Origin: Trichormus sp. M33_DOE_039
GTDB taxonomy: Bacteria; Cyanobacteriota; Cyanobacteriia; Cyanobacteriales; Nostocaceae
DNA: 54,919 nt
Assembly: GCA_015296085.1 (NCBI GenBank)
Contig: DVDT01000081.1
Coordinates: 1 to 54,919 of the forward strand
Reading direction: 5' to 3'
Positions 1 through 54,919 of the stretch are shown here, in pieces. The position numbers and the translations under genes were made by a program. The first letter of the stretch is position 1; every line of letters begins with the position of its first letter. The notes below the pieces were generated by a model. It saw nothing but the letters and a program-made list of their open reading frames with translations. It did not search any database and was not told the DNA's origin.

Positions 1-299
1 TGTTGAGATTAATCTCATTTGTGAAACTTAGTGACAAAATGATTCCACTTTAATCGCTTCTTTTATCACTTAGATTTTTGCTCAATCCTTACAGAATAAG
101 CTTTTGAGCTTCTGGCTTAACCCGAACTCAGGTTAAAAAGGCAAAAGGCAAAAGATTCTTGTCTTTTTACTTTTTCCTTTTACCTTTTAAGCAGAACAGG
201 GTAAATAATTGAAGGTTTGTAGTGAGAAATTTAGTTCTCAAAAAGGACTAAAGTCCTTACTAAGAAATGAATCCTAGTGTTTTTACATGACTTAACATT
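1..299. other. intergenic left edge with imperfect inverted repeat
   Basis: No gene is visible here. Positions about 133-190 form an imperfect inverted repeat: an AAAAGGCAAAAGGCAAAAGA-like arm faces a TCTTTTTAC...CCTTTTACC arm across a short loop. A-rich/T-rich elements of this type recur in Nostoc intergenic DNA and could act as a transcription end for the minus-strand gene that stops at 300, but that role is inferred. Confidence 0.4.
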
Positions 300-1310
300 C
301 TATTCCCAAGTATGGTCTTGATTAATCTCAATGACTAAATCAACTAGTGGAGATTGCGTTAAGGGCTTGATGAATAATTCGGGATGGAGCGATCGCCAAA
401 AATAATTGACAAATCTTTCAATCTCTGTGTCTGTCATGCCGGATTTACCAGCCGCCATCATTTGTCGTTCGGCTTGTTTGCGCCACTCTACGGAATATCG
501 GTAATCCTTGGGGTACAACACAATTAAGCTATCTAATCTCTCCCACAGGGGCAAATATTCACTCAGCCGCAGGTTCATTTCACGGGCAAAATTTTTATCT
601 GCATCAGTGATAATGGGTGCTGGTGCATCATCAAATAATTGTGAATCTATCGGTTGCACACCGACAAACCAACCTTCAAAGAACAGAATATCAATGCTGT
701 ATACAATCTCTGGATGAGTGCGATCGCCTGCGCCATTATAGGCAGATTTATCAAAGCGGGGAATGGTGATCGGAGTTTTTGCTTGCCGGATTTGCTCTAG
801 GACATTTATACCTAAGTTGACATCGTGCGTTCCTGGCGGCCCACGCCAAATCAAACGGGGGTCTTTTTGGGTTAATGCTAGACGCTCATCATAAGTTTTA
901 TACAAGTCATCTAAAGATAAACTCGCACTCCGATATCCCAACTCTTGGAGAATTAAACCCAACACTTGACACATCGTAGTTTTACCAGTTCCTTGACTCC
1001 CTAAAACACCTTGAATAAAGGGACGTTGCAAGTGTTGCTTTTGCGAGGCAATGCTGATTGCTAAAGGTAGCCACCATTCCCACAACATAGGGAGCATTTT
1101 TTCTAAAGATGTATGCAGGCGATGTTGGCAGAATTGGCTAAAAACTGGTAGCACTGAGTGTAAAAGCTGCGATCGCTCCTGAATCACTTGTTCTACATTC
1201 TCTGGTGTCACCCCAAATGCTTTTGCCTTAGCTGTATTATCTTCTAAAGCTGCGGCCTGTGCTGCTTGTTGCCCACTGGCAGTCCCTATTGCTTTTAACC
1301 AATCATTCAT
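300..1310 (-). CDS. glyK: D-glycerate 3-kinase (glycerate kinase, P-loop type)
   Basis: This enzyme phosphorylates D-glycerate to 3-phosphoglycerate, the last step of the photorespiratory C2 cycle, in the cytoplasm. The protein has a P-loop GSQGTGKT near residues 104-111 and a downstream SLDDLYKTYDERLAL segment followed by RGPPGTHD, both typical of the plant/cyanobacterial glycerate kinase family, and a length near 336 residues that fits it. The frame can also open at a GTG at 1313, but the ATG at 1310 overlaps the stop of the upstream gene as TGATG, so I chose it; translational coupling is likely. The gene is the second of a two-gene minus-strand unit. The family call is firm; the enzyme activity is inferred from it. 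Confidence 0.88.
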   Translation of the reverse strand: MNDWLKAIGTASGQQAAQAAALEDNTAKAKAFGVTPENVEQVIQERSQLLHSVLPVFSQFCQHRLHTSLEKMLPMLWEWWLPLAISIASQKQHLQRPFIQGVLGSQGTGKTTMCQVLGLILQELGYRSASLSLDDLYKTYDERLALTQKDPRLIWRGPPGTHDVNLGINVLEQIRQAKTPITIPRFDKSAYNGAGDRTHPEIVYSIDILFFEGWFVGVQPIDSQLFDDAPAPIITDADKNFAREMNLRLSEYLPLWERLDSLIVLYPKDYRYSVEWRKQAERQMMAAGKSGMTDTEIERFVNYFWRSLHPELFIKPLTQSPLVDLVIEINQDHTWE

Positions 1311-1642
1311 CACGAACCCAGTTTAAAGGCTTCAATAAACAAACTATAGGTAAAACCCACTTTCAAGAGGTTAATCACTTCTACCCACAAAGCTCTCCTA
1401 GCGAAAAAACTTTGGCTATAAAATATTCTGCTTGTTACCTCTGTCAAGACAACTAAGACTGCGGCGATGAAAATATCTATTTCTGCCTTTTGTCCTGCGG
1501 TAGTAGAAACTGCCGTACCCAAGAAAAAGCCGAACAAAAAGCTAATCAGCAGCAGCGACAGCCGCCGCCAAGGATTAGCAAACCATTGCCCCAAATTCCT
1601 AGCAATGGTATCGAATAAGTTGTTAAGACGAGTGTTTTGCAT
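1310..1642 (-). CDS. Ycf20-like membrane protein (DUF565)
   Basis: A 110-residue protein with the conserved N-terminal block TRLNNLFDT and WRRLSLLLISFLFGFFLGT, followed by a second hydrophobic stretch (about residues 54-68) and a third near the C-terminus. This pattern matches the Ycf20/DUF565 family of cyanobacteria and plastids, whose plant members have been linked to non-photochemical quenching; the bacterial function is not established. It lies directly upstream of glyK with a 1-base TGATG overlap, so the two are probably co-transcribed. Two to three membrane segments suggest a thylakoid or plasma-membrane location (inference). Confidence 0.82.
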   Translation of the reverse strand: MQNTRLNNLFDTIARNLGQWFANPWRRLSLLLISFLFGFFLGTAVSTTAGQKAEIDIFIAAVLVVLTEVTSRIFYSQSFFARRALWVEVINLLKVGFTYSLFIEAFKLGS

Positions 1643-2214
1643 TGATTTGTCAAGAGTTATTAGTCATTAGCCAATGGGTATGGGGCATTGTATTTTGCTT
1701 CCCCTACCTCCCCTGTATCCCATGTTCTCTCTGCTTACCTACACCTAAATTCATCCTGCCACTATGCAAGGCCTGTCCCCTTGCCTATAAAGTCCATCAC
1801 ACAAACTACGCACTGTAGACTATATTAAGAAATGTCAATAATACGCTGTTGTTATATTTGGTGGCTTGAACAATGTTGCCTTGTAACTCAAGTTACTAAC
1901 TTACTATCAATTTCCACTAGTGTTTCCTCAGAGAAACACATGGTTTATGTATCATCTATTTTGTCTCGGTATGATCATGCTTAACATAAATTCTTGTATC
2001 ATCTCGCTTATACACTTTTTTACCGTTACTAACTCAAGTAATCTTTAAGACGAGTTCCACTTCCTGAGAATGATATTTCTGATACACTAATGAACCGAAT
2101 TCTACGAGAGTCTATAGTAGGTAAGTGGAAAATTTTCCTTGAGCGCAGCTAATGATAATAGGCTAGTATTTGGTCAAGCCTAGACAAAATCATTATTTCT
2201 AAATCAATATCAAT
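1643..2214. other. intergenic region between divergent genes
   Basis: About 570 bases with no convincing reading frame. It separates the minus-strand ycf20-like/glyK unit from the plus-strand lipoprotein gene and must hold both promoters. It is AT-rich toward the plus-strand gene; I could not single out a secure promoter motif or RNA gene. Confidence 0.4.
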
Positions 2215-2838
2215 ATGAATTCTTCCGTGTATCGTAACGCTGCGGTGACAGCTTGCTGTTTTGGGCTACTGGGGCTACTACTAGGATGCCTAGATATGAG
2301 TGTATCTTTTGAGACAGCAAATTCTGATACACCATCATCTTTATCTACTGAAGTAATCACACCCAATCAAGATTTAGTATCGCCTGTGGCCTCGACAGAG
2401 ACTAGTTCTCAAACCACCCCCAATTCCAGCACCCCCAGTCACAAATTAGAACAAAATACCCAAAAAACTATTTCTGTCCTGGCATCTCGTCAAGCCGGAA
2501 ACAGTAATACTAAGTATTTAGGTGATTTGCGTATGAGCAATCAAACAGATCAGCCTGTGCGATTAGCTCTGTTGGCGCGACAGTCAAATCAGAAAGGTGC
2601 TGTTAAAGAAACCACGGATATTCCCGCTCATTGGGATTTTGATCCCCAAGAAGGTAGTGCAGAAGGCTTAATTCTGTCTCTACCCCAAGGCAACCTCAAA
2701 ATAGAAGCAGGAGATATTTTAGTAGCCTTTGCTCAAGACGGTTCTCGCCGCTACTGGGGGCCGTATGTTGTGGGGGAAACATCCTTACCTACCTGGGATG
2801 CCCAAAAGCGAGAATGGGTACTGGTAATAAGTGAGTAG
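2215..2838 (+). CDS. predicted lipoprotein of unknown function
   Basis: A 207-residue protein with a lipoprotein signal peptide: a short N-terminus, a hydrophobic core and the lipobox LLGC with Cys at residue 25. It should be lipid-anchored at a membrane face. Residues about 30-80 are a Ser/Thr/Pro/Gln-rich linker. The remaining part (about 98-207) looks like a compact beta-rich domain with the conserved-looking stretches LGDLRMSNQT, HWDFDPQEG and RRYWGPYVVGE. I do not recognise the family. It stands alone, upstream of a repeat block and a GT39 glycosyltransferase on the same strand. Confidence 0.72.
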   Translation: MNSSVYRNAAVTACCFGLLGLLLGCLDMSVSFETANSDTPSSLSTEVITPNQDLVSPVASTETSSQTTPNSSTPSHKLEQNTQKTISVLASRQAGNSNTKYLGDLRMSNQTDQPVRLALLARQSNQKGAVKETTDIPAHWDFDPQEGSAEGLILSLPQGNLKIEAGDILVAFAQDGSRRYWGPYVVGETSLPTWDAQKREWVLVISE

Positions 2839-2927
2839 GGAGTAGGAATTGGGGAAACCATTATTTGGAATAGAAGTCGAAATTACCAAGAACAAAACCT
2901 AATCAGTCAACGACTAAATAACTGTTG

Positions 2928-3150
2928 ACCCTTCCGGGTGATGCTCCTAACGTCGCTACTGCTTCTAGAGAAGATGGCGAACGTTAATACCAGTCGTTCG
3001 AGGGAAACCACCGCAGTTCCTTCAAGTCGGGCATTGCCCGACGATACTTGCTACAAGTCGGCAAAGCCGCCCAACGCAGTGTCTCCCCAACGGACTGCCG
3101 GCAGTTCCTTCAAGTCGGCGAAGCCGCCCAACGGACTGCCTCCCAAAGAT
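2928..3150. repeat. dispersed intergenic repeat, copy 1 (compound)
   Basis: A GC-rich block between the lipoprotein and glycosyltransferase genes. It contains AGTTCCTTCAAGTCGG twice (from about 3015 and 3102), AAGCCGCCCAACG twice, and the segment 3070-3099 that recurs almost unchanged at about 35729-35758; its 3013-3040 segment also recurs at about 35703-35728. An 81-codon open frame across it (2938-3183) is a product of the repeat, not a gene. Confidence 0.75.
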
Positions 3151-3193
3151 CGCCCTGGCTCACTATTGACTATGGACTATTGACTAACTACTA

Positions 3194-5074
3194 ATGAGGA
3201 TGAAATTGAGCTTTCCCCACGCTGTTGAGCAGTGGCTTACTAATATAGTGAAGCGTCCAGCCCTTGCTGTGACTGTGGCGATCCTGTGGTTAGTTGTGAT
3301 TGGTTGGGTTGGTTATGGTTGGAATTTGGGCAGTGTGGGCTTGATTGACGAAACTGAGCCACTGTTTGCCGAAGCTTCTCGTCAAATGCTGATCACAGGA
3401 GATTGGATTACTCCCTATTTCAATGGTGAGACTCGCTTTGACAAACCTGCTTTAATTTACTGGTTTCAGGCGATCGCTTATGCTGTGATTGGTGTAAATG
3501 AATGGGCAGTACGTCTTCCCTCAGCTTTAGCAGCGATGGGAGTAATGGTTTTGGTGTTTTACACTGTCCAGTGGGCTTTAGCACAAACAGACGAATCTGA
3601 GGCAGTTTCATCTCGAACTCGCCGCTATTTCACAGCATCCGTCGCCGCCGCAGTCACAGCACTCAATCCAGAAATGATTATCTGGGGTAGAACTGGTGTC
3701 TCAGATATGCTGCTCACAGGGTGTATAGCTTCATCTTTGTTGTGTTTTTTCCGAGGATATGCGGAATCGGAGGTTGGCAGCAGGAGTGCAGGGGGAGAAA
3801 AATCCGATACCCGTTCTCGATCGCTAATGCCCAATAAATGGTACTTTGCCTGTTATGTGTTGATTGCTGGGGCAATTCTGACCAAAGGCCCGGTAGGAAT
3901 TGTTTTACCAGGGCTAATTATTGGGGCGTTTTTGTTATATGTGGGACAATTGCGGGCGGTTGCGCGGGAAATGCGTCTGCTTTTGGGGTTGGTAATTATT
4001 TTTTGCTTATCTGTCCCTTGGTATGTGCTGGTGATTTGGCGCAATGGTTGGAACTACATTAACTCTTTCTTTGGGTATCACAACCTAGAACGCTTCACAG
4101 AAGTAGTTAATGGTCACTCAGCACCTTGGTATTTCTACTTTTTAATTGTGCTGCTCTTGTTCGCACCATACTCAGTTTACTTGCCTGTAGCGATGCTCCG
4201 CCTGAAGTTCTGGCAGCGATCGCACTGGCGCACTCAAGCCCGTTCTCAACAATTGGGTTTATTTGCATTTGTTTGGTTTGTTACTATTTTTAGTTTCTTT
4301 ACTATTGCTGTCACCAAACTGCCTAGCTATGTATTACCTTTAATGCCAGCCGCTGCTATTTTGGTGTCGCTATTGTGGGGTGATTTTTTCGCGCAAGCAG
4401 AGCTAAATTCCAACCAAAAAGTTATTACTTACCCGATGACTTTTTTACAGGTGAGTAGTTGGATTAATGTTGTGTTTTTATCGGTATTGTCAGTAGCATT
4501 CTTTCACTTACCTCATTTAATAGGTCGAGATCCAGCTGCACCTAATTTCCAGCAAAGTCTTCAAGATTCTGGTTTACCAACAATGGGTGGTTGGATTTGG
4601 TTATTATTTGCAGTGATTAGTGCTGTTTTCATATTACGCCGCCATTGGCAATCAATGGTGGGGATACAGTTATTGGGGTTTGTGGCATTTTTGATCATTG
4701 TGTTAATGCCAGCTATATTTTTGATGGATCAAGAACGTCAACTACCTTTAAGAAATTTATCTGCCGCTGTTGTCCAATTCCAGCAACCAACAGAAGAAAT
4801 TATCATGGTTGGCTTTAAAAAGCCTAGTGTCGTTTTTTATAGTCACAAACAAATGAAATTTATTAAATTGACAAAGGATGCTACAGAATACATCAAAAAT
4901 ATAGCTAATGAATCCAATCATCCAGCTTCAATGCTGCTACTAACTGAAAAAAGAAACTTTTTTAAAATGGACTTACAGCCAGATACTTATAAGAATTTAG
5001 CGATCAAAGGTGCTTACCAATTGACTCGCCTTAATTTCAAAAAAATGAAATCTCAAAAGTTAGATATCTCTTGA
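3194..5074 (+). CDS. GT39-family membrane glycosyltransferase (ArnT/PMT-like)
   Basis: A 626-residue polytopic membrane protein of the ArnT/dolichyl-phosphate-mannose mannosyltransferase type, which moves a sugar from a polyprenyl-phosphate donor onto a lipid, protein or glycan on the periplasmic side. After the first membrane helix (about residues 22-50) comes the luminal motif LIDETEPLFAEASRQM, with the acidic pair expected at the catalytic site, then WITPYFNGETRFDKP and IYWFQA. About ten further hydrophobic segments follow, then a soluble C-terminal tail. A second in-frame ATG two codons later is possible. It is a single gene convergent with the hybrid kinase gene. Acceptor and donor sugar cannot be told from sequence. 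Confidence 0.85.
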   Translation: MRMKLSFPHAVEQWLTNIVKRPALAVTVAILWLVVIGWVGYGWNLGSVGLIDETEPLFAEASRQMLITGDWITPYFNGETRFDKPALIYWFQAIAYAVIGVNEWAVRLPSALAAMGVMVLVFYTVQWALAQTDESEAVSSRTRRYFTASVAAAVTALNPEMIIWGRTGVSDMLLTGCIASSLLCFFRGYAESEVGSRSAGGEKSDTRSRSLMPNKWYFACYVLIAGAILTKGPVGIVLPGLIIGAFLLYVGQLRAVAREMRLLLGLVIIFCLSVPWYVLVIWRNGWNYINSFFGYHNLERFTEVVNGHSAPWYFYFLIVLLLFAPYSVYLPVAMLRLKFWQRSHWRTQARSQQLGLFAFVWFVTIFSFFTIAVTKLPSYVLPLMPAAAILVSLLWGDFFAQAELNSNQKVITYPMTFLQVSSWINVVFLSVLSVAFFHLPHLIGRDPAAPNFQQSLQDSGLPTMGGWIWLLFAVISAVFILRRHWQSMVGIQLLGFVAFLIIVLMPAIFLMDQERQLPLRNLSAAVVQFQQPTEEIIMVGFKKPSVVFYSHKQMKFIKLTKDATEYIKNIANESNHPASMLLLTEKRNFFKMDLQPDTYKNLAIKGAYQLTRLNFKKMKSQKLDIS

Positions 5075-5093
5075 GTTATGAGTCCTCATGAGA

Positions 5094-5113
5094 ATGGCTG
5101 TTTTCACAGTCAT
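5094..5113. terminator. possible hairpin terminator between convergent genes
   Basis: ATGGCTGT, a TTTC loop and ACAGTCAT form an 8-bp stem with one G-T wobble in the 47-base gap between two convergent genes. There is no strong T-tract on either side, so termination is only suggested by position. Confidence 0.35.
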
Positions 5114-5121
5114 ACTTAACA

Positions 5122-8100
5122 TTATCCTCGTCGCATCTTGATACTTAAGGATTGATTAATCTGGTTTAATAACTCTTCCATTGAGGTAGAACGAGGGACG
5201 ATTTGGGTAGCGATCGCCGTTAAAACAGTTTCTATAGATTCTATTTGACTTTTTGCTCCCTGCCCGCGTTTCTCTTGAGCAACTTTAGTTCGAGAATTAG
5301 TGGATGAGCGATGTAATCTTTGATCTATGACTAAAATAGGGGATAAATTTGATGATAAATCTTGTAAGGTTTTTAGTGCTTTCAACACTTCTGGTTGAAT
5401 ACATGAAACGTCTAAACAAATGAGTAGTAAATCTACACTTTGGTGACGCATCTGTTGTAAAACTTCTGCCCAACAACGTGCTATCGTCGCTTTGAAGCCA
5501 GCTGTTTGCAAATACTGAATTAGGGCTTGAAACCATTCTGTGCCTCGTTCAGCATTTTCTTGACTGAGAGAAGAATTCTTTTCTTTATAACCCTTGACTT
5601 GTTTACGCCTGGACTGTGGCAAGTCCTGTAGCATAGTTAAATCTACTACTAAAATATTCGGGGGATAGCAGATCCCAGAAGCAATTTGCAGCACGGACAA
5701 TAAAGGATCTTTTTGATTGCTATTGCTATCGTCTTGATTGAGTGGTGTTAAGCAAGGAAACACAGACAAACCAGGAATTTGGGATGCTGCCAAGGTAGTA
5801 ACAACATCACAAGTTACTAAAGGTAAGCCAGCTAACCGGGGATGCTGAGTTAATTGTTGTAGGTAAGTTTGTGCCAGAGAACTGTCTACATCCAGCAAAA
5901 CTACATCAAACTGCCAAACTCTGGCCAAAAGTTCCGCTTGGTCTAAGTCATCTACTTCAATTACCCGATGTTCGTGTAATGAGGGGTGGGGATTGATTGA
6001 TTGTGATTCAGGATCGACTAATCGGAGAATTCTGAGGAGTTTGTGGGGCTGAATTTCTTCATGATTATTTAAACTAGGTTGCTGTTTTGTGGTTGGCGCA
6101 CATAGTTTGTCTAATAAAGGTGTCAAAAACTGGGATTCTACTGGCAAATTCAAGAACCCATCAGCTTGGTTTGCCAGTGCTTGTTCTTTGTCTGCGCCTG
6201 TAGCTGTGACAATCACAGGAAGATGGCGCACGACGGAATCAGATTTCAGTAATGTCAGCACATCCCAGCCAGACAACAAGGGTAAGAGGGGATTTAAAAA
6301 TATGGCTTGTGGCTGCAAGCGACGGGCTTTTTCTACGGCTTCTGTTCCAGAACGAGCTATTACCACCTGATAACCATGATTTTTGAGTTGTTCGGTTAAA
6401 TCTTGAATATATCTGGCTACAGTCTCCACTACCAGCACTAAGCGTTGGGAAGAGACGGGTTGATGTTTCCCGGTCTGACTGACAAGCTGACGCATTCCCA
6501 AATTTTCGCTATTGTTCGCCTCTGTGGTTTTATTCTCGGATTCAACAAAGCCTGTCGTGGGAGGACTTGGTGGTAAAAGTAGCGTAAATTGACTACCTTG
6601 GCCTTCCTGTGATAAGAAACTGACATCACCACCGTGGAGACGAGCTAAAGCTCTGGTTAAAACTAATCCCAAGCCTGTACCTTCAAACTGACGAGTCAGG
6701 GGATTTTCTAGTTGTTGGAATTTTTGGAAGATCAAATGCTGTTGGTGTTCGGGAATACCGATACCTGTATCCCAGACAGTAAAGGCAATCCATCCTTCCC
6801 AAAGATTGACTCGTAAGCCGATTTCGCCGGATATTTCTGTGAATTTAAAGGCGTTAGATAATAGATGTACCAACATCTGACGCAAGCGTAGTTCATCGGC
6901 GGTGATCAACTCTAACCCTGGTTCAATCGACATTGTAAAGGTAGGTTCTGATGAACGAGGTGGAGATTTTTGCGTCGTCGATGTATTTTTGCTGGTTTGG
7001 TTGTGAATAGCTTTGGCTTCTGAGAGGGCGCGATCGCACACAGATTGGATATGGACAGGTGCTAGAGCCAACTCCATTTGTCCCGTTTCCATGCGGGTTA
7101 AGTCTAAAATGTCGTTGACTACACTCATTAAATGGCGGCCGCTTTGATGAATTAACCCTGCATATCGGGCTTGACGTTCATTAAGTTCGCCTAACTGCTG
7201 ATCAACTAATAACCGCGATAATCCCAACACAGCTGTCAAGGGGGTTTTGAGTTCATGGCTAATACAGGCTAAGAACTCATCTTTTAAGCGGTTCAGTTGA
7301 ATGAGGTCGGCATTTTTGGCTGATAGTTCTTTATAAAGTTGTTGTTGTTCAGTGACATCAGTTGCTGACACCAACCACAGGTTATCTTCGCCTAGTGTCG
7401 CTGCTGCATCACCATGAGGAAATTTTAAATCTGGACTATCTAAAGGAATTTTTGTAAACTGCCAAACTCTCTCTTGACCACTCTGCACTTCCACAATGCA
7501 GGTACAAGTACCCAGATGACTATCTAGGAAACAGCGACCTGTGGCTGTTTTGTTCTCGGATTGGGGTTCTTGTGGGTTATATGTTCTAAAAGCTGGTAAG
7601 TCGGTGATTGGTAAGGTGTCATTTTGATGGAAAATCTTGCCGTAACCACGAGCATACACTTTGGCTGCTTTGGGGTTAGCGTATTCTGGTTGTTTAATGC
7701 GGGTAGCAGCTAAAATGGCCTCCACTTGTTGTCTAATGCCTTCGGGATCTTTTAATGTTCCCAATTGTTGCCACCAAGCGAGGTTTTGGGTTAACACTAG
7801 ACCCGTACTTGTTTGCAACATTAGAGGCCAAGGTAGCTGTTCTAATAGTTGGATGAGTGATTTATATCCTGGATTTTGACGTTGTTTCAACCGCGATCGC
7901 CGGATTCTCCCATCACCCATCATGGCGGTATCTTGATGTATGGGGGCTGATGTTTTCAAGCTGGAGTAGGGAAGGGCAACTTGTGCTTTGGCCAGCACAC
8001 TTAAGAGGCGGACACTATTAAGTAAGCCCAAGAATTTGCCATCAACATCGACCAAGACACACTCTAATTTATTGGGGATGTGAGCTGTTTGATCGCTCCA

Positions 8101-8409
8101 CCATGAACTTAATTGCTCTACACAATGAGTAGCTGGTAATATTTGTATTGGCTCAATTATTGCTTGACCCAATACAGAGAGTGGCTGCTGTAAATTTACA
8201 AATTCCCCTGCCCCGGCGTTGAGCAAAAACTGCTGTGTTAAACGTGCCGAGTACAGCACCCCGATGGGACGCTGGTATTGATTGACAATGATTAAGCGAT
8301 CGCATTGCTTCTGCTCAAACGTCTCTAGCGTCATCGCCAGAGTAGCAGTTTCTGAACAACTATAACCAGTTGTTAGAAATTCATAAAGCGGGTACTGTAG
8401 CATTGACAT
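5122..8409 (-). CDS. CBS-domain hybrid sensor histidine kinase with degenerate receivers
   Basis: A 1095-residue cytoplasmic hybrid kinase. In order: two CBS-like modules (about residues 1-65 and 76-145), a PAS-like region (about 185-360), a HisKA domain with H385 in FLACISHELKTPL, and an HATPase domain with N-box LLSNAFKF, G1 DTGIGIP and G2 GTGLGL. Three receiver-like modules follow (about 655-775, 790-900 and 920-1060). In the first the acidic pair is replaced (LVVET) and the phospho-acceptor is Asn706 (FLNPLLPLLSG); the second keeps an Asp in VVLLDVD but lacks the early acidic pair; the third is also degenerate. No membrane segment is visible. The gene is divergent from kaiA, the arrangement I recall for all2883 in PCC 7120. 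A clock-related role is suggested only by position. Confidence 0.87.
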   Translation of the reverse strand: MSMLQYPLYEFLTTGYSCSETATLAMTLETFEQKQCDRLIIVNQYQRPIGVLYSARLTQQFLLNAGAGEFVNLQQPLSVLGQAIIEPIQILPATHCVEQLSSWWSDQTAHIPNKLECVLVDVDGKFLGLLNSVRLLSVLAKAQVALPYSSLKTSAPIHQDTAMMGDGRIRRSRLKQRQNPGYKSLIQLLEQLPWPLMLQTSTGLVLTQNLAWWQQLGTLKDPEGIRQQVEAILAATRIKQPEYANPKAAKVYARGYGKIFHQNDTLPITDLPAFRTYNPQEPQSENKTATGRCFLDSHLGTCTCIVEVQSGQERVWQFTKIPLDSPDLKFPHGDAAATLGEDNLWLVSATDVTEQQQLYKELSAKNADLIQLNRLKDEFLACISHELKTPLTAVLGLSRLLVDQQLGELNERQARYAGLIHQSGRHLMSVVNDILDLTRMETGQMELALAPVHIQSVCDRALSEAKAIHNQTSKNTSTTQKSPPRSSEPTFTMSIEPGLELITADELRLRQMLVHLLSNAFKFTEISGEIGLRVNLWEGWIAFTVWDTGIGIPEHQQHLIFQKFQQLENPLTRQFEGTGLGLVLTRALARLHGGDVSFLSQEGQGSQFTLLLPPSPPTTGFVESENKTTEANNSENLGMRQLVSQTGKHQPVSSQRLVLVVETVARYIQDLTEQLKNHGYQVVIARSGTEAVEKARRLQPQAIFLNPLLPLLSGWDVLTLLKSDSVVRHLPVIVTATGADKEQALANQADGFLNLPVESQFLTPLLDKLCAPTTKQQPSLNNHEEIQPHKLLRILRLVDPESQSINPHPSLHEHRVIEVDDLDQAELLARVWQFDVVLLDVDSSLAQTYLQQLTQHPRLAGLPLVTCDVVTTLAASQIPGLSVFPCLTPLNQDDSNSNQKDPLLSVLQIASGICYPPNILVVDLTMLQDLPQSRRKQVKGYKEKNSSLSQENAERGTEWFQALIQYLQTAGFKATIARCWAEVLQQMRHQSVDLLLICLDVSCIQPEVLKALKTLQDLSSNLSPILVIDQRLHRSSTNSRTKVAQEKRGQGAKSQIESIETVLTAIATQIVPRSTSMEELLNQINQSLSIKMRRG

Positions 8410-9063
8410 AAGGCTTTGGGGGTCATTCTTCTTGTGAACGCCTCTGGCTTCACCATCAGCACAGGGGCAAATAGCGATCGCGCCTGAAGCAGTATTCTTT
8501 CAGAAGACTCATATCAGCGATCTTGTCCAGCTTTTACACTATTGAATTAATGGAATTGGTTCTCTAGAACACGGGTGCTTCATTTCAATAGTCAGCCAGC
8601 TGCGGCCTGTTACTTGACCACGTTCAAATCTCTTTGAACAGCCATGACCAGTTTGCCACTGGCATCTCAATTTTTCATCAATAGCAACAGCTAACACAAT
8701 TATGCCTCCAAAGATTCGCTTTAGAACCTTGAGGAATTATAATTATTGAAAATGCGACAATACTTTAAGTTCGTTTAAGTATCTTATCAAGGAGTAAAAT
8801 AGAAAATCCTTATTTAGACAGATATACATATGCAAATAATAAATTAAGTCATGTGTTTTCGACAACAAACCTGAGCTACGACTCAGCCATCCCCCCAATT
8901 CTTCGCTATCTCATATATATATAGTGATTGCGATTGAGATATTCGCTGATGTATACATATCTTGATGTAAATTTTTGGGTGAGTATGTGCTGATTTTTCA
9001 TCAACCATTAACTTTACTTTTAATCTTGCATGGTGATTAACGAGAGATATATTAAGTATGTAA
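8410..9063. promoter_or_regulatory. divergent intergenic region upstream of kaiA
   Basis: About 650 bases between the hybrid kinase and the first possible kaiA start. It is AT-rich on the kai side and should carry the promoters of both transcription units. An imperfect palindrome, TACTTTAAG-TTC-GTTTAAGTA (8761-8781), lies about 280 bases before the kaiA frame opens. I see no RNA gene or clear protein gene here. Confidence 0.4.
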
Positions 9064-9321
9064 ATGCTACTACCAATATTGATTTTCCAACCAGATGTTA
9101 AAAAAAATTTAGATCCGTCAGCGAAGCAAGTGGCTCTAAACTCGGAATTAAATGAGGAATTCTGGGGTTTGAGTAGCTCTCTACTTTTAATTGGCACTAC
9201 AACATCTCAGATTTATTCCCGACTGAAATGTTTATATCTCAACATTAATAAAACTTTTACAGGTAAATATTCTTATGCCTTTGCAGACCAACAGCAAAAA
9301 ACACAGCAGGTTTGTCAGCAC

Positions 9322-9630
9322 ATGACCCAAGAAGTTGATCGGCAAGTATTATTGCAGCAACTCAAATCAGATTATCGAGAAATTCTCATCAATTACTTTA
9401 CTACAGACAAAGCACTCAAAGAAAAAATTGATAAATTTATCAATGCAGTATTTTGTGCTAATATTCCTGTGCCACAAATTATAGAAATTCATATGGAACT
9501 AATTGATGAATTTTCCAAGCAGCTACAATTAGAGGGACGGAGCGACGAAACATTACTAGATTATCGCCTTACACTCATAGAGATCCTCGCTCATCTGTGT
9601 GAAGTTTATAGATGTGCAATTTTTAAATAG
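9322..9630 (+). CDS. kaiA: circadian clock protein KaiA, short (C-terminal domain only) form
   Basis: KaiA stimulates KaiC autophosphorylation. From the ATG at 9322 the product is 102 residues beginning MTQEVDRQVLLQQL and containing DYREILINYF, the IEIHMELIDEFSKQL block and DYRLTLIEILAHLCE. This is the four-helix KaiC-binding and dimerisation domain; the N-terminal pseudo-receiver of the roughly 284-residue Synechococcus protein is absent, as known for Anabaena KaiA. The frame is however open 86 codons further upstream, from an ATG at 9064 preceded directly by TAA, so a 188-residue product cannot be excluded. Neither start has a strong ribosome site. kaiB follows 55 bases later. Confidence 0.93.
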   Translation: MTQEVDRQVLLQQLKSDYREILINYFTTDKALKEKIDKFINAVFCANIPVPQIIEIHMELIDEFSKQLQLEGRSDETLLDYRLTLIEILAHLCEVYRCAIFK

Positions 9631-9685
9631 ATAAAAATCCTCAAATTATCCTTTATTCCCAGGTGAATTTTTAACTTTCCTCTGT

Positions 9686-10012
9686 ATGACAAAAGCCAGA
9701 AAAACCTATGTTCTTAAGCTTTATGTAGCAGGTAATACGCCCAATTCAGTCAGGGCGCTCAAAACTCTTAAAAATATTTTAGATCAGGAATTTCAAGGGA
9801 TTTATGCACTGAAAGTCATTGATGTCTTGAAAAATCCGCAATTAGCAGAAGAAGATAAAATATTAGCCACCCCAACACTATCTAAAATTTTGCCCCCACC
9901 CGTCCGCAAAATTATTGGCGACCTTTCAGATCGTGAAAGAGTATTAATTGGGTTAGATTTGCTATATGAAGAATTGAGTGAAGAAGATTGGGAAGAACAA
10001 AGCAATCTTTAA
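9686..10012 (+). CDS. kaiB: circadian clock protein KaiB
   Basis: KaiB is the fold-switching, thioredoxin-like clock protein that binds the CI ring of phosphorylated KaiC and sequesters KaiA, starting the dephosphorylation phase. The 108-residue product carries the diagnostic blocks [38 protein letters not shown] and [15 protein letters not shown], and the acidic C-terminal tail [11 protein letters not shown]. Length and sequence match canonical cyanobacterial KaiB along the full protein. It sits between kaiA (55 bases upstream) and kaiC (75 bases downstream) on the same strand, so a kaiBC or kaiABC transcript is expected. Confidence 0.97.
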
Positions 10013-10087
10013 TTTCAAAAAAAACGATTAAAACTACAACCTTTAATAATTTAAACCCAGGGCTTACTACCCATTTATCAACTGACA

Positions 10088-11647
10088 ATGAGCGAGCAAG
10101 AACAACAAATACCAAAACCTATATCGAATGCTGGTGTAGAAAAAATCCGCACAATGATCGAGGGGTTTGATGATATCAGTCATGGGGGTTTACCTGTAGG
10201 TAGAACTACTCTAGTTAGTGGGACATCAGGGACAGGCAAAACATTACTATCTCTACAATTTCTTTATAACGGCATCACATATTTTGATGACCCAGGGGTA
10301 TTTGTCACCTTTGAAGAATCGCCTAGCGACATTATTAAGAATGCTCACATTTTTGGCTGGAATTTACAACACTTAATTAACGAAGGGAAATTATTTATTC
10401 TAGATGCTTCTCCAGATCCCGAAGGTCAAGACATAGTAGGTAATTTTGACCTTTCCGCCTTGATTGAGCGATTACAGTACGCTATTCGTAAATATAAAGC
10501 GAAAAGAGTTTCCATTGACTCCATCACAGCTGTGTTTCAACAGTATGAAGCGGTGGGGGTAGTCCGTAGGGAAATCTTTCGCTTAGTAGCGCGTTTAAAA
10601 CAACTGAATGTGACCACAGTCATCACCACAGAACGTAGTGAAGAATATGGGCCAGTAGCTTCTTTTGGCGTGGAAGAATTTGTCTCTGATAACGTCGTCA
10701 TTGTGCGCAACGTTTTAGAAGGGGAACGTCGCCGCCGTACCATTGAAATCCTCAAATTGCGGGGAACAACTCACATGAAAGGAGAATATCCTTTCACAAT
10801 TACTAATGACGGAGTAAATATCTTCCCCTTGGGTGCGATGCGTCTCACCCAAAGATCATCTAATGTCCGTGTTTCCTCTGGTGTCAAAACCTTAGATGAA
10901 ATGTGTGGTGGCGGTTTCTTCAAAGATTCCATTATTTTAGCTACTGGTGCAACAGGTACAGGTAAGACGTTATTAGTCAGTAAGTTTTTACAAAATGGCT
11001 GCGTTCATGGTGAAAGAGCCATCTTATTTGCCTATGAAGAATCCCGCGCTCAATTATCTCGGAATGCTTACTCGTGGGGCATTGATTTTGAAGAATTAGA
11101 ACGTCAAGGTTTACTCAAAATTATTTGTACCTATCCTGAATCTACTGGTTTAGAAGATCACTTGCAAATTATTAAATCAGAGATTGCCGAGTTTAAACCA
11201 GCACGCATCGCCATTGACTCTCTTTCCGCCCTAGCAAGGGGAGTCAGTAATAATGCCTTTCGTCAATTTGTGATTGGTGTGACAGGCTATGCCAAGCAAG
11301 AAGAAATCACTGGTTTCTTTACTAACACTACAGACCAATTTATGGGATCACATTCAATTACAGACTCCCATATTTCCACAATTACAGACACAATTTTAAT
11401 GCTACAATATGTCGAAATTCGTGGAGAAATGTCACGGGCTATCAACGTATTTAAAATGCGGGGATCATGGCATGATAAAGGAATTCGCGAGTACAATATC
11501 ACTGCCGACGGCCCTGAAATTAAAGATTCTTTCCGTAACTATGAAAGAATTGTGAGTGGTGCGCCTACCCGCGTTAGCATTGATGAAAAGGCGGAACTTT
11601 CTCGCATAGTAAGACGTTTTGAAGATAAACAGGGTTCCGATTCTTAG
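10088..11647 (+). CDS. kaiC: circadian clock ATPase/autokinase KaiC
   Basis: KaiC is the hexameric, double-RecA-fold core of the oscillator; its CI half is a slow ATPase and its CII half autophosphorylates and dephosphorylates. The 519-residue protein has two P-loops, GTSGTGKT (45-52) and GATGTGKT (287-294), each followed by the catalytic Glu pair (FEES and YEES). The two phosphorylation residues are Ser430 and Thr431 in SHISTITDT, equivalent to S431/T432 of Synechococcus. The C-terminal A-loop and tail that KaiA binds are present (PTRVSIDEKAELSRIVR). All motifs are intact, so a working oscillator is expected. Confidence 0.98.
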   Translation: MSEQEQQIPKPISNAGVEKIRTMIEGFDDISHGGLPVGRTTLVSGTSGTGKTLLSLQFLYNGITYFDDPGVFVTFEESPSDIIKNAHIFGWNLQHLINEGKLFILDASPDPEGQDIVGNFDLSALIERLQYAIRKYKAKRVSIDSITAVFQQYEAVGVVRREIFRLVARLKQLNVTTVITTERSEEYGPVASFGVEEFVSDNVVIVRNVLEGERRRRTIEILKLRGTTHMKGEYPFTITNDGVNIFPLGAMRLTQRSSNVRVSSGVKTLDEMCGGGFFKDSIILATGATGTGKTLLVSKFLQNGCVHGERAILFAYEESRAQLSRNAYSWGIDFEELERQGLLKIICTYPESTGLEDHLQIIKSEIAEFKPARIAIDSLSALARGVSNNAFRQFVIGVTGYAKQEEITGFFTNTTDQFMGSHSITDSHISTITDTILMLQYVEIRGEMSRAINVFKMRGSWHDKGIREYNITADGPEIKDSFRNYERIVSGAPTRVSIDEKAELSRIVRRFEDKQGSDS

Positions 11648-11697
11648 ATTTGGTATCGTACTATATTCCTACTTTAATTTAGTATCGTGCTATATTC
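11648..11697. repeat. pair of 21-bp direct repeats between kaiC and the tolC-like gene
   Basis: ATTTGGTATCGTACTATATTC (11648-11668, starting directly after the kaiC stop) recurs with two mismatches at 11677-11697. The period is 29 bases, and each copy ends in a TATATT resembling a -10 box. This could be a tandem promoter or a paired operator for the downstream gene, which starts at 11752; no protein partner can be named. Confidence 0.6.
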
Positions 11698-11751
11698 TGT
11701 TGTGAAGAAAAGTTTTCTGCCGCCAGATTGATTTTCGTGTGAGGGGATGCG

Positions 11752-13878
11752 GTGAAAGGACAACAATTACTTTATAGTTTCTGTTTCTTACCTGGTGTAA
11801 CAGCAGCTGTATTGACAACTCAGCCATCTGTGGCTGAGGAAATGAAGGTAAGTAGTGTACAACTAGCTTCTTCTCCTAGTGTCTTGACTGCTAACGATAG
11901 TCAAACATTGGTAGCAGGCAATACTCAGACACAACTACCGGAAAATACAGCCCAAGTTTTTCCAGATGCCACTGAAAATGCTGATTTATCTGAAATTAAT
12001 TCAGATTCTTTCAAGAGTAAAAAACATCCAGTTATCTTGACAGAAAATACTGGTATCGTTAGCGAACAAAAATCGCCCCAAGATGAAGTTAAAATTGTCA
12101 GTCAGTCACCTAATCGCGAGCTGATCCAAAGGCTAAAGCAGAATCGTTTAACAAAAAATCAAAAACAAAGTAACTTAGCTAGTAGTCAACCAGAGTTAGT
12201 CAAGACAGTAGTGCCTGTGACTGATTCTTTTCCTGGCCTAGCTCCAGCGAAAAATCTCAAAACTCAGCTACCCATAGCGTTACAAGCATCTTTAAAAGGT
12301 GCAGGTGCGGCCAACTTATTAGCTGCCAATAGTTGTTCCTTACAACCAGGAACTTCAGCAACGTTGATTTTAGCAACTAATTGCCCCCAGGCTCACTGGT
12401 CAAGAAAACAACTCGCGCAAAATAGTGATCCCGCCTCGGAAACAATTACTCCGCCAGCCACAGTTGATTCAGCACCAGAACCAACGATCGCACCAGCAAC
12501 AACGCCTATACCAGCAACTACCACTCCAGAAGTACCTGAAACTTTGACTCCCAAGGCTAATCCCTTGCTATTTCCTACGCAAACACAGGAAGTCACAACC
12601 CAGGAAAATCAGCCGATTACCTTGACACAGGCTTTAGAGATAGCACGGCGCAATAATCGCGACTTGCAGGTGTCTTTGTTAGAATTGGAGCGATCGCAAG
12701 CAGCTCTAAGAGAAGCACAAGCAGCTTTATTTCCTAATCTGTCTGTAAGTACTGATATCACCCGTAGCCAATCTGCTAGCGGTCAACTCCAAGAAGAAGC
12801 CAACCGCCAACGGGGAATAGTCAGTAACAGCGATGAACCTGGTACATCTTTCAGTGGTCAAGCGCAATTGAGCTATGACATCTACACCTCTGGTAGACGC
12901 AACGCAGCCATCAAAGAAGCCGAAGAACAGGTACGCTTTAGTGAGTTAGCCGTAGAAACCCAATCGGAAGAAATCCGGCGGAATGTGGCTAGGGAATATT
13001 ACGACTTACAACAGGCAGATGAACAGGTTCGGATTGCACAATCGGCAGTAGAGAACTCCCAAGCCAGCTTAAGAGATGCTCAAGCACTAGAAAGAGCAGG
13101 AGTAGGAACAAGATTTGATGTGCTGCGATCGCAAGTCAACTTAGCCAATGCGCAACAAGAACTCACCAGTGCGATTTCTCGGCAACAAATTTCCCGCCGT
13201 ACCTTAGCCACTCGGTTGAGCTTGCCTCAGACAGTTAATATCACTGCCGCTGACCCTGTACAATTAGCAGGACTTTGGCAGCAATCGCTAGAAAATAGCA
13301 TCATCCTAGCCTATCAAAATCGTCCTGAACTACAACAGCAACTAGCACAACGTAATATTAGCGAACAACAGCGACGGCAAGCACTAGCTAGTCTGGGGCC
13401 GCAAGTCCAATTCATAGCTAACTACAACCTGTTAGATCAGTTTGATGACGATATTAGCGTCACTGATGGTTATTCCATCGGAGTTCAAGCTAGCTTAAAC
13501 TTATTTGACGGCGGTGCATCCAGAGCCAGAGCAGCCCAAGCGAAGAAAAATATTGCGATCGCTGAAACTCAATTTGCCGAACAGCGCAACCAAATTCGTT
13601 TTCAAGTAGAGCAAGCTTTCTTCACACAGCAAGCTAACCTCAATAACGTCCAAACTGCCAACACAGCCCTAGAGCAAGCAAGAGAATCACTACGCCTAGC
13701 GCGTTTGCGATTCCAAGCTGGTGTAGGTACTCAAACGGATGTAATCAACGCTGAAAACGAATTAACTAGAGCTGAAGGTAATCGAGTCACAGCGATTTTG
13801 GACTACAACAGAGCCTTAGTTGACTTACAAAGAGCTGTCACCTCTAGAGCGTTGACCAGCTCAAGCAATAGTCAATAA
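11752..13878 (+). CDS. tolC: TolC-family outer-membrane efflux/export channel (HgdD-like)
   Basis: A 708-residue outer-membrane channel protein that couples to inner-membrane exporters; its counterpart after kaiC in PCC 7120 (HgdD) exports heterocyst glycolipids and other substrates. It starts at GTG after a GAGGGGATGC purine-rich ribosome site, with a signal peptide ending near VAEE. Residues about 30-280 are a low-complexity, Thr/Pro/Gln-rich extension typical of cyanobacterial TolC. Two outer-membrane efflux repeats follow (about 285-480 and 490-690), beginning ITLTQALEIARRNNRDL and with matching coiled-coil motifs such as GVGTRFDVLRSQVNLANAQ and GVGTQTDVINAENELTRAE. It lies 104 bases past kaiC behind a direct-repeat pair, so separate regulation is possible. 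Confidence 0.9.
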   Translation: MKGQQLLYSFCFLPGVTAAVLTTQPSVAEEMKVSSVQLASSPSVLTANDSQTLVAGNTQTQLPENTAQVFPDATENADLSEINSDSFKSKKHPVILTENTGIVSEQKSPQDEVKIVSQSPNRELIQRLKQNRLTKNQKQSNLASSQPELVKTVVPVTDSFPGLAPAKNLKTQLPIALQASLKGAGAANLLAANSCSLQPGTSATLILATNCPQAHWSRKQLAQNSDPASETITPPATVDSAPEPTIAPATTPIPATTTPEVPETLTPKANPLLFPTQTQEVTTQENQPITLTQALEIARRNNRDLQVSLLELERSQAALREAQAALFPNLSVSTDITRSQSASGQLQEEANRQRGIVSNSDEPGTSFSGQAQLSYDIYTSGRRNAAIKEAEEQVRFSELAVETQSEEIRRNVAREYYDLQQADEQVRIAQSAVENSQASLRDAQALERAGVGTRFDVLRSQVNLANAQQELTSAISRQQISRRTLATRLSLPQTVNITAADPVQLAGLWQQSLENSIILAYQNRPELQQQLAQRNISEQQRRQALASLGPQVQFIANYNLLDQFDDDISVTDGYSIGVQASLNLFDGGASRARAAQAKKNIAIAETQFAEQRNQIRFQVEQAFFTQQANLNNVQTANTALEQARESLRLARLRFQAGVGTQTDVINAENELTRAEGNRVTAILDYNRALVDLQRAVTSRALTSSSNSQ

Positions 13879-14032
13879 TCAATGGTCTATAGTTAATAGT
13901 CAATATTTCTAAGTGGTGAGTGGTGAGTTATTTGACTCAGCACCCATCACTTAGTTATTTGTGAAGCAATCACTATTGACTAATAAATGACACACTAGAG
14001 ATTATCGGCTATCGACTCATATGTAAAAACTC

Positions 14033-14410
14033 ATGACTACAGTCACATCCCAAGAAATTGCCATATTTCGTTCTCAATTGGTAGATGATCAAGGAGCTAT
14101 GGAAGCCCTGGAATTGATTGAGGACTGTGAAGGAGATTTAGAAGACGCAGCCATGACTCTAGCTATTAAAGCTGGACAAGAACCAGAACAAGCTAATTCA
14201 GAATGGCTGGGTGACTTGGCTAAAAGGTGGCGTGCTGTCATTTGTGAACAACAATTTAGAGAAGACTTACACAACGGCTCAATCCAACAGATGGTGGCAC
14301 ATCTCAAAACCATGCCAACATTCCCCAAAATTTTAGCTACCCCAGTTTTGATGTACATCCTCAAGCAAGGTGTGGATAACTTTTGTGAACCAATGGATAG
14401 GTTAAGGTAG
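14033..14410 (+). CDS. conserved cyanobacterial protein of unknown function
   Basis: A 125-residue soluble protein. The first part (about residues 20-50, with ALELIEDCEGDLEDAAMTLAIKAG) looks helical and loosely resembles a UBA-like three-helix bundle; this is only a visual impression. The second part is mixed helical, with MPTFPKILATPVLMYILKQG. No catalytic motif or membrane segment is visible. I recall similar proteins in other Nostocales but know no function. It stands alone between the tolC-like gene and a small repeat block. Confidence 0.7.
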   Translation: MTTVTSQEIAIFRSQLVDDQGAMEALELIEDCEGDLEDAAMTLAIKAGQEPEQANSEWLGDLAKRWRAVICEQQFREDLHNGSIQQMVAHLKTMPTFPKILATPVLMYILKQGVDNFCEPMDRLR

Positions 14411-14460
14411 GGAATGGGGTATCGAACGGTAAAGAAGTAAAAAGTGAGCTAGCACGGTCA

Positions 14461-14560
14461 TAGGGGTTTCCCACCGTCAGGAACTGTTGAACCCGGAGGG
14501 CTTGCCGCAGGCATCTGAACTTCGGGGGAGACCACTGCGTACCCGTCACTGCCTCCCCAA
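14461..14560. repeat. dispersed GC-rich intergenic repeat, related type
   Basis: The stretch with GAACTGTTGAACCCGGAGGG, CTTCGGGGGAGACCACTGCG and CACTGCCTCCCC is much richer in GC than its surroundings. It resembles, in composition and in the ACTGCCTCCC end, the repeat blocks near 3.0 and 35.7 kb. It separates two unrelated small genes and encodes nothing obvious. Confidence 0.5.
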
Positions 14561-14655
14561 TGCCCAATCACCATTGACTAATAACTAATGACCAATAACT
14601 CCTGATACCCTGTTAATTAAGGCAAAACTTACATAGAAAAAAGACTATCGTATCA

Positions 14656-15150
14656 ATGAATTACCTTGTTGCTGTATTAGCAGACCGTATCCAAGCTGAG
14701 GCTGCTTACTTAGCGTTAGAAAAAGAGGGCATAGATAGCACAATTTTGGGTAGAGGGTATAAAACAGCCGACGAGTTTGGTTTAATCGATCCCAATGCTC
14801 AAGCTAAAAAGCAAGCGCGACTCATGTCCTATTGGCTAGTACCATTTGGCTTTTTTGCTGGTTCTACCTTTAGTCTGATTACTGGTTTAGATACCTTCGC
14901 TTGGGCTGGTGAAATTGGTAATCACATCATTGGGGGGCTATTGGGTGCTGCTAGTGGTGCGATGGGTAGTGTCTTTGTCGGTGGTGGAGTAGGTTTAGTT
15001 GTGGGTAGTGGTGATGCTTTACCCTACCGTAACCGTTTGGATGCTGGTAAGTATCTTGTCGTAGTTCAAGGCACTGAAACTCTCTCCAGACAAGCAACTC
15101 GCATCTTACGTCAGTTTGAACCAGAATATCTTCAAGGTTACGCAGCTTAG
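14656..15150 (+). CDS. small membrane protein with glycine-zipper segments
   Basis: A 164-residue protein conserved, as far as I recall, among cyanobacteria. An N-terminal alpha/beta part (about residues 1-50, starting MNYLVAVLADRIQAEAAYLAL) precedes two hydrophobic segments: one at about 58-80 and a very Gly-rich one at about 92-122 (GGLLGAASGAMGSVFVGGGVGLVVGSG) that looks like a glycine zipper. A short C-terminal domain YLVVVQGTETLSRQATRILRQFEP follows. The flanking soluble halves could pair as a small alpha/beta domain around a membrane hairpin. Function unknown. Confidence 0.72.
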   Translation: MNYLVAVLADRIQAEAAYLALEKEGIDSTILGRGYKTADEFGLIDPNAQAKKQARLMSYWLVPFGFFAGSTFSLITGLDTFAWAGEIGNHIIGGLLGAASGAMGSVFVGGGVGLVVGSGDALPYRNRLDAGKYLVVVQGTETLSRQATRILRQFEPEYLQGYAA

Positions 15151-15216
15151 GGATTGGGGATTGGGGATTGGGGATTGGGGGAGAAAAACTAACGACTAAC
15201 GACTAATAACTAATTA
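15150..15216. repeat. heptamer tandem repeats (STRR type)
   Basis: GGGGATT is repeated four times (about 15150-15180), then a degenerate CTAACGA/CTAATAA series (about 15189-15213). Heptamer tandem repeats of this kind (STRRs) are known from heterocystous cyanobacteria. They fill the gap between two plus-strand genes. Confidence 0.8.
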
Positions 15217-15218
15217 CC

Positions 15219-15998
15219 ATGTTGCCACGAGAAGAATTATTAAAGGGTGTTGAAAATCGAGATAGCATAGCTCGTGTGATTGACCAAGCAGAGCAAGCGA
15301 TTAAAACTTGGGAAGTGGTGTTGACAGATTTTTTGTCACCTCCAGAATTGGCAGAAATGCGACGGGTGTTTAGTCGTTTAACAGAAGTGCAATTGTTACC
15401 TTGGGGTGGGTATCCGCAAGCTGAACGCCAAAGAGTAGCGATCGCTCGTTCTGAGTTACCCTTAGATCAATCTCAAGTCAGTTTAGTAGCACTAGAAATA
15501 GCTGGTAATTTCTTATTTGATCCGGCGACGCACCGTGACTTTTTAGGCGCAATGCTAGGAACAGGTATTGTGAGAGACAAAACTGGAGACATTATTGTTT
15601 TAGGTGAACGGGGAGCGCAAGTAATAGTTGTTCCAGAGTTGGCGGAATTTTTGAACATGAATCTTCAGCAGGTGCGTTCTGTTCCTGTCAAAACCCAGCC
15701 GATAGATTTAAGTGAGTTAAAAATCCGCGAACCCAAGAAAAAAGAACTAACTACAGTGGAAGCTTCTTTGAGGTTAGATGCGATCGCCTCTGCGGGTTTT
15801 GGGATGTCTCGTAGTAAGATGGTAGACTTCATTGATGCAGGTGATGTGCGTGTTAATTGGAAAGAAGTCACTCAAGCCAGTTCTCAAGTTAAATCCGGTG
15901 ACTTAATCGCCATTCGCGGTAAAGGACGTTTAGAAGTCGGAGAAATTGCTGTCACAAAAAAAGAACGCTACCGCGTTCAGTTAACAAGATATATGTAA
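15219..15998 (+). CDS. photosystem II S4-domain protein (YlmH-like)
   Basis: A 259-residue protein of the cyanobacterial/plastid family annotated as photosystem II S4 domain protein. The N-terminal part (about residues 1-170) matches that family, starting MLPREELLKGVENRDSIARV and including LPWGGYPQAERQR. An S4 RNA-binding domain occupies about residues 183-245 (RLDAIASAGFGMSRSKMVDFI, then DVRVNWKE). It is related to bacterial YlmH and probably binds RNA or ribosomes; the photosystem II link in the name rests on family annotation, not on anything visible here. The ATG follows a heptamer repeat block, so it may have its own promoter. Confidence 0.85.
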   Translation: MLPREELLKGVENRDSIARVIDQAEQAIKTWEVVLTDFLSPPELAEMRRVFSRLTEVQLLPWGGYPQAERQRVAIARSELPLDQSQVSLVALEIAGNFLFDPATHRDFLGAMLGTGIVRDKTGDIIVLGERGAQVIVVPELAEFLNMNLQQVRSVPVKTQPIDLSELKIREPKKKELTTVEASLRLDAIASAGFGMSRSKMVDFIDAGDVRVNWKEVTQASSQVKSGDLIAIRGKGRLEVGEIAVTKKERYRVQLTRYM

Positions 15999-16071
15999 TG
16001 GGGAGTCGGGAATCGGGAATGGGAAGACGAGGAATATTTCACCCCAATACCCAATGCCAAATTTTTATTAC

Positions 16072-16848
16072 CTAAGCTTTAAACTGTTTTTCCAAAATAT
16101 GTACAAGAGTTTCTCTCGGTAAAAATCTGGGCATATTTGTGATGACTTTACTTAATAAACTACCACTAACTACAGTGGGTTCGCCCTTTGCTAAAGCTTT
16201 TAAAGCATCATTTACTACTTCTTCAGAAGTAGATACTTTACTGGTTTTGCTAGTAAATGCTGTCGGAAAACTAGCTTCAGTAAAAAAGTTTGTTTCTGTT
16301 GGGCCAGGACAAACAACTAATACACGAACTCCATACTTACGATTTTCAGCCCACAAAGCTTCACTAAAACTCAACACAAAAGCTTTACTAGCAGCATATA
16401 CCGAAAGATATGGTATCGGTTGAAATGCGGCAATTGAAGATACATTAATAATGCTTCCTGAGCGGCGTTGTCGCATCAAAGGCAAAAATCTATGAGTTAA
16501 ATCTACCAAAGCCAAAACATTTAACTGTACCATTTTGACTTGGCGTTCCCCATCCCGTTCAGCAAAGTCGCCATAATCACCGAAACCAGCATTGTTGATT
16601 AACAAATCAATAGTTAATCCCTTCGTTTTAGTAATATCAAATACATCCGCAGCCGCATTTGGTTCGGTGAGGTCTTTAACTATCACTTCCACTTGGATAT
16701 TATTTTGTGCTTGTAGTTCTTGAGCCAGCTGATGTAATTTTTCTGCTGAACGCGCAACCAAAACTAAATTAGTTTGACGTGCAGCTAATTCTTTGGCAAA
16801 GGCTTCACCAATACCACTTGATGCACCGGTAATTAAAGCAGTTGACAT
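16072..16848 (-). CDS. short-chain dehydrogenase/reductase (SDR)
   Basis: A 258-residue classical SDR oxidoreductase. It has the NADP-type glycine motif TGASSGIGEAFAKEL at the N-terminus, with the basic residue of VARSAEKL that favours NADPH. It also has the NNAG motif (NNAGFGDYGD) and the catalytic Ser and YxxxK in SSIAAFQPIPYLSVYAASKAF. The C-terminal part after PGPTETNFF resembles the DltE/YqjQ-like subgroup. The substrate cannot be inferred. The gene is convergent with the S4-domain gene and preceded by an STRR. Confidence 0.86.
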   Translation of the reverse strand: MSTALITGASSGIGEAFAKELAARQTNLVLVARSAEKLHQLAQELQAQNNIQVEVIVKDLTEPNAAADVFDITKTKGLTIDLLINNAGFGDYGDFAERDGERQVKMVQLNVLALVDLTHRFLPLMRQRRSGSIINVSSIAAFQPIPYLSVYAASKAFVLSFSEALWAENRKYGVRVLVVCPGPTETNFFTEASFPTAFTSKTSKVSTSEEVVNDALKALAKGEPTVVSGSLLSKVITNMPRFLPRETLVHILEKQFKA

Positions 16849-16910
16849 TTTAGATAATCAAGTTTTTATTATTAGACTTATAAATTTTAACAATAGTTTT
16901 TGGGAGTGAA

Positions 16911-16936
16911 GTCAATAGTCAATAGTCAATAGTCAT
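16911..16936. repeat. heptamer tandem repeat GTCAATA
   Basis: Three and a half perfect copies of the heptamer GTCAATA, an STRR-type repeat just upstream of the minus-strand dehydrogenase. Single degenerate copies also occur after the tolC-like gene (about 13880-13910). Confidence 0.8.
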
Positions 16937-17080
16937 CACTTCGTAGGCAATATTTATTCTCGCTTCTTACAAAGTCCACAGTACTAAATCCCCAGCCCCT
17001 AACCTCCGGGAATTGTAATTTTTATCATATGTAGTGGGAATAATAGGACTATAAGTGAATAATTGTCTTTATTTATACTT

Positions 17081-17408
17081 ATGTTTAACAAAATTAAGTG
17101 GGCTGTGATTCTTTTAGGAGGTGCAGCTGGGGTGCTTTGGGTCGTGAACTTGCCTACTAGCAACCTATCAAACGAATTTAGGAATTATAGAAACTCGACT
17201 GCAAGCTGAGATCGAGTCAAAATCATCGCTGAAACAAGCTAATGAGGAAATCCAGAGATTGATTGCTTCCCCTCCCTCGGAAAGACAGCAGTTCCAGGCA
17301 CAAATCCAAGGTATTATCAACCAGCTAAATACTGTCAAACCTGGGACAACAGCCTACGCAGAAGCACAAACACTCATATCACAAGCCAAGAAACGCCTTC
17401 ACCAGTAG
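17081..17408 (+). pseudogene. internally deleted remnant of a larger cyanobacterial membrane-anchored protein
   Basis: The ATG at 17081 opens a frame (MFNKIKWAVILLGGAAGVLW, then VVNLPT) that stops at 17207-17209. From about 17155 a second frame, shifted by one, reads LATYQTNLGIIETRLQAE and continues as a helical domain to a stop at 17406-17408. From memory, intact cyanobacterial relatives begin with a membrane anchor ending NLPY and finish with an ATYQTNLG...RLQAE coiled-coil region several hundred residues later. The two ends seem joined here after loss of the middle, out of frame. The parent family has no function known to me. A tRNA gene follows 66 bases downstream. Confidence 0.75.
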
Positions 17409-17474
17409 AGATTTTTTCCAAAAAATCTTGGCTTTCTGAGAAAGATATGCTAAATTAATAAATCGTGTGGTTAA

Positions 17475-17548
<74 letters not shown>

Positions 17549-17551
17549 TTT

Positions 17552-18790
17552 TTAGCATAAGCAATTTTCTAGTTGTAAAAGCAAAGTCTGGCGATCCAGA
17601 TTTCTTCCAATCAGCAATAGCTGATTTTTGGGATGATCTTTCCATTCGTCATTATCAAAGGTCAACCGATTGCCGCAAAAATAGAAAATATGCTTTTTGG
17701 GACTTTCATCAAACCACATTATGCCTTTGGCGCGGAAAACATTATTAGGTAATTGATTATCCAAAAAATATTGAAATTTTCTAATGGAAAAAGGCTTGTC
17801 ACTCTGGAAGAAGACTGAGGTGAAACCATCATCAAGATTAAAAACTGTGTCATCATCAAACCAGTCTACATCAAGAATTAACGGCAGTGGTGCTTGCGAT
17901 CGCTGGGTACGCACGATTCTTGCACTGTTGTTGACTTCGTTAATTTTTCGTTCTAATTTTATCAGAGTAGCTTCATCAACCAAATCAGTCTTATTCAACA
18001 GAATAACATCACTGTAAGTTATTTGCTTCAAAGCAGAATCCGATTTGAATAAATCTAAACTGTAATTCGCTGCATTTACTACATTGATGACCGAAACAAG
18101 GCGAGTTAAGTCGCGCAATTTTGTGCTCATAAAGGTGAGCATAATTTCTAAAATGTCTGAGAAACCATGAGTTTCAACAATTAAGTAATCAATTTTTTCC
18201 TTTCTTCCTAAAACTTTATATACTTGCTCAAGCAGAGCATCGCTAATAGTATAATTATGAGATGATTGATGATGTTGATACCTATAAACTATATCTGAAA
18301 GAATAGCAACTTTTCCAAACTCAGCAACTATAACACCAGTTTTTAAGTTTTTTTGGGCTAGATTTTTGAGTATTTCATTAATAAATGAACTTTTACCACT
18401 GCCTAAACAACCAGTTACAATGATGATGGGTAGAGAAGTTTTTGGGAAACTTTGAATAAATTCCGGTAAAAATTCATCCTTAGTTTCCATCCAAACCTCA
18501 AATTGCGGTGCCAATGGTCGCCAATCATTTATTACTTGAGTCTGATCTTCTCTGGTTGCTGATTCAATTAAGATCAAATTTTGTTCAATTTTTTCTAAGT
18601 TATCCTTTAAATTGTTTAAATTAATTTCCTCGGATTCAAGTTGCTTTTTTAATTGAAATTCCCGTGCTGCGTCACTTTCAAGAGCCAATTTTTTTCTTAA
18701 GAAAACCACTTTCTCATGCTGAAGTTCCCACAATTCTTGTAGTGAGTCTCTTTCTTTCTCCCATCGCCGTTTTTGCTCAGGTGATAACAT
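17552..18790 (-). CDS. CobW/G3E-like GTPase with N-terminal coiled coil, lacking CxCC
   Basis: A 412-residue P-loop GTPase of the G3E (CobW/UreG/HypB) group, whose members typically load metals into target proteins. Residues about 1-75 form a predicted coiled coil rich in Lys/Glu/Leu. The G1 motif is VTGCLGSGKSSFINEI, the Walker B-like strand is YLIVETHGFSD, and the G4 motif is LLNKTDLVDE. A CobW C-terminal-type domain ends the protein (FRAKGIMWFDES...FYFCGNRLTF). The GCxCC metal-binding motif expected between G1 and Walker B is missing: the region after VIVAEFGKVAI has no cysteines. The protein may not be a zinc chaperone; its stop lies only three bases from the tRNA-Val end. Partners are unknown. 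Confidence 0.8.
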   Translation of the reverse strand: MLSPEQKRRWEKERDSLQELWELQHEKVVFLRKKLALESDAAREFQLKKQLESEEINLNNLKDNLEKIEQNLILIESATREDQTQVINDWRPLAPQFEVWMETKDEFLPEFIQSFPKTSLPIIIVTGCLGSGKSSFINEILKNLAQKNLKTGVIVAEFGKVAILSDIVYRYQHHQSSHNYTISDALLEQVYKVLGRKEKIDYLIVETHGFSDILEIMLTFMSTKLRDLTRLVSVINVVNAANYSLDLFKSDSALKQITYSDVILLNKTDLVDEATLIKLERKINEVNNSARIVRTQRSQAPLPLILDVDWFDDDTVFNLDDGFTSVFFQSDKPFSIRKFQYFLDNQLPNNVFRAKGIMWFDESPKKHIFYFCGNRLTFDNDEWKDHPKNQLLLIGRNLDRQTLLLQLENCLC

Positions 18791-18977
18791 CTTTGCTAAA
18801 AGCTAGTTTCAGTAAAAACGCAAAGTTACTAATTATATTGTGCTTCACAACACATAACTTTTACGAATTGGGTTAAATGATGTCGATGTATATCATACTC
18901 ATGAAAACTCAGTTAGCTTTCAGCAAAATTCTAGCTGCAAAGAATCTACTTAACTGCGATCGCAACCTTTACCCTCA

Positions 18978-20219
18978 TCAACTAAAAAACTTTTCCACGC
19001 ATCGCACAAATATCTCTACACCCATTCCCAAGGCAGTTTCATCAAAATCAAAGCGGGGGTGATGATGGGGATAGGCTAAATCTTTTTCTGGGTTGGCAGA
19101 ACCGAGAAAGAAGTAACACCCTGGGACTTCTTGTAAGAAAAATGACATATCTTCACCGCCCATAGTTTGGCATTCTGGGACAATGCCCATAGGCGTTTCG
19201 ATCACTTCCTCTGCTACTGATCTCACTAATTCCGCCATTGTTGCATCATTAATTACAGGCGGATACAGTGAGCAATATTCTAAATCATACTTCGCATCGT
19301 GACTTTGACAAATGCCAGCAATAATCTGCTCTATGCGTTGATGAAAAAAGCCTTGGAGTGCAGGGTTAAAATATCTGACAGTTCCTTTCATGGTGGCGGT
19401 ATCAGCAATCACGTTATGAGTTGTTCCCGCATGAAGTGCGCCGACAGTTACCACAGCCGAATCGATGGGATTGACATTCCGCGCCACAATGGTTTGTAAG
19501 GCGGTGACGATGTGAGCTGCAACTAGCACAGAATCAACGGTTTGATGGGGTATTGCGCCATGTCCACCTTTACCTAAAATTGTGCAGTTAAATGACTCTA
19601 CAGCGGCCATCAACGCCCCACTGCGAACGCCCACAGTTCCCAAGGGCAAATTATTCCATAGGTGTAACCCAATAATCGCATCCACATCAGGATGTTTCAG
19701 GACTCCCGCCTCAATCATGGGTTTTGCACCCCCCGGACTTTCTTCGGCTGGCTGAAAGATGATTTTCACTGTCCCAGCAAAATCTTGACGATGCTGTTGT
19801 AAATAATAAGCTGTGCCGAGAGCGATCGCGGTATGTCCGTCATGTCCGCAGGCGTGCATCACACCATCATGTTGTGAACAATAGGGTACTTGATTCAGTT
19901 CTTGAATTGGCAAAGCATCCATGTCTGCACGAATTGCTAGAACTGGGGAGTGGTGAGTGGGGAGTTTTGTACCTTTGATGGTTGCGACTATACCAGTTTG
20001 AGCAATGCCAGTTTGATGGTTTATTCCCCATGCTTGCAGTTTGTTGGAGATAAACTCAGCTGTTAACTTTTCTTGAAAACCTAACTCTGGTTTTTGATGT
20101 AGTTGTCGCCGCCATTCTACTAACTGTGGTTGCAATGAGCGAATTGCTAAACGCACACAGGATAAGTCAATGGAAGTGGGACTGGGAAAGCTAGAAACCA
20201 TAATCAATTCAAAACTCAA
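18978..20219 (-). CDS. M20-family amidohydrolase (N-acyl-amino-acid hydrolase type)
   Basis: A 413-residue metal-dependent amidohydrolase of the M20D group (hippurate/IAA-amino-acid hydrolase-like), cleaving N-acyl amino acids. Two metal-site motifs are visible, ADMDALPIQE and MHACGHDGHTAIALG, followed by FQPAEESPGGAKPMIEAG with the catalytic Glu, the dimerisation (lid) domain from about residue 205 to 320 (GKGGHGAIPHQTVDSV), and the late GGEDMSFFL and HHPRFDFDE blocks. All metal ligands appear intact. No signal peptide is seen. The gene lies 72 bases downstream of bioD on the same strand. Confidence 0.9.
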   Translation of the reverse strand: MSFELIMVSSFPSPTSIDLSCVRLAIRSLQPQLVEWRRQLHQKPELGFQEKLTAEFISNKLQAWGINHQTGIAQTGIVATIKGTKLPTHHSPVLAIRADMDALPIQELNQVPYCSQHDGVMHACGHDGHTAIALGTAYYLQQHRQDFAGTVKIIFQPAEESPGGAKPMIEAGVLKHPDVDAIIGLHLWNNLPLGTVGVRSGALMAAVESFNCTILGKGGHGAIPHQTVDSVLVAAHIVTALQTIVARNVNPIDSAVVTVGALHAGTTHNVIADTATMKGTVRYFNPALQGFFHQRIEQIIAGICQSHDAKYDLEYCSLYPPVINDATMAELVRSVAEEVIETPMGIVPECQTMGGEDMSFFLQEVPGCYFFLGSANPEKDLAYPHHHPRFDFDETALGMGVEIFVRCVEKFFS

Positions 20220-20291
20220 AATTTTTTAGATAGCAGATCTGAGAGAATGGCATGATTTTTGCTGCATACAGAACTACACAGAGGCAGATTT

Positions 20292-20975
20292 TTACAAAAT
20301 ATCTAGCTTTTCTAAATCCAGATTTGAGGCAGTTTGAGCAAGTTTCTCATAGTCAGTTAGGTTATCTAAATGCGGTATACAGCCTAAAACTGGAATGTTA
20401 GTCAGGGATTGAATTAAGTCTTTTGGTGTTAAATCAGTGATTTCATCTTCAGTACGGGGTTGTGTACAGTTGAGGACAATCCCTTTGAGATTTATCTTTG
20501 TTTGTTTGGCTAAGGCGACATTGGCGACTGTATGACTGATTGCGCCTAATTTAACTGGGACTACCAAGACTGTAGGTAAACGCCATTCTCCAGCTAAATC
20601 AGCTACGGTTAATTCGTCGGTAACTGGTGAACCTAAACCACCTAAAGATTCAATTAACAAAAAATCACGCTGCGATCGCAACTTAGTTAAAGCTTGCCAT
20701 ACGATCGCTAAATCTACGGGACGATTTTCTTTCGCAGCGGCGATGGGGGGTGCTAAAGGTGCTTGAAAGTATAGTGGGGTAATTTCTTCAGGTGATTGTT
20801 CTAACTTAAACGCATTTTGATACCATTCGCGATCGCCTACTCCCGATTGAATTGGTTTCATAATCCCCAAGCGACTTTGAGGATGATATTTTTGCCAATA
20901 GGCTGCCAAAACAGTAGTTAAAACAGTTTTACCTGCTTCGGTATCAGTGCCGGTAATTAGTAGTTCTTTTAGCAA
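20292..20975 (-). CDS. bioD: ATP-dependent dethiobiotin synthetase BioD
   Basis: BioD closes the ureido ring of dethiobiotin from 7,8-diaminopelargonate, CO2 and ATP, the penultimate step of biotin synthesis. The 227-residue protein begins with the family's P-loop [21 protein letters not shown], then has MKPIQSG (substrate binding), [10 protein letters not shown] (the usual EGAGG motif is slightly altered) and GIVLNC. Length fits the family. No other biotin gene is nearby. The neighbouring amidohydrolase is downstream on the same strand. Confidence 0.9.
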
Positions 20976-21103
20976 GCTGGTTTAAATTGGGATAACCTGA
21001 ATTACTTGAGGGATGAACTTGCGATCGCTCACAAATTACCAACATTTTAATATATTACGGCTGCAATTCTTCACCCCTAAACCCCCATACCCTTACACCC
21101 CAT

Positions 21104-22807
21104 TTATGGTGAATTTGTCGCTTCTGGAATGGGGGTGAATGTGCTATCTAATGGTGGGATTGGTGGGATATTAATCTCCAAGTCAGAAGTTGGGGTGGGT
21201 GTAGGAGTAAGTGTTGGTGTAGGAGTGGGTGTGAATGTAGGTGTAGGTGTGAGTGTGGGTGTGAATGTAGGTGTAGGTGTGGGTATGGGTGTGGATTCGA
21301 TGGGTTTTTCTAAGGCCACACTCAAGTTATAGTCACTAGCGGCTACCCCAGTGGCTAAAGTTAACTGAATAATGTATTTACCAGTATTGGGCAATACGCC
21401 TACATAGTTAGTTACTTGCTGCGCGCTATTATCAATCGGCTGTTGATTGGGGGCTAACACAGTCACTAAAACCCCTTCCCCTTGAATAATAGAAGCAGTT
21501 AACTTGTCTCCCGCTTCGGCAAACAAACTGTATTGAATAATTTGATTAGCTTGGAGAGTATCTTCGGCGATCGCAGTATTGGTATTGTCCAAATTTAGCC
21601 GCTTATTAATAATTACAGGTTCTAGTGTCGGTGTGGGAGTCGGGGTCAAGGTTGTACCCCCTGTCACCACCGGCGAAGGGAAAGTTTGTGGTGGTAATGT
21701 TTCCTCTGGTCGTGATGATGGTTGAGAGCGAATGGAACTAACTAACGCCCAAGAACCAAAGCCAGCTAAAATCACCACAGCACTACCAATTGCACCCAAT
21801 GCTAAGGGATTATCTAAAACTGAACTACTGTGACTATGGGGAATTACGGGGTCTGGTTTGTTGGTTGCAGGTAGCGGTACAGCGTCAGGGCGACGACCCA
21901 CTGCAACTGTCTGCACACGAGAAATTTCCGGGAGAGAAACACCCATCCTCGATTGATCTAATATTTGTAATGCTTGCGTCACCTCCGCTGCATTTTGATA
22001 GCGATTACTAGGAGTATAGTGCAGCATCCGATTGATAATTTGGGCAAAGAGTGCATTCACACTAACCCATCTTTGCCAATTCCAAGTCATTTGATTTTCA
22101 TCAAATAATTCTGCTGGTTCTTTACCAGTTAATAACACTATCGCCGTCACTGCTAAAGCATACAAATCACTACTAGGATAAGCACGTCCCGTTTGCATCT
22201 GTTCACTGGGTGCGTAACCCAATTTGCCCACAGTAGTTACAGGCATGGTAGTTTCTGGAGATTGCAGACGGTTTGCTAGTTCTTTGACTACACCAAAGTC
22301 AATCAAAACTGGCTGCTGATCACCATCACGCAAAATGATATTGTCTGGGGAAATATCACGATGAATTATTCCCCGTCCATGAATATGCTCTAACACAGGT
22401 AATAAAGAGCGCATCAAATATAATACTTCTGCTTCAGTAAAAGTTTGGGCGTAGCCAGTCTTAGACATCGCTTGGCGTTCTGTCAAAATTTGCCGATAAT
22501 TTTTACCCGCAACGTAGTCTTCAACTAAAAACAGGCGTTGGTCTTGCTCAAACCTTTCTCGGAATTTCGGTATTTGTGGATGTTGGATCTGATACAAAAT
22601 ACTGGCTTCCCTGTGAAACAGTTCTTGAGCCTTTTCCCAAGCCGCAGTTCCCGTTCCAGAGGGAATCAATTCTTTAATCGCGCACAGTTCATTAAAACGG
22701 CGTTGATCTTCCGCCAAGTAGGTTCTACCAAATCCCCCTTGTCCGAGAATTTGAATAATGCGGTAACGGTTTTGCAGAACAGTGCCAATAGAAATTGGTG
22801 GTTGCAT
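21104..22807 (-). CDS. membrane-anchored Ser/Thr protein kinase with proline/threonine-repeat stalk
   Basis: A 567-residue eukaryotic-type (Hanks) kinase. The kinase domain spans about residues 14-280, with glycine loop GQGGFGRTY, catalytic Lys in CAIKEL, HRDISPDN loop and LIDFGVVKE. One transmembrane helix (about 335-355) follows. The presumed external part holds a Thr/Pro-rich linker, a compact domain at about 405-490 that resembles a bacterial pre-peptidase C-terminal domain (LPNTGKYIIQLTL), and a C-terminal run of TPTPTPT-like repeats. It probably senses an external signal and phosphorylates cytoplasmic proteins; targets are unknown. The gene stands alone upstream of bioD on the same strand. 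Confidence 0.9.
   Translation of the reverse strand: MQPPISIGTVLQNRYRIIQILGQGGFGRTYLAEDQRRFNELCAIKELIPSGTGTAAWEKAQELFHREASILYQIQHPQIPKFRERFEQDQRLFLVEDYVAGKNYRQILTERQAMSKTGYAQTFTEAEVLYLMRSLLPVLEHIHGRGIIHRDISPDNIILRDGDQQPVLIDFGVVKELANRLQSPETTMPVTTVGKLGYAPSEQMQTGRAYPSSDLYALAVTAIVLLTGKEPAELFDENQMTWNWQRWVSVNALFAQIINRMLHYTPSNRYQNAAEVTQALQILDQSRMGVSLPEISRVQTVAVGRRPDAVPLPATNKPDPVIPHSHSSSVLDNPLALGAIGSAVVILAGFGSWALVSSIRSQPSSRPEETLPPQTFPSPVVTGGTTLTPTPTPTLEPVIINKRLNLDNTNTAIAEDTLQANQIIQYSLFAEAGDKLTASIIQGEGVLVTVLAPNQQPIDNSAQQVTNYVGVLPNTGKYIIQLTLATGVAASDYNLSVALEKPIESTPIPTPTPTFTPTLTPTPTFTPTPTPTLTPTPTPTSDLEINIPPIPPLDSTFTPIPEATNSP
21184..21300. repeat. low-complexity coding repeat (GGTGTAGGTGTG-type)
   Basis: A degenerate hexanucleotide-like tract of GTGTNGGTG units inside the kinase gene. 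It encodes alternating Thr-Pro on the minus strand and is prone to length change by slippage. Confidence 0.75.
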
Positions 22808-23251
22808 GATTCATTAATGGATTGTAGTGGCAACTGGGAAAGAACTCACACTCTCAGATCAACCTCAGCAGTGATAACTGCGGGGTGGGGGTTTAGTTAC
22901 AGGAGAAAGGGGAACAGGACAATGGTGAATGCAAATGTTTCTTTTTCCCTGACCCCCTTTTCCCAAACCACAAATTATTTCTTCAACCCCTACACCCTTA
23001 TACACCTCTTTGTTGACAGACGGCGATATTTTACCTTACACCTCGGTCACTAGGTAAACCCCCCACACACTACCATCAGCAATTTAAACCATAGTGGTCT
23101 AGACAGTCAGACTTTAGGGGCGTGAACAAAAGGTCATTGAAGTCAAGAACGATATTAACCGCTATTTTTCTACATAAAACTCTGGAAATTGATCAAGAAA
23201 GGCAGAGGCCGAAGCGTCTGTGCAACAAGAGAGAGCAAGGGTTTAAGACAC

Positions 23252-23282
23252 CCACTAAATTTTTAATTTAGTGGCTTTTTTT
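23252..23282 (+). terminator. rho-independent terminator-like hairpin
   Basis: A perfect 10-bp stem CCACTAAATT / AATTTAGTGG with a TTT loop is followed by CTTTTTTT. No plus-strand gene ends just before it, so it may end an unrecognised small RNA transcribed from the stretch before it. Confidence 0.6.
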
Positions 23283-23924
23283 AGCAGGGGTTTGAATCCC
23301 CTTCTCCATGAAACCTTCCGCCTTCTGCCAAGAAATATAGTTTTGACATCGTTAATTACCGTGGTAGAATCTATTTGCTCAAAATATTCACAGTAAAAAA
23401 TAGTAAATCTTCTGTCAGTACCAAACCTTGCATCAGGGTGATAAAATCCCCTAAAACCACCCAATAACTTTGTGAAGATAGCATCATCTTTAAATACCAG
23501 ATCAGCAATTATAACGGCGTTGAAAAAATAAAAACAATTGCAGTTATTTACCTTGGCTACTTGCTAAAAATATGCTATTGGCAGTACTACCATATACATA
23601 TATTCGGTAAATATGGTATCTCTACCTGAAAATACAGCCAAGTTTAATAGTTATAGTTCTGTTAGTCTACTCAGCTCTACTAGTCGTGATTAGTAGTAGT
23701 CAAAGATTGCTATTTGGTATTTTGACAGCAAGCGTTCACAACAGTTATGGGAACTCCAAATTACCTAAGCGCATAATTCATCAGTCATGACCGCCACAGA
23801 TATAAAGTTGACCCCTATTCTTAAACAGAAAAATTTTTTGTGATTTACAACCAAAAATATAGTCAGTCAGTTTATATTATAATTTTGCAACCACTATCAT
23901 TTAGACATTGAGTAAACACTACAG

Positions 23925-24089
23925 ATGCCTTCAAAATACTTGTTGGTAGATGTTTTGTTTCCTGAGTGCTATGGCAATCCTCAATCATTCCGTCAGAGTC
24001 GAGAACCCTTGCTTCTCGAAAAAACCAAAGTTATGAATTCTCGGAATTATTACAAATCTAATAGGATTGTTAACTCTGTTCAAGATTAA
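23925..24089 (+). CDS. possible small protein (54 aa), doubtful
   Basis: An open frame of 54 codons beginning MPSKYLLVDVLFPECYGN and ending at TAA. There is no clear ribosome site and no recognised motif. It overlaps a small inverted repeat. I list it because it is the only frame of any length with a plausible start in the prs upstream region; it may be chance. Confidence 0.2.
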   Translation: MPSKYLLVDVLFPECYGNPQSFRQSREPLLLEKTKVMNSRNYYKSNRIVNSVQD

Positions 24090-24365
24090 TTCAGTCTTGA
24101 ATTCAGACATACAATGGATAGAGGCAGCAACCACGAAAAAATGCGGTTTTTTCTTATCACCCCAGGTTTAACTAATGAGACTAGTTTACAGAATTGGTAT
24201 CAGTTCATCTATGGAACGGTTTGTACCACAAGGAAGGGAACATGAGCAACTGATAATTATATTGAGAAATATTTAAACTCATTATCAAAGCTTCAAGAAA
24301 ACTCACAGATGTTTGTTTTGGTCTATTTCCGTTAAACCTACTAAATATCTAGTGCTAATATTGCC

Positions 24366-25382
24366 ATGAATGCACATCGAGGATCTGCTGTACTCAGTTC
24401 TGCCGCTTTTAAAATGCAGCCAGCTGCAACAGGACTGACTGAAAATCACCGCCTGCGGCTTTTTTCTGGTTCTGCTAACATCCAACTTTCTCAAGAAGTC
24501 GCCCGTTACTTGGGTATGGACTTAGGCCCTATGATTCGCAAAAGATTTGCCGATGGGGAATTATATGTCCAAATTCAGGAATCAATTCGGGGTTGTGATG
24601 TTTATCTCATCCAACCAAGCTGCCAACCGGTGAATGACCACTTAATGGAATTGCTGATTATGATTGATGCCTGTCGGCGCGCCTCTGCGCGACAGGTGAC
24701 AGCAGTGCTTCCATACTATGGTTATGCTCGTGCCGATCGCAAAACAGCAGGTCGAGAATCGATCACAGCCAAATTAGTTGCTAACCTGATTACCCAAGCA
24801 GGTGCAAACCGCGTTCTGGCAATGGATTTACACGCAGCGCAAATTCAGGGCTATTTCGATATCCCCTTCGATCATGTCTACGGTTCACCTGTCATCCTTG
24901 ATTATTTAGTCAGCAAACAACTACATGATATTGTAGTTGTCTCTCCTGATGTGGGCGGTGTAGCCAGAGCTAGGGCTTTTGCCAAAAAACTCAATGATGC
25001 CCCCCTAGCCATCATTGACAAGCGTCGTCAGGCGCACAATGTGGCTGAAGTATTGAATGTGATTGGTGATGTTAAAGGTAAAACCGCCGTCTTAGTTGAC
25101 GACATGATCGATACTGGAGGCACGATCGCTGAAGGTGCGCGGTTACTGCGTGAAGAAGGTGCGCGTCAAGTATACGCCTGTGCTACCCATGCAGTTTTCT
25201 CCCCTCCTGCGGTTGAGCGGTTGTCCAGTGGCTTGTTTGAGGAAGTAATTGTCACTAATACAATTCCCATCCCAGAAAGCAAGCGATTCCCCCAACTAGT
25301 AACACTATCTGTAGCTAATTTGTTAGGGGAAACCATCTGGCGGATTCACGAAGATACCTCTGTAAGTAGTATGTTCCGTTAG
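24366..25382 (+). CDS. prs: ribose-phosphate pyrophosphokinase (PRPP synthase)
   Basis: Prs makes 5-phosphoribosyl-1-pyrophosphate from ribose 5-phosphate and ATP for purine, pyrimidine, histidine and tryptophan synthesis. The 338-residue product has an N-terminal extension of about 30 residues relative to typical bacterial enzymes. After it come RKRFADGELYVQI, the ATP-binding flexible loop YYGYARADRKTAGRE, the metal-binding MDLHAAQIQGYFDIP, and the PRPP loop VLVDDMIDTGGT. All catalytic motifs are intact. The upstream region is unusually long (1.56 kb). Confidence 0.96.
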   Translation: MNAHRGSAVLSSAAFKMQPAATGLTENHRLRLFSGSANIQLSQEVARYLGMDLGPMIRKRFADGELYVQIQESIRGCDVYLIQPSCQPVNDHLMELLIMIDACRRASARQVTAVLPYYGYARADRKTAGRESITAKLVANLITQAGANRVLAMDLHAAQIQGYFDIPFDHVYGSPVILDYLVSKQLHDIVVVSPDVGGVARARAFAKKLNDAPLAIIDKRRQAHNVAEVLNVIGDVKGKTAVLVDDMIDTGGTIAEGARLLREEGARQVYACATHAVFSPPAVERLSSGLFEEVIVTNTIPIPESKRFPQLVTLSVANLLGETIWRIHEDTSVSSMFR

Positions 25383-25415
25383 TTTGGGAATGGGGCATGG
25401 GCATTAAAGAAACTT

Positions 25416-26039
25416 TTACTTTGCACCCTCTGCCCCTCCATTTCCTCTGCTCTCTACTAAATCTTCAAGTTCTCTGACTACTCGTGTTAACTCTTCAATA
25501 ATGGCGGTAGTGGGAATTTTTGGGAAAGCATTGATTAGGGTTTGGTAATACCATAGAGTACCGTCTTTTCCTCCCTGGAAGCGTGACCACAGAGATTCAC
25601 CCAGTAAGCGATAATCTTGAAGAATTGAGCGAGCATTATGCAGTTTATCGGCAGCTGATACTAGTAACACTGATGGCGAAGCTGTAGCTAAATGAGCAAT
25701 GTATGCCTCCTTGCGTTGTCGCCAAGGAGGTTTAGGAAGAGTGTCAGCATCAGTGCAACCATCGATAATAGCTGTAACATTTTCACCAAAGCGACTGAGG
25801 ATTTCGTTGCGTGTGACTGCACCGCCTTGGTCTTCTATAGCATCGTGTAATAGAGCTGCGATAGCATCGTGTAATAGAGCTGCGATCGCTTCATCTTCAT
25901 TCGCACCATATTCTAAAGCAATACTCGCAACCCCCAATAAATGGGCAATATAAGGAACGCCAGAACCCTTACGCACTTGGTTGGCGTGCAGTTCAGTAGC
26001 GTAGATTAAAGCTTGGGTAAAGCGTTCAGAAAGCAGCAT
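25416..26039 (-). CDS. HD-domain hydrolase (RelA/SpoT-HD-like) with duplicated HD segment
   Basis: A 207-residue HD-superfamily protein resembling the hydrolase half of RelA/SpoT (MESH1-like), a group that includes (p)ppGpp or NADPH phosphatases. Family motifs are HANQVRKGSGVPYIAHLLGV, the HD motif ALLHDAIEDQGG, RRKEAYIAHL-like QRKEAYIAHL, and LVSAADKLHNARSI. The HD block is present twice as AIAALLHDAIAALLHDAIEDQ because of a perfect 24-bp tandem duplication (25837-25884). Only the second copy is followed by the ED that completes the normal HDxxED motif. The eight extra residues may disturb or leave intact the active-site helix. Convergent with prs. Confidence 0.82.
   Translation of the reverse strand: MLLSERFTQALIYATELHANQVRKGSGVPYIAHLLGVASIALEYGANEDEAIAALLHDAIAALLHDAIEDQGGAVTRNEILSRFGENVTAIIDGCTDADTLPKPPWRQRKEAYIAHLATASPSVLLVSAADKLHNARSILQDYRLLGESLWSRFQGGKDGTLWYYQTLINAFPKIPTTAIIEELTRVVRELEDLVESRGNGGAEGAK
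25837..25884. repeat. perfect 24-bp tandem duplication within an HD-domain gene
   Basis: Two identical 24-base units (ATAGCATCGTGTAATAGAGC plus TGCG) lie side by side, adding eight residues in frame across the HD motif. The lack of any mismatch points to a recent slippage event. Confidence 0.95.
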
Positions 26040-26226
26040 GAGCCATTCAACATTGAAAATTTAAAAGCATTTGTTTATATATCGTAAGCAAACAAGCAAT
26101 CTGACTCTTTTACTCTATGAAAAATAGTAGCGATCGCTAACGGCTTCCTGATGTCTCGTGCAATGATGATCACTAGCTATATCTGGACGATGAAGCACAC
26201 CGGAAAATACGGCGAGGATAAAATCA

Positions 26227-28749
26227 ATGTATAGCAGAAAATATAAGACACGTAAAACCTCTAGTCAGTCCTCCGAGACACCAGCGTCAAATCCTTTGGA
26301 GTTACATCGCTTTGTCGTCCAGCCCCGGCCACACACACCAGATTTACAGGCTCAAGAAGACAAATTAACACAGTCTAATAGTTCGTTGACGAATATATCA
26401 ATTTTTCGTCCAGGCTATCAACCATTACCACCACCACGCATTCAGGCCAAGCTTACTATCGGTCAAGTAGGCGATAAGTTTGAACAAGAAGCAGATCGGG
26501 TAGCAGCAGACGTAGTGCAAAGAATTAATGCGCCTCAGAGTTTTCAAGTGCAGCGTCAGGAACTAGTACAAGATGAAGAAAAACTGCAAATGAAATCCCT
26601 GACTGGTGCAATTCAGCGTCAAGAAACGCCAGAGGACGAACTGCAAATGAAACCTATGGTGCAGCGTCAGTCTGTTGCAGGTGGTATGGCTGCAACACCT
26701 AATTTGGAGGAGTCAATACAAGGGCTTAAAGGTAGTGGACAGCCCTTAACTAAGAGTATCCGTGAACCAATGGAGCAGGCGTTTGGAGCTGATTTTAGTG
26801 GTGTGAAGGTACACACAAATGCTCAGTCAGACCAGATGAATCAATCAATTCAGGCTAAAGCTTTTACCACAGGACAGGATATCTTTTTTCGGCAGGGAGC
26901 GTACAATCCTGAAAGTCGGGACGGTCAGCATTTGCTAGCTCATGAGTTAACTCATGTGGTGCAACAACGGGCAAGTCAAGTGGTAATGCCGCAGATTGAG
27001 AGAGTTTCTACTAACACCACTTATACTGAGACGGATGTGATGAGTAGGAAGAACTCAAAAAGTGAAAATTTAGCAGATAAAATCCAGTGCCAAGAACTGC
27101 AAACAGGTACAGATGTTATACAGCGTGTTTCTGTTAAGGCAGCTATTGCTATGTTTGATGAAATAGCCAGCAAAAACGCAGAGGATATCAACAGACAAAA
27201 ACAGCAGAAAGGAGGAGCATCCAAAGGATCTCCGGCGGCTTCCAAGTCTGTCAAAGCCGATGCAGAACAGAAGCAATCAGAACCACAGTTATCAGACTTG
27301 CAACCAGTTGAAGCAAAGAAAGCAGAAGAGTCAGAAACTCTTGCTCCCCCAAGTACCTCTTCTGATTTGAAGAAAGAGGAAACGGCTAATAAGGATGACC
27401 AAAGAAAGAAACAGGTTGAGAAAAACGTGAATTTAATTTCAGATACGATGTTCAAAATGTATGAAGATGGCAACGCGAAAGATGAAAATACTGAGACTAG
27501 GCAGAACTTTGCAGAAGAATACACTAAAGTCATTAAATTAGCACGAACATTGTTACCTGATTTGCTATTAGCAAGGGAACAGAATGGAGAAGCTAGTTAC
27601 TTGCTCACCGATTCAGAAGTTGAAAGTTTTGTGCAAGAAATTGGTGACAAACTAGGTTCAGGAGAAGTTCCTAAAGTAGAAGAGCCGAAGAAAACTGGCA
27701 AAGAACGCTGGAATAAATTAGCCAAAATAGTCAAAACAGATGCCAATACACGTCAGATAATAGGCAAATCAAAAACGTTAACATATGTAGATATAATTGA
27801 CAACATAAGGAAGAATGATCTCGATGATCTTCGTAGTTACTGGCTTGAAGCATGGGATGCACTTCATCGTCCTGCTTTTAACTTAGTCGGTGATTCTCAG
27901 GAAAAAGGGTCTTTTGAAGAGTGGCTTGAGGAAACTCAAATACTAGACTGGCTAGATGATCAAGAAAAGAGAGATAAAGAAATGATGGTTGCTTTTGAAA
28001 AGCAAAAGAATGAGGGTGGTGAAACTGATTTTTGGAAATGGAAAGCAACTTCGGAATATGCTCAAAAATCTTCGCCTCCTCCAGACACAATTTCTTTCTG
28101 GGAGTGGCTAGAAAAACATAACGAAGTACTAGGATCTAAGAATCCCCAAACAGGGCAACTAGTTGACTATGCAGGGCGACCAATAAAAGACCTCAAAGGA
28201 GGTGATGCAAGAGTCGATTACCTAGAGTCTGAAGTTGATCGCAGATCCAGAGAAGTCAAGATTAGTGGAGGTGCATGGAAAGATGCCTTTGGCGGGGTAG
28301 TTGACTCATCAGATCTACTGGCCATAAGTCCTGATTTACCAAATGGTGGAAAAGGTTGGATGATCTTTGTTCTTAGCCCCGATGGTAAATTCTATGCTGC
28401 TGGGCATAAGGAAGGGGAATATCATCACTCAAGTGCCTTAGCCGGAATCCCCATCAAGGGTGCTGGTGCAATCAAGGTAACAAATGGCAGACTGGAAGCG
28501 ATCGCTGATAAAAGCGGTCACTACAAACCCAATATGCACCAGATGTATACTACATTAACGCAGTTGCAAAAAGCAGGCGTAGACCTGGCAAGCATAGATG
28601 TCATCACGAGAGATTTCGGAGACTTAAAAGGTGATGAATGGATGGAGAAATATCTCAATAGTGAACAACGCAAGGATTATCTTAAAACTGATGCAGCCAA
28701 TGCTTTCAAAATAAGCGGTAGAGATAATAGACAAAAAAAAGACAAATAA
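26227..28749 (+). CDS. DUF4157-type (eCIS cargo-like) protein with C-terminal IQM-like domain
   Basis: An 840-residue protein. Residues about 100-155 contain repeated LQMKP/VQRQ-type motifs, and about 175-255 form a DUF4157 domain with the metalloprotease-like HELTH motif at 239-243 (preceded by DFSGVKVHTN). DUF4157 proteins are frequent cargo of extracellular contractile injection systems and are thought to be processed by or help in loading. A long charged, Lys/Glu/Gln-rich linker follows (about 300-500). The C-terminal part (about 640-815) has FWEWLE, a KGWMIFVLSPDGKFY strand, HHSS (733-736), a Gly-Ala-Gly turn and SGHYKP (763-768). This resembles, from memory, the conserved domain of plant IQM calmodulin-binding proteins. 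Toxin or effector function is inferred. No injection-system gene lies in the window. Confidence 0.78.
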   Translation: MYSRKYKTRKTSSQSSETPASNPLELHRFVVQPRPHTPDLQAQEDKLTQSNSSLTNISIFRPGYQPLPPPRIQAKLTIGQVGDKFEQEADRVAADVVQRINAPQSFQVQRQELVQDEEKLQMKSLTGAIQRQETPEDELQMKPMVQRQSVAGGMAATPNLEESIQGLKGSGQPLTKSIREPMEQAFGADFSGVKVHTNAQSDQMNQSIQAKAFTTGQDIFFRQGAYNPESRDGQHLLAHELTHVVQQRASQVVMPQIERVSTNTTYTETDVMSRKNSKSENLADKIQCQELQTGTDVIQRVSVKAAIAMFDEIASKNAEDINRQKQQKGGASKGSPAASKSVKADAEQKQSEPQLSDLQPVEAKKAEESETLAPPSTSSDLKKEETANKDDQRKKQVEKNVNLISDTMFKMYEDGNAKDENTETRQNFAEEYTKVIKLARTLLPDLLLAREQNGEASYLLTDSEVESFVQEIGDKLGSGEVPKVEEPKKTGKERWNKLAKIVKTDANTRQIIGKSKTLTYVDIIDNIRKNDLDDLRSYWLEAWDALHRPAFNLVGDSQEKGSFEEWLEETQILDWLDDQEKRDKEMMVAFEKQKNEGGETDFWKWKATSEYAQKSSPPPDTISFWEWLEKHNEVLGSKNPQTGQLVDYAGRPIKDLKGGDARVDYLESEVDRRSREVKISGGAWKDAFGGVVDSSDLLAISPDLPNGGKGWMIFVLSPDGKFYAAGHKEGEYHHSSALAGIPIKGAGAIKVTNGRLEAIADKSGHYKPNMHQMYTTLTQLQKAGVDLASIDVITRDFGDLKGDEWMEKYLNSEQRKDYLKTDAANAFKISGRDNRQKKDK

Positions 28750-28955
28750 TCTAAACAATAGAGTTAATAAGTCCGCACAGCATCAAGAATACAACCACCT
28801 TGTTGCCAATGAAGAGCGATCGCCATCTGCAAGTCTTAGATTTGAGTTTGTGGCTGCGCGAAATAGGATCGATGATGGCGATCGCTACTAATATCTAAAT
28901 AATGCGTTTTGAATCAGCCTGCTAAACTAAAATCATCCCGCAGCCTTCAGGTTCT

Positions 28956-29522
28956 ATGAACGCTACAACTACCCAAACACTGCTGACCTTAGAAGAGTTT
29001 CTCAAGCTCCCAGAAACAAAACCAGCCAGTGAATATATCAATGGTGAGATTTTTCAAAAACCTATGCCAAAAGGCAAGCATAGCCGCTTACAAATCAAGT
29101 TCTGCACTAGTATTAATGATTTAGCAGAAAACAAAAAGATTGCTTATGCGTTTCCAGAATTGCGATGTAGCTTTGGTATTCGCTCAATAGTTCCTGATGT
29201 AGCCGTATTTCGATGGTCACGCATTCCATTTGATCTTAACGGAGAACCGCCCAACGATTTTTTACTATTTCCCGACTGGACAATTGAAATCCTTTCTCCT
29301 GAACAGAGTTCAAACCGGGTAATTGGTAATATTCTTTACTGCTTAAAGCATGGTAGCCAGCTAGGATGGTTAGTAGATCCAGAGGATCGCTCAATTGTGG
29401 TTTTTCGTCCTGATCAACAACCCGAACTTCTACAAGCAGAAGATTCCTTACCTGTTCTACCAGACATCCCACTGACACTAACAGTCAATCAAGTTTTTGC
29501 ATGGCTAAAAATGGGTAGTTGA
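28956..29522 (+). CDS. Uma2-family (DUF820) putative restriction-like endonuclease
   Basis: A 188-residue protein of the Uma2 family, abundant in cyanobacteria, with a PD-(D/E)xK nuclease fold. Visible family features: the N-terminal TLEEFLKLPETKPASEYINGEI, KGKHSRLQIKF, the PDVAVFRW strand with catalytic Asp, DWTIEILSPEQSSNRV with the second acidic residue, and GWLVDPEDRSIVVF. Although annotated as nucleases, members have no well-established biological role. The gene is isolated, with HIP1 sites before and after it. Confidence 0.87.
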   Translation: MNATTTQTLLTLEEFLKLPETKPASEYINGEIFQKPMPKGKHSRLQIKFCTSINDLAENKKIAYAFPELRCSFGIRSIVPDVAVFRWSRIPFDLNGEPPNDFLLFPDWTIEILSPEQSSNRVIGNILYCLKHGSQLGWLVDPEDRSIVVFRPDQQPELLQAEDSLPVLPDIPLTLTVNQVFAWLKMGS

Positions 29523-29563
29523 GCCTAACTACTGAAATGATGCAGCTATGAGAGCGATCGCTA

Positions 29564-29839
29564 TCAGCTATCCGTAGGTTGAGCGGATTTCATTCTTTCT
29601 TCACCGACTTCAGCTTTGGCCTCTGCAATAATATCTTCCCAGTTGTCGCGCAGTTCTTCTAAAGCTTCTTTATTGTTCTCATAAAGACTGATGCCTTTTT
29701 TGACAACTGCTTTAGCTATTGGCCTGCCAACACCACCGAGAACAGGTAGTAATACTGGTAAAAGAATTATGCCAACAATACCTGTGACTCCTAATCCTTC
29801 TGTTAAATCTCCAAGGTCGGGTAAAAGTTTAACTGCCAT
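29564..29839 (-). CDS. small DUF5132-type membrane protein
   Basis: A 91-residue protein with one hydrophobic hairpin or helix (about residues 16-36, GVTGIVGIILLPVLLPVLGG) followed by an amphipathic Lys/Glu-rich C-terminus (GISLYENNKEALEELRDNWEDIIAEAKAE). The architecture fits the DUF5132 family found near cyanobacterial stress or gas-vesicle-like genes; the assignment is from memory and the function unknown. It is convergent with the Uma2 gene. Confidence 0.68.
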   Translation of the reverse strand: MAVKLLPDLGDLTEGLGVTGIVGIILLPVLLPVLGGVGRPIAKAVVKKGISLYENNKEALEELRDNWEDIIAEAKAEVGEERMKSAQPTDS

Positions 29840-29934
29840 AGTATTTTTCCTCCCTTGTTCTACTTAAACTCATTTTAATACAATTATGTTATTCAAGCTG
29901 GATGTTGAAGCATTATGCAATGTAATTTGACACT

Positions 29935-29955
29935 CCCCGAAATTCTATTTCGGGG
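29935..29955. repeat. perfect 9-bp hairpin at the edge of TnpB remnant
   Basis: CCCCGAAAT-TCT-ATTTCGGGG, ten bases beyond the remnant's stop codon. Subterminal hairpins of this sort mark the ends of IS200/IS605-type elements, and it could also act as a terminator. Confidence 0.6.
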
Positions 29956-29964
29956 ATTCTTGGT

Positions 29965-30114
29965 TCACTGAGTCAACTTACCTGAACCTGTCACCAGATC
30001 CAGGCAGAGGTCATTCTCTCCCCAAGCGTTAGTTCCGACGTGTCCCGCCGTACTTAATCCTTTAGCTAAAATATTCAGTGCTGCATTTTCATCTCTAAGA
30101 CCGAATAATTCGGG
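29965..30114 (-). pseudogene. tnpB: C-terminal fragment of an IS200/IS605-family TnpB
   Basis: On the minus strand the frame from 30114 to the TGA at 29967-29965 reads LRDENAALNILAKGLSTAG and HVGTNAWGENDLCLDLVTG. This is the RuvC-III region (D-x-N-A-A-x-N-I) and C-terminus of a TnpB accessory protein. A stop lies just upstream in frame and the remaining roughly 350 residues are missing, so this is a dead fragment. No TnpA is present. Confidence 0.85.
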
Positions 30115-30145
30115 TTATTCGCTTATATCACCCAGCCATTAGGAC

Positions 30146-30183
30146 GTACAAGGCACAAAACTTATTGATTTTGTGCTTTGTAC
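30146..30183. repeat. 15-bp inverted repeat near TnpB remnant
   Basis: GTACAAGGCACAAAA and TTTTGTGCTTTGTAC are separated by 8 bases, with one mismatch. It lies 30 bases beyond the TnpB fragment and could be a mobile-element end or a stand-alone palindromic element. Confidence 0.6.
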
Positions 30184-30477
30184 TTGGGGGCTTTACGCGT
30201 CACGACTCGTAACTTTCTTGTCATCAATCAATATGTTTGAGATACTTGAGCTTTGTCATGGTCTCATAACTCTCTGAAATATAGACTTAAGAAAAACAAG
30301 AGTTCTCTTAAGGCTATTATTAAGAACGAAGTTAAATTTCTGTACAAAACTAGGTGTTGCTAGTAACGGTTATTATGTATATATAGTCCATGTTTCACCG
30401 TTAAACATTAAGTCTAGAGATTGCCTTAATAATTATTGAAATCGCAGGATTTTATTCATCATTAAAAGGAAAAGCTT

Positions 30478-31224
30478 ATGTCAGACATCATATATTTCAA
30501 GCATGAAGAAGAGGAAAAATCTACTAATCAAGAATTATTTAATCAGCAGTTGAATATTTATCAAAAAGTTTTGCATGGTAACTACATGGGACACTGCGAA
30601 ATTTATGATATCCTACATAATTTTCTGGTTAATTATCTGCAAAAACCCTTTAAAATGCTCGACCTAGGATGTGGCGATGCTTGCTTTATTGCTCAGGCTC
30701 TAGCCAATACTAATATTGCTTCGTATACAGGTATTGATTTATCTGAAATAGCTCTAGAAATTGCTCAGAGCAACATGGCAATAATTCCTTGTGAGAAACA
30801 TTTTCAGCAAGGTGATTTCTCAGAATTAACCGATGAATTTTTACAGCAAAAAGAGGGTAGCTTTAATGTGATTATGGCTTCTTTTGCTCTACATCATCTG
30901 CTTTTACCAAAAAAAGACGTAATTTTTAGGGAAATAGCCAAGCTGCTCAGTGCTGATGGGATTTTTGTTTTGATTGACGTTATTCGTAAAGAATCAGAAG
31001 AGAGAGAAACATATATTGAGCGTTATCTAGACGATGTCAAAAAACGGTGGTCTATGCTCTCGCCACAAGAGTATTTAATAGTTAAAAACCATATTTCGTC
31101 GAGTGATTTTCCTGAGACTCCACAAACTTTATATGAACTTGGTATTAAACATAATTTCAATCGGAGTGAGTGCTTGTATCGAGATTCATTAGAAACAACA
31201 CAATTGCTGTGTTTTTATCGCTAA
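30478..31224 (+). CDS. class I SAM-dependent methyltransferase
   Basis: A 248-residue Rossmann-fold methyltransferase. Motif I is KMLDLGCGDACFIAQAL (about residues 59-75), motif II YTGIDLSEIALEIAQ, and a post-motif strand FNVIMASFALHHLLLPKKD is followed by the FVLIDVIRKE strand. It lacks features tying it to a specific substrate; small-molecule or lipid methylation is possible. The gene is isolated, next to transposon debris. A repeated TGGTATTGATA pair and the 12-bp palindrome AGTGAATTCACT lie in the gap to the convergent gene. Confidence 0.82.
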   Translation: MSDIIYFKHEEEEKSTNQELFNQQLNIYQKVLHGNYMGHCEIYDILHNFLVNYLQKPFKMLDLGCGDACFIAQALANTNIASYTGIDLSEIALEIAQSNMAIIPCEKHFQQGDFSELTDEFLQQKEGSFNVIMASFALHHLLLPKKDVIFREIAKLLSADGIFVLIDVIRKESEERETYIERYLDDVKKRWSMLSPQEYLIVKNHISSSDFPETPQTLYELGIKHNFNRSECLYRDSLETTQLLCFYR

Positions 31225-31302
31225 ATTTAAATGGTATTGATATGGTATTGATAATGAAATTGTAGTGAATTCACTGCAAATCTTTCAGCTAAGAATGTTT
31301 GG

Positions 31303-32520
31303 CTATGAATTTACTAGCTGAATTACACCCCATTGTCCGTTCGTCAACCAAGAAGGGTCAGATTTGGCAACTTCTTTGATAATTTCAGATTTTAAACCTA
31401 CTGCTACCTCCGATTTGAGAGTGCGTAGAGCAACCATTGGTGCAGGTAAATAGCAGACTATATCTGCTATTTTAGTGGTAAAATTCCAGTGGCGATCGCC
31501 TAATAATCGCCGATAGTTGGCATCACCTTTGACTATAATCAAATTTGTTTGAGCTAATTCACTTTTGAGAGCATGGGGTATATCCCAAAATGCTAAAGGT
31601 GATGTCCAAAAGTAATCTTCCGATAAGACTAAATTTCCTAATGCAATATGTTGCTGCAACCTGTGAGCCAAAGATTTGACTTGCTCATAATTAGTAGCAG
31701 CTAAAAAGTTTATAGTTTCATGCACATCCTTAATCATGGCATCAGAAACAAAAGTAGGATGTGGTTTCAAATGTAAGTAAACTTGATTAACCAAGTTACT
31801 ACTTAATAAAAAATCAACTAGACATAAATCACAAATTAGCTCAAACCCAGCATTATCTACAACGCAATCAACACGACTTCCCGAAGAATTTATTAATAAT
31901 TCGCTGGCTTGAGAAGCATCATTTACTAGAATATGAGCTAGTTGACTTTGAATATCAAATCGACTTCTGTCTTCTGCAAATGCTGACCATAAACTTAAAT
32001 CAACTCGATTGCCCCATAAAGAAAAATACAATAGTGCTGTGACAGCAGTTTGTGTTGTTTTGTGATTAGTTTGAGCATCGTCTAACCATTGATTCACCTG
32101 ATTACATAAGAGAACTGTCGAATCAATGGATGTCTCTAAACCTTGAAATTTTTGCAATTGAAATGGATCAATACTCTGCCCAGTCTCAGAGCGAAAGTAA
32201 TTAGTATGCTCTAGAATCAACCGATAAAAATAAGTTTCTGCCAAGAACCAAGGAACATCTAACCAACGCTGACCTTTGTAAGATTCAAGATATATACTCC
32301 AATCCGAAACATCCGCGCCATCATCATCAATGAGAGATGGTAAATGTCCTGTTAATAGTTCTTGAGCTAAACTTTCTAACCTGGTATTAATTTCTGGTGA
32401 AAAATTATTTTCAATGATAACTCGGCGGGCGATCGCAGGCATTCTTTGAGTAATTGTAAACTCAGTAAAAGAGCCGATTTCTGAACCTACGAGTGATGGC
32501 GGTAGCGGTAATTTCGGCAT
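31303..32520 (-). CDS. ARMT1-like (DUF89) damage-control phosphatase family protein
   Basis: About 405 residues from the ATG at 32520. I chose this start because it lies four bases after the stop of the upstream gene; the frame is open 63 bases further, inside that gene. Family features are the N-terminal PPSLVGSEIGSFTEFTITQRMPAI, the WLDVPWFLAETYFYRLILE helix region, and metal-site motifs VDNAGFELICDL and IIVKGDANYRRLLGD. DUF89/ARMT1 proteins are metal-dependent phosphatases of damaged or unwanted sugar-phosphate metabolites; human ARMT1 was also proposed to methylate protein carboxylates. The substrate here is unknown. Confidence 0.83.
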   Translation of the reverse strand: MPKLPLPPSLVGSEIGSFTEFTITQRMPAIARRVIIENNFSPEINTRLESLAQELLTGHLPSLIDDDGADVSDWSIYLESYKGQRWLDVPWFLAETYFYRLILEHTNYFRSETGQSIDPFQLQKFQGLETSIDSTVLLCNQVNQWLDDAQTNHKTTQTAVTALLYFSLWGNRVDLSLWSAFAEDRSRFDIQSQLAHILVNDASQASELLINSSGSRVDCVVDNAGFELICDLCLVDFLLSSNLVNQVYLHLKPHPTFVSDAMIKDVHETINFLAATNYEQVKSLAHRLQQHIALGNLVLSEDYFWTSPLAFWDIPHALKSELAQTNLIIVKGDANYRRLLGDRHWNFTTKIADIVCYLPAPMVALRTLKSEVAVGLKSEIIKEVAKSDPSWLTNGQWGVIQLVNS

Positions 32521-32524
32521 GGGG

Positions 32525-32791
32525 CTATTTTGATTTTCGGGCTGATTTAGGAGGTGTGCGGTGTGCGCCAAAATATTTTTCACTGCGATAGCGTAACCAC
32601 ACCCGCAACACTTCTGGGATTTGCTGTTTTTGTTCTTTCGTGAGTGTATTGTACAAAGCTAAAGCGCGATCGCGCTCACCCCTACAAGCGGCGTTATTGT
32701 GTGCATCCCAATAGCTACGGGCGACTCGAATGCGCCGACAAACTTCTTTAATCAGTGCATCCCCCATGAGGGCATTGTCTTGCTTAGTCAT
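32525..32791 (-). CDS. small conserved cyanobacterial protein (88 aa)
   Basis: An 88-residue basic, probably helical protein starting MTKQDNALMGDALIKEVCRR, with QQIPEVLRVWLRYRSEKYFG near the end. I recall near-identical short proteins in many cyanobacteria, without a known function. The HNNAACRGERDRAL stretch and the Arg-rich face suggest nucleic-acid or protein binding at most. It sits directly upstream of the ARMT1-like gene with a 4-base gap, so the two probably form an operon. Confidence 0.78.
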   Translation of the reverse strand: MTKQDNALMGDALIKEVCRRIRVARSYWDAHNNAACRGERDRALALYNTLTKEQKQQIPEVLRVWLRYRSEKYFGAHRTPPKSARKSK

Positions 32792-33016
32792 AGTTTTGGA
32801 GGTAATGTCTAGCAGTCTACCAAGGATTTATCCCAATTTTGGATTATAAGCCTAGATTCATAAGTTCGTAGTCATCGAAAATCAACACCGCATCTCTAAA
32901 GATTTTATCTTTATTTTTTATACATAATCCTTCAGTATATTTGATGTTAGACTGCCATTGGTTTTGAGTTGGGCTATAGCCAAACTCAATCGGAAATATA
33001 TGTGCGCCATCATACT

Positions 33017-33604
33017 ATGAAAAATCTAGCTCTACTATCTGTCACAACCCTAGCTGCAACATCAGGATTAACTTTTGGAACTATCAATGCTGCCTCTGCT
33101 TTAACTTGGAAATGGAATTATTCTGGTGCTGGAATTACAGCGAGTGGTACTTTCATCACTAATAACACTGCTGACGATTTGGGTTTTTACCAAATTTTGG
33201 GAATCACCGGTACACGCAATGGCGAAACCATTACGGGTCTACAACCAACAGGGACTCCAATACCAGGAAATGAGCCTTTTGAAGTAGATAATTTAATTAG
33301 CCTCAATCCGCAACAGTTAACAGGTGATGGTTTTGGATATTCCACATCAGGGGGCAATTATTCTAGTCCGTTTTTTGCTAGTTTTCTGCCTATACCTGGC
33401 TATTTAGAGGTTTTTTCTGCACCACCACTAACACCAGGTTTTGAAAATTTGGGGATAGAAGATAGTGAATTACCCATTAGTTTTTCTGCAAGCATCATCA
33501 CTGTTCCTGAACCTACCTCCATTCTCAGCCTATTTGCACTCGCTACCCTTGGTGCATCTTCAAAAATCAAAGTTAAGAAAAAACTTCAATTCTCTCAAAA
33601 GTAG
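33017..33604 (+). CDS. PEP-CTERM sorting-domain protein
   Basis: A 195-residue secreted protein from the ATG at 33017; the frame is open 48 bases upstream, but only this start gives a proper signal peptide (MKNLALLSVTTLAATSGLTF, ending near ASA). The body is Gly/Thr/Ser-rich and beta-prone. The C-terminus has VPEPTSIL, a hydrophobic segment and a basic KIKVKKK tail, the PEP-CTERM signal for exosortase-linked sorting to the surface or exopolysaccharide. The exosortase is not in this window. Function otherwise unknown. Confidence 0.85.
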   Translation: MKNLALLSVTTLAATSGLTFGTINAASALTWKWNYSGAGITASGTFITNNTADDLGFYQILGITGTRNGETITGLQPTGTPIPGNEPFEVDNLISLNPQQLTGDGFGYSTSGGNYSSPFFASFLPIPGYLEVFSAPPLTPGFENLGIEDSELPISFSASIITVPEPTSILSLFALATLGASSKIKVKKKLQFSQK

Positions 33605-33773
33605 GTAAAAAAAACTTTCCTAAAATCCTCAATAAAAAATTATCAATGCTCCTTCATTCACTGTTTTGAAGGAGTTAATTTTTCCTGACAAACTAACTAA
33701 ATAAATATCAGTTCGTAAAATATCATATTCAAAATGTATCTAACATCAGTCCCAACATTTGTCATAGCAGCCT

Positions 33774-34613
33774 ATGTATAACTACAACCAGTCTCCTTTT
33801 TCTTCCCCAGGATCTAACCCTGGTGGCTGGGAAATCCGGCGCGGACAGTATTTTAACTATGCAATGCCTCATGGTTGGCAAGTAGTTGAAGATGGTCAAT
33901 TTGCTGTTGTTCTTTCTTCCCCAGACAATGCTGCTTTGACAATTATGGTCGGAAATTCTGGATTGCCTGTAAATTACAATCCTTGGCAGTTTGTCTATGA
34001 AAAACTCTTAGCCATGCAGCCTTATGAACTACAGATGAGTCAACCCCGTCAAGCTCAACCAATGGCTGGATGTGCGATCGCTTACCAATGGGATTATACA
34101 TACTATTTCAATGGTATCCTTTACCGAGGGGTAGCTAAGTGCAGCGTCATATATACCTATAACATTTGTACAATGGTGATGACTTGTGCTGCTTCCCATG
34201 AATCGCAATGGTCTAACTATGCTTCATGGTTGCCACAAGTAGCAGATCAAGTTACAGCCACAAATGGGGCTGCATTTGGAATCCAGGGGATAATGGCGCA
34301 GAACATAGAAATCTCGCAAACAGAGGGGCAAAAGTTAAGGGAATATCGCGAATGGTCAGAACGTACTTGGAACGAGGTAAACCACCAACGCCACGAATCT
34401 ATAGATCGTCAAAACTTCCATTTTCGAGAGAATCTGGGCAATGTCACAACCTGGACAAACTCGTATGGATATCCCACTGTTGAGCTACCGACAAGCTACA
34501 ACTATTTTTGGATGAACCGTCAAGGACAAATTTATGGTACGAATGACCCCAGTGAGAATCCTAATGTCGGCTCAACTCAAGATTGGACAAGAATGAATCG
34601 GTATCAGCCCTAA
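33774..34613 (+). CDS. uncharacterised protein at start of GTPase/WD40 cluster
   Basis: A 279-residue protein I do not recognise. Residues about 18-165 begin GGWEIRRGQYFNYAMPHGWQ and look like the beta-rich fold of proteins that start with an F-x-x-x-x-P-x-G-W motif (DUF1795/PsbP-like), an impression only. A helical stretch at about 185-215 (TEGQKLREYREWSERTWNEV) and a Tyr/Asn/Trp-rich end (SYGYPTVELPTSYNYFWMN) follow. There is no signal peptide or membrane helix. It ends five bases before the likely GTPase start, so co-expression with the GTPase is very likely, and a shared role can be inferred. Confidence 0.72.
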   Translation: MYNYNQSPFSSPGSNPGGWEIRRGQYFNYAMPHGWQVVEDGQFAVVLSSPDNAALTIMVGNSGLPVNYNPWQFVYEKLLAMQPYELQMSQPRQAQPMAGCAIAYQWDYTYYFNGILYRGVAKCSVIYTYNICTMVMTCAASHESQWSNYASWLPQVADQVTATNGAAFGIQGIMAQNIEISQTEGQKLREYREWSERTWNEVNHQRHESIDRQNFHFRENLGNVTTWTNSYGYPTVELPTSYNYFWMNRQGQIYGTNDPSENPNVGSTQDWTRMNRYQP

Positions 34614-34618
34614 ATGAT

Positions 34619-35593
34619 ATGAATTTATTACCTACAACTACCCCAAAAACATTTAGCCTGTTAAGTATTGGTCAACGAGGAGTAGGCAAAACGGTTTTTC
34701 TTGCAGGGAGCTACACAGAGTTACATCCTGATAGTAACGCAGACAATCCTCAACAGTTATGGTTCGATTGCCAAGATAGTGAAGTTCAAGCCAACCTGGA
34801 AAAAATTAAAAACCATGTAGCTCGTACTGGTTCATATCCACCCCCCACAATTAAAATTACTAACTTTAACTTTAGTTTGCAACGTCAAACTAAGTCAGGA
34901 CAGGAAACAGTATGCAATTTTCGCTGGTGGGACATTCCCGGCGAACTATGTAATATTCATAATCCTGAATTTCAAGAAATGATCCTGACTTCTAACGGTT
35001 GCTGTGTATTTATTAATGCGTATGCTTTAATACATGATCCAGATTACCCAAAGGTAATTGAGGATATCTACAACCAAGTGGCAGCGATCGCTTCTGTAGT
35101 TTATAAGTATAATATACCGTATGCTTTTGCACTGATTTTAACTAAGTGTGACTTGCTGGAAATCAACCCAGCCACACAACTACAAATAGAGGAAAACCTG
35201 AAACCTCTGACCATCTACCTGGATACTGTGAAAGCAAGCCATCAAATCTTCTATTCTGCTATACCTGTTGTGGCTGTAGAAGGTGTTTCTCGTCTCAAAG
35301 CTCAAGGTGCGGCTAACCCTCTCCTCTGGCTGCTATCACAGATCAATCACAAAGATAACGGTGCATCACTATCGAATTTAGCCAGTGAATCAGCCCAAAG
35401 TATATCCAACAGTGAGACCATACCACCAAAAAACCGCAGGTCGATTCTAGTCGTGTATTTGGTGAGTGTCATTTTACTAGGGGCGATCGCTTCAGTGTTT
35501 TTTGCTATCCATAGACTGACATCTACTCCCCAACCCAATCCTGCAACAGAACAATCGCCAAACCAAACTCCTGAAAATGATGTTGCTAAATAA
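34619..35593 (+). CDS. GTPase-like protein with C-terminal membrane anchor
   Basis: About 324 residues from the ATG at 34619; a TTG at 34583 would overlap the upstream gene. Visible nucleotide-binding motifs are G1 SIGQRGVGKTVFLAG, a G3-like WWDIPGEL and a G4-like LTKCDLL. Near the C-terminus is one transmembrane helix (SILVVYLVSVILLGAIASVFF) followed by a short Pro/Gln/Asn-rich tail. Membrane-anchored GTPases of this build are core parts of the GTPase-centred conflict systems described by the Aravind group, where a neighbouring partner carries a GTPase-associated domain. Both neighbours fit that picture. Specific function is inferred. Confidence 0.78.
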   Translation: MNLLPTTTPKTFSLLSIGQRGVGKTVFLAGSYTELHPDSNADNPQQLWFDCQDSEVQANLEKIKNHVARTGSYPPPTIKITNFNFSLQRQTKSGQETVCNFRWWDIPGELCNIHNPEFQEMILTSNGCCVFINAYALIHDPDYPKVIEDIYNQVAAIASVVYKYNIPYAFALILTKCDLLEINPATQLQIEENLKPLTIYLDTVKASHQIFYSAIPVVAVEGVSRLKAQGAANPLLWLLSQINHKDNGASLSNLASESAQSISNSETIPPKNRRSILVVYLVSVILLGAIASVFFAIHRLTSTPQPNPATEQSPNQTPENDVAK

Positions 35594-35689
35594 TACTCAC
35601 AAGACTTACACAATAAGACTTTTTAATTTGGGAGGATGTAAGGGGATCAGGGTTTAAACACCTATACACGGCAGTTTGCTCAAGTCAGG

Positions 35690-35760
35690 AAACCCTTTCG
35701 GCACTTCCTTCAAGTCGGGCATTGCCCGCCCAGCGCAGTGTCTCCCCAACGGACTGCCTC
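35690..35760. repeat. dispersed intergenic repeat, copy 2
   Basis: CTTCCTTCAAGTCGGGCATT followed by GCCCG, and CGCAGTGTCTCCCCAACGGA followed by CTGCC, match the block near 3013-3099 almost base for base. The repeat provides an ATG at 35738 that opens the frame of the next gene 40 codons too early. Confidence 0.8.
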
Positions 35761-35857
35761 ACCACACAACTACTGCCCCTATCCCCCTATTTCCCCATTC
35801 CAAATCCTTGATTTTTGTCACTCATGCGTAAGTCCTAACTCAGTTTCCCAGATTAGT

Positions 35858-37669
35858 ATGGTCTCTTTGCTCCTAGGTCAACTTTTACATACCAGTTTTC
35901 CTGTCGTGGGATTTAGAACCGTGGTGAGTGGAGAGATTCCCCCGGAAGTTCAGCAAGCCTTCATCGAACAGGTAGTCTATCAATACTGGGATTCCTATGA
36001 TCCACCCAGCACAGGATATAGGGCTGCTTATCTATATCAGCTGACCACAGAGCAGAGTTTGTTTGGTTGGTTATACAACGATGGGCTAGATGACTTTGGG
36101 CGCAATGATGTTCCTTACTTCATTTGTTATTATTTAGCGGGTAAATTACAGCCCTTCCAACTGGAAAATATTTTTATTTGCTTATGTACTGGGCCCGTCA
36201 GGCTCATCGACAGACACGACCACCCTGATTTACTAGATAGCTTAGTTATACCCGACTTGTGGAGTTACCAACCTGCGAGGATTGGGGTGAAAATTCCTCA
36301 AGAGATGATTGAGCAAAGTCGAATATCCGTTGAACATGGAGAATTGCTCAATTTGTTTGTCTTTACGGTTGAAGAGAAAATACAAGACAGTTCAATTTCT
36401 GATGGTAATTTATTGTCTACAACCATCACTAAAAAAATAGATGGTTTACTCTACACTCAGGATTCCTTACCTCATGCCATCAGTCCACCAGAAACAATTA
36501 GGACATCTTTACAAGATGCGCCTGTGTCTCTACCTTCAGCAGAAGATTATCAACAGATACTCTTAACTAAAACGCGCTTACGAGATAGCCAAAAACCCGT
36601 TGTTCCCTCACCTGGAAAACTAACTTTCATGTTGGGGATCATTCTCAGCAATGTTTTGCTCCTCACTTTAATCATGGTCGGCTACTACATTTTGAAAGTC
36701 GCACCTGTAAACACTCCTGTTCCACAAAATCCAGATTCTTTCCTGCGTCTAAATCCGAGTTTGAAGACAAAAAATCAGATCGTTGTCAAAACTCTCAGTG
36801 GTCATGGAGATGCGGTCTGGTCTGTTGTTCTCACCAAAAATGGACAGACTTTGGTTAGTGCTAGTGCAGATCAAACTATCAAAGTGTGGAATCTCAACAC
36901 AGGGAAGATAATACGCACCCTTTCAGGACACAGTAATATTGTCAGGGCGATCGCTCTCAGTGCAGATGAACAAACCCTGGTGAGTGGGGGTGGAGACAAC
37001 ACAATTAAAATTTGGAATTTTCAAACCTTTGAGTTGATGAGGACACTCACTGTTGATTCTGCTCCTGTTTGGTCTGTTGCAATCAGCGATGATGGACAGA
37101 TTCTAGTGAGTGGCAATGGAGACGGCAGTATTAAAATCTGGAATTTATATACTGACACACTACTACAAACTATTCCAGGACATCAAGGTCGAGTTTTTTC
37201 TGTAGCTATCAGTCCTGATGGGAAAACCTTCGCCACTGGAGGAATTGACAAAACCGTGAGGCTTTGGGATTTACAGACAGGTCAACTGGTAAAAGCGATC
37301 GCTCAACATGAGGATGCAGTTAGATCCGTAATTTTTAGCCGCGATGGTCAGACATTGGCTAGTGCTAGTTGGGATCAGACTATTAAGATTTGGAATGTGC
37401 AGACAGGTGAACTGATCCGCACCTTAACAGGTCATACTGCAAGGGTGGTGACTCTGAGTTGGGGATTTGATGATCAAACACTAGTCAGTGGTAGCCTAGA
37501 CAATAGTGTGAAAATTTGGAATCTGCAAACAGGTAAATTAATCCGTACTCTTTCCGGTCATTCTGACTGGATTTTAGCGATCGCTACCAACCCTGCAAAA
37601 CAAATCCTAGTGAGTAGCAGTAAAGACAAAACCATCCGCATTTGGCAGATGCAATTCAATAATCGATAA
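35858..37669 (+). CDS. membrane-anchored seven-bladed WD40 protein with possible GAP1-like N-terminal domain
   Basis: About 603 residues from the ATG at 35858; the frame is open 120 bases upstream only because it runs through a dispersed repeat. Residues 1-165 form a globular domain starting MVSLLLGQLLHTSFPVVGF, with YRAAYLYQL and DDFGRNDVPYFICYYLAG, which resembles GTPase-associated protein 1 (GAP1-N) domains; this is from memory. A linker and one transmembrane helix (LTFMLGIILSNVLLLTLIM, about residues 255-280) follow. The C-terminal half is seven WD40 repeats, each ending IKIWN or similar, enough for one propeller. It follows the GTPase gene and probably works with it as a membrane sensor or scaffold. 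Confidence 0.8.
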   Translation: MVSLLLGQLLHTSFPVVGFRTVVSGEIPPEVQQAFIEQVVYQYWDSYDPPSTGYRAAYLYQLTTEQSLFGWLYNDGLDDFGRNDVPYFICYYLAGKLQPFQLENIFICLCTGPVRLIDRHDHPDLLDSLVIPDLWSYQPARIGVKIPQEMIEQSRISVEHGELLNLFVFTVEEKIQDSSISDGNLLSTTITKKIDGLLYTQDSLPHAISPPETIRTSLQDAPVSLPSAEDYQQILLTKTRLRDSQKPVVPSPGKLTFMLGIILSNVLLLTLIMVGYYILKVAPVNTPVPQNPDSFLRLNPSLKTKNQIVVKTLSGHGDAVWSVVLTKNGQTLVSASADQTIKVWNLNTGKIIRTLSGHSNIVRAIALSADEQTLVSGGGDNTIKIWNFQTFELMRTLTVDSAPVWSVAISDDGQILVSGNGDGSIKIWNLYTDTLLQTIPGHQGRVFSVAISPDGKTFATGGIDKTVRLWDLQTGQLVKAIAQHEDAVRSVIFSRDGQTLASASWDQTIKIWNVQTGELIRTLTGHTARVVTLSWGFDDQTLVSGSLDNSVKIWNLQTGKLIRTLSGHSDWILAIATNPAKQILVSSSKDKTIRIWQMQFNNR

Positions 37670-37918
37670 CTATCATCATATTCATAGCGATCGCTAAATT
37701 CGATACAACTATCTAAAGCTTTGCCTGAGCGAGCGGAGCAATGGCTCATACTTAGGTATAATATTTATCTTATACTTAAAGTATACTCTTGTTAAAATGC
37801 TAACACTGTTGGACAAGTGCGTAACATCAATTTTTTGTTGAATTTTGCTACCGAATGATTAATTTTTTCGAGATTTCTACTAGCTTTAACAACAGTACCT
37901 AATAATACTCACAGGTTT

Positions 37919-38662
37919 ATGTCTCAATTCGATCCGCCATCAACAAGCAACACATTTAATATTTCCGGTAGTTCGATTAAAAATTTGGTAGGTTCTGGTT
38001 CTATTTATGACAATAATGCAATTGCTGAAGCAAATAACCAGAATTCTCAAGCTCCCTTCCCACAAACTAACTCGAACCCTGATTTAAGTACAACACCCCC
38101 AGTAAAAACCGTTCTATTGTTAGCAGCAAATCCTATAGGTACAGATCAACTGCGCTTAGATGAAGAAGTGAGAGAAATTGATGCTGGGTTACAAAGGGCT
38201 AAACAGCACAATCAATTCCTACTCAAGCAGAGATGGGCTGTACGTACCAGGGATGTTTTGCGGGCTATGCTAGACTTCAAACCTCAGATTGTCCATTTTT
38301 CTGGGCATGGGGGTGGAGAAGCCGGATTAATCTTAGAAAATGAAACTGGGGGAGCAAAACCGGTCAGTGCCGCAGCGTTGGCGGGGTTATTTGAATTGTT
38401 TGCAGACCAAGTAGAGTGTGTAATCTTAAACGCTTGTTATTCAGAATCTCAGGCAGAAGCAATTAACCATTATATTCCTTACGTGATTGGAATGAACAAG
38501 GCCATTGGCGATCGCGCTGCAATTGAATTTGCTGTCAGCTTTTATGATGCTTTGGGATCTGGAGAATCTATTGAGTTTGCCTATAAGCTAGGCTGTAGTG
38601 CCATTCGCCTAGCAGGAATTGAAGAGTATTTAACACCAGTCCTGAAAAAGAAATCAGCCTAA
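37919..38662 (+). CDS. CHAT-domain (caspase-like) protease with N-terminal Gly/Ser/Asn motif
   Basis: A 247-residue protein. Residues 11-30 hold the motif NTFNISGSSIKNLVGSGSIY; a Asn/Gln/Pro-rich linker (about 31-58) follows; the CHAT domain occupies about 60-247. It begins VLLLAANPIGTDQLRLDEEV and carries the catalytic dyad His130 (VHFSGHGGGE) and Cys173 (ILNACYSE). CHAT proteases are separase/caspase relatives that act as effectors in bacterial defence and cell-death systems. The short motif plus flexible linker plus effector layout is that of amyloid-signalling effectors, and the motif recurs in the pentapeptide protein at 42897-45068. Convergent with the trypsin-LamG gene. The protease call is firm; the signalling role is inferred. 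Confidence 0.86.
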   Translation: MSQFDPPSTSNTFNISGSSIKNLVGSGSIYDNNAIAEANNQNSQAPFPQTNSNPDLSTTPPVKTVLLLAANPIGTDQLRLDEEVREIDAGLQRAKQHNQFLLKQRWAVRTRDVLRAMLDFKPQIVHFSGHGGGEAGLILENETGGAKPVSAAALAGLFELFADQVECVILNACYSESQAEAINHYIPYVIGMNKAIGDRAAIEFAVSFYDALGSGESIEFAYKLGCSAIRLAGIEEYLTPVLKKKSA

Positions 38663-38721
38663 TGTGTTTACAGCCACACTGGTTGACGTACTAGGATTGT
38701 CAGTTGACATGGAAGACACAC

Positions 38722-41700
38722 TCAACTTGTGGGCAGAATTGGAGACGGAGGAAACCATTCAGCCCCGTAAATTTTTCCATGATTATTGCTGGATTTAAAG
38801 TTACGTGCCTGAGTATTGTCTTGACCACCATCATCCAGTCGCCAGTAACCAACTAAATCTGACCAATATTGCTCTTGCTCATTCAATCGTTCTGAATCTT
38901 GTTTGCTCAACCGACGATACATATTCTTTTGGATTTGAGTCTGGGTTCGGGCTATCTTCCAGAGGCGAACCTCAGTAACTGCAATATTGTAATAAGTCTT
39001 TTCTTTTTGGGATAGAGCTAGCATTGCTTGTTGATTACAACCAATGATGAAAGGTTCTTCGAGGTTGTCCAAAGGCCCTGTAAACAAACCTATACTCTTT
39101 GTTTGTCCTGCAAACATGATAGTCTTGCACTGCCCTTCTACAACACAGTCTTGAATTCTGCCGTCAATATAAATCGAAATCTCATGCGATTTATCCCACG
39201 TGAAAGCAACATGATGCCATATTTGATCCTGTAGAGCATTATCCTTAGTGTAAATAACTGTTTTCTCAATTTGTTCTTTTTCTGTATTTTGGATATTAAT
39301 TTTACGTTGCAACTTAACTTGAATTTTACCTTCATACCAAGATAGAGAATAACCATTTGAATTATCATCAATCCGGCTGATTATCAAGCAATTACCAAAT
39401 TTGTGTTTAATCCATACTTCAACAGTAATTGCATCAGTAACATTCAAGCTTTGATTGTTTTCTTGCCCATTGCCACACTCTACGTAATGTTCACTATCAT
39501 TAAATTTCAAGCCGCATGGCATAGGTAAAGCAGGAGATTGAGAGGCTCTTATGCTTTTTGCCTTAAACACTACACCATAACTACCTTGATTATTTTCAAT
39601 CAGACTATATGCCTTTAACCATCTTCCACCATAAACTACTCCATCTTCATCTCTAGAGTCTTTCATAGAGGCACTATTAACGGCTCTATTTCCCTCTTCT
39701 TCATCCAGTCGCCAATAACCAGTCAAATTTGACCAATTTGGATCGTCATTGCTCAACTGGGACTTCATATTTTTTTGAATCTGCTCTGGAGTACGAGCTA
39801 CATTCCAAAGACGAACTTCCGCTATAGAACCATAAAAATATCTACCATAATTTTGAGAACAACCGATATTCAAACTCACTTGAGGAATACCTACAGAATC
39901 TCCCAAAGGTGTAGATTTTCCCTCTGAAGAAGGGTTAATTAATTGTTGTTCTCCGTCAATATATACTTTTATTTCCGCACCTTTTTCCCAGGTAAATGCT
40001 ACATGATGCCAGTCTTGATCATCTAAAAAATTATTATTAGTATCAACAACTATTTTTGACTGATTAGCAGTATTTTGTAACTCTACACGAATCTTCCCTT
40101 TACACCTCCATATAGAATAGCCATCTTCATCCCAACCACCACCTTGATGAACAATCATTCCATTTGAGCCTTCATTACCGTTTTTAACCCAGGCTTCGAT
40201 GGTAATTGCTGTAATTTCATTTTCATTCTGCAAAAATTTAAATTTGCTACAGTTAACATGATCACTTAATCCATCCAATAACAAACCAAAGTTGGGCTGA
40301 GGTGGTAAATCTGAGATTTTGCTGCTTAAGATAGGGCTGTTGGAGATTTCGCTTTTAAGGTTATAGACCTTGTTACCAACGGATTCTTCCATCTGCCAGT
40401 AACCAACTAAATCTGACCAATAGGCATCTTGCTCAGTCAATCGCTCTGAATCTTGTTTGCTCAATCGACGGAACATATTTTTTTTAATCTGTTCTGGAGT
40501 GCGAGCTATATTCCAAAGACGAACCTCGGTTATAGAGCCATTGAAATAATATCTGCGGGCTATTTCAAGACGAAGCTTGGCACTAGGCCGATTAAAATAA
40601 TCTTTAATAATAAAACGGTTGTCAGGATCTTCTTTAATCTTTTTAAATAGATTTTCAATAATCTTTTCAATACTCTCAGCACGACCAATGGTCAAACTTA
40701 CATTGGTATTATCGATATTCTCTAAAGAAAATTTAGAATCACCTAGTTCAAAATGAGCTTTTCTTTCTACTCCATCAACATATATTTTTATACCGCTATT
40801 TGGCTCCCAAGTAAATGCTATATGGTGCCAATATGGATCATCAAGAAATGTCTGGTCTGTATCAAAAATTATTTTTCTATCATCACTACCTTTTAACTCT
40901 ACGCGGATTTTCTTCCCGTACCTCCATATACAATAACCAGGCTCGTCAAAACTTCCGCCTCGATAAAAAATTACTCCATCTGAATTTGGATCATTATTTC
41001 TCACCCAAGCTTCAATCGTAATTTCTCTATCAATTTTCAAGCTCTCATCGTTACCACAGTCAATATAGCTTCCCTCTCCATCAAATTCCAATGCAGATAT
41101 TAAGGGTGGGTAGTTCAGCTCTTCCGCAGTCACTACAAAATCTTCAATAAAACTTTTGATTTTAGAGTCACTAACACTTTTTTTCTTCAGATCCTCAATC
41201 AATCGACAAATTCTAATCCCTTGTTGCTCAACAGCTAAATCAGGATGAGCTTGCTGAACAGCATTTTTTGAATCATCTGCTTGCTTAATTATGGCATGGT
41301 GTAATGCAACTAGTTGCCAGCGTGTATTAAAGACTGGACTACCAGAAGATCCATAATCAGAATCTGCTTGATAACGGACATAATTTTTGTAAAGACTATT
41401 GACCTCGTTATCATTTAAGACAATTTGTTTGCGCTTGCCTTTCGGATGTTGAATAATAATCAGTGAATCCCCAATTTGTGCTTTTCTATACTTTGTTATA
41501 TTTATAGGCTTTCCTGAATTCATAACGTCTTTCTCTTCCAAAAGTGTCATGAGATTTATTAACTCTTGAGGAACATCATCAAACTTGTTTTCAGGATGCC
41601 ACACTTCAATGGAATTGGGATTTTTATTGACAATATATCCTTGACATTCTAGAGTTCTTATGATTTCTACTAAATCTGATTCAGTAGAAACACGATCAAT

Positions 41701-42552
41701 ATTAGCTGGAAATTCTATAAAGCTTAACCTAGGTTTAATGCTCTCAAAGTCTTCAATTAATTGTAGCCAACCCAGTTCGTATCCCGCTTGACGAGTAAAA
41801 ATGTCAGACTTTAACTGCACCAGGGTATAGTCCAAACTGGGTTCAGAAATAAATAAAATTCTAGGATCAAATTCGTAGTCAATCGACTTTTGTAGATCGC
41901 CCCGGTCATTTTCAACGTAATTAAATTGGGCAACACACTGTTCAGCTATGGCTGCATTAGGAATTACATGATGGTTGGTAAGCAAATGGCTACCACCGAC
42001 TAAGAATCCTGTCCCAATAGGGATAGGATTTACCTTAGCCAGTTGTTGCTCAGTAATGTTTTTGAGGACTGCTAACGCAGTTTTTTGCCCTGAATTAATA
42101 GCACTTTTAGTTTCTTGATCAAATAGTTCGTCAGCAACCTGTTCTGGAATTGAGAACACTTCAATGACTTTATCCGAAGTCTCAAAATTATTAGTCAAGT
42201 TACTCAGTTGTGCAATTGCCGCTTCTATATCTGCAACAAACTCTTGAAAGGCTTGAAGGGAAAAGTATCTAGCAATCCGACATACCGAAATGCTCTGCTT
42301 GATTCCATTTTGTAAGAAATAAATAGGTAGAAAATCTTCTTTGCGAATAGCCGCAGTCACTAGGGTATGTGACTCCATCTGTGATCTTTCTTTGACAATT
42401 GCCAGAATTTTGTCAAATGCTTCTGATTCAAGAGGGGTATTACCGACAAGTCCCCCAATAACCGAAACCTCAAATGGGCCAATGCTGATAGTGCCGTGTT
42501 TCAACCAATACTCTTGAATTGTTGAGGTATTTTGTTCAAAATTGCTACCCAT
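38722..42552 (-). CDS. trypsin-like protease fused to three LamG/concanavalin-like domains
   Basis: A 1276-residue protein without a clear signal peptide. Residues about 1-115 form an unrecognised N-terminal domain (GTISIGPFEVSVIGGLVGN). A trypsin-like domain follows (about 170-450) with the triad His195 (LLTNHHV), Asp241 (SLDYTLVQL) and Ser403 (DYGSSGSPVFN). Three LamG-like beta-sandwich domains lie at about 485-685, 745-960 and 1010-1260; each opens with a LEFDG/CG-type strand, has (I/V)EAWV or (I/V)EVWI, and closes with EVRLWNIARTPEQI and a GYW motif. Cyanobacterial proteins of this type occur in conflict islands, where the protease is thought to be triggered by ligand binding. It is encoded opposite to its neighbours. 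Confidence 0.85.
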   Translation of the reverse strand: MGSNFEQNTSTIQEYWLKHGTISIGPFEVSVIGGLVGNTPLESEAFDKILAIVKERSQMESHTLVTAAIRKEDFLPIYFLQNGIKQSISVCRIARYFSLQAFQEFVADIEAAIAQLSNLTNNFETSDKVIEVFSIPEQVADELFDQETKSAINSGQKTALAVLKNITEQQLAKVNPIPIGTGFLVGGSHLLTNHHVIPNAAIAEQCVAQFNYVENDRGDLQKSIDYEFDPRILFISEPSLDYTLVQLKSDIFTRQAGYELGWLQLIEDFESIKPRLSFIEFPANIDRVSTESDLVEIIRTLECQGYIVNKNPNSIEVWHPENKFDDVPQELINLMTLLEEKDVMNSGKPINITKYRKAQIGDSLIIIQHPKGKRKQIVLNDNEVNSLYKNYVRYQADSDYGSSGSPVFNTRWQLVALHHAIIKQADDSKNAVQQAHPDLAVEQQGIRICRLIEDLKKKSVSDSKIKSFIEDFVVTAEELNYPPLISALEFDGEGSYIDCGNDESLKIDREITIEAWVRNNDPNSDGVIFYRGGSFDEPGYCIWRYGKKIRVELKGSDDRKIIFDTDQTFLDDPYWHHIAFTWEPNSGIKIYVDGVERKAHFELGDSKFSLENIDNTNVSLTIGRAESIEKIIENLFKKIKEDPDNRFIIKDYFNRPSAKLRLEIARRYYFNGSITEVRLWNIARTPEQIKKNMFRRLSKQDSERLTEQDAYWSDLVGYWQMEESVGNKVYNLKSEISNSPILSSKISDLPPQPNFGLLLDGLSDHVNCSKFKFLQNENEITAITIEAWVKNGNEGSNGMIVHQGGGWDEDGYSIWRCKGKIRVELQNTANQSKIVVDTNNNFLDDQDWHHVAFTWEKGAEIKVYIDGEQQLINPSSEGKSTPLGDSVGIPQVSLNIGCSQNYGRYFYGSIAEVRLWNVARTPEQIQKNMKSQLSNDDPNWSNLTGYWRLDEEEGNRAVNSASMKDSRDEDGVVYGGRWLKAYSLIENNQGSYGVVFKAKSIRASQSPALPMPCGLKFNDSEHYVECGNGQENNQSLNVTDAITVEVWIKHKFGNCLIISRIDDNSNGYSLSWYEGKIQVKLQRKINIQNTEKEQIEKTVIYTKDNALQDQIWHHVAFTWDKSHEISIYIDGRIQDCVVEGQCKTIMFAGQTKSIGLFTGPLDNLEEPFIIGCNQQAMLALSQKEKTYYNIAVTEVRLWKIARTQTQIQKNMYRRLSKQDSERLNEQEQYWSDLVGYWRLDDGGQDNTQARNFKSSNNHGKIYGAEWFPPSPILPTS

Positions 42553-42896
42553 AATTACTTACCACAACAGTATAAAATGATTGTGAGCGAAGTTGAGGAT
42601 GATTGAACAAGAAAGTTGCATTCGACTAGCACTTATGCAACAACTTATACTAAAGACAAGTAGCATTCTAGCAGGCAGTCAAAGAACATTCCCGAATTTG
42701 AATTTTTGTAAGCAATATTTGTCAAATGCGGAAGTTTTTACACTATATGCTACGAAAATGTTTAAAGTTCATGATCCTTGATAGGATTACGGAATTACTA
42801 GTTATATAAATAAATACACATTTATTGTGTACGCTTTCAAAAATGAATGAGCCGATGAAAAGAAGCTAGTAAATCTGAATTCAAGTTCATGCTAGT
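42553..42896. other. intergenic region between divergent genes
   Basis: About 340 AT-rich bases carrying the promoters of the trypsin-LamG gene (minus) and the pentapeptide gene (plus). A 62-codon frame at 42593-42781 has no recognisable motif, so I do not count it as a gene. Nothing else stands out. Confidence 0.45.
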
Positions 42897-45068
42897 ATGT
42901 CAAGCACTCAACAGCCTCATTACACCAAAAATATCAAAAGTAAGCGTTTTAAGCAAGAATGTTTACACTTGGACTTGCAAAACACGATCGCGGGTCAAAA
43001 GCTTGTCGTTAAGCTAATCTTGTTACTACTGCTTCTACTACTTTGCTTTTTAGCAGTTATGATTGCGGGTTATGTTGGAGGATTAACAAGTTTAAACATC
43101 ACACGCGGTACAAAAGCACCTTGGGAATGGAGTGCGATGGCTGTTGTGACAACCGTTGTGATAGTAACCGCAATTCGTCGGCAATTACCTGGGATTTTGC
43201 TGGCATTTGTTCTGAGTTTTTGCACTGTTGCAGTAGTGCCAGAAATATTAGCTATGTTAGGTTTGATCAAATTTCCATCTTCTGCATTCTCTTTTAGCTT
43301 AACAACGCTTGTAGCGATCGCGTTTGGGTTAGGCATCAGCACGATTAGTTTTTTAGGAATTCGCTTTGTTTTAGCACTGACGGATATTTTATTTATTCAA
43401 TCGCAGCCTCTAAAACTACTTGGTATGCCGATTGTCATTGTGGCAGGAATTGTAGGTTCACTGGGAGCAATCTCTGGCGAATTGAAAGCACCAAATTCGG
43501 AATTTAGGACGATTTTGGCCATGTCAGCAGATGCGCGAATGCTGGTAATTGTCAGTGGCACACTGTATAGTCTCTGCTTGGCCTTGAGCGGCTGGTTAGC
43601 GAATTATCTTCGAGGTACTCCTTGGAACTATCCAAGTCTGCAAAGGTTGTGGGCGATCGCTGTTGGCTCTTGGTGGGGTACTTCGTTTGTGAACTTAGAC
43701 TTAAGCGGAGTCAACTTTCGGGGGGCAAAACTCGCTAATACTGATCTGCGCGCCCGCAAGCTTTATAGAACTTGTTTTCAACAGGCGATCGGGCTGGAGA
43801 GAGCAAGAGTAGACAATCAATATCTTGATTTAGAACACCCTAAAGTCCAGAGATTATTGATCTATGGAAGCAGTCATGATCGCAACTTTTGCGGATTCAA
43901 TTTACAGGGTGCATATTTACAGGGCGCAGATATGCGAGGGTTTGATCTCACAGATACCAACTTGACTGGATCGGACTTGAAGCGAGCTGATCTTAGAGAG
44001 AGTCTCTTAGTTCGCACGCAGTTAGCAGGTGCAGACTTTCGGGGTGTTGACCTACGAAAGAATGTCCTCATCGATGCCAATCTAACCGAAGCAGATTGTC
44101 GAGGAGCTGATCTGCGAGGCAGTATTCTCGTCCGCGCCCAAGTTGCACGCGCAGATTTTACCGGGGCTGACTTGACCGGGATTTGTATTGAGGATTGGAG
44201 CGTCAGCAGCAAAACCTGCTTTACAGATGTTCGCTGTGATTATATTTATCGAAAATATCAGGATGAACAGCCAATTGATCGCTATCCAGTAGACCGATAT
44301 TTTGAAACAGGTGAATTTGCTTTCCTTTATCAAGAACCCGAAGAGATGGTGGAGTTAATTTTCAAAGGAGAATTTGATTTTAGCGCGCTCAGTCTTGCTT
44401 TCTATAAACTTCAAACGGAAATGCCAGAATTAGACTTGAATCTCAAAGCGATTGAACAGAGGGAAAAGCTGTGGGTTGTGAAGGTGCGAAGTAATAGTAT
44501 CAACAATATTGAACACATAATTGAAGAACGTTTCATATCTGTTTATCAGGCAACTCATAACGAAACTACTGTTGAGACAGTGATTAAGGAATCTATCTAC
44601 AGAGATTACGAAGAAACTAGAAACCGTCTACAGGCAAGTGAACAGTTAGTTAGGCAACTTGCAGGGATTACAGGAGAGCAAGCAGAAGCATTAAAGGAAC
44701 TTAGTAAACGAGCGATGGGTAACAGCTTTTTTATCACGGGTAGTACAATTACCAACCTCGCAGGTTCTGGACAGATTGAATACAGAGAAGCTGCTGATCA
44801 AATTCGCAGTTTAATTACTAATAGTAGTGATCCCAGTCAGGTCATCACAATTCTACAAGGTCTGATCAACCAACTCAAAGGACAAAATATTGCCACTACC
44901 GTCAGTACACAGATTGATTTAATTCAACAAATAATTCTGGCTGAGGCAGGCAAAGATCAACTTTTCAAAAAGTTATTGCTTGAGCAAGGGCAACAAGTTG
45001 TCAGTGCTATGCCCAAAGATGAAATTGCCACTGCTATTCAAGCTGTGATTGCTCAACTCAAAGCATAG
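42897..45068 (+). CDS. multi-pass pentapeptide-repeat protein sharing a motif with the CHAT protease
   Basis: A 723-residue protein. About six hydrophobic helices span residues 38-245 (first: KLILLLLLLLLCFLAVMIAG). Pentapeptide repeats (A(D/N)LxG type) occupy about 270-290 and 325-435, e.g. LQGAYLQGADMRGFDL. A mixed domain at about 445-550 (EMVELIFKGEFDFSALSLAF) and a coiled coil (about 560-605) follow. Residues 609-629 carry the motif NSFFITGSTITNLAGSGQIE plus Tyr, closely similar to residues 10-30 of the CHAT protein; a helical tail ends the protein. It could be a membrane-bound sensor that recruits the CHAT effector through the shared motif; this is inference. No protein of this exact layout has a function I know. 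Confidence 0.83.
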   Translation: MSSTQQPHYTKNIKSKRFKQECLHLDLQNTIAGQKLVVKLILLLLLLLLCFLAVMIAGYVGGLTSLNITRGTKAPWEWSAMAVVTTVVIVTAIRRQLPGILLAFVLSFCTVAVVPEILAMLGLIKFPSSAFSFSLTTLVAIAFGLGISTISFLGIRFVLALTDILFIQSQPLKLLGMPIVIVAGIVGSLGAISGELKAPNSEFRTILAMSADARMLVIVSGTLYSLCLALSGWLANYLRGTPWNYPSLQRLWAIAVGSWWGTSFVNLDLSGVNFRGAKLANTDLRARKLYRTCFQQAIGLERARVDNQYLDLEHPKVQRLLIYGSSHDRNFCGFNLQGAYLQGADMRGFDLTDTNLTGSDLKRADLRESLLVRTQLAGADFRGVDLRKNVLIDANLTEADCRGADLRGSILVRAQVARADFTGADLTGICIEDWSVSSKTCFTDVRCDYIYRKYQDEQPIDRYPVDRYFETGEFAFLYQEPEEMVELIFKGEFDFSALSLAFYKLQTEMPELDLNLKAIEQREKLWVVKVRSNSINNIEHIIEERFISVYQATHNETTVETVIKESIYRDYEETRNRLQASEQLVRQLAGITGEQAEALKELSKRAMGNSFFITGSTITNLAGSGQIEYREAADQIRSLITNSSDPSQVITILQGLINQLKGQNIATTVSTQIDLIQQIILAEAGKDQLFKKLLLEQGQQVVSAMPKDEIATAIQAVIAQLKA

Positions 45069-45930
45069 AAAATTTCATTGTCTGATTTTTAGCCTTTATC
45101 TTTATCGTATCTTATCCCTAATTCATGATCAGTGTATTCATATCATCTAACCTATTCAGACAGAGGCTTTGATTATTTTCAAAAATTTCTCCAATAATTT
45201 AGTAACCGTAATATTACATAATTAAATAAATAGATTGAGAAAAATAGCTGTGTATTCATCTATTCAATTCTTTATAAAAGTCCGTAGCATCTCAAATTTA
45301 TATGTTGGGGAAAAATAACTATAAAAATTGTGTAATTTTAAAGACTTACCTAAAAATATACAAAATCAACAAAATTAGTTTTAAAACTAATATTTGTATG
45401 TAAATAATATATAAAGCAAACATAAATTTAACATAAATCTCTCATTTATTGCTTAATAACTCTCATCTTTACATTTTGTGATATCTCTAACGTATTTACA
45501 TCCTGAAAACGGATGTTTAATATTAATTGAGTAGCAAGCAAAGCAAATACAGAGCTTAATACTAAATAATAAATAATGAGTTGTAGTCTAAAATCATGGC
45601 ACTTCCCTCAAGCTAGATGGCATTTACTGAACATAGCTTAGTTAAAGGTACTAGAAGGTATTACAGATAACTATTTTTTAATAGTTACTTTTGAGCATCA
45701 ACATTAAGTTATCCACTAAGCATTAATAACATCAGAGTCAACTTTTTAATGAATAAAAAGCGAAAGTTTGTCATGAGAAATAAGACACATAATTTTCTTT
45801 AAAGAAACAATAAATTCCTTCAAAACAAAATATCACAATCTATTGATGTCTTGAAGTTCTCTGATCTTCGTCTTTTGAATTTTGATTATCTTGATTGAAC
45901 AACAATTAATTCGTATTGGGGTGACAAATA
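45069..45930. other. AT-rich intergenic region upstream of glycan cluster
   Basis: About 860 strongly AT-rich bases with no gene that I can support. It marks the boundary between the putative conflict island and the glycan operon and should hold the operon promoter; a GGGGTGA ribosome site lies directly before the first gene. A 10-bp palindrome GTAATATTAC lies near 45208, but it lacks the spacing of an NtcA site. Confidence 0.45.
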
Positions 45931-46755
45931 ATGGTGAACAAAATTTTTGAAATTTCACTAGAGACTTTAGCTTCTAAGCAAGATATTTCGTTTTGTACTC
46001 ATTCAATTACTATAGTTATTCCATGCCTAAATGAAGAAGGCAATCTAGAAAAACTCTTACTTAATCTAGAGGAGACATTTGAGAATATAGGCTTTAGTTT
46101 GCCAGTACTAATAGTTGATGATGGCAGCACAGATAATAGCTATCAAATTCTCAAAGCAATGAGCGAACAATATGATTATTTGACTATCATTCGTCATCCA
46201 CAAAGGCTTGGTGTAACTGGAGTATGGAAAACAGCATTAGATTACGTCCAAACTGATTGGATATTTTGGGGACAAGCAGACTTGGAGTCAGACCCCCGAA
46301 CTGACATACTATTGCTGTTAAAAGCTTGTGTACCAGGAGTAGATGCAGTTGCTGGTTGGCGACAGAAACGGGGTGATGGTAAAGTTCTTGCTTCTAAATT
46401 TGCCAATACAATTTGTCGTTTACTCTTCGGTTTAAAAATTCACGACATGAACTGGATCAAACTTGTCCGTCGTGATTTATTAGCAAATCTGCCAGTAGAA
46501 AAAATTACCCATCGCTACTTATTGGCGGTATTAGCAGCACAAGGATATAACGTTACGGAAGTTGCCACACCTTGGTATCCTCGATACTCTGGAAGCAGCA
46601 AGTTTGGTAAAAAGCGTCTTCTGACTTCAGCTATTGATTTTGTCAAATTATGGTGGTGGTTTAAAACTGAAGGTCGTCTCATTAATCAACCTCAAAATAA
46701 ACGGATTGATTCAGTCATAAACTATCCTGGCATTGTTCAACAGGAAATAGTCTAG
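45931..46755 (+). CDS. family 2 glycosyltransferase (dolichyl-phosphate-mannose-synthase-like)
   Basis: A 274-residue GT-A fold enzyme, presumably cytoplasmic or membrane-associated. It has the N-terminal VIPCLNEEGNLEKLL, the nucleotide-sugar-binding IVDDGSTDNSYQILK, and a DxD-equivalent region with an unusual form (FWGQADLESDPR). YLLAVLAAQGYNVTEVATPW near the end resembles DPMS-type enzymes that transfer a sugar to polyprenyl phosphate. No C-terminal membrane helices are present. It is the first gene of the plus-strand glycan cluster and could make the lipid-linked sugar donor for the GT39 enzyme further on (inference). Confidence 0.87.
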   Translation: MVNKIFEISLETLASKQDISFCTHSITIVIPCLNEEGNLEKLLLNLEETFENIGFSLPVLIVDDGSTDNSYQILKAMSEQYDYLTIIRHPQRLGVTGVWKTALDYVQTDWIFWGQADLESDPRTDILLLLKACVPGVDAVAGWRQKRGDGKVLASKFANTICRLLFGLKIHDMNWIKLVRRDLLANLPVEKITHRYLLAVLAAQGYNVTEVATPWYPRYSGSSKFGKKRLLTSAIDFVKLWWWFKTEGRLINQPQNKRIDSVINYPGIVQQEIV

Positions 46756-46945
46756 TCAATTCATTTAGTTATAGATACAGTAGATTGCAAGTTTATTGAG
46801 TAGACAAGCTAAGTCTTAAAGCTAGATATAAAGCTTGTTTTACTTCTAAATTTTAACTCACGAACTCTGCTGTAAGCCCAAAGATAGTTAGTTCTAACCT
46901 TCTGAGTTAATTGCTACTACAAATTTCAGTAATTTTTTCACAAAC

Positions 46946-48172
46946 ATGAGTATTGAAGGTAAACACATTCTTGTTGTCACTTCTGTATATCCCATGACTG
47001 CTGATGGTAATCATGGTTCTTTTGTAAGAGAAGCAATTTTACGTTTGCAAGCAACAGGAGCGAAGTTTACAGTATTTGCTCCTGCCTACGAAGCTTCTGA
47101 AAGTCATGTATTAGATGGAGTGAAAGTATATCGCTTTCGCTACTGTCCAAAACGGTTTGAAAATTTGGTCAGGGATGGTGCGCCTACGAAGTTGCAGAGA
47201 CAGCCTCTATATCTGTTAGCGGCTGTTTTATATATCTTTTTGGGGATGTTGCAATTGTTTTGGGTATGCTGCCAAGAAAAGCCAAATTTACTCCAGATTC
47301 ATTGGCCTTTTCCTCATGGGTTGATGGCTTTACCTGCCAGTATCTTATTAGGTATACCGATGGTTTTTAGTTTCCACGGAGCAGAGCTAATGTTAGCAAA
47401 TAAGTTCGGTTTTGTGGCACATATTCTGCGTTGGTTATTACCTCTTACTAAAGGTGTAACAGCTAATTCTTCTTTTACTCAGGGGTTGATTCGTAAAATT
47501 TATTATGGAAATGTTACCGTTATTCCTTACGGTTTGACTATTAAGCCAAAGCCATCTATAAAACGTTTACCAGGAAATGTACCTCAACTTTTGTTTGTTG
47601 GTAGATTAGATGAACGTAAAGGGTTGCGATATTTGTTGGCAGCTCTACCTTTAGTCTTAGCTAAATATCCTGTACGTTTACGCATTGTAGGTAAAGGTAT
47701 TCTCGAACATGAGATTAAATTACAGTGTCATTTAATGGGTCTAAATGAGGTAGTAGATTTCCTTGGCTTTGTCAGCAAAGAAGAATTAGCTGATGAATAT
47801 GCTGGGTGTGACATATTTGTTTTACCAGCAATTGTAGATAGCAAAGGTGATACTGAAGGCTTAGGAATTGTCATGATAGAAGCGTTAGCTCACCAAAAAC
47901 CTGTAGTTGCTAGTGCTGTTGGAGGAATTGTCGATGTTATTCATTCTGGAATTACTGGATTATTAGTACCAGAAAAGGATGCAGAAGCTTTAGCACAAGC
48001 AATCTTGAGTTTATTATCTAATCCCATGAAAGCTGAAAAAATGGGTCAAGAAGGTTTAGCAGATATCCAAGTCCGCTTTAATTGGTTTCGCATTATACCT
48101 ATGTGGCAACAAGTATTTGCCAACGCATTGGATAACGCTGTAAGCGAAAAAAGTACGGAAACTCTTGCTTAG
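46946..48172 (+). CDS. family 4 glycosyltransferase
   Basis: A 408-residue GT-B fold retaining glycosyltransferase. The N-terminal half starts HILVVTSVYPMTADGNHGSF and includes a membrane-associating hydrophobic stretch at about residues 88-108. The C-terminal half has LLFVGRLDERKGLRYLLAAL and the donor-binding EGLGIVMIEALAHQKPVVAS followed by VGGIVDVI, with the E-x7-E pair intact. It lies 190 bases after the GT2 gene and 30 bases before the HlyD-like gene, and probably builds the repeat unit of a surface glycan or glycolipid. Sugar specificity cannot be read from sequence. Confidence 0.9.
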   Translation: MSIEGKHILVVTSVYPMTADGNHGSFVREAILRLQATGAKFTVFAPAYEASESHVLDGVKVYRFRYCPKRFENLVRDGAPTKLQRQPLYLLAAVLYIFLGMLQLFWVCCQEKPNLLQIHWPFPHGLMALPASILLGIPMVFSFHGAELMLANKFGFVAHILRWLLPLTKGVTANSSFTQGLIRKIYYGNVTVIPYGLTIKPKPSIKRLPGNVPQLLFVGRLDERKGLRYLLAALPLVLAKYPVRLRIVGKGILEHEIKLQCHLMGLNEVVDFLGFVSKEELADEYAGCDIFVLPAIVDSKGDTEGLGIVMIEALAHQKPVVASAVGGIVDVIHSGITGLLVPEKDAEALAQAILSLLSNPMKAEKMGQEGLADIQVRFNWFRIIPMWQQVFANALDNAVSEKSTETLA

Positions 48173-48202
48173 TTATATTTTCTGTAAATTTTTTACATAA
48201 TT

Positions 48203-49729
48203 ATGGTGCAATTACGTCTAAATATTACTCGCGGGATTCTCACTACTTGTGTAGTCGCTCCTTTAGGTGTGATGGGGATTTTAAGCTTTACGATAATTCT
48301 CCCAGCTCTTAAAGACCCAGGATCTAGATTTTACTCTTCAGGTTTCGGTTATCCAGCTTTACAACGTATGGCTGGCAAGCCTATCCAAGTAGACACTACA
48401 TTAGTAGCGTCAAAAAATTTAGAGGATAATCTAGCCGCTCCTGGTGAATCTGTTCCTATGGAGCAGGTGGATGTTCGTTCTTGGGTATCAGGGCCTGTAG
48501 AAAAGGTTTTCGTTGAGGAAGGACAATGGGTGCGTCGAGGTCAGCCTCTACTTCAGTTACAAAAAGCTCCGTTTGAAAATCAAGTAAATACGGCTCGTAA
48601 CAACCTGAGTATTGCAGAAGAAAACCTTGAGACCGTGCAGAAATCAATAGCAGATAGGTTATTGACATTGAAAGAAAATGTGAGGTCTGCTCAAGATAGA
48701 TTTTATGCAGCTAAAACTAGATTGAAGAAAATTGATCAACTGGCAGACCAGGAATTGGATAATAATGTCCAGGCGGCTCAGGTGCGGGTATTGACAGCTG
48801 AGGAAAAACTCAAACAAATTCAACTTTTAGCACAGCAGGGAGCAATTTCTAAGTTTCAGCTCTACGATATGCAAGATACCTATGCTACTCGTAAAAGAGA
48901 ATTATTAGCTGCTCAACAGGGGATTATTGCTACTCAAAGCCAGCAATTTACTAACCAAGATTTCTACATAACTCGCCAAAATGAGTGGATTTCTGCTCAA
49001 CAAGCTCTGACATTAGCCCAGCAAACACTAGATAAAGATATCAAAAATGCTCAGTTCACTGTTGATAACAGGAGAATAGAACTACAAGAAGCTATTAGAA
49101 ATTTAAGTAAAACAGTAATTTACGCCAGTACTGATGGTTTAGTGAGTCAAATAAATATCCATGCGGGTGAAATAGTAGATGCACGCGGCCGTGATGCTTT
49201 AGTGACTTTAACTCAAAATGTTGTATTCAAGGCTTTTGTTGATCAAGCCAGACTGAACGCTGTGAAATTGGGTAATCAAGCTATAGTTCGTTTGGTTGCA
49301 TACCCTGGACGTACTTTTGAAGGGCGGGTGATTCAGCTTAATCCCACTGTAGAAACTAATGCTACTAAGCCGAGTAAAGTAGGTATTGACCGACAATATA
49401 CCTATTCTGTTTGGGTTGCTGTTGATAATTTGCAAATGCCTCCAGGTTTGCAAGGTTATGTTCAGTTTGCTGATCGAACTAGAACAGCCTTAATGATTCC
49501 AGAAAGCTCTGTAACTCATTTGTCTGCTGGTGAAGGGATGGTGATGGTTGCCCAAACAGGTAAAGCTGTTGTGAAAAAAGTCAAGCTAGGAAGAACGTTT
49601 GATAATCAGCGCGAAGTGTTGGGAGGCTTAAAGCCAGGGGAACAAGTAGTATTATCGCCCTTAGCTTTAAATCCAGGCGATCGCCTAGAAAGCAAATCTG
49701 CATTATCGCCGATCGCAGAGAGACATTAA
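48203..49729 (+). CDS. HlyD-family membrane-fusion/periplasmic adaptor protein
   Basis: A 508-residue adaptor with one N-terminal membrane helix (about residues 13-35). A split lipoyl half (VDVRSWVSGPVEKVFVEEGQ, WVRRGQPLLQL) is followed by a long coiled-coil hairpin (about 125-300) and the second lipoyl half (VIYASTDGLVSQINIHAGEIV). Beta-barrel and membrane-proximal domains end the protein (FVDQARLNAVKLGNQAIVRL and VTHLSAGEGMVMVAQTGKAV). Similar adaptors in glycan operons (Alg44-like or HlyD-like) link inner-membrane synthesis to outer-membrane export, so a channel such as the TolC-like protein at 11.8 kb is a possible partner (inference). Only three bases separate it from the next gene. Confidence 0.87.
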   Translation: MVQLRLNITRGILTTCVVAPLGVMGILSFTIILPALKDPGSRFYSSGFGYPALQRMAGKPIQVDTTLVASKNLEDNLAAPGESVPMEQVDVRSWVSGPVEKVFVEEGQWVRRGQPLLQLQKAPFENQVNTARNNLSIAEENLETVQKSIADRLLTLKENVRSAQDRFYAAKTRLKKIDQLADQELDNNVQAAQVRVLTAEEKLKQIQLLAQQGAISKFQLYDMQDTYATRKRELLAAQQGIIATQSQQFTNQDFYITRQNEWISAQQALTLAQQTLDKDIKNAQFTVDNRRIELQEAIRNLSKTVIYASTDGLVSQINIHAGEIVDARGRDALVTLTQNVVFKAFVDQARLNAVKLGNQAIVRLVAYPGRTFEGRVIQLNPTVETNATKPSKVGIDRQYTYSVWVAVDNLQMPPGLQGYVQFADRTRTALMIPESSVTHLSAGEGMVMVAQTGKAVVKKVKLGRTFDNQREVLGGLKPGEQVVLSPLALNPGDRLESKSALSPIAERH

Positions 49730-49732
49730 TAG

Positions 49733-51106
49733 ATGAATCAAAGTTATTGGACTAATAGATTTTTGGTGTTTGCCAATTGGTTGAATCGAGAGAAAATTAC
49801 TCTGTTCATTGGCTCTGTATTTCTCTTACTTGGAGTCATCTTTCCTTGGTATCGCTTACCTCCAGAAACTCTTGAAGTATTTGGTACTAATTTATATTGG
49901 GTAAATGCTCTCAGAGTGCCGTTAGCCGTTTGTGCGATCGCTGGTTTTACTTACACTTTTGTATTTCCTATCCGACAAGCTCCACGCTTAGTTTTTTGGG
50001 GTGCATTACTACCGATATTACTTTTTCCTTATTTCATTACAACTTGGTCGCCTGCTGTGTCTTTCATTGCCACAGAATACTATAACCAAGCAGAAGAAGT
50101 AGCCTCCCATGTTGAGAAAAATTTTTCACAAGTGCAGGCACAATGGAAACAGAATATAGTTTTGGATAATTCAGATATTCCTGCTTCCACTTTTGGGATA
50201 AAAATTGAGGACAGCCGTTTTTTTCAACTACCATCATGGGATAAAGTCATACTTGAAGGATTTGGCTATAGGAATAGTTTTTTTAGTTTTATTGGTCAAG
50301 GTTGGAACTTCAGCCTAATTGGAGTGCTGACTTGTTTAATGGGTCTTTATCTATCTGGAGAAAGGCATGAAAAAGATTCTGTAATTAAGGATATAAAAAT
50401 AGTATTATCCGTAATTTTGCTATTATTCTCTATTATCTTTGGCTCTCAAATTTACTTCAATATTGTTAATTATCAACTAAATGTGCCGTTTAGCAAAGGT
50501 GAATATTCTCAAGTAGTAAATACTAGCCAATCTTTAATGAGATTGCATCCACCTTTACAGGGAGATGAAGAATTTTTAGAGCGTCTTGCAAGAGCAGAGT
50601 TATATACAAATACAATCGAACCAGGATTAATTAATTTTATCTTGGGGCTAGAGAATTATAAAAATGGTAACTTTTTAGAGGCAGAAAACTTTCTGCGAAA
50701 ATCTTTAGACAGTCAACCTAAGAGATTTTTAGTAAGAGGCTATTTAGTCGCCGCAATTCTCAATCAAGGTGTTAATTATTTCAATTCTCTTAATACTAGA
50801 AATGCTGGAACAGCCACAGATGTTTTTGAAAAAGCATTAAATATGTTTCCCGGACATGTTGAGGCTTTGTATGACTTAATGTTAGCCAGAACTGTTAACG
50901 GAGAATTTCAAAAATCAGCTGAAATTGCTCAAAAAATCATAGATGGACAAAAGTATTTCCAAGAACCAAAAATTGGTTTACTAGGTCAAGCTTATGTTCA
51001 TCTAACTTGGGCTGAATATCACAATGACGATATTAACAAAACCTGGGGAAGATATCGTCAATCAGTTGACACCAAAGCTTGGGATAAATCAGGAGTAGAG
51101 AAATAA
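49733..51106 (+). CDS. membrane protein with C-terminal TPR-like repeats, unknown function
   Basis: A 457-residue protein. Four to five hydrophobic helices lie at about residues 20-40, 58-82, 86-106, 182-208 and 222-245, with a presumed periplasmic loop (about 107-180) between the third and fourth. The C-terminal half (about 255-450) is helical with TPR-like units, e.g. GLENYKNGNFLEAENFLRKS and ALNMFPGHVEALYDLML. It sits between the HlyD-like and GT39 genes with gaps of two to three bases, so it is part of the same operon and probably of the same glycan machinery. I know no named homologue. Confidence 0.78.
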   Translation: MNQSYWTNRFLVFANWLNREKITLFIGSVFLLLGVIFPWYRLPPETLEVFGTNLYWVNALRVPLAVCAIAGFTYTFVFPIRQAPRLVFWGALLPILLFPYFITTWSPAVSFIATEYYNQAEEVASHVEKNFSQVQAQWKQNIVLDNSDIPASTFGIKIEDSRFFQLPSWDKVILEGFGYRNSFFSFIGQGWNFSLIGVLTCLMGLYLSGERHEKDSVIKDIKIVLSVILLLFSIIFGSQIYFNIVNYQLNVPFSKGEYSQVVNTSQSLMRLHPPLQGDEEFLERLARAELYTNTIEPGLINFILGLENYKNGNFLEAENFLRKSLDSQPKRFLVRGYLVAAILNQGVNYFNSLNTRNAGTATDVFEKALNMFPGHVEALYDLMLARTVNGEFQKSAEIAQKIIDGQKYFQEPKIGLLGQAYVHLTWAEYHNDDINKTWGRYRQSVDTKAWDKSGVEK

Positions 51107-51108
51107 GC

Positions 51109-54100
51109 ATGGAAAGGTCGCAGCGTTGGTTGCCATTAGGGATGATATTAGCTTTAGGATTATTGTTAGGAAGTTTGATGTTTTCTCTTTGGGAGAAAAT
51201 TCCCAATTCTGTAGAACGTGTAGATTGGTCAACACAAACCCAATGGATTGCTCCTCAAACACCTACTCACCGTTTTTATATACGCAATTCCTTTAATTTA
51301 CCTAATAATGCGACAGCAGGTTGGCTAAGAATAAGTGCTGATAATGACTTTACTTTATATGTAAATAACAGAATTATAGCAAGGGAAAATAGTGTTCTCA
51401 ACAATTCCCTGGGACTTGGTTTAGGATTGAGAATACCTTTTCAAGATATTAATGATAGTAATCGCTACAAGACTAAAACATCAGTCAATTATTTACTTGC
51501 TAGTTCCAACGATTGGAAATTAACAGCTTATGTAGATATAACTCGTTATCTCCGTCCAGGTAAAAATGTTGTTGCATTAGAAATCCAAAAAGGGAAAACT
51601 AATCCTCGTGTAGTTATTGAGGGATTTGTCTATCCAACGGATGATGATAAACCTATTAGTTTATCGACAGGAAAAACTACTTGGCGTGTTTCTAATCTGT
51701 CAGAAAGTCGGCAATCTCTCCAATGGTTTGACCGAGATTTCTCAGATGAAAATTGGTCAGAAGCTAAAGTACTGGGTTCAGTTCGAGAAACTACTTACAG
51801 TCGCTTAAGTAAAAATTTATTTGATCGCCCTCTACAGGGAAATTGGATTGCAGGAAATCAAAGTTCTCAAGGTCAAGTATGGCTCAGAGGTGAATGGCTA
51901 ATACCAACAGATCAGATTTCTCGTGCTTACATTAGATTTGCTGGTCAAGGTGCATATTCTATATTGCTCAACGGCCATCTTGTTAATAGTTATAAAACCG
52001 AGAACGACAGCCAGTTGCATCTTTTAGAAGTCACAAAGTTTCTCAAACGGGGCAATAATACATTAACAGTAAGCTTAGTCAGTCCATTAAATACATTATT
52101 AACAGGAATTAACTCTATTAACCCTAACAGTATTCTTAACTTCTTTTTAGATGGGTGGGTAGAAACAGAAACAGGTAAAATTATTGGAGAAATTACTACT
52201 GATAAAACCTGGACAGCATTCAAGCAACCTATAACTGGAAAGACACAAGGAACAGGTGAGGAACAGCCTATAAATATTTTAGGTTTACCTCAACCAGAAA
52301 GTTTCCAGCGCAACTTTGAAGGTAATGCCTATCTGCTTAATTACCCTAATTACTTATTGTGCCAGAGCCTTTGGTTAATGGGAGGAGTTGTATTTGCGGT
52401 AGTCTATGCTTCGCTTTTAGGTTTATGGCTGGGATATGGGCAGAGTTGGTGGGATAGCTTTGTTACAGGCTCTGCAATACTCTCACCAGGCACTTTATTT
52501 TTAGCCGCTATTGGTTTACTTAAACATCGTTTTGCAGAAGCAGAAATTGGTTTACTATTTGCTCAACCGCAAAGCAACTATGTAATATTGTTTGGGTTTA
52601 CAGCCATCGTTGTATTGACGTTAGTTTATATTCGCGTCAATACAAAGATTAATGAATTACCTCTATCTTTTATTTGGTTCTCGCTGGGTTTAGTAGCTTG
52701 TATTAGTTTTAGTTTGGCATCCGCTGGAAATGTCTTTCTTGTCTTTAGTTTAGTGTTTGCAGCAGCGATTGTTACCTACATTTTTATTTGGATACGAAGA
52801 CGAGGACAATCACCAATTTCTGTATTACAAGATAAATTTAATATCCTACAGCAAAAATGGCCTACTTGGGGCGAGTGGATACTTCTCTTCCTCATTATCA
52901 CTATAGGATTTGGTCTAAGGGTTTATAATCTTGGTTTCATAGACTTAGACCCCGATGAGAATGCCTCCTTAGATGCTGTTAGAGGAATTCTTCGCACAGG
53001 CGCACCTATAGCTACTTCTGGTATTTGGTACATTCGTGGCCCTTTTTATCACTACTTACTAGCTTTTTGGTTACAAGTAGTGGGGGATTCTATAGTTAAT
53101 GCTCGCTTGTTATCTGTAATTTTGGGTATAGCTACTTTACTTTTAGTCTATATCTTTGCTCGTAAAGTAACTGGAAAAGTTGGTATTTCTCTACTGATTA
53201 CGGCAATTTTAGCAATTCACCCTTGGGAACTTTGGTACTCACGCAATATTCGATTTTATCAACTTCTACAATGTTTAACTATTCTATCTTTTTGGTCTTT
53301 CTTTAAGGGTTTTATTGAACAATCGGGAAAGCGTTATCAATATATTTTCTTTGTTTCTATAACTTTAACTTTAATTACTCAAGAGATCAGCTTAACTATA
53401 CTACCAGTATTTATAATTGGGTTTCTTTACTTTTATCGTCCGTTTAATCTATCGAGAGATTGGCATCTTCTGTTAGGCAGTATAGTAAGTTTAGTCATTT
53501 TCATATATGACCTTGGTATTGTTTCTATACGCTCTTTGAGTCCTCTGGCTGCATTATCTGAGAGTACAGGCGGCTATCTACGTCTCCATTTTTCTCAAAT
53601 CACAGAACTGGTTGCTAATCTGTTTATTGGTTCTGACAGAATGCAAACAATTTATACGTTTTGGTTCTTATTAGGTTTTGTTTATTTTATCAAAAATTGC
53701 AGATCTAAGTTATTGTTTTTATTTTTCAGCATATTTATTCATGTGATCAGTGTTACATTACTTAGCTATCAGCTAGAAGAACGTTATGTTTATAGTAGTT
53801 ATCCAATATTTATTTTGTTATCGGTTTATAGTGCAGTCACCATAGCAAATACATTTGGAAATCACTATCAAAACTTAATGCACAGGCTTATAAATATCAA
53901 ATCTATTACTTTGATGTTTATCATGATTATTTTTATGATCAATATGCAACCACTACAAGTTTATCTAGGATATCAAGAAGCAATTAATAGAAATTATCAA
54001 TCGTTATTTGCCTATGTACATACTCATAAAGATAGTGAAGATTTAGTAATTTCTACAACTCCATCCTCTGCTGCAATTAACTTAGGGAAGTTAGATTATT

Positions 54101-54408
54101 TTTTAATGCCATATAACTTTTTTGATGCGATTTACTGGAACAATGGCAAGTTAATTGATCGTTGGGGAGGCGGAACTATAGTTAATAATATAGACCAAAT
54201 TAATAATATCCTCAAAAAATCTAAAAATGTGTGGATTCAAATAGATGATATTCGACAAGGTGGGTTTGATCAGGATACTTGGCAATATATTGAAACTTTG
54301 GGTAAACCAGTTATAGATAGTTTTGGAACTCGCTTAAGACTCTGGCGACCAGAAGATGGATTACCAAAACGTTTACCCAATCAAGGTAAAGATTTAGGAG
54401 CTTATTAA
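51109..54408 (+). CDS. large GT39-family glycosyltransferase with N-terminal beta-sandwich domains
   Basis: A 1099-residue membrane protein. After a signal-anchor helix (about residues 9-28), residues 35-390 hold two beta-sandwich domains like the jelly-roll/carbohydrate-binding parts of beta-galactosidases: FYIRNSFNLPNNATAGWLRI with RPGKNVVALEIQKG, then WLRGEWLIPTDQISRAYIRF with LKRGNNTLTVSLVSPL. About 13 membrane helices follow; between them is the GT39/PMT-like signature NLGFIDLDPDENASLDAVRG with the acidic catalytic region, and YSRNIRFYQLLQ. A soluble tail ends the protein. It probably transfers a polyprenyl-linked sugar on the periplasmic side; the extra domains may hold the acceptor glycan. 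The start overlaps nothing and lies two bases after the TPR gene. Confidence 0.83.
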   Translation: MERSQRWLPLGMILALGLLLGSLMFSLWEKIPNSVERVDWSTQTQWIAPQTPTHRFYIRNSFNLPNNATAGWLRISADNDFTLYVNNRIIARENSVLNNSLGLGLGLRIPFQDINDSNRYKTKTSVNYLLASSNDWKLTAYVDITRYLRPGKNVVALEIQKGKTNPRVVIEGFVYPTDDDKPISLSTGKTTWRVSNLSESRQSLQWFDRDFSDENWSEAKVLGSVRETTYSRLSKNLFDRPLQGNWIAGNQSSQGQVWLRGEWLIPTDQISRAYIRFAGQGAYSILLNGHLVNSYKTENDSQLHLLEVTKFLKRGNNTLTVSLVSPLNTLLTGINSINPNSILNFFLDGWVETETGKIIGEITTDKTWTAFKQPITGKTQGTGEEQPINILGLPQPESFQRNFEGNAYLLNYPNYLLCQSLWLMGGVVFAVVYASLLGLWLGYGQSWWDSFVTGSAILSPGTLFLAAIGLLKHRFAEAEIGLLFAQPQSNYVILFGFTAIVVLTLVYIRVNTKINELPLSFIWFSLGLVACISFSLASAGNVFLVFSLVFAAAIVTYIFIWIRRRGQSPISVLQDKFNILQQKWPTWGEWILLFLIITIGFGLRVYNLGFIDLDPDENASLDAVRGILRTGAPIATSGIWYIRGPFYHYLLAFWLQVVGDSIVNARLLSVILGIATLLLVYIFARKVTGKVGISLLITAILAIHPWELWYSRNIRFYQLLQCLTILSFWSFFKGFIEQSGKRYQYIFFVSITLTLITQEISLTILPVFIIGFLYFYRPFNLSRDWHLLLGSIVSLVIFIYDLGIVSIRSLSPLAALSESTGGYLRLHFSQITELVANLFIGSDRMQTIYTFWFLLGFVYFIKNCRSKLLFLFFSIFIHVISVTLLSYQLEERYVYSSYPIFILLSVYSAVTIANTFGNHYQNLMHRLINIKSITLMFIMIIFMINMQPLQVYLGYQEAINRNYQSLFAYVHTHKDSEDLVISTTPSSAAINLGKLDYFLMPYNFFDAIYWNNGKLIDRWGGGTIVNNIDQINNILKKSKNVWIQIDDIRQGGFDQDTWQYIETLGKPVIDSFGTRLRLWRPEDGLPKRLPNQGKDLGAY

Positions 54409-54472
54409 GCTATGTACCTGTATTTATGGATTGGTGAATACAGGGCTATTTTTATAAGAAATCTCAAAAAAT

Positions 54473-54799
54473 ATGAAAATAAAACAAATCACTTTTTTCA
54501 AAACAACTGTAAGTATTGGTCTACTTTTTTTTGTATTTACTCGCATAGATTTTATTCAAGCATGGAATCAGTTTAAACATTTATCTTTACCCTTTATTAT
54601 CCTAGCTTTGCTCTATTATACTGGTTGCCAATTGTTGAGTTGCTGGCGTTGGCAGGTTGTCCTCAATTCGAGCGGTCATTCAGCACCAATAAGTAGTTTG
54701 CTAAACAGCTATTTTGCAGGAATGTTTCTGAATATTTTTTTGCCAGGTACTCTTGGTGGCGATGTGTATCGTGTTTATAGGGCAATACGGTTCAGTTAA
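54473..54799 (+). pseudogene. flippase-like (LPG synthase transmembrane/UPF0104) gene, cut by an insertion sequence
   Basis: The frame begins MKIKQITFFKTTVSIGLLFF and holds the first helices and the signature SCWRWQVVL, NSYFAGMFLNIFLPGTLGGD, VYRVYR of the lysylphosphatidylglycerol-synthase transmembrane (flippase-like) family. Full-length members have about 300-340 residues. Here the family sequence ends at about 54782 and the frame runs 17 bases into foreign DNA before a TAA, leaving 108 residues. Such proteins often sit at the end of glycan gene clusters. The rest of the gene, if kept, lies beyond the insertion outside this window. Confidence 0.85.
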
Positions 54800-54919
54800 G
54801 GCTAGAAAGCTGATTAGTGATATGAAATTTCGGAGCTTCTACTCGTTGTCCAGTCCCTCTGTGTTGCGGTTTTTTAGAACGAAATTTTGATACAGGTTTT
54901 TTCACGACTCTGGGATTAA
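54783..54919. mobile_element. end of an insertion sequence (IS4-like), truncated by the window edge
   Basis: The flippase-like coding sequence stops abruptly at about 54782, where CAATACGGTTCAGTTAAGGC begins, a likely terminal inverted-repeat region. A transposase C-terminus is encoded on the minus strand directly inside it. The other end and the target duplication are outside the window. Confidence 0.8.
54792..54919 (-). CDS. transposase, C-terminal fragment (runs off window)
   Basis: The minus-strand frame ending with TGA at 54794-54792 reads NPRVVKKPVSKFRSKKPQHR and then GTGQRVEAPKFHITNQLSSLN. A basic tail with NPRVVK(K/R)PVSKF is what I recall at the end of IS4-family transposases in Nostoc. 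Only about 42 residues are inside the window; the catalytic DDE part is outside, so intactness cannot be judged. Confidence 0.75.
   Translation of the reverse strand, partial: NPRVVKKPVSKFRSKKPQHRGTGQRVEAPKFHITNQLSSLN

Follow-up and report, generated by a model that had tools for sequence, protein, structure and literature searches.

SAVED-CHAT proteases are activated by filaments. Bacterial amyloid signalling sequences (BASS) reportedly go back to a founding paper by Dyrka et al. (2020). In BASS systems, a motif of about 20-40 residues is common to the receptor and the effector of adjoining genes; as far as the cited review passages go, such motifs are found with CHAT and TIR domains too, though less frequently, and the number of ten families is a conservative count (PMC7889193, PMC8086366, PMC9815663, PMC12261475). 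Podospora has served as a test strain for BASS3 (PMC9815663). In the EAD and TRADD-N conflict systems, as outlined in the cited parts of Kaur et al. 2020 and 2021, it is an adaptor element that is common to sensor and effector genes (PMC7159879, PMC8195603).

Here we describe three genes in a window of 54,919 nucleotides (the whole stretch of DNA that was analysed) from the cyanobacterium Trichormus sp. M33_DOE_039. We propose, with a probability of roughly 0.55, that they form one signalling cassette in which a short motif drives a probably amyloid-like recruitment of the effector, most likely leading to cell suicide or phage defence. The features are:

37919..38662, plus strand: CHAT effector gene (ORF, 247 aa)
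37949..38023, plus strand: effector motif copy (profile match, 25 residues)
38722..42552, minus strand: third gene, trypsin-like protease (ORF, 1276 aa; Pfam and synteny)
42897..45068, plus strand: membrane pentapeptide-repeat protein, the putative receptor or hub (ORF, 723 aa; Pfam and orthologues)
43002..43589, plus strand: aa 36-231, containing roughly six hydrophobic segments (Kyte-Doolittle scan)
43674..44201, plus strand: pentapeptide-repeat region (about aa 260-435; Pfam, extent from alignment)
44304..44531, plus strand: conserved region (aa 470-545), then a helical-looking linker (alignments, conservation)
44721..44798, plus strand: receptor motif copy (profile match, 26 residues; conserved across receptors)
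44799..45065, plus strand: conserved C-terminal tail of the receptor (alignment)

Residues 11-30 of the CHAT protein, NTFNISGSSIKNLVGSGSIY, are encoded at 37949-38008 (plus strand), and residues 609-628 of the membrane pentapeptide protein, NSFFITGSTITNLAGSGQIE, followed by Tyr629, start at 44721 (plus strand). The gap-free alignment of CHAT 11-30 with pentapeptide 609-629 put forward in the sequence-only reading was reproduced, with 12/20 residues identical and a best ungapped 20-mer score of 59, as against a mean of 28.7 (sd 4.0) and a maximum of 44 when the CHAT protein was shuffled 300 times. The best 20-mer scores against the other window ORFs (≥ 200 aa) were 34 for CHAT and 39 for the receptor, self-matches to stop-to-stop versions of the two genes being excluded. 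The two proteins are otherwise unrelated, as had also been claimed, because in BLASTP the motif stretch gave an E value of 2e-4 and all other segments had E values of at least 0.12. A search of the 7.0-Mb genome with the CHAT peptide found only two sites, the CHAT and receptor copies (E 1.7e-7 and 0.055). Recent DNA duplication as the origin of the second copy was rejected, because the two coding stretches are identical at 39/60 positions and use different codons at 4 of the 12 identical residues. The motif core is rich in S, N, I, G, T and F, with 5% charged residues and nearly no proline, a composition that amyloid signalling motifs lead one to expect. A PDB search with the motif profile returned only unrelated proteins, the best match (E 0.0019) covering 10 residues of a putative lipoprotein.

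In the CHAT effector, the N-terminal motif is followed by an N/Q/P-rich linker and the CHAT domain (PF12770) at aa 57-218, which was recognised by Pfam (E 1.1e-11; 45.2 bits, above the gathering cut-off of 24) and by the PADLOC chat model (5e-18); the closest PDB chain is the CHAT protein 8tl0_A (E 2.3e-14). His130 (in SGHG) and Cys173 (in NACYS) are presumably the catalytic residues, going by known CHAT motifs. The CHAT effector with an N-terminal motif, as first proposed, stands for the window and does not extend to all loci: elsewhere the linked effectors are by Pfam CHAT, caspase (C14) or TIR proteins or fusions, most of them proteases, and the motif is placed before, after or between the domains. 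Along the receptor tree, which leaves out L067, L105 and L106, the effector fold switches while the motif is retained. Effectors resemble known defence proteins, an example being the TIR protein of locus L136 compared with ThsB (1e-61).

In the 723-aa membrane protein, the Pentapeptide domain was detected with a Pfam E value of 1.7e-30. The motif lies inside the chain, with the helical-looking linker before it and the conserved tail after it, and among 19 receptors it is the most conserved part (residues 609-632, mean majority fraction 0.89), the values for the other parts being 0.37 (TM), 0.61 (pentapeptide), 0.76 (aa 470-545), 0.50 (linker) and 0.64 (C-terminus). PDB searches gave no relative for a profile of aa 459-607, and no TRADD match up to E 1, and no convincing match for the C-terminal tail. 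Pfam found no NTPase domain in the receptor of the window or in those of L067, L073, L144, L137 and L146; that the motif resides in NLRs was rejected, NB-ARC and NACHT giving no match in the subset of motif proteins scanned with Pfam. The L108 receptor continues to residue 597, after which a different domain, whose best match is part of an 'anti-phage protein ProA', replaces motif and tail; a literature search on this ProA-like domain yielded nothing further.

Of 39 loci that carry the membrane pentapeptide protein, either as such, as a homologue or as a fragment, 31 also have the motif in a linked gene, as found in a search whose matrix was built from ten seeds (nine receptor motifs and the window CHAT motif); both totals count separately the near-identical loci L067/L094, L089/L096 and L142/L143 and the L086/L087 receptors. 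The signalling pair joined by a common motif, first suggested from the single locus, is thereby borne out. The refuting condition named in the sequence-only reading, that the motif would turn up unpaired in unrelated proteins, was put to the test and did not apply: the motif is rare, and nearly all of its matches lie in receptors and effectors that are linked. The 28 matches in 145 genomes of the same family are all accounted for by the membrane protein (14 matches), its effector (13) and one effector remnant; at the class level 25/27 matches, and at the order level 23/24, are likewise receptors, effectors or an effector remnant. Receptors L086 and L093 have no partner, and L145 is a motif effector with no linked receptor. 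The window receptor used singly as the query in the contig scan recovered no relatives, whereas an alignment query did. The cassette was found in some filamentous cyanobacteria, the culturable Fischerella muscicola PCC 7414 and Scytonema NIES-4073 among them.

The fine covariation between motif partners is weak. In a set without L067 and L096, which are near-duplicates, without the receptor fragment L105 and without L103, whose effector motif is doubtful, a permutation test gave p ~1e-4 (n=25), or 0.043 without three divergent systems, and a partial Mantel test gave r = 0.035 and p = 0.38. Covariation was not accepted as strong proof of the partner link because the partial Mantel test failed.

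The pair is real, but the two-protein view is incomplete: a third protein, a trypsin-like protease whose C-terminus varies, regularly belongs to the system. Its gene, absent from the sequence-only reading, lies between the two motif genes in the same conserved cassette, and encodes a protein with Trypsin_2 (Pfam E 5.7e-18) and several LamG/pentraxin-like domains (Laminin_G_3, 2.1e-57). A homologue sits between effector and receptor in 25/31 linked pairs, with a variable C-terminus of sensor-like modules (LamG in the window; WD40 or peptidoglycan-type also), and none was found in the stretch examined around the linked pairs L104, L105, L106 and L136. The membrane pentapeptide, trypsin-like and motif-effector genes form a conserved three-gene layout. 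A wider operon with the upstream 279-aa, GTPase and WD40 genes or the downstream glycosyltransferases was unsupported, other loci having matched only in WD40 repeats.

Like BASS, the cassette has a short motif common to a receptor and the adjoining effector; its effectors meet only the rarer BASS alternatives CHAT and TIR, C14 is also present, and no Bell domain was seen. The receptor here is a membrane protein that combines TM segments with pentapeptide repeats and has the motif inside its C-terminal part, whereas the BASS receptor, as described in the cited parts of that literature, is an NLR with an NB-ARC or NACHT NTPase and an N-terminal motif. The trypsin-like third gene is a further difference. 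It appears to work like BASS, but with a receptor that has no recognised NTPase domain and is not an NLR. The EAD and TRADD-N systems have in common with it pentapeptide repeats, hosts that include cyanobacteria, and effectors of the caspase, trypsin and TIR types, according to the cited portions of those papers (PMC7159879, PMC8195603); the cassette adaptor differs in being a 20-26-residue motif in place of a recognised folded domain, and Pfam and NCBIfam recognised no EAD, TRADD-N or STAND NTPase in the window proteins. The window CHAT domain matches the PADLOC SAVED_CHAT model (E 2.3e-10), but the effector has no SAVED domain and its linked partner is a membrane protein; a literature search on SAVED-CHAT yielded nothing further. 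Other pentapeptide hubs in the same genomes (e.g. L019, L027, L029, L062) have the same order as the receptor, i.e. pentapeptide, conserved region, glycine-rich motif and helical-looking tail or CHAT, with a different motif (..AQFGGGLV..QIGG.I..); matching of this motif type in four stretches of 9-10 kb centred on CHAT showed no second copy. In the freely available papers and passages that our literature search covered, no earlier description of this receptor-effector pair was seen.

The motif very probably links receptor and effector, and it may plausibly be amyloid in nature. In the proposed mechanism, the membrane pentapeptide protein would act as hub or receptor whose motif becomes exposed; the exposed motif would contact the effector motif and draw in the effector through like-with-like assembly that is beta-type and probably amyloid-like, and crowding would switch on the enzyme (CHAT in the window; caspase, TIR or fusions at other loci), the outcome being most likely cell suicide or anti-phage defence. 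The trypsin-like protein is probably a sensor, or a regulator that cleaves receptor and effector. In the hypothesis of the sequence-only reading, the membrane protein would itself sense damage or infection. More tentatively, the whole may be an NLR-independent three-gene membrane signalosome, in which a pentapeptide hub nucleates an amyloid-like assembly of killer enzymes that can replace one another (CHAT, caspase or TIR) by way of what would be a new family of amyloid signalling motifs, and the response is gated by a sensor protease of the trypsin-like type whose modules vary (LamG, WD40 or peptidoglycan-type).

An alternative that we consider rather unlikely is that the motif is a like-with-like beta element forming a finite oligomer, such as a small beta-roll, in which receptor and effector come together at a fixed stoichiometry. 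Linkage, conservation and effector exchange are all equally compatible with it, and the position of the receptor motif within the chain, between linker and tail, suits an oligomerisation element; the composition and length of the motif, and its freedom to sit at the ends of effectors or between their domains, are nearer to amyloid motifs, a matter of resemblance to those in the cited passages (PMC7889193, PMC12261475). It is improbable that the motif tethers an inactive effector at the membrane until the trypsin-like sensor protease frees it by cleavage, with no assembly: the position of that gene between most partners and its sensor-like tails would fit, but four linked pairs have no homologue in the stretch examined, and the L108 domain, being built into the receptor chain, makes the motif position better read as an output slot than as a tether. 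That the CHAT or caspase protease recognises or cuts the motif, receptor and effector both being substrates, is very improbable even with most effectors being proteases, as the L136 TIR protein carries the motif with no protease domain in Pfam and the entire 20-26-residue pattern is retained with few charges. Chance or low-complexity likeness of a G/S/N-rich stretch, which a short motif of simple composition might invite, was rejected on shuffle scores (0/380,620 shuffled windows above 14 bits, linked copies 22.6-62 bits), genome-wide rarity and the 31 linked pairs.

In the cited parts of the published work, bacterial amyloid signalling pairs use NLR receptors (PMC7889193, PMC8086366, PMC9815663, PMC12261475), and a class of receptors that sit in the membrane, have no recognised NTPase and are paired with interchangeable effectors (CHAT, caspase-like, TIR) would broaden the amyloid-signalling principle. 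It would also supply about 30 natural receptor-effector pairs for work on specificity, on seeding and on how effectors are exchanged. A likely upstream partner is assigned to cyanobacterial CHAT and caspase genes that have had no name, and the trypsin-like gene is marked out as the candidate sensing part. The signalosome, if true, would be the prokaryotic parallel to receptor-driven amyloid death signalling, working with no NTPase switch.

Both open reading frames and the two copies of a 20-residue motif that the sequence-only reading had described, one in a CHAT protein (the effector) and one in a membrane pentapeptide protein (the receptor), were found at the positions claimed, with a third gene between them:

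37919-38662 (+), CHAT protein, 247 aa; motif copy at residues 11-30
38722-42552 (-), trypsin-like protease with LamG/pentraxin-like domains; homologues at other linked pairs
42897-45068 (+), membrane pentapeptide protein, 723 aa; motif copy at residues 609-628, Tyr629 next

When the CHAT protein was compared with the receptor by BLASTP, the motif stretch gave E 2e-4 and all other segments E >= 0.12; the ungapped 20-mer scored 59, whereas shuffling the CHAT protein 300 times gave a mean of 28.7 (sd 4.0, max 44). A search of the 7.0-Mb genome with the CHAT peptide matched these two copies only; they are identical at 39/60 DNA positions and use different codons for 4/12 identical residues.

Three profile searches were carried out on overlapping sets of genomes (family, class and order). 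The profiles hold motifs from some of the searched genomes and those matches are therefore expected; the informative result is where no other match falls. The family search gave 28 matches in 14/145 genomes (14 receptors, 13 effectors and one remnant); 12 receptor-effector pairs share one contig with their motifs <=7 kb apart, one pair (genome G047) is split over two contigs, and in another genome (G094) the partner is below threshold. The class search gave 27 matches in 16/388 genomes, 25 of them in receptors or effectors and two marginal (an HI0933-like oxidoreductase and a second, almost identical protein), and the order search 24 matches in 12/388 genomes, 23 in receptors or effectors and one in another protein (genome G541, locus L158). 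Few genomes carry the motif, and almost all its occurrences belong to the receptor-effector system. Nor is the motif general to CHAT proteins, since CHAT relatives are far commoner (111/145 genomes). The L158 protein (7915-8721, -) is of another type and carries a short motif variant, FNISDSNIASVTGSG, followed by a helical-looking tail. The remnant (L159:8321-8860, -, genome G141) has a LamG-like end running into a caspase-effector tail and motif, as if everything else had been lost by deletion; the family profile search detected no motif receptor in that genome.

Receptor relatives were collected with the receptor as query in 145 same-family genomes, by scanning named contigs, and through motif searches that yielded additional loci. 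In the contig scan 75 stretches fitted a pattern and 26 distinct relative loci were obtained, from Nostoc, Scytonema, Calothrix, Fischerella, Mojavia, Iningainema, Symploca, Phormidium, Myxacorys, Argonema and other genera; the orthologues from the family search and contig scan are ~620-730 aa long. A position-specific matrix started from ten motif sequences (nine from receptors, one from the window CHAT) was run on the 13 receptor neighbourhoods L063-L075 and picked up a further motif gene in 12 of them, the one at L073 being doubtful (22.6 bits); the remaining neighbourhood, L064, is a 4-kb contig. None of 380,620 shuffled windows exceeded 14 bits. A linked motif gene was found at 31/39 loci with a receptor, homologue or fragment, a count that takes near-identical loci separately and includes L103, which is doubtful and identical in locus to L073, as well as L102, where the contig ends before the receptor reaches its motif. 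Among the eight loci without a linked motif gene, L085 is a 4-kb contig whose genome has its motif CHAT on another contig (L160), adjoining its trypsin-like gene; L137 and L146 run into contig ends, a motif CHAT of the latter's genome also standing at a contig end (L138); and L092 has a ~4 kb run of N upstream. No partner was seen at L093 (truncated receptor) or L107 (fragment), and at L086 the trypsin-like gene is present and the effector was not found. At L108 (Symploca sp. SIO2C1) the motif is replaced: the receptor homologue aligns with the window receptor to residue 597 (48% identity), and another domain (1849-2559, +) stands in place of motif and tail. In NCBIfam this domain scores best against a portion of "anti-phage protein ProA" (E 4e-19), where its 67.5 bits stay well short of the whole-protein cut-off of 1500, and it has no match in Pfam or PDB; the output appears to have shifted into the same chain as the receptor. 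Relatives of the domain occur in 4/99 genomes searched (best 47% identity).

In 25/31 linked pairs the gene separating effector from receptor is a trypsin-like homologue that runs opposite to the receptor gene; L084 has only a LamG part there (BLAST), L139 has the homologue on the receptor's far side, and none was found in the fetched stretch at L104, L105, L106 and L136. The profile used in establishing these counts drew on 16 of the proteins. Each of the 16 scanned for domains contains Trypsin_2, and their C-terminal modules vary (LamG; LamG+WD40; PG_binding+LamG; Amidase_3; SLH+LamG+WD40; none known). In pairing a constant enzyme with a variable tail the protein is similar to the sensors of known conflict systems, and by this analogy it may be a sensor-like component. 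Upstream, window positions 33774-37669 encode a 279-aa protein (no Pfam match), a protein with a weak, sub-threshold resemblance to DO-GTPase2, and a WD40 protein. Four of the five flanking genes had no counterpart at the other loci searched, and the fifth was matched there through WD40 repeats only, so the cassette is taken as 37919-45068.

The 31 linked effectors carry the motif ahead of CHAT (13), behind CHAT (9, one doubtful), behind a caspase domain (Peptidase_C14; 6) or behind TIR (L136), the other two being CHAT-motif-TIR (L095/L148; TIR by Pfam, CHAT by BLAST to the window CHAT) and trypsin-motif-CHAT (L153). Folds were assigned by Pfam, except L084, L090, L094, L100, L106 and L143 (BLAST), L072 (from its sequence) and L096 (near-identity to L089). 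On a tree of 26 receptors, well-supported branches force two changes of the caspase label, and all effector labels combined require nine; the motif is the constant part through these effector exchanges. A single 1025-aa frame at L145 (7584-10658, +) joins caspase domain, motif and CHAT, with no linked motif receptor in the 20-kb stretch. The CHAT effector at L104 (7832-8980, +) has a ~150-residue tail after the motif, by eye like that of L023, a member of a wider pentapeptide hub family. Other members of that family have different glycine-rich motifs at the same place (L019, L027, L029, L062, largest ORFs), of the forms ..AQFGGGLV..QIGG.I.. and ..AKFGGGF..TQIGGTF..; CHAT is sometimes fused behind such a motif, which is also N-terminal on separate CHAT proteins (L036, L043, L052, L053), and no second copy was seen in four 9-10-kb stretches.

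In the receptor, about six hydrophobic segments and the pentapeptide repeats are followed by a conserved region and a linker that looks helical; then come the motif, better conserved than any other part, and a tail that is also conserved. Among 58 motifs (near-duplicates included) the core is rich in S/N/I/G/T/F, with 5% charged residues and almost no proline. This layout and composition are compatible with a putative amyloid signalling motif; a finite beta oligomer formed by the motif would conflict with none of these observations. Cognate motifs are more alike than permuted pairs (70.4 vs 66.9, p ~1e-4, n=25), and at L157 one residue is missing from the same loop in both partners. With L157, L140 and L142 removed, p rose to 0.043 (n=22), and when receptor relatedness was controlled for in a partial Mantel test, r was 0.035 (p = 0.38); receptor-effector covariation is suggestive only.

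The pair shares a common logic with bacterial amyloid signalling sequences (BASS; PMC7889193, PMC8086366, PMC9815663, PMC12261475), whose motifs, according to a review, are also found with CHAT and TIR domains and fall into ten families by a conservative count. Its receptor is of another class, and it therefore lacks a defining BASS feature. EAD/TRADD-N systems (PMC7159879, PMC8195603) and DGR-linked conflict systems (PMC10907252) are close in spirit, but no such adaptor domain was recognised in the cassette. By analogy, the cassette would work like an amyloid signalling pair, with a putative amyloid step and a receptor class different from that of BASS. PADLOC gave no match for the receptor and matched the effectors to chat (5e-18), caspase (2e-14) and ThsB-type TIR (1e-61); because of these effector types and the L108 domain, we infer a role of the cassette in defence or suicide.
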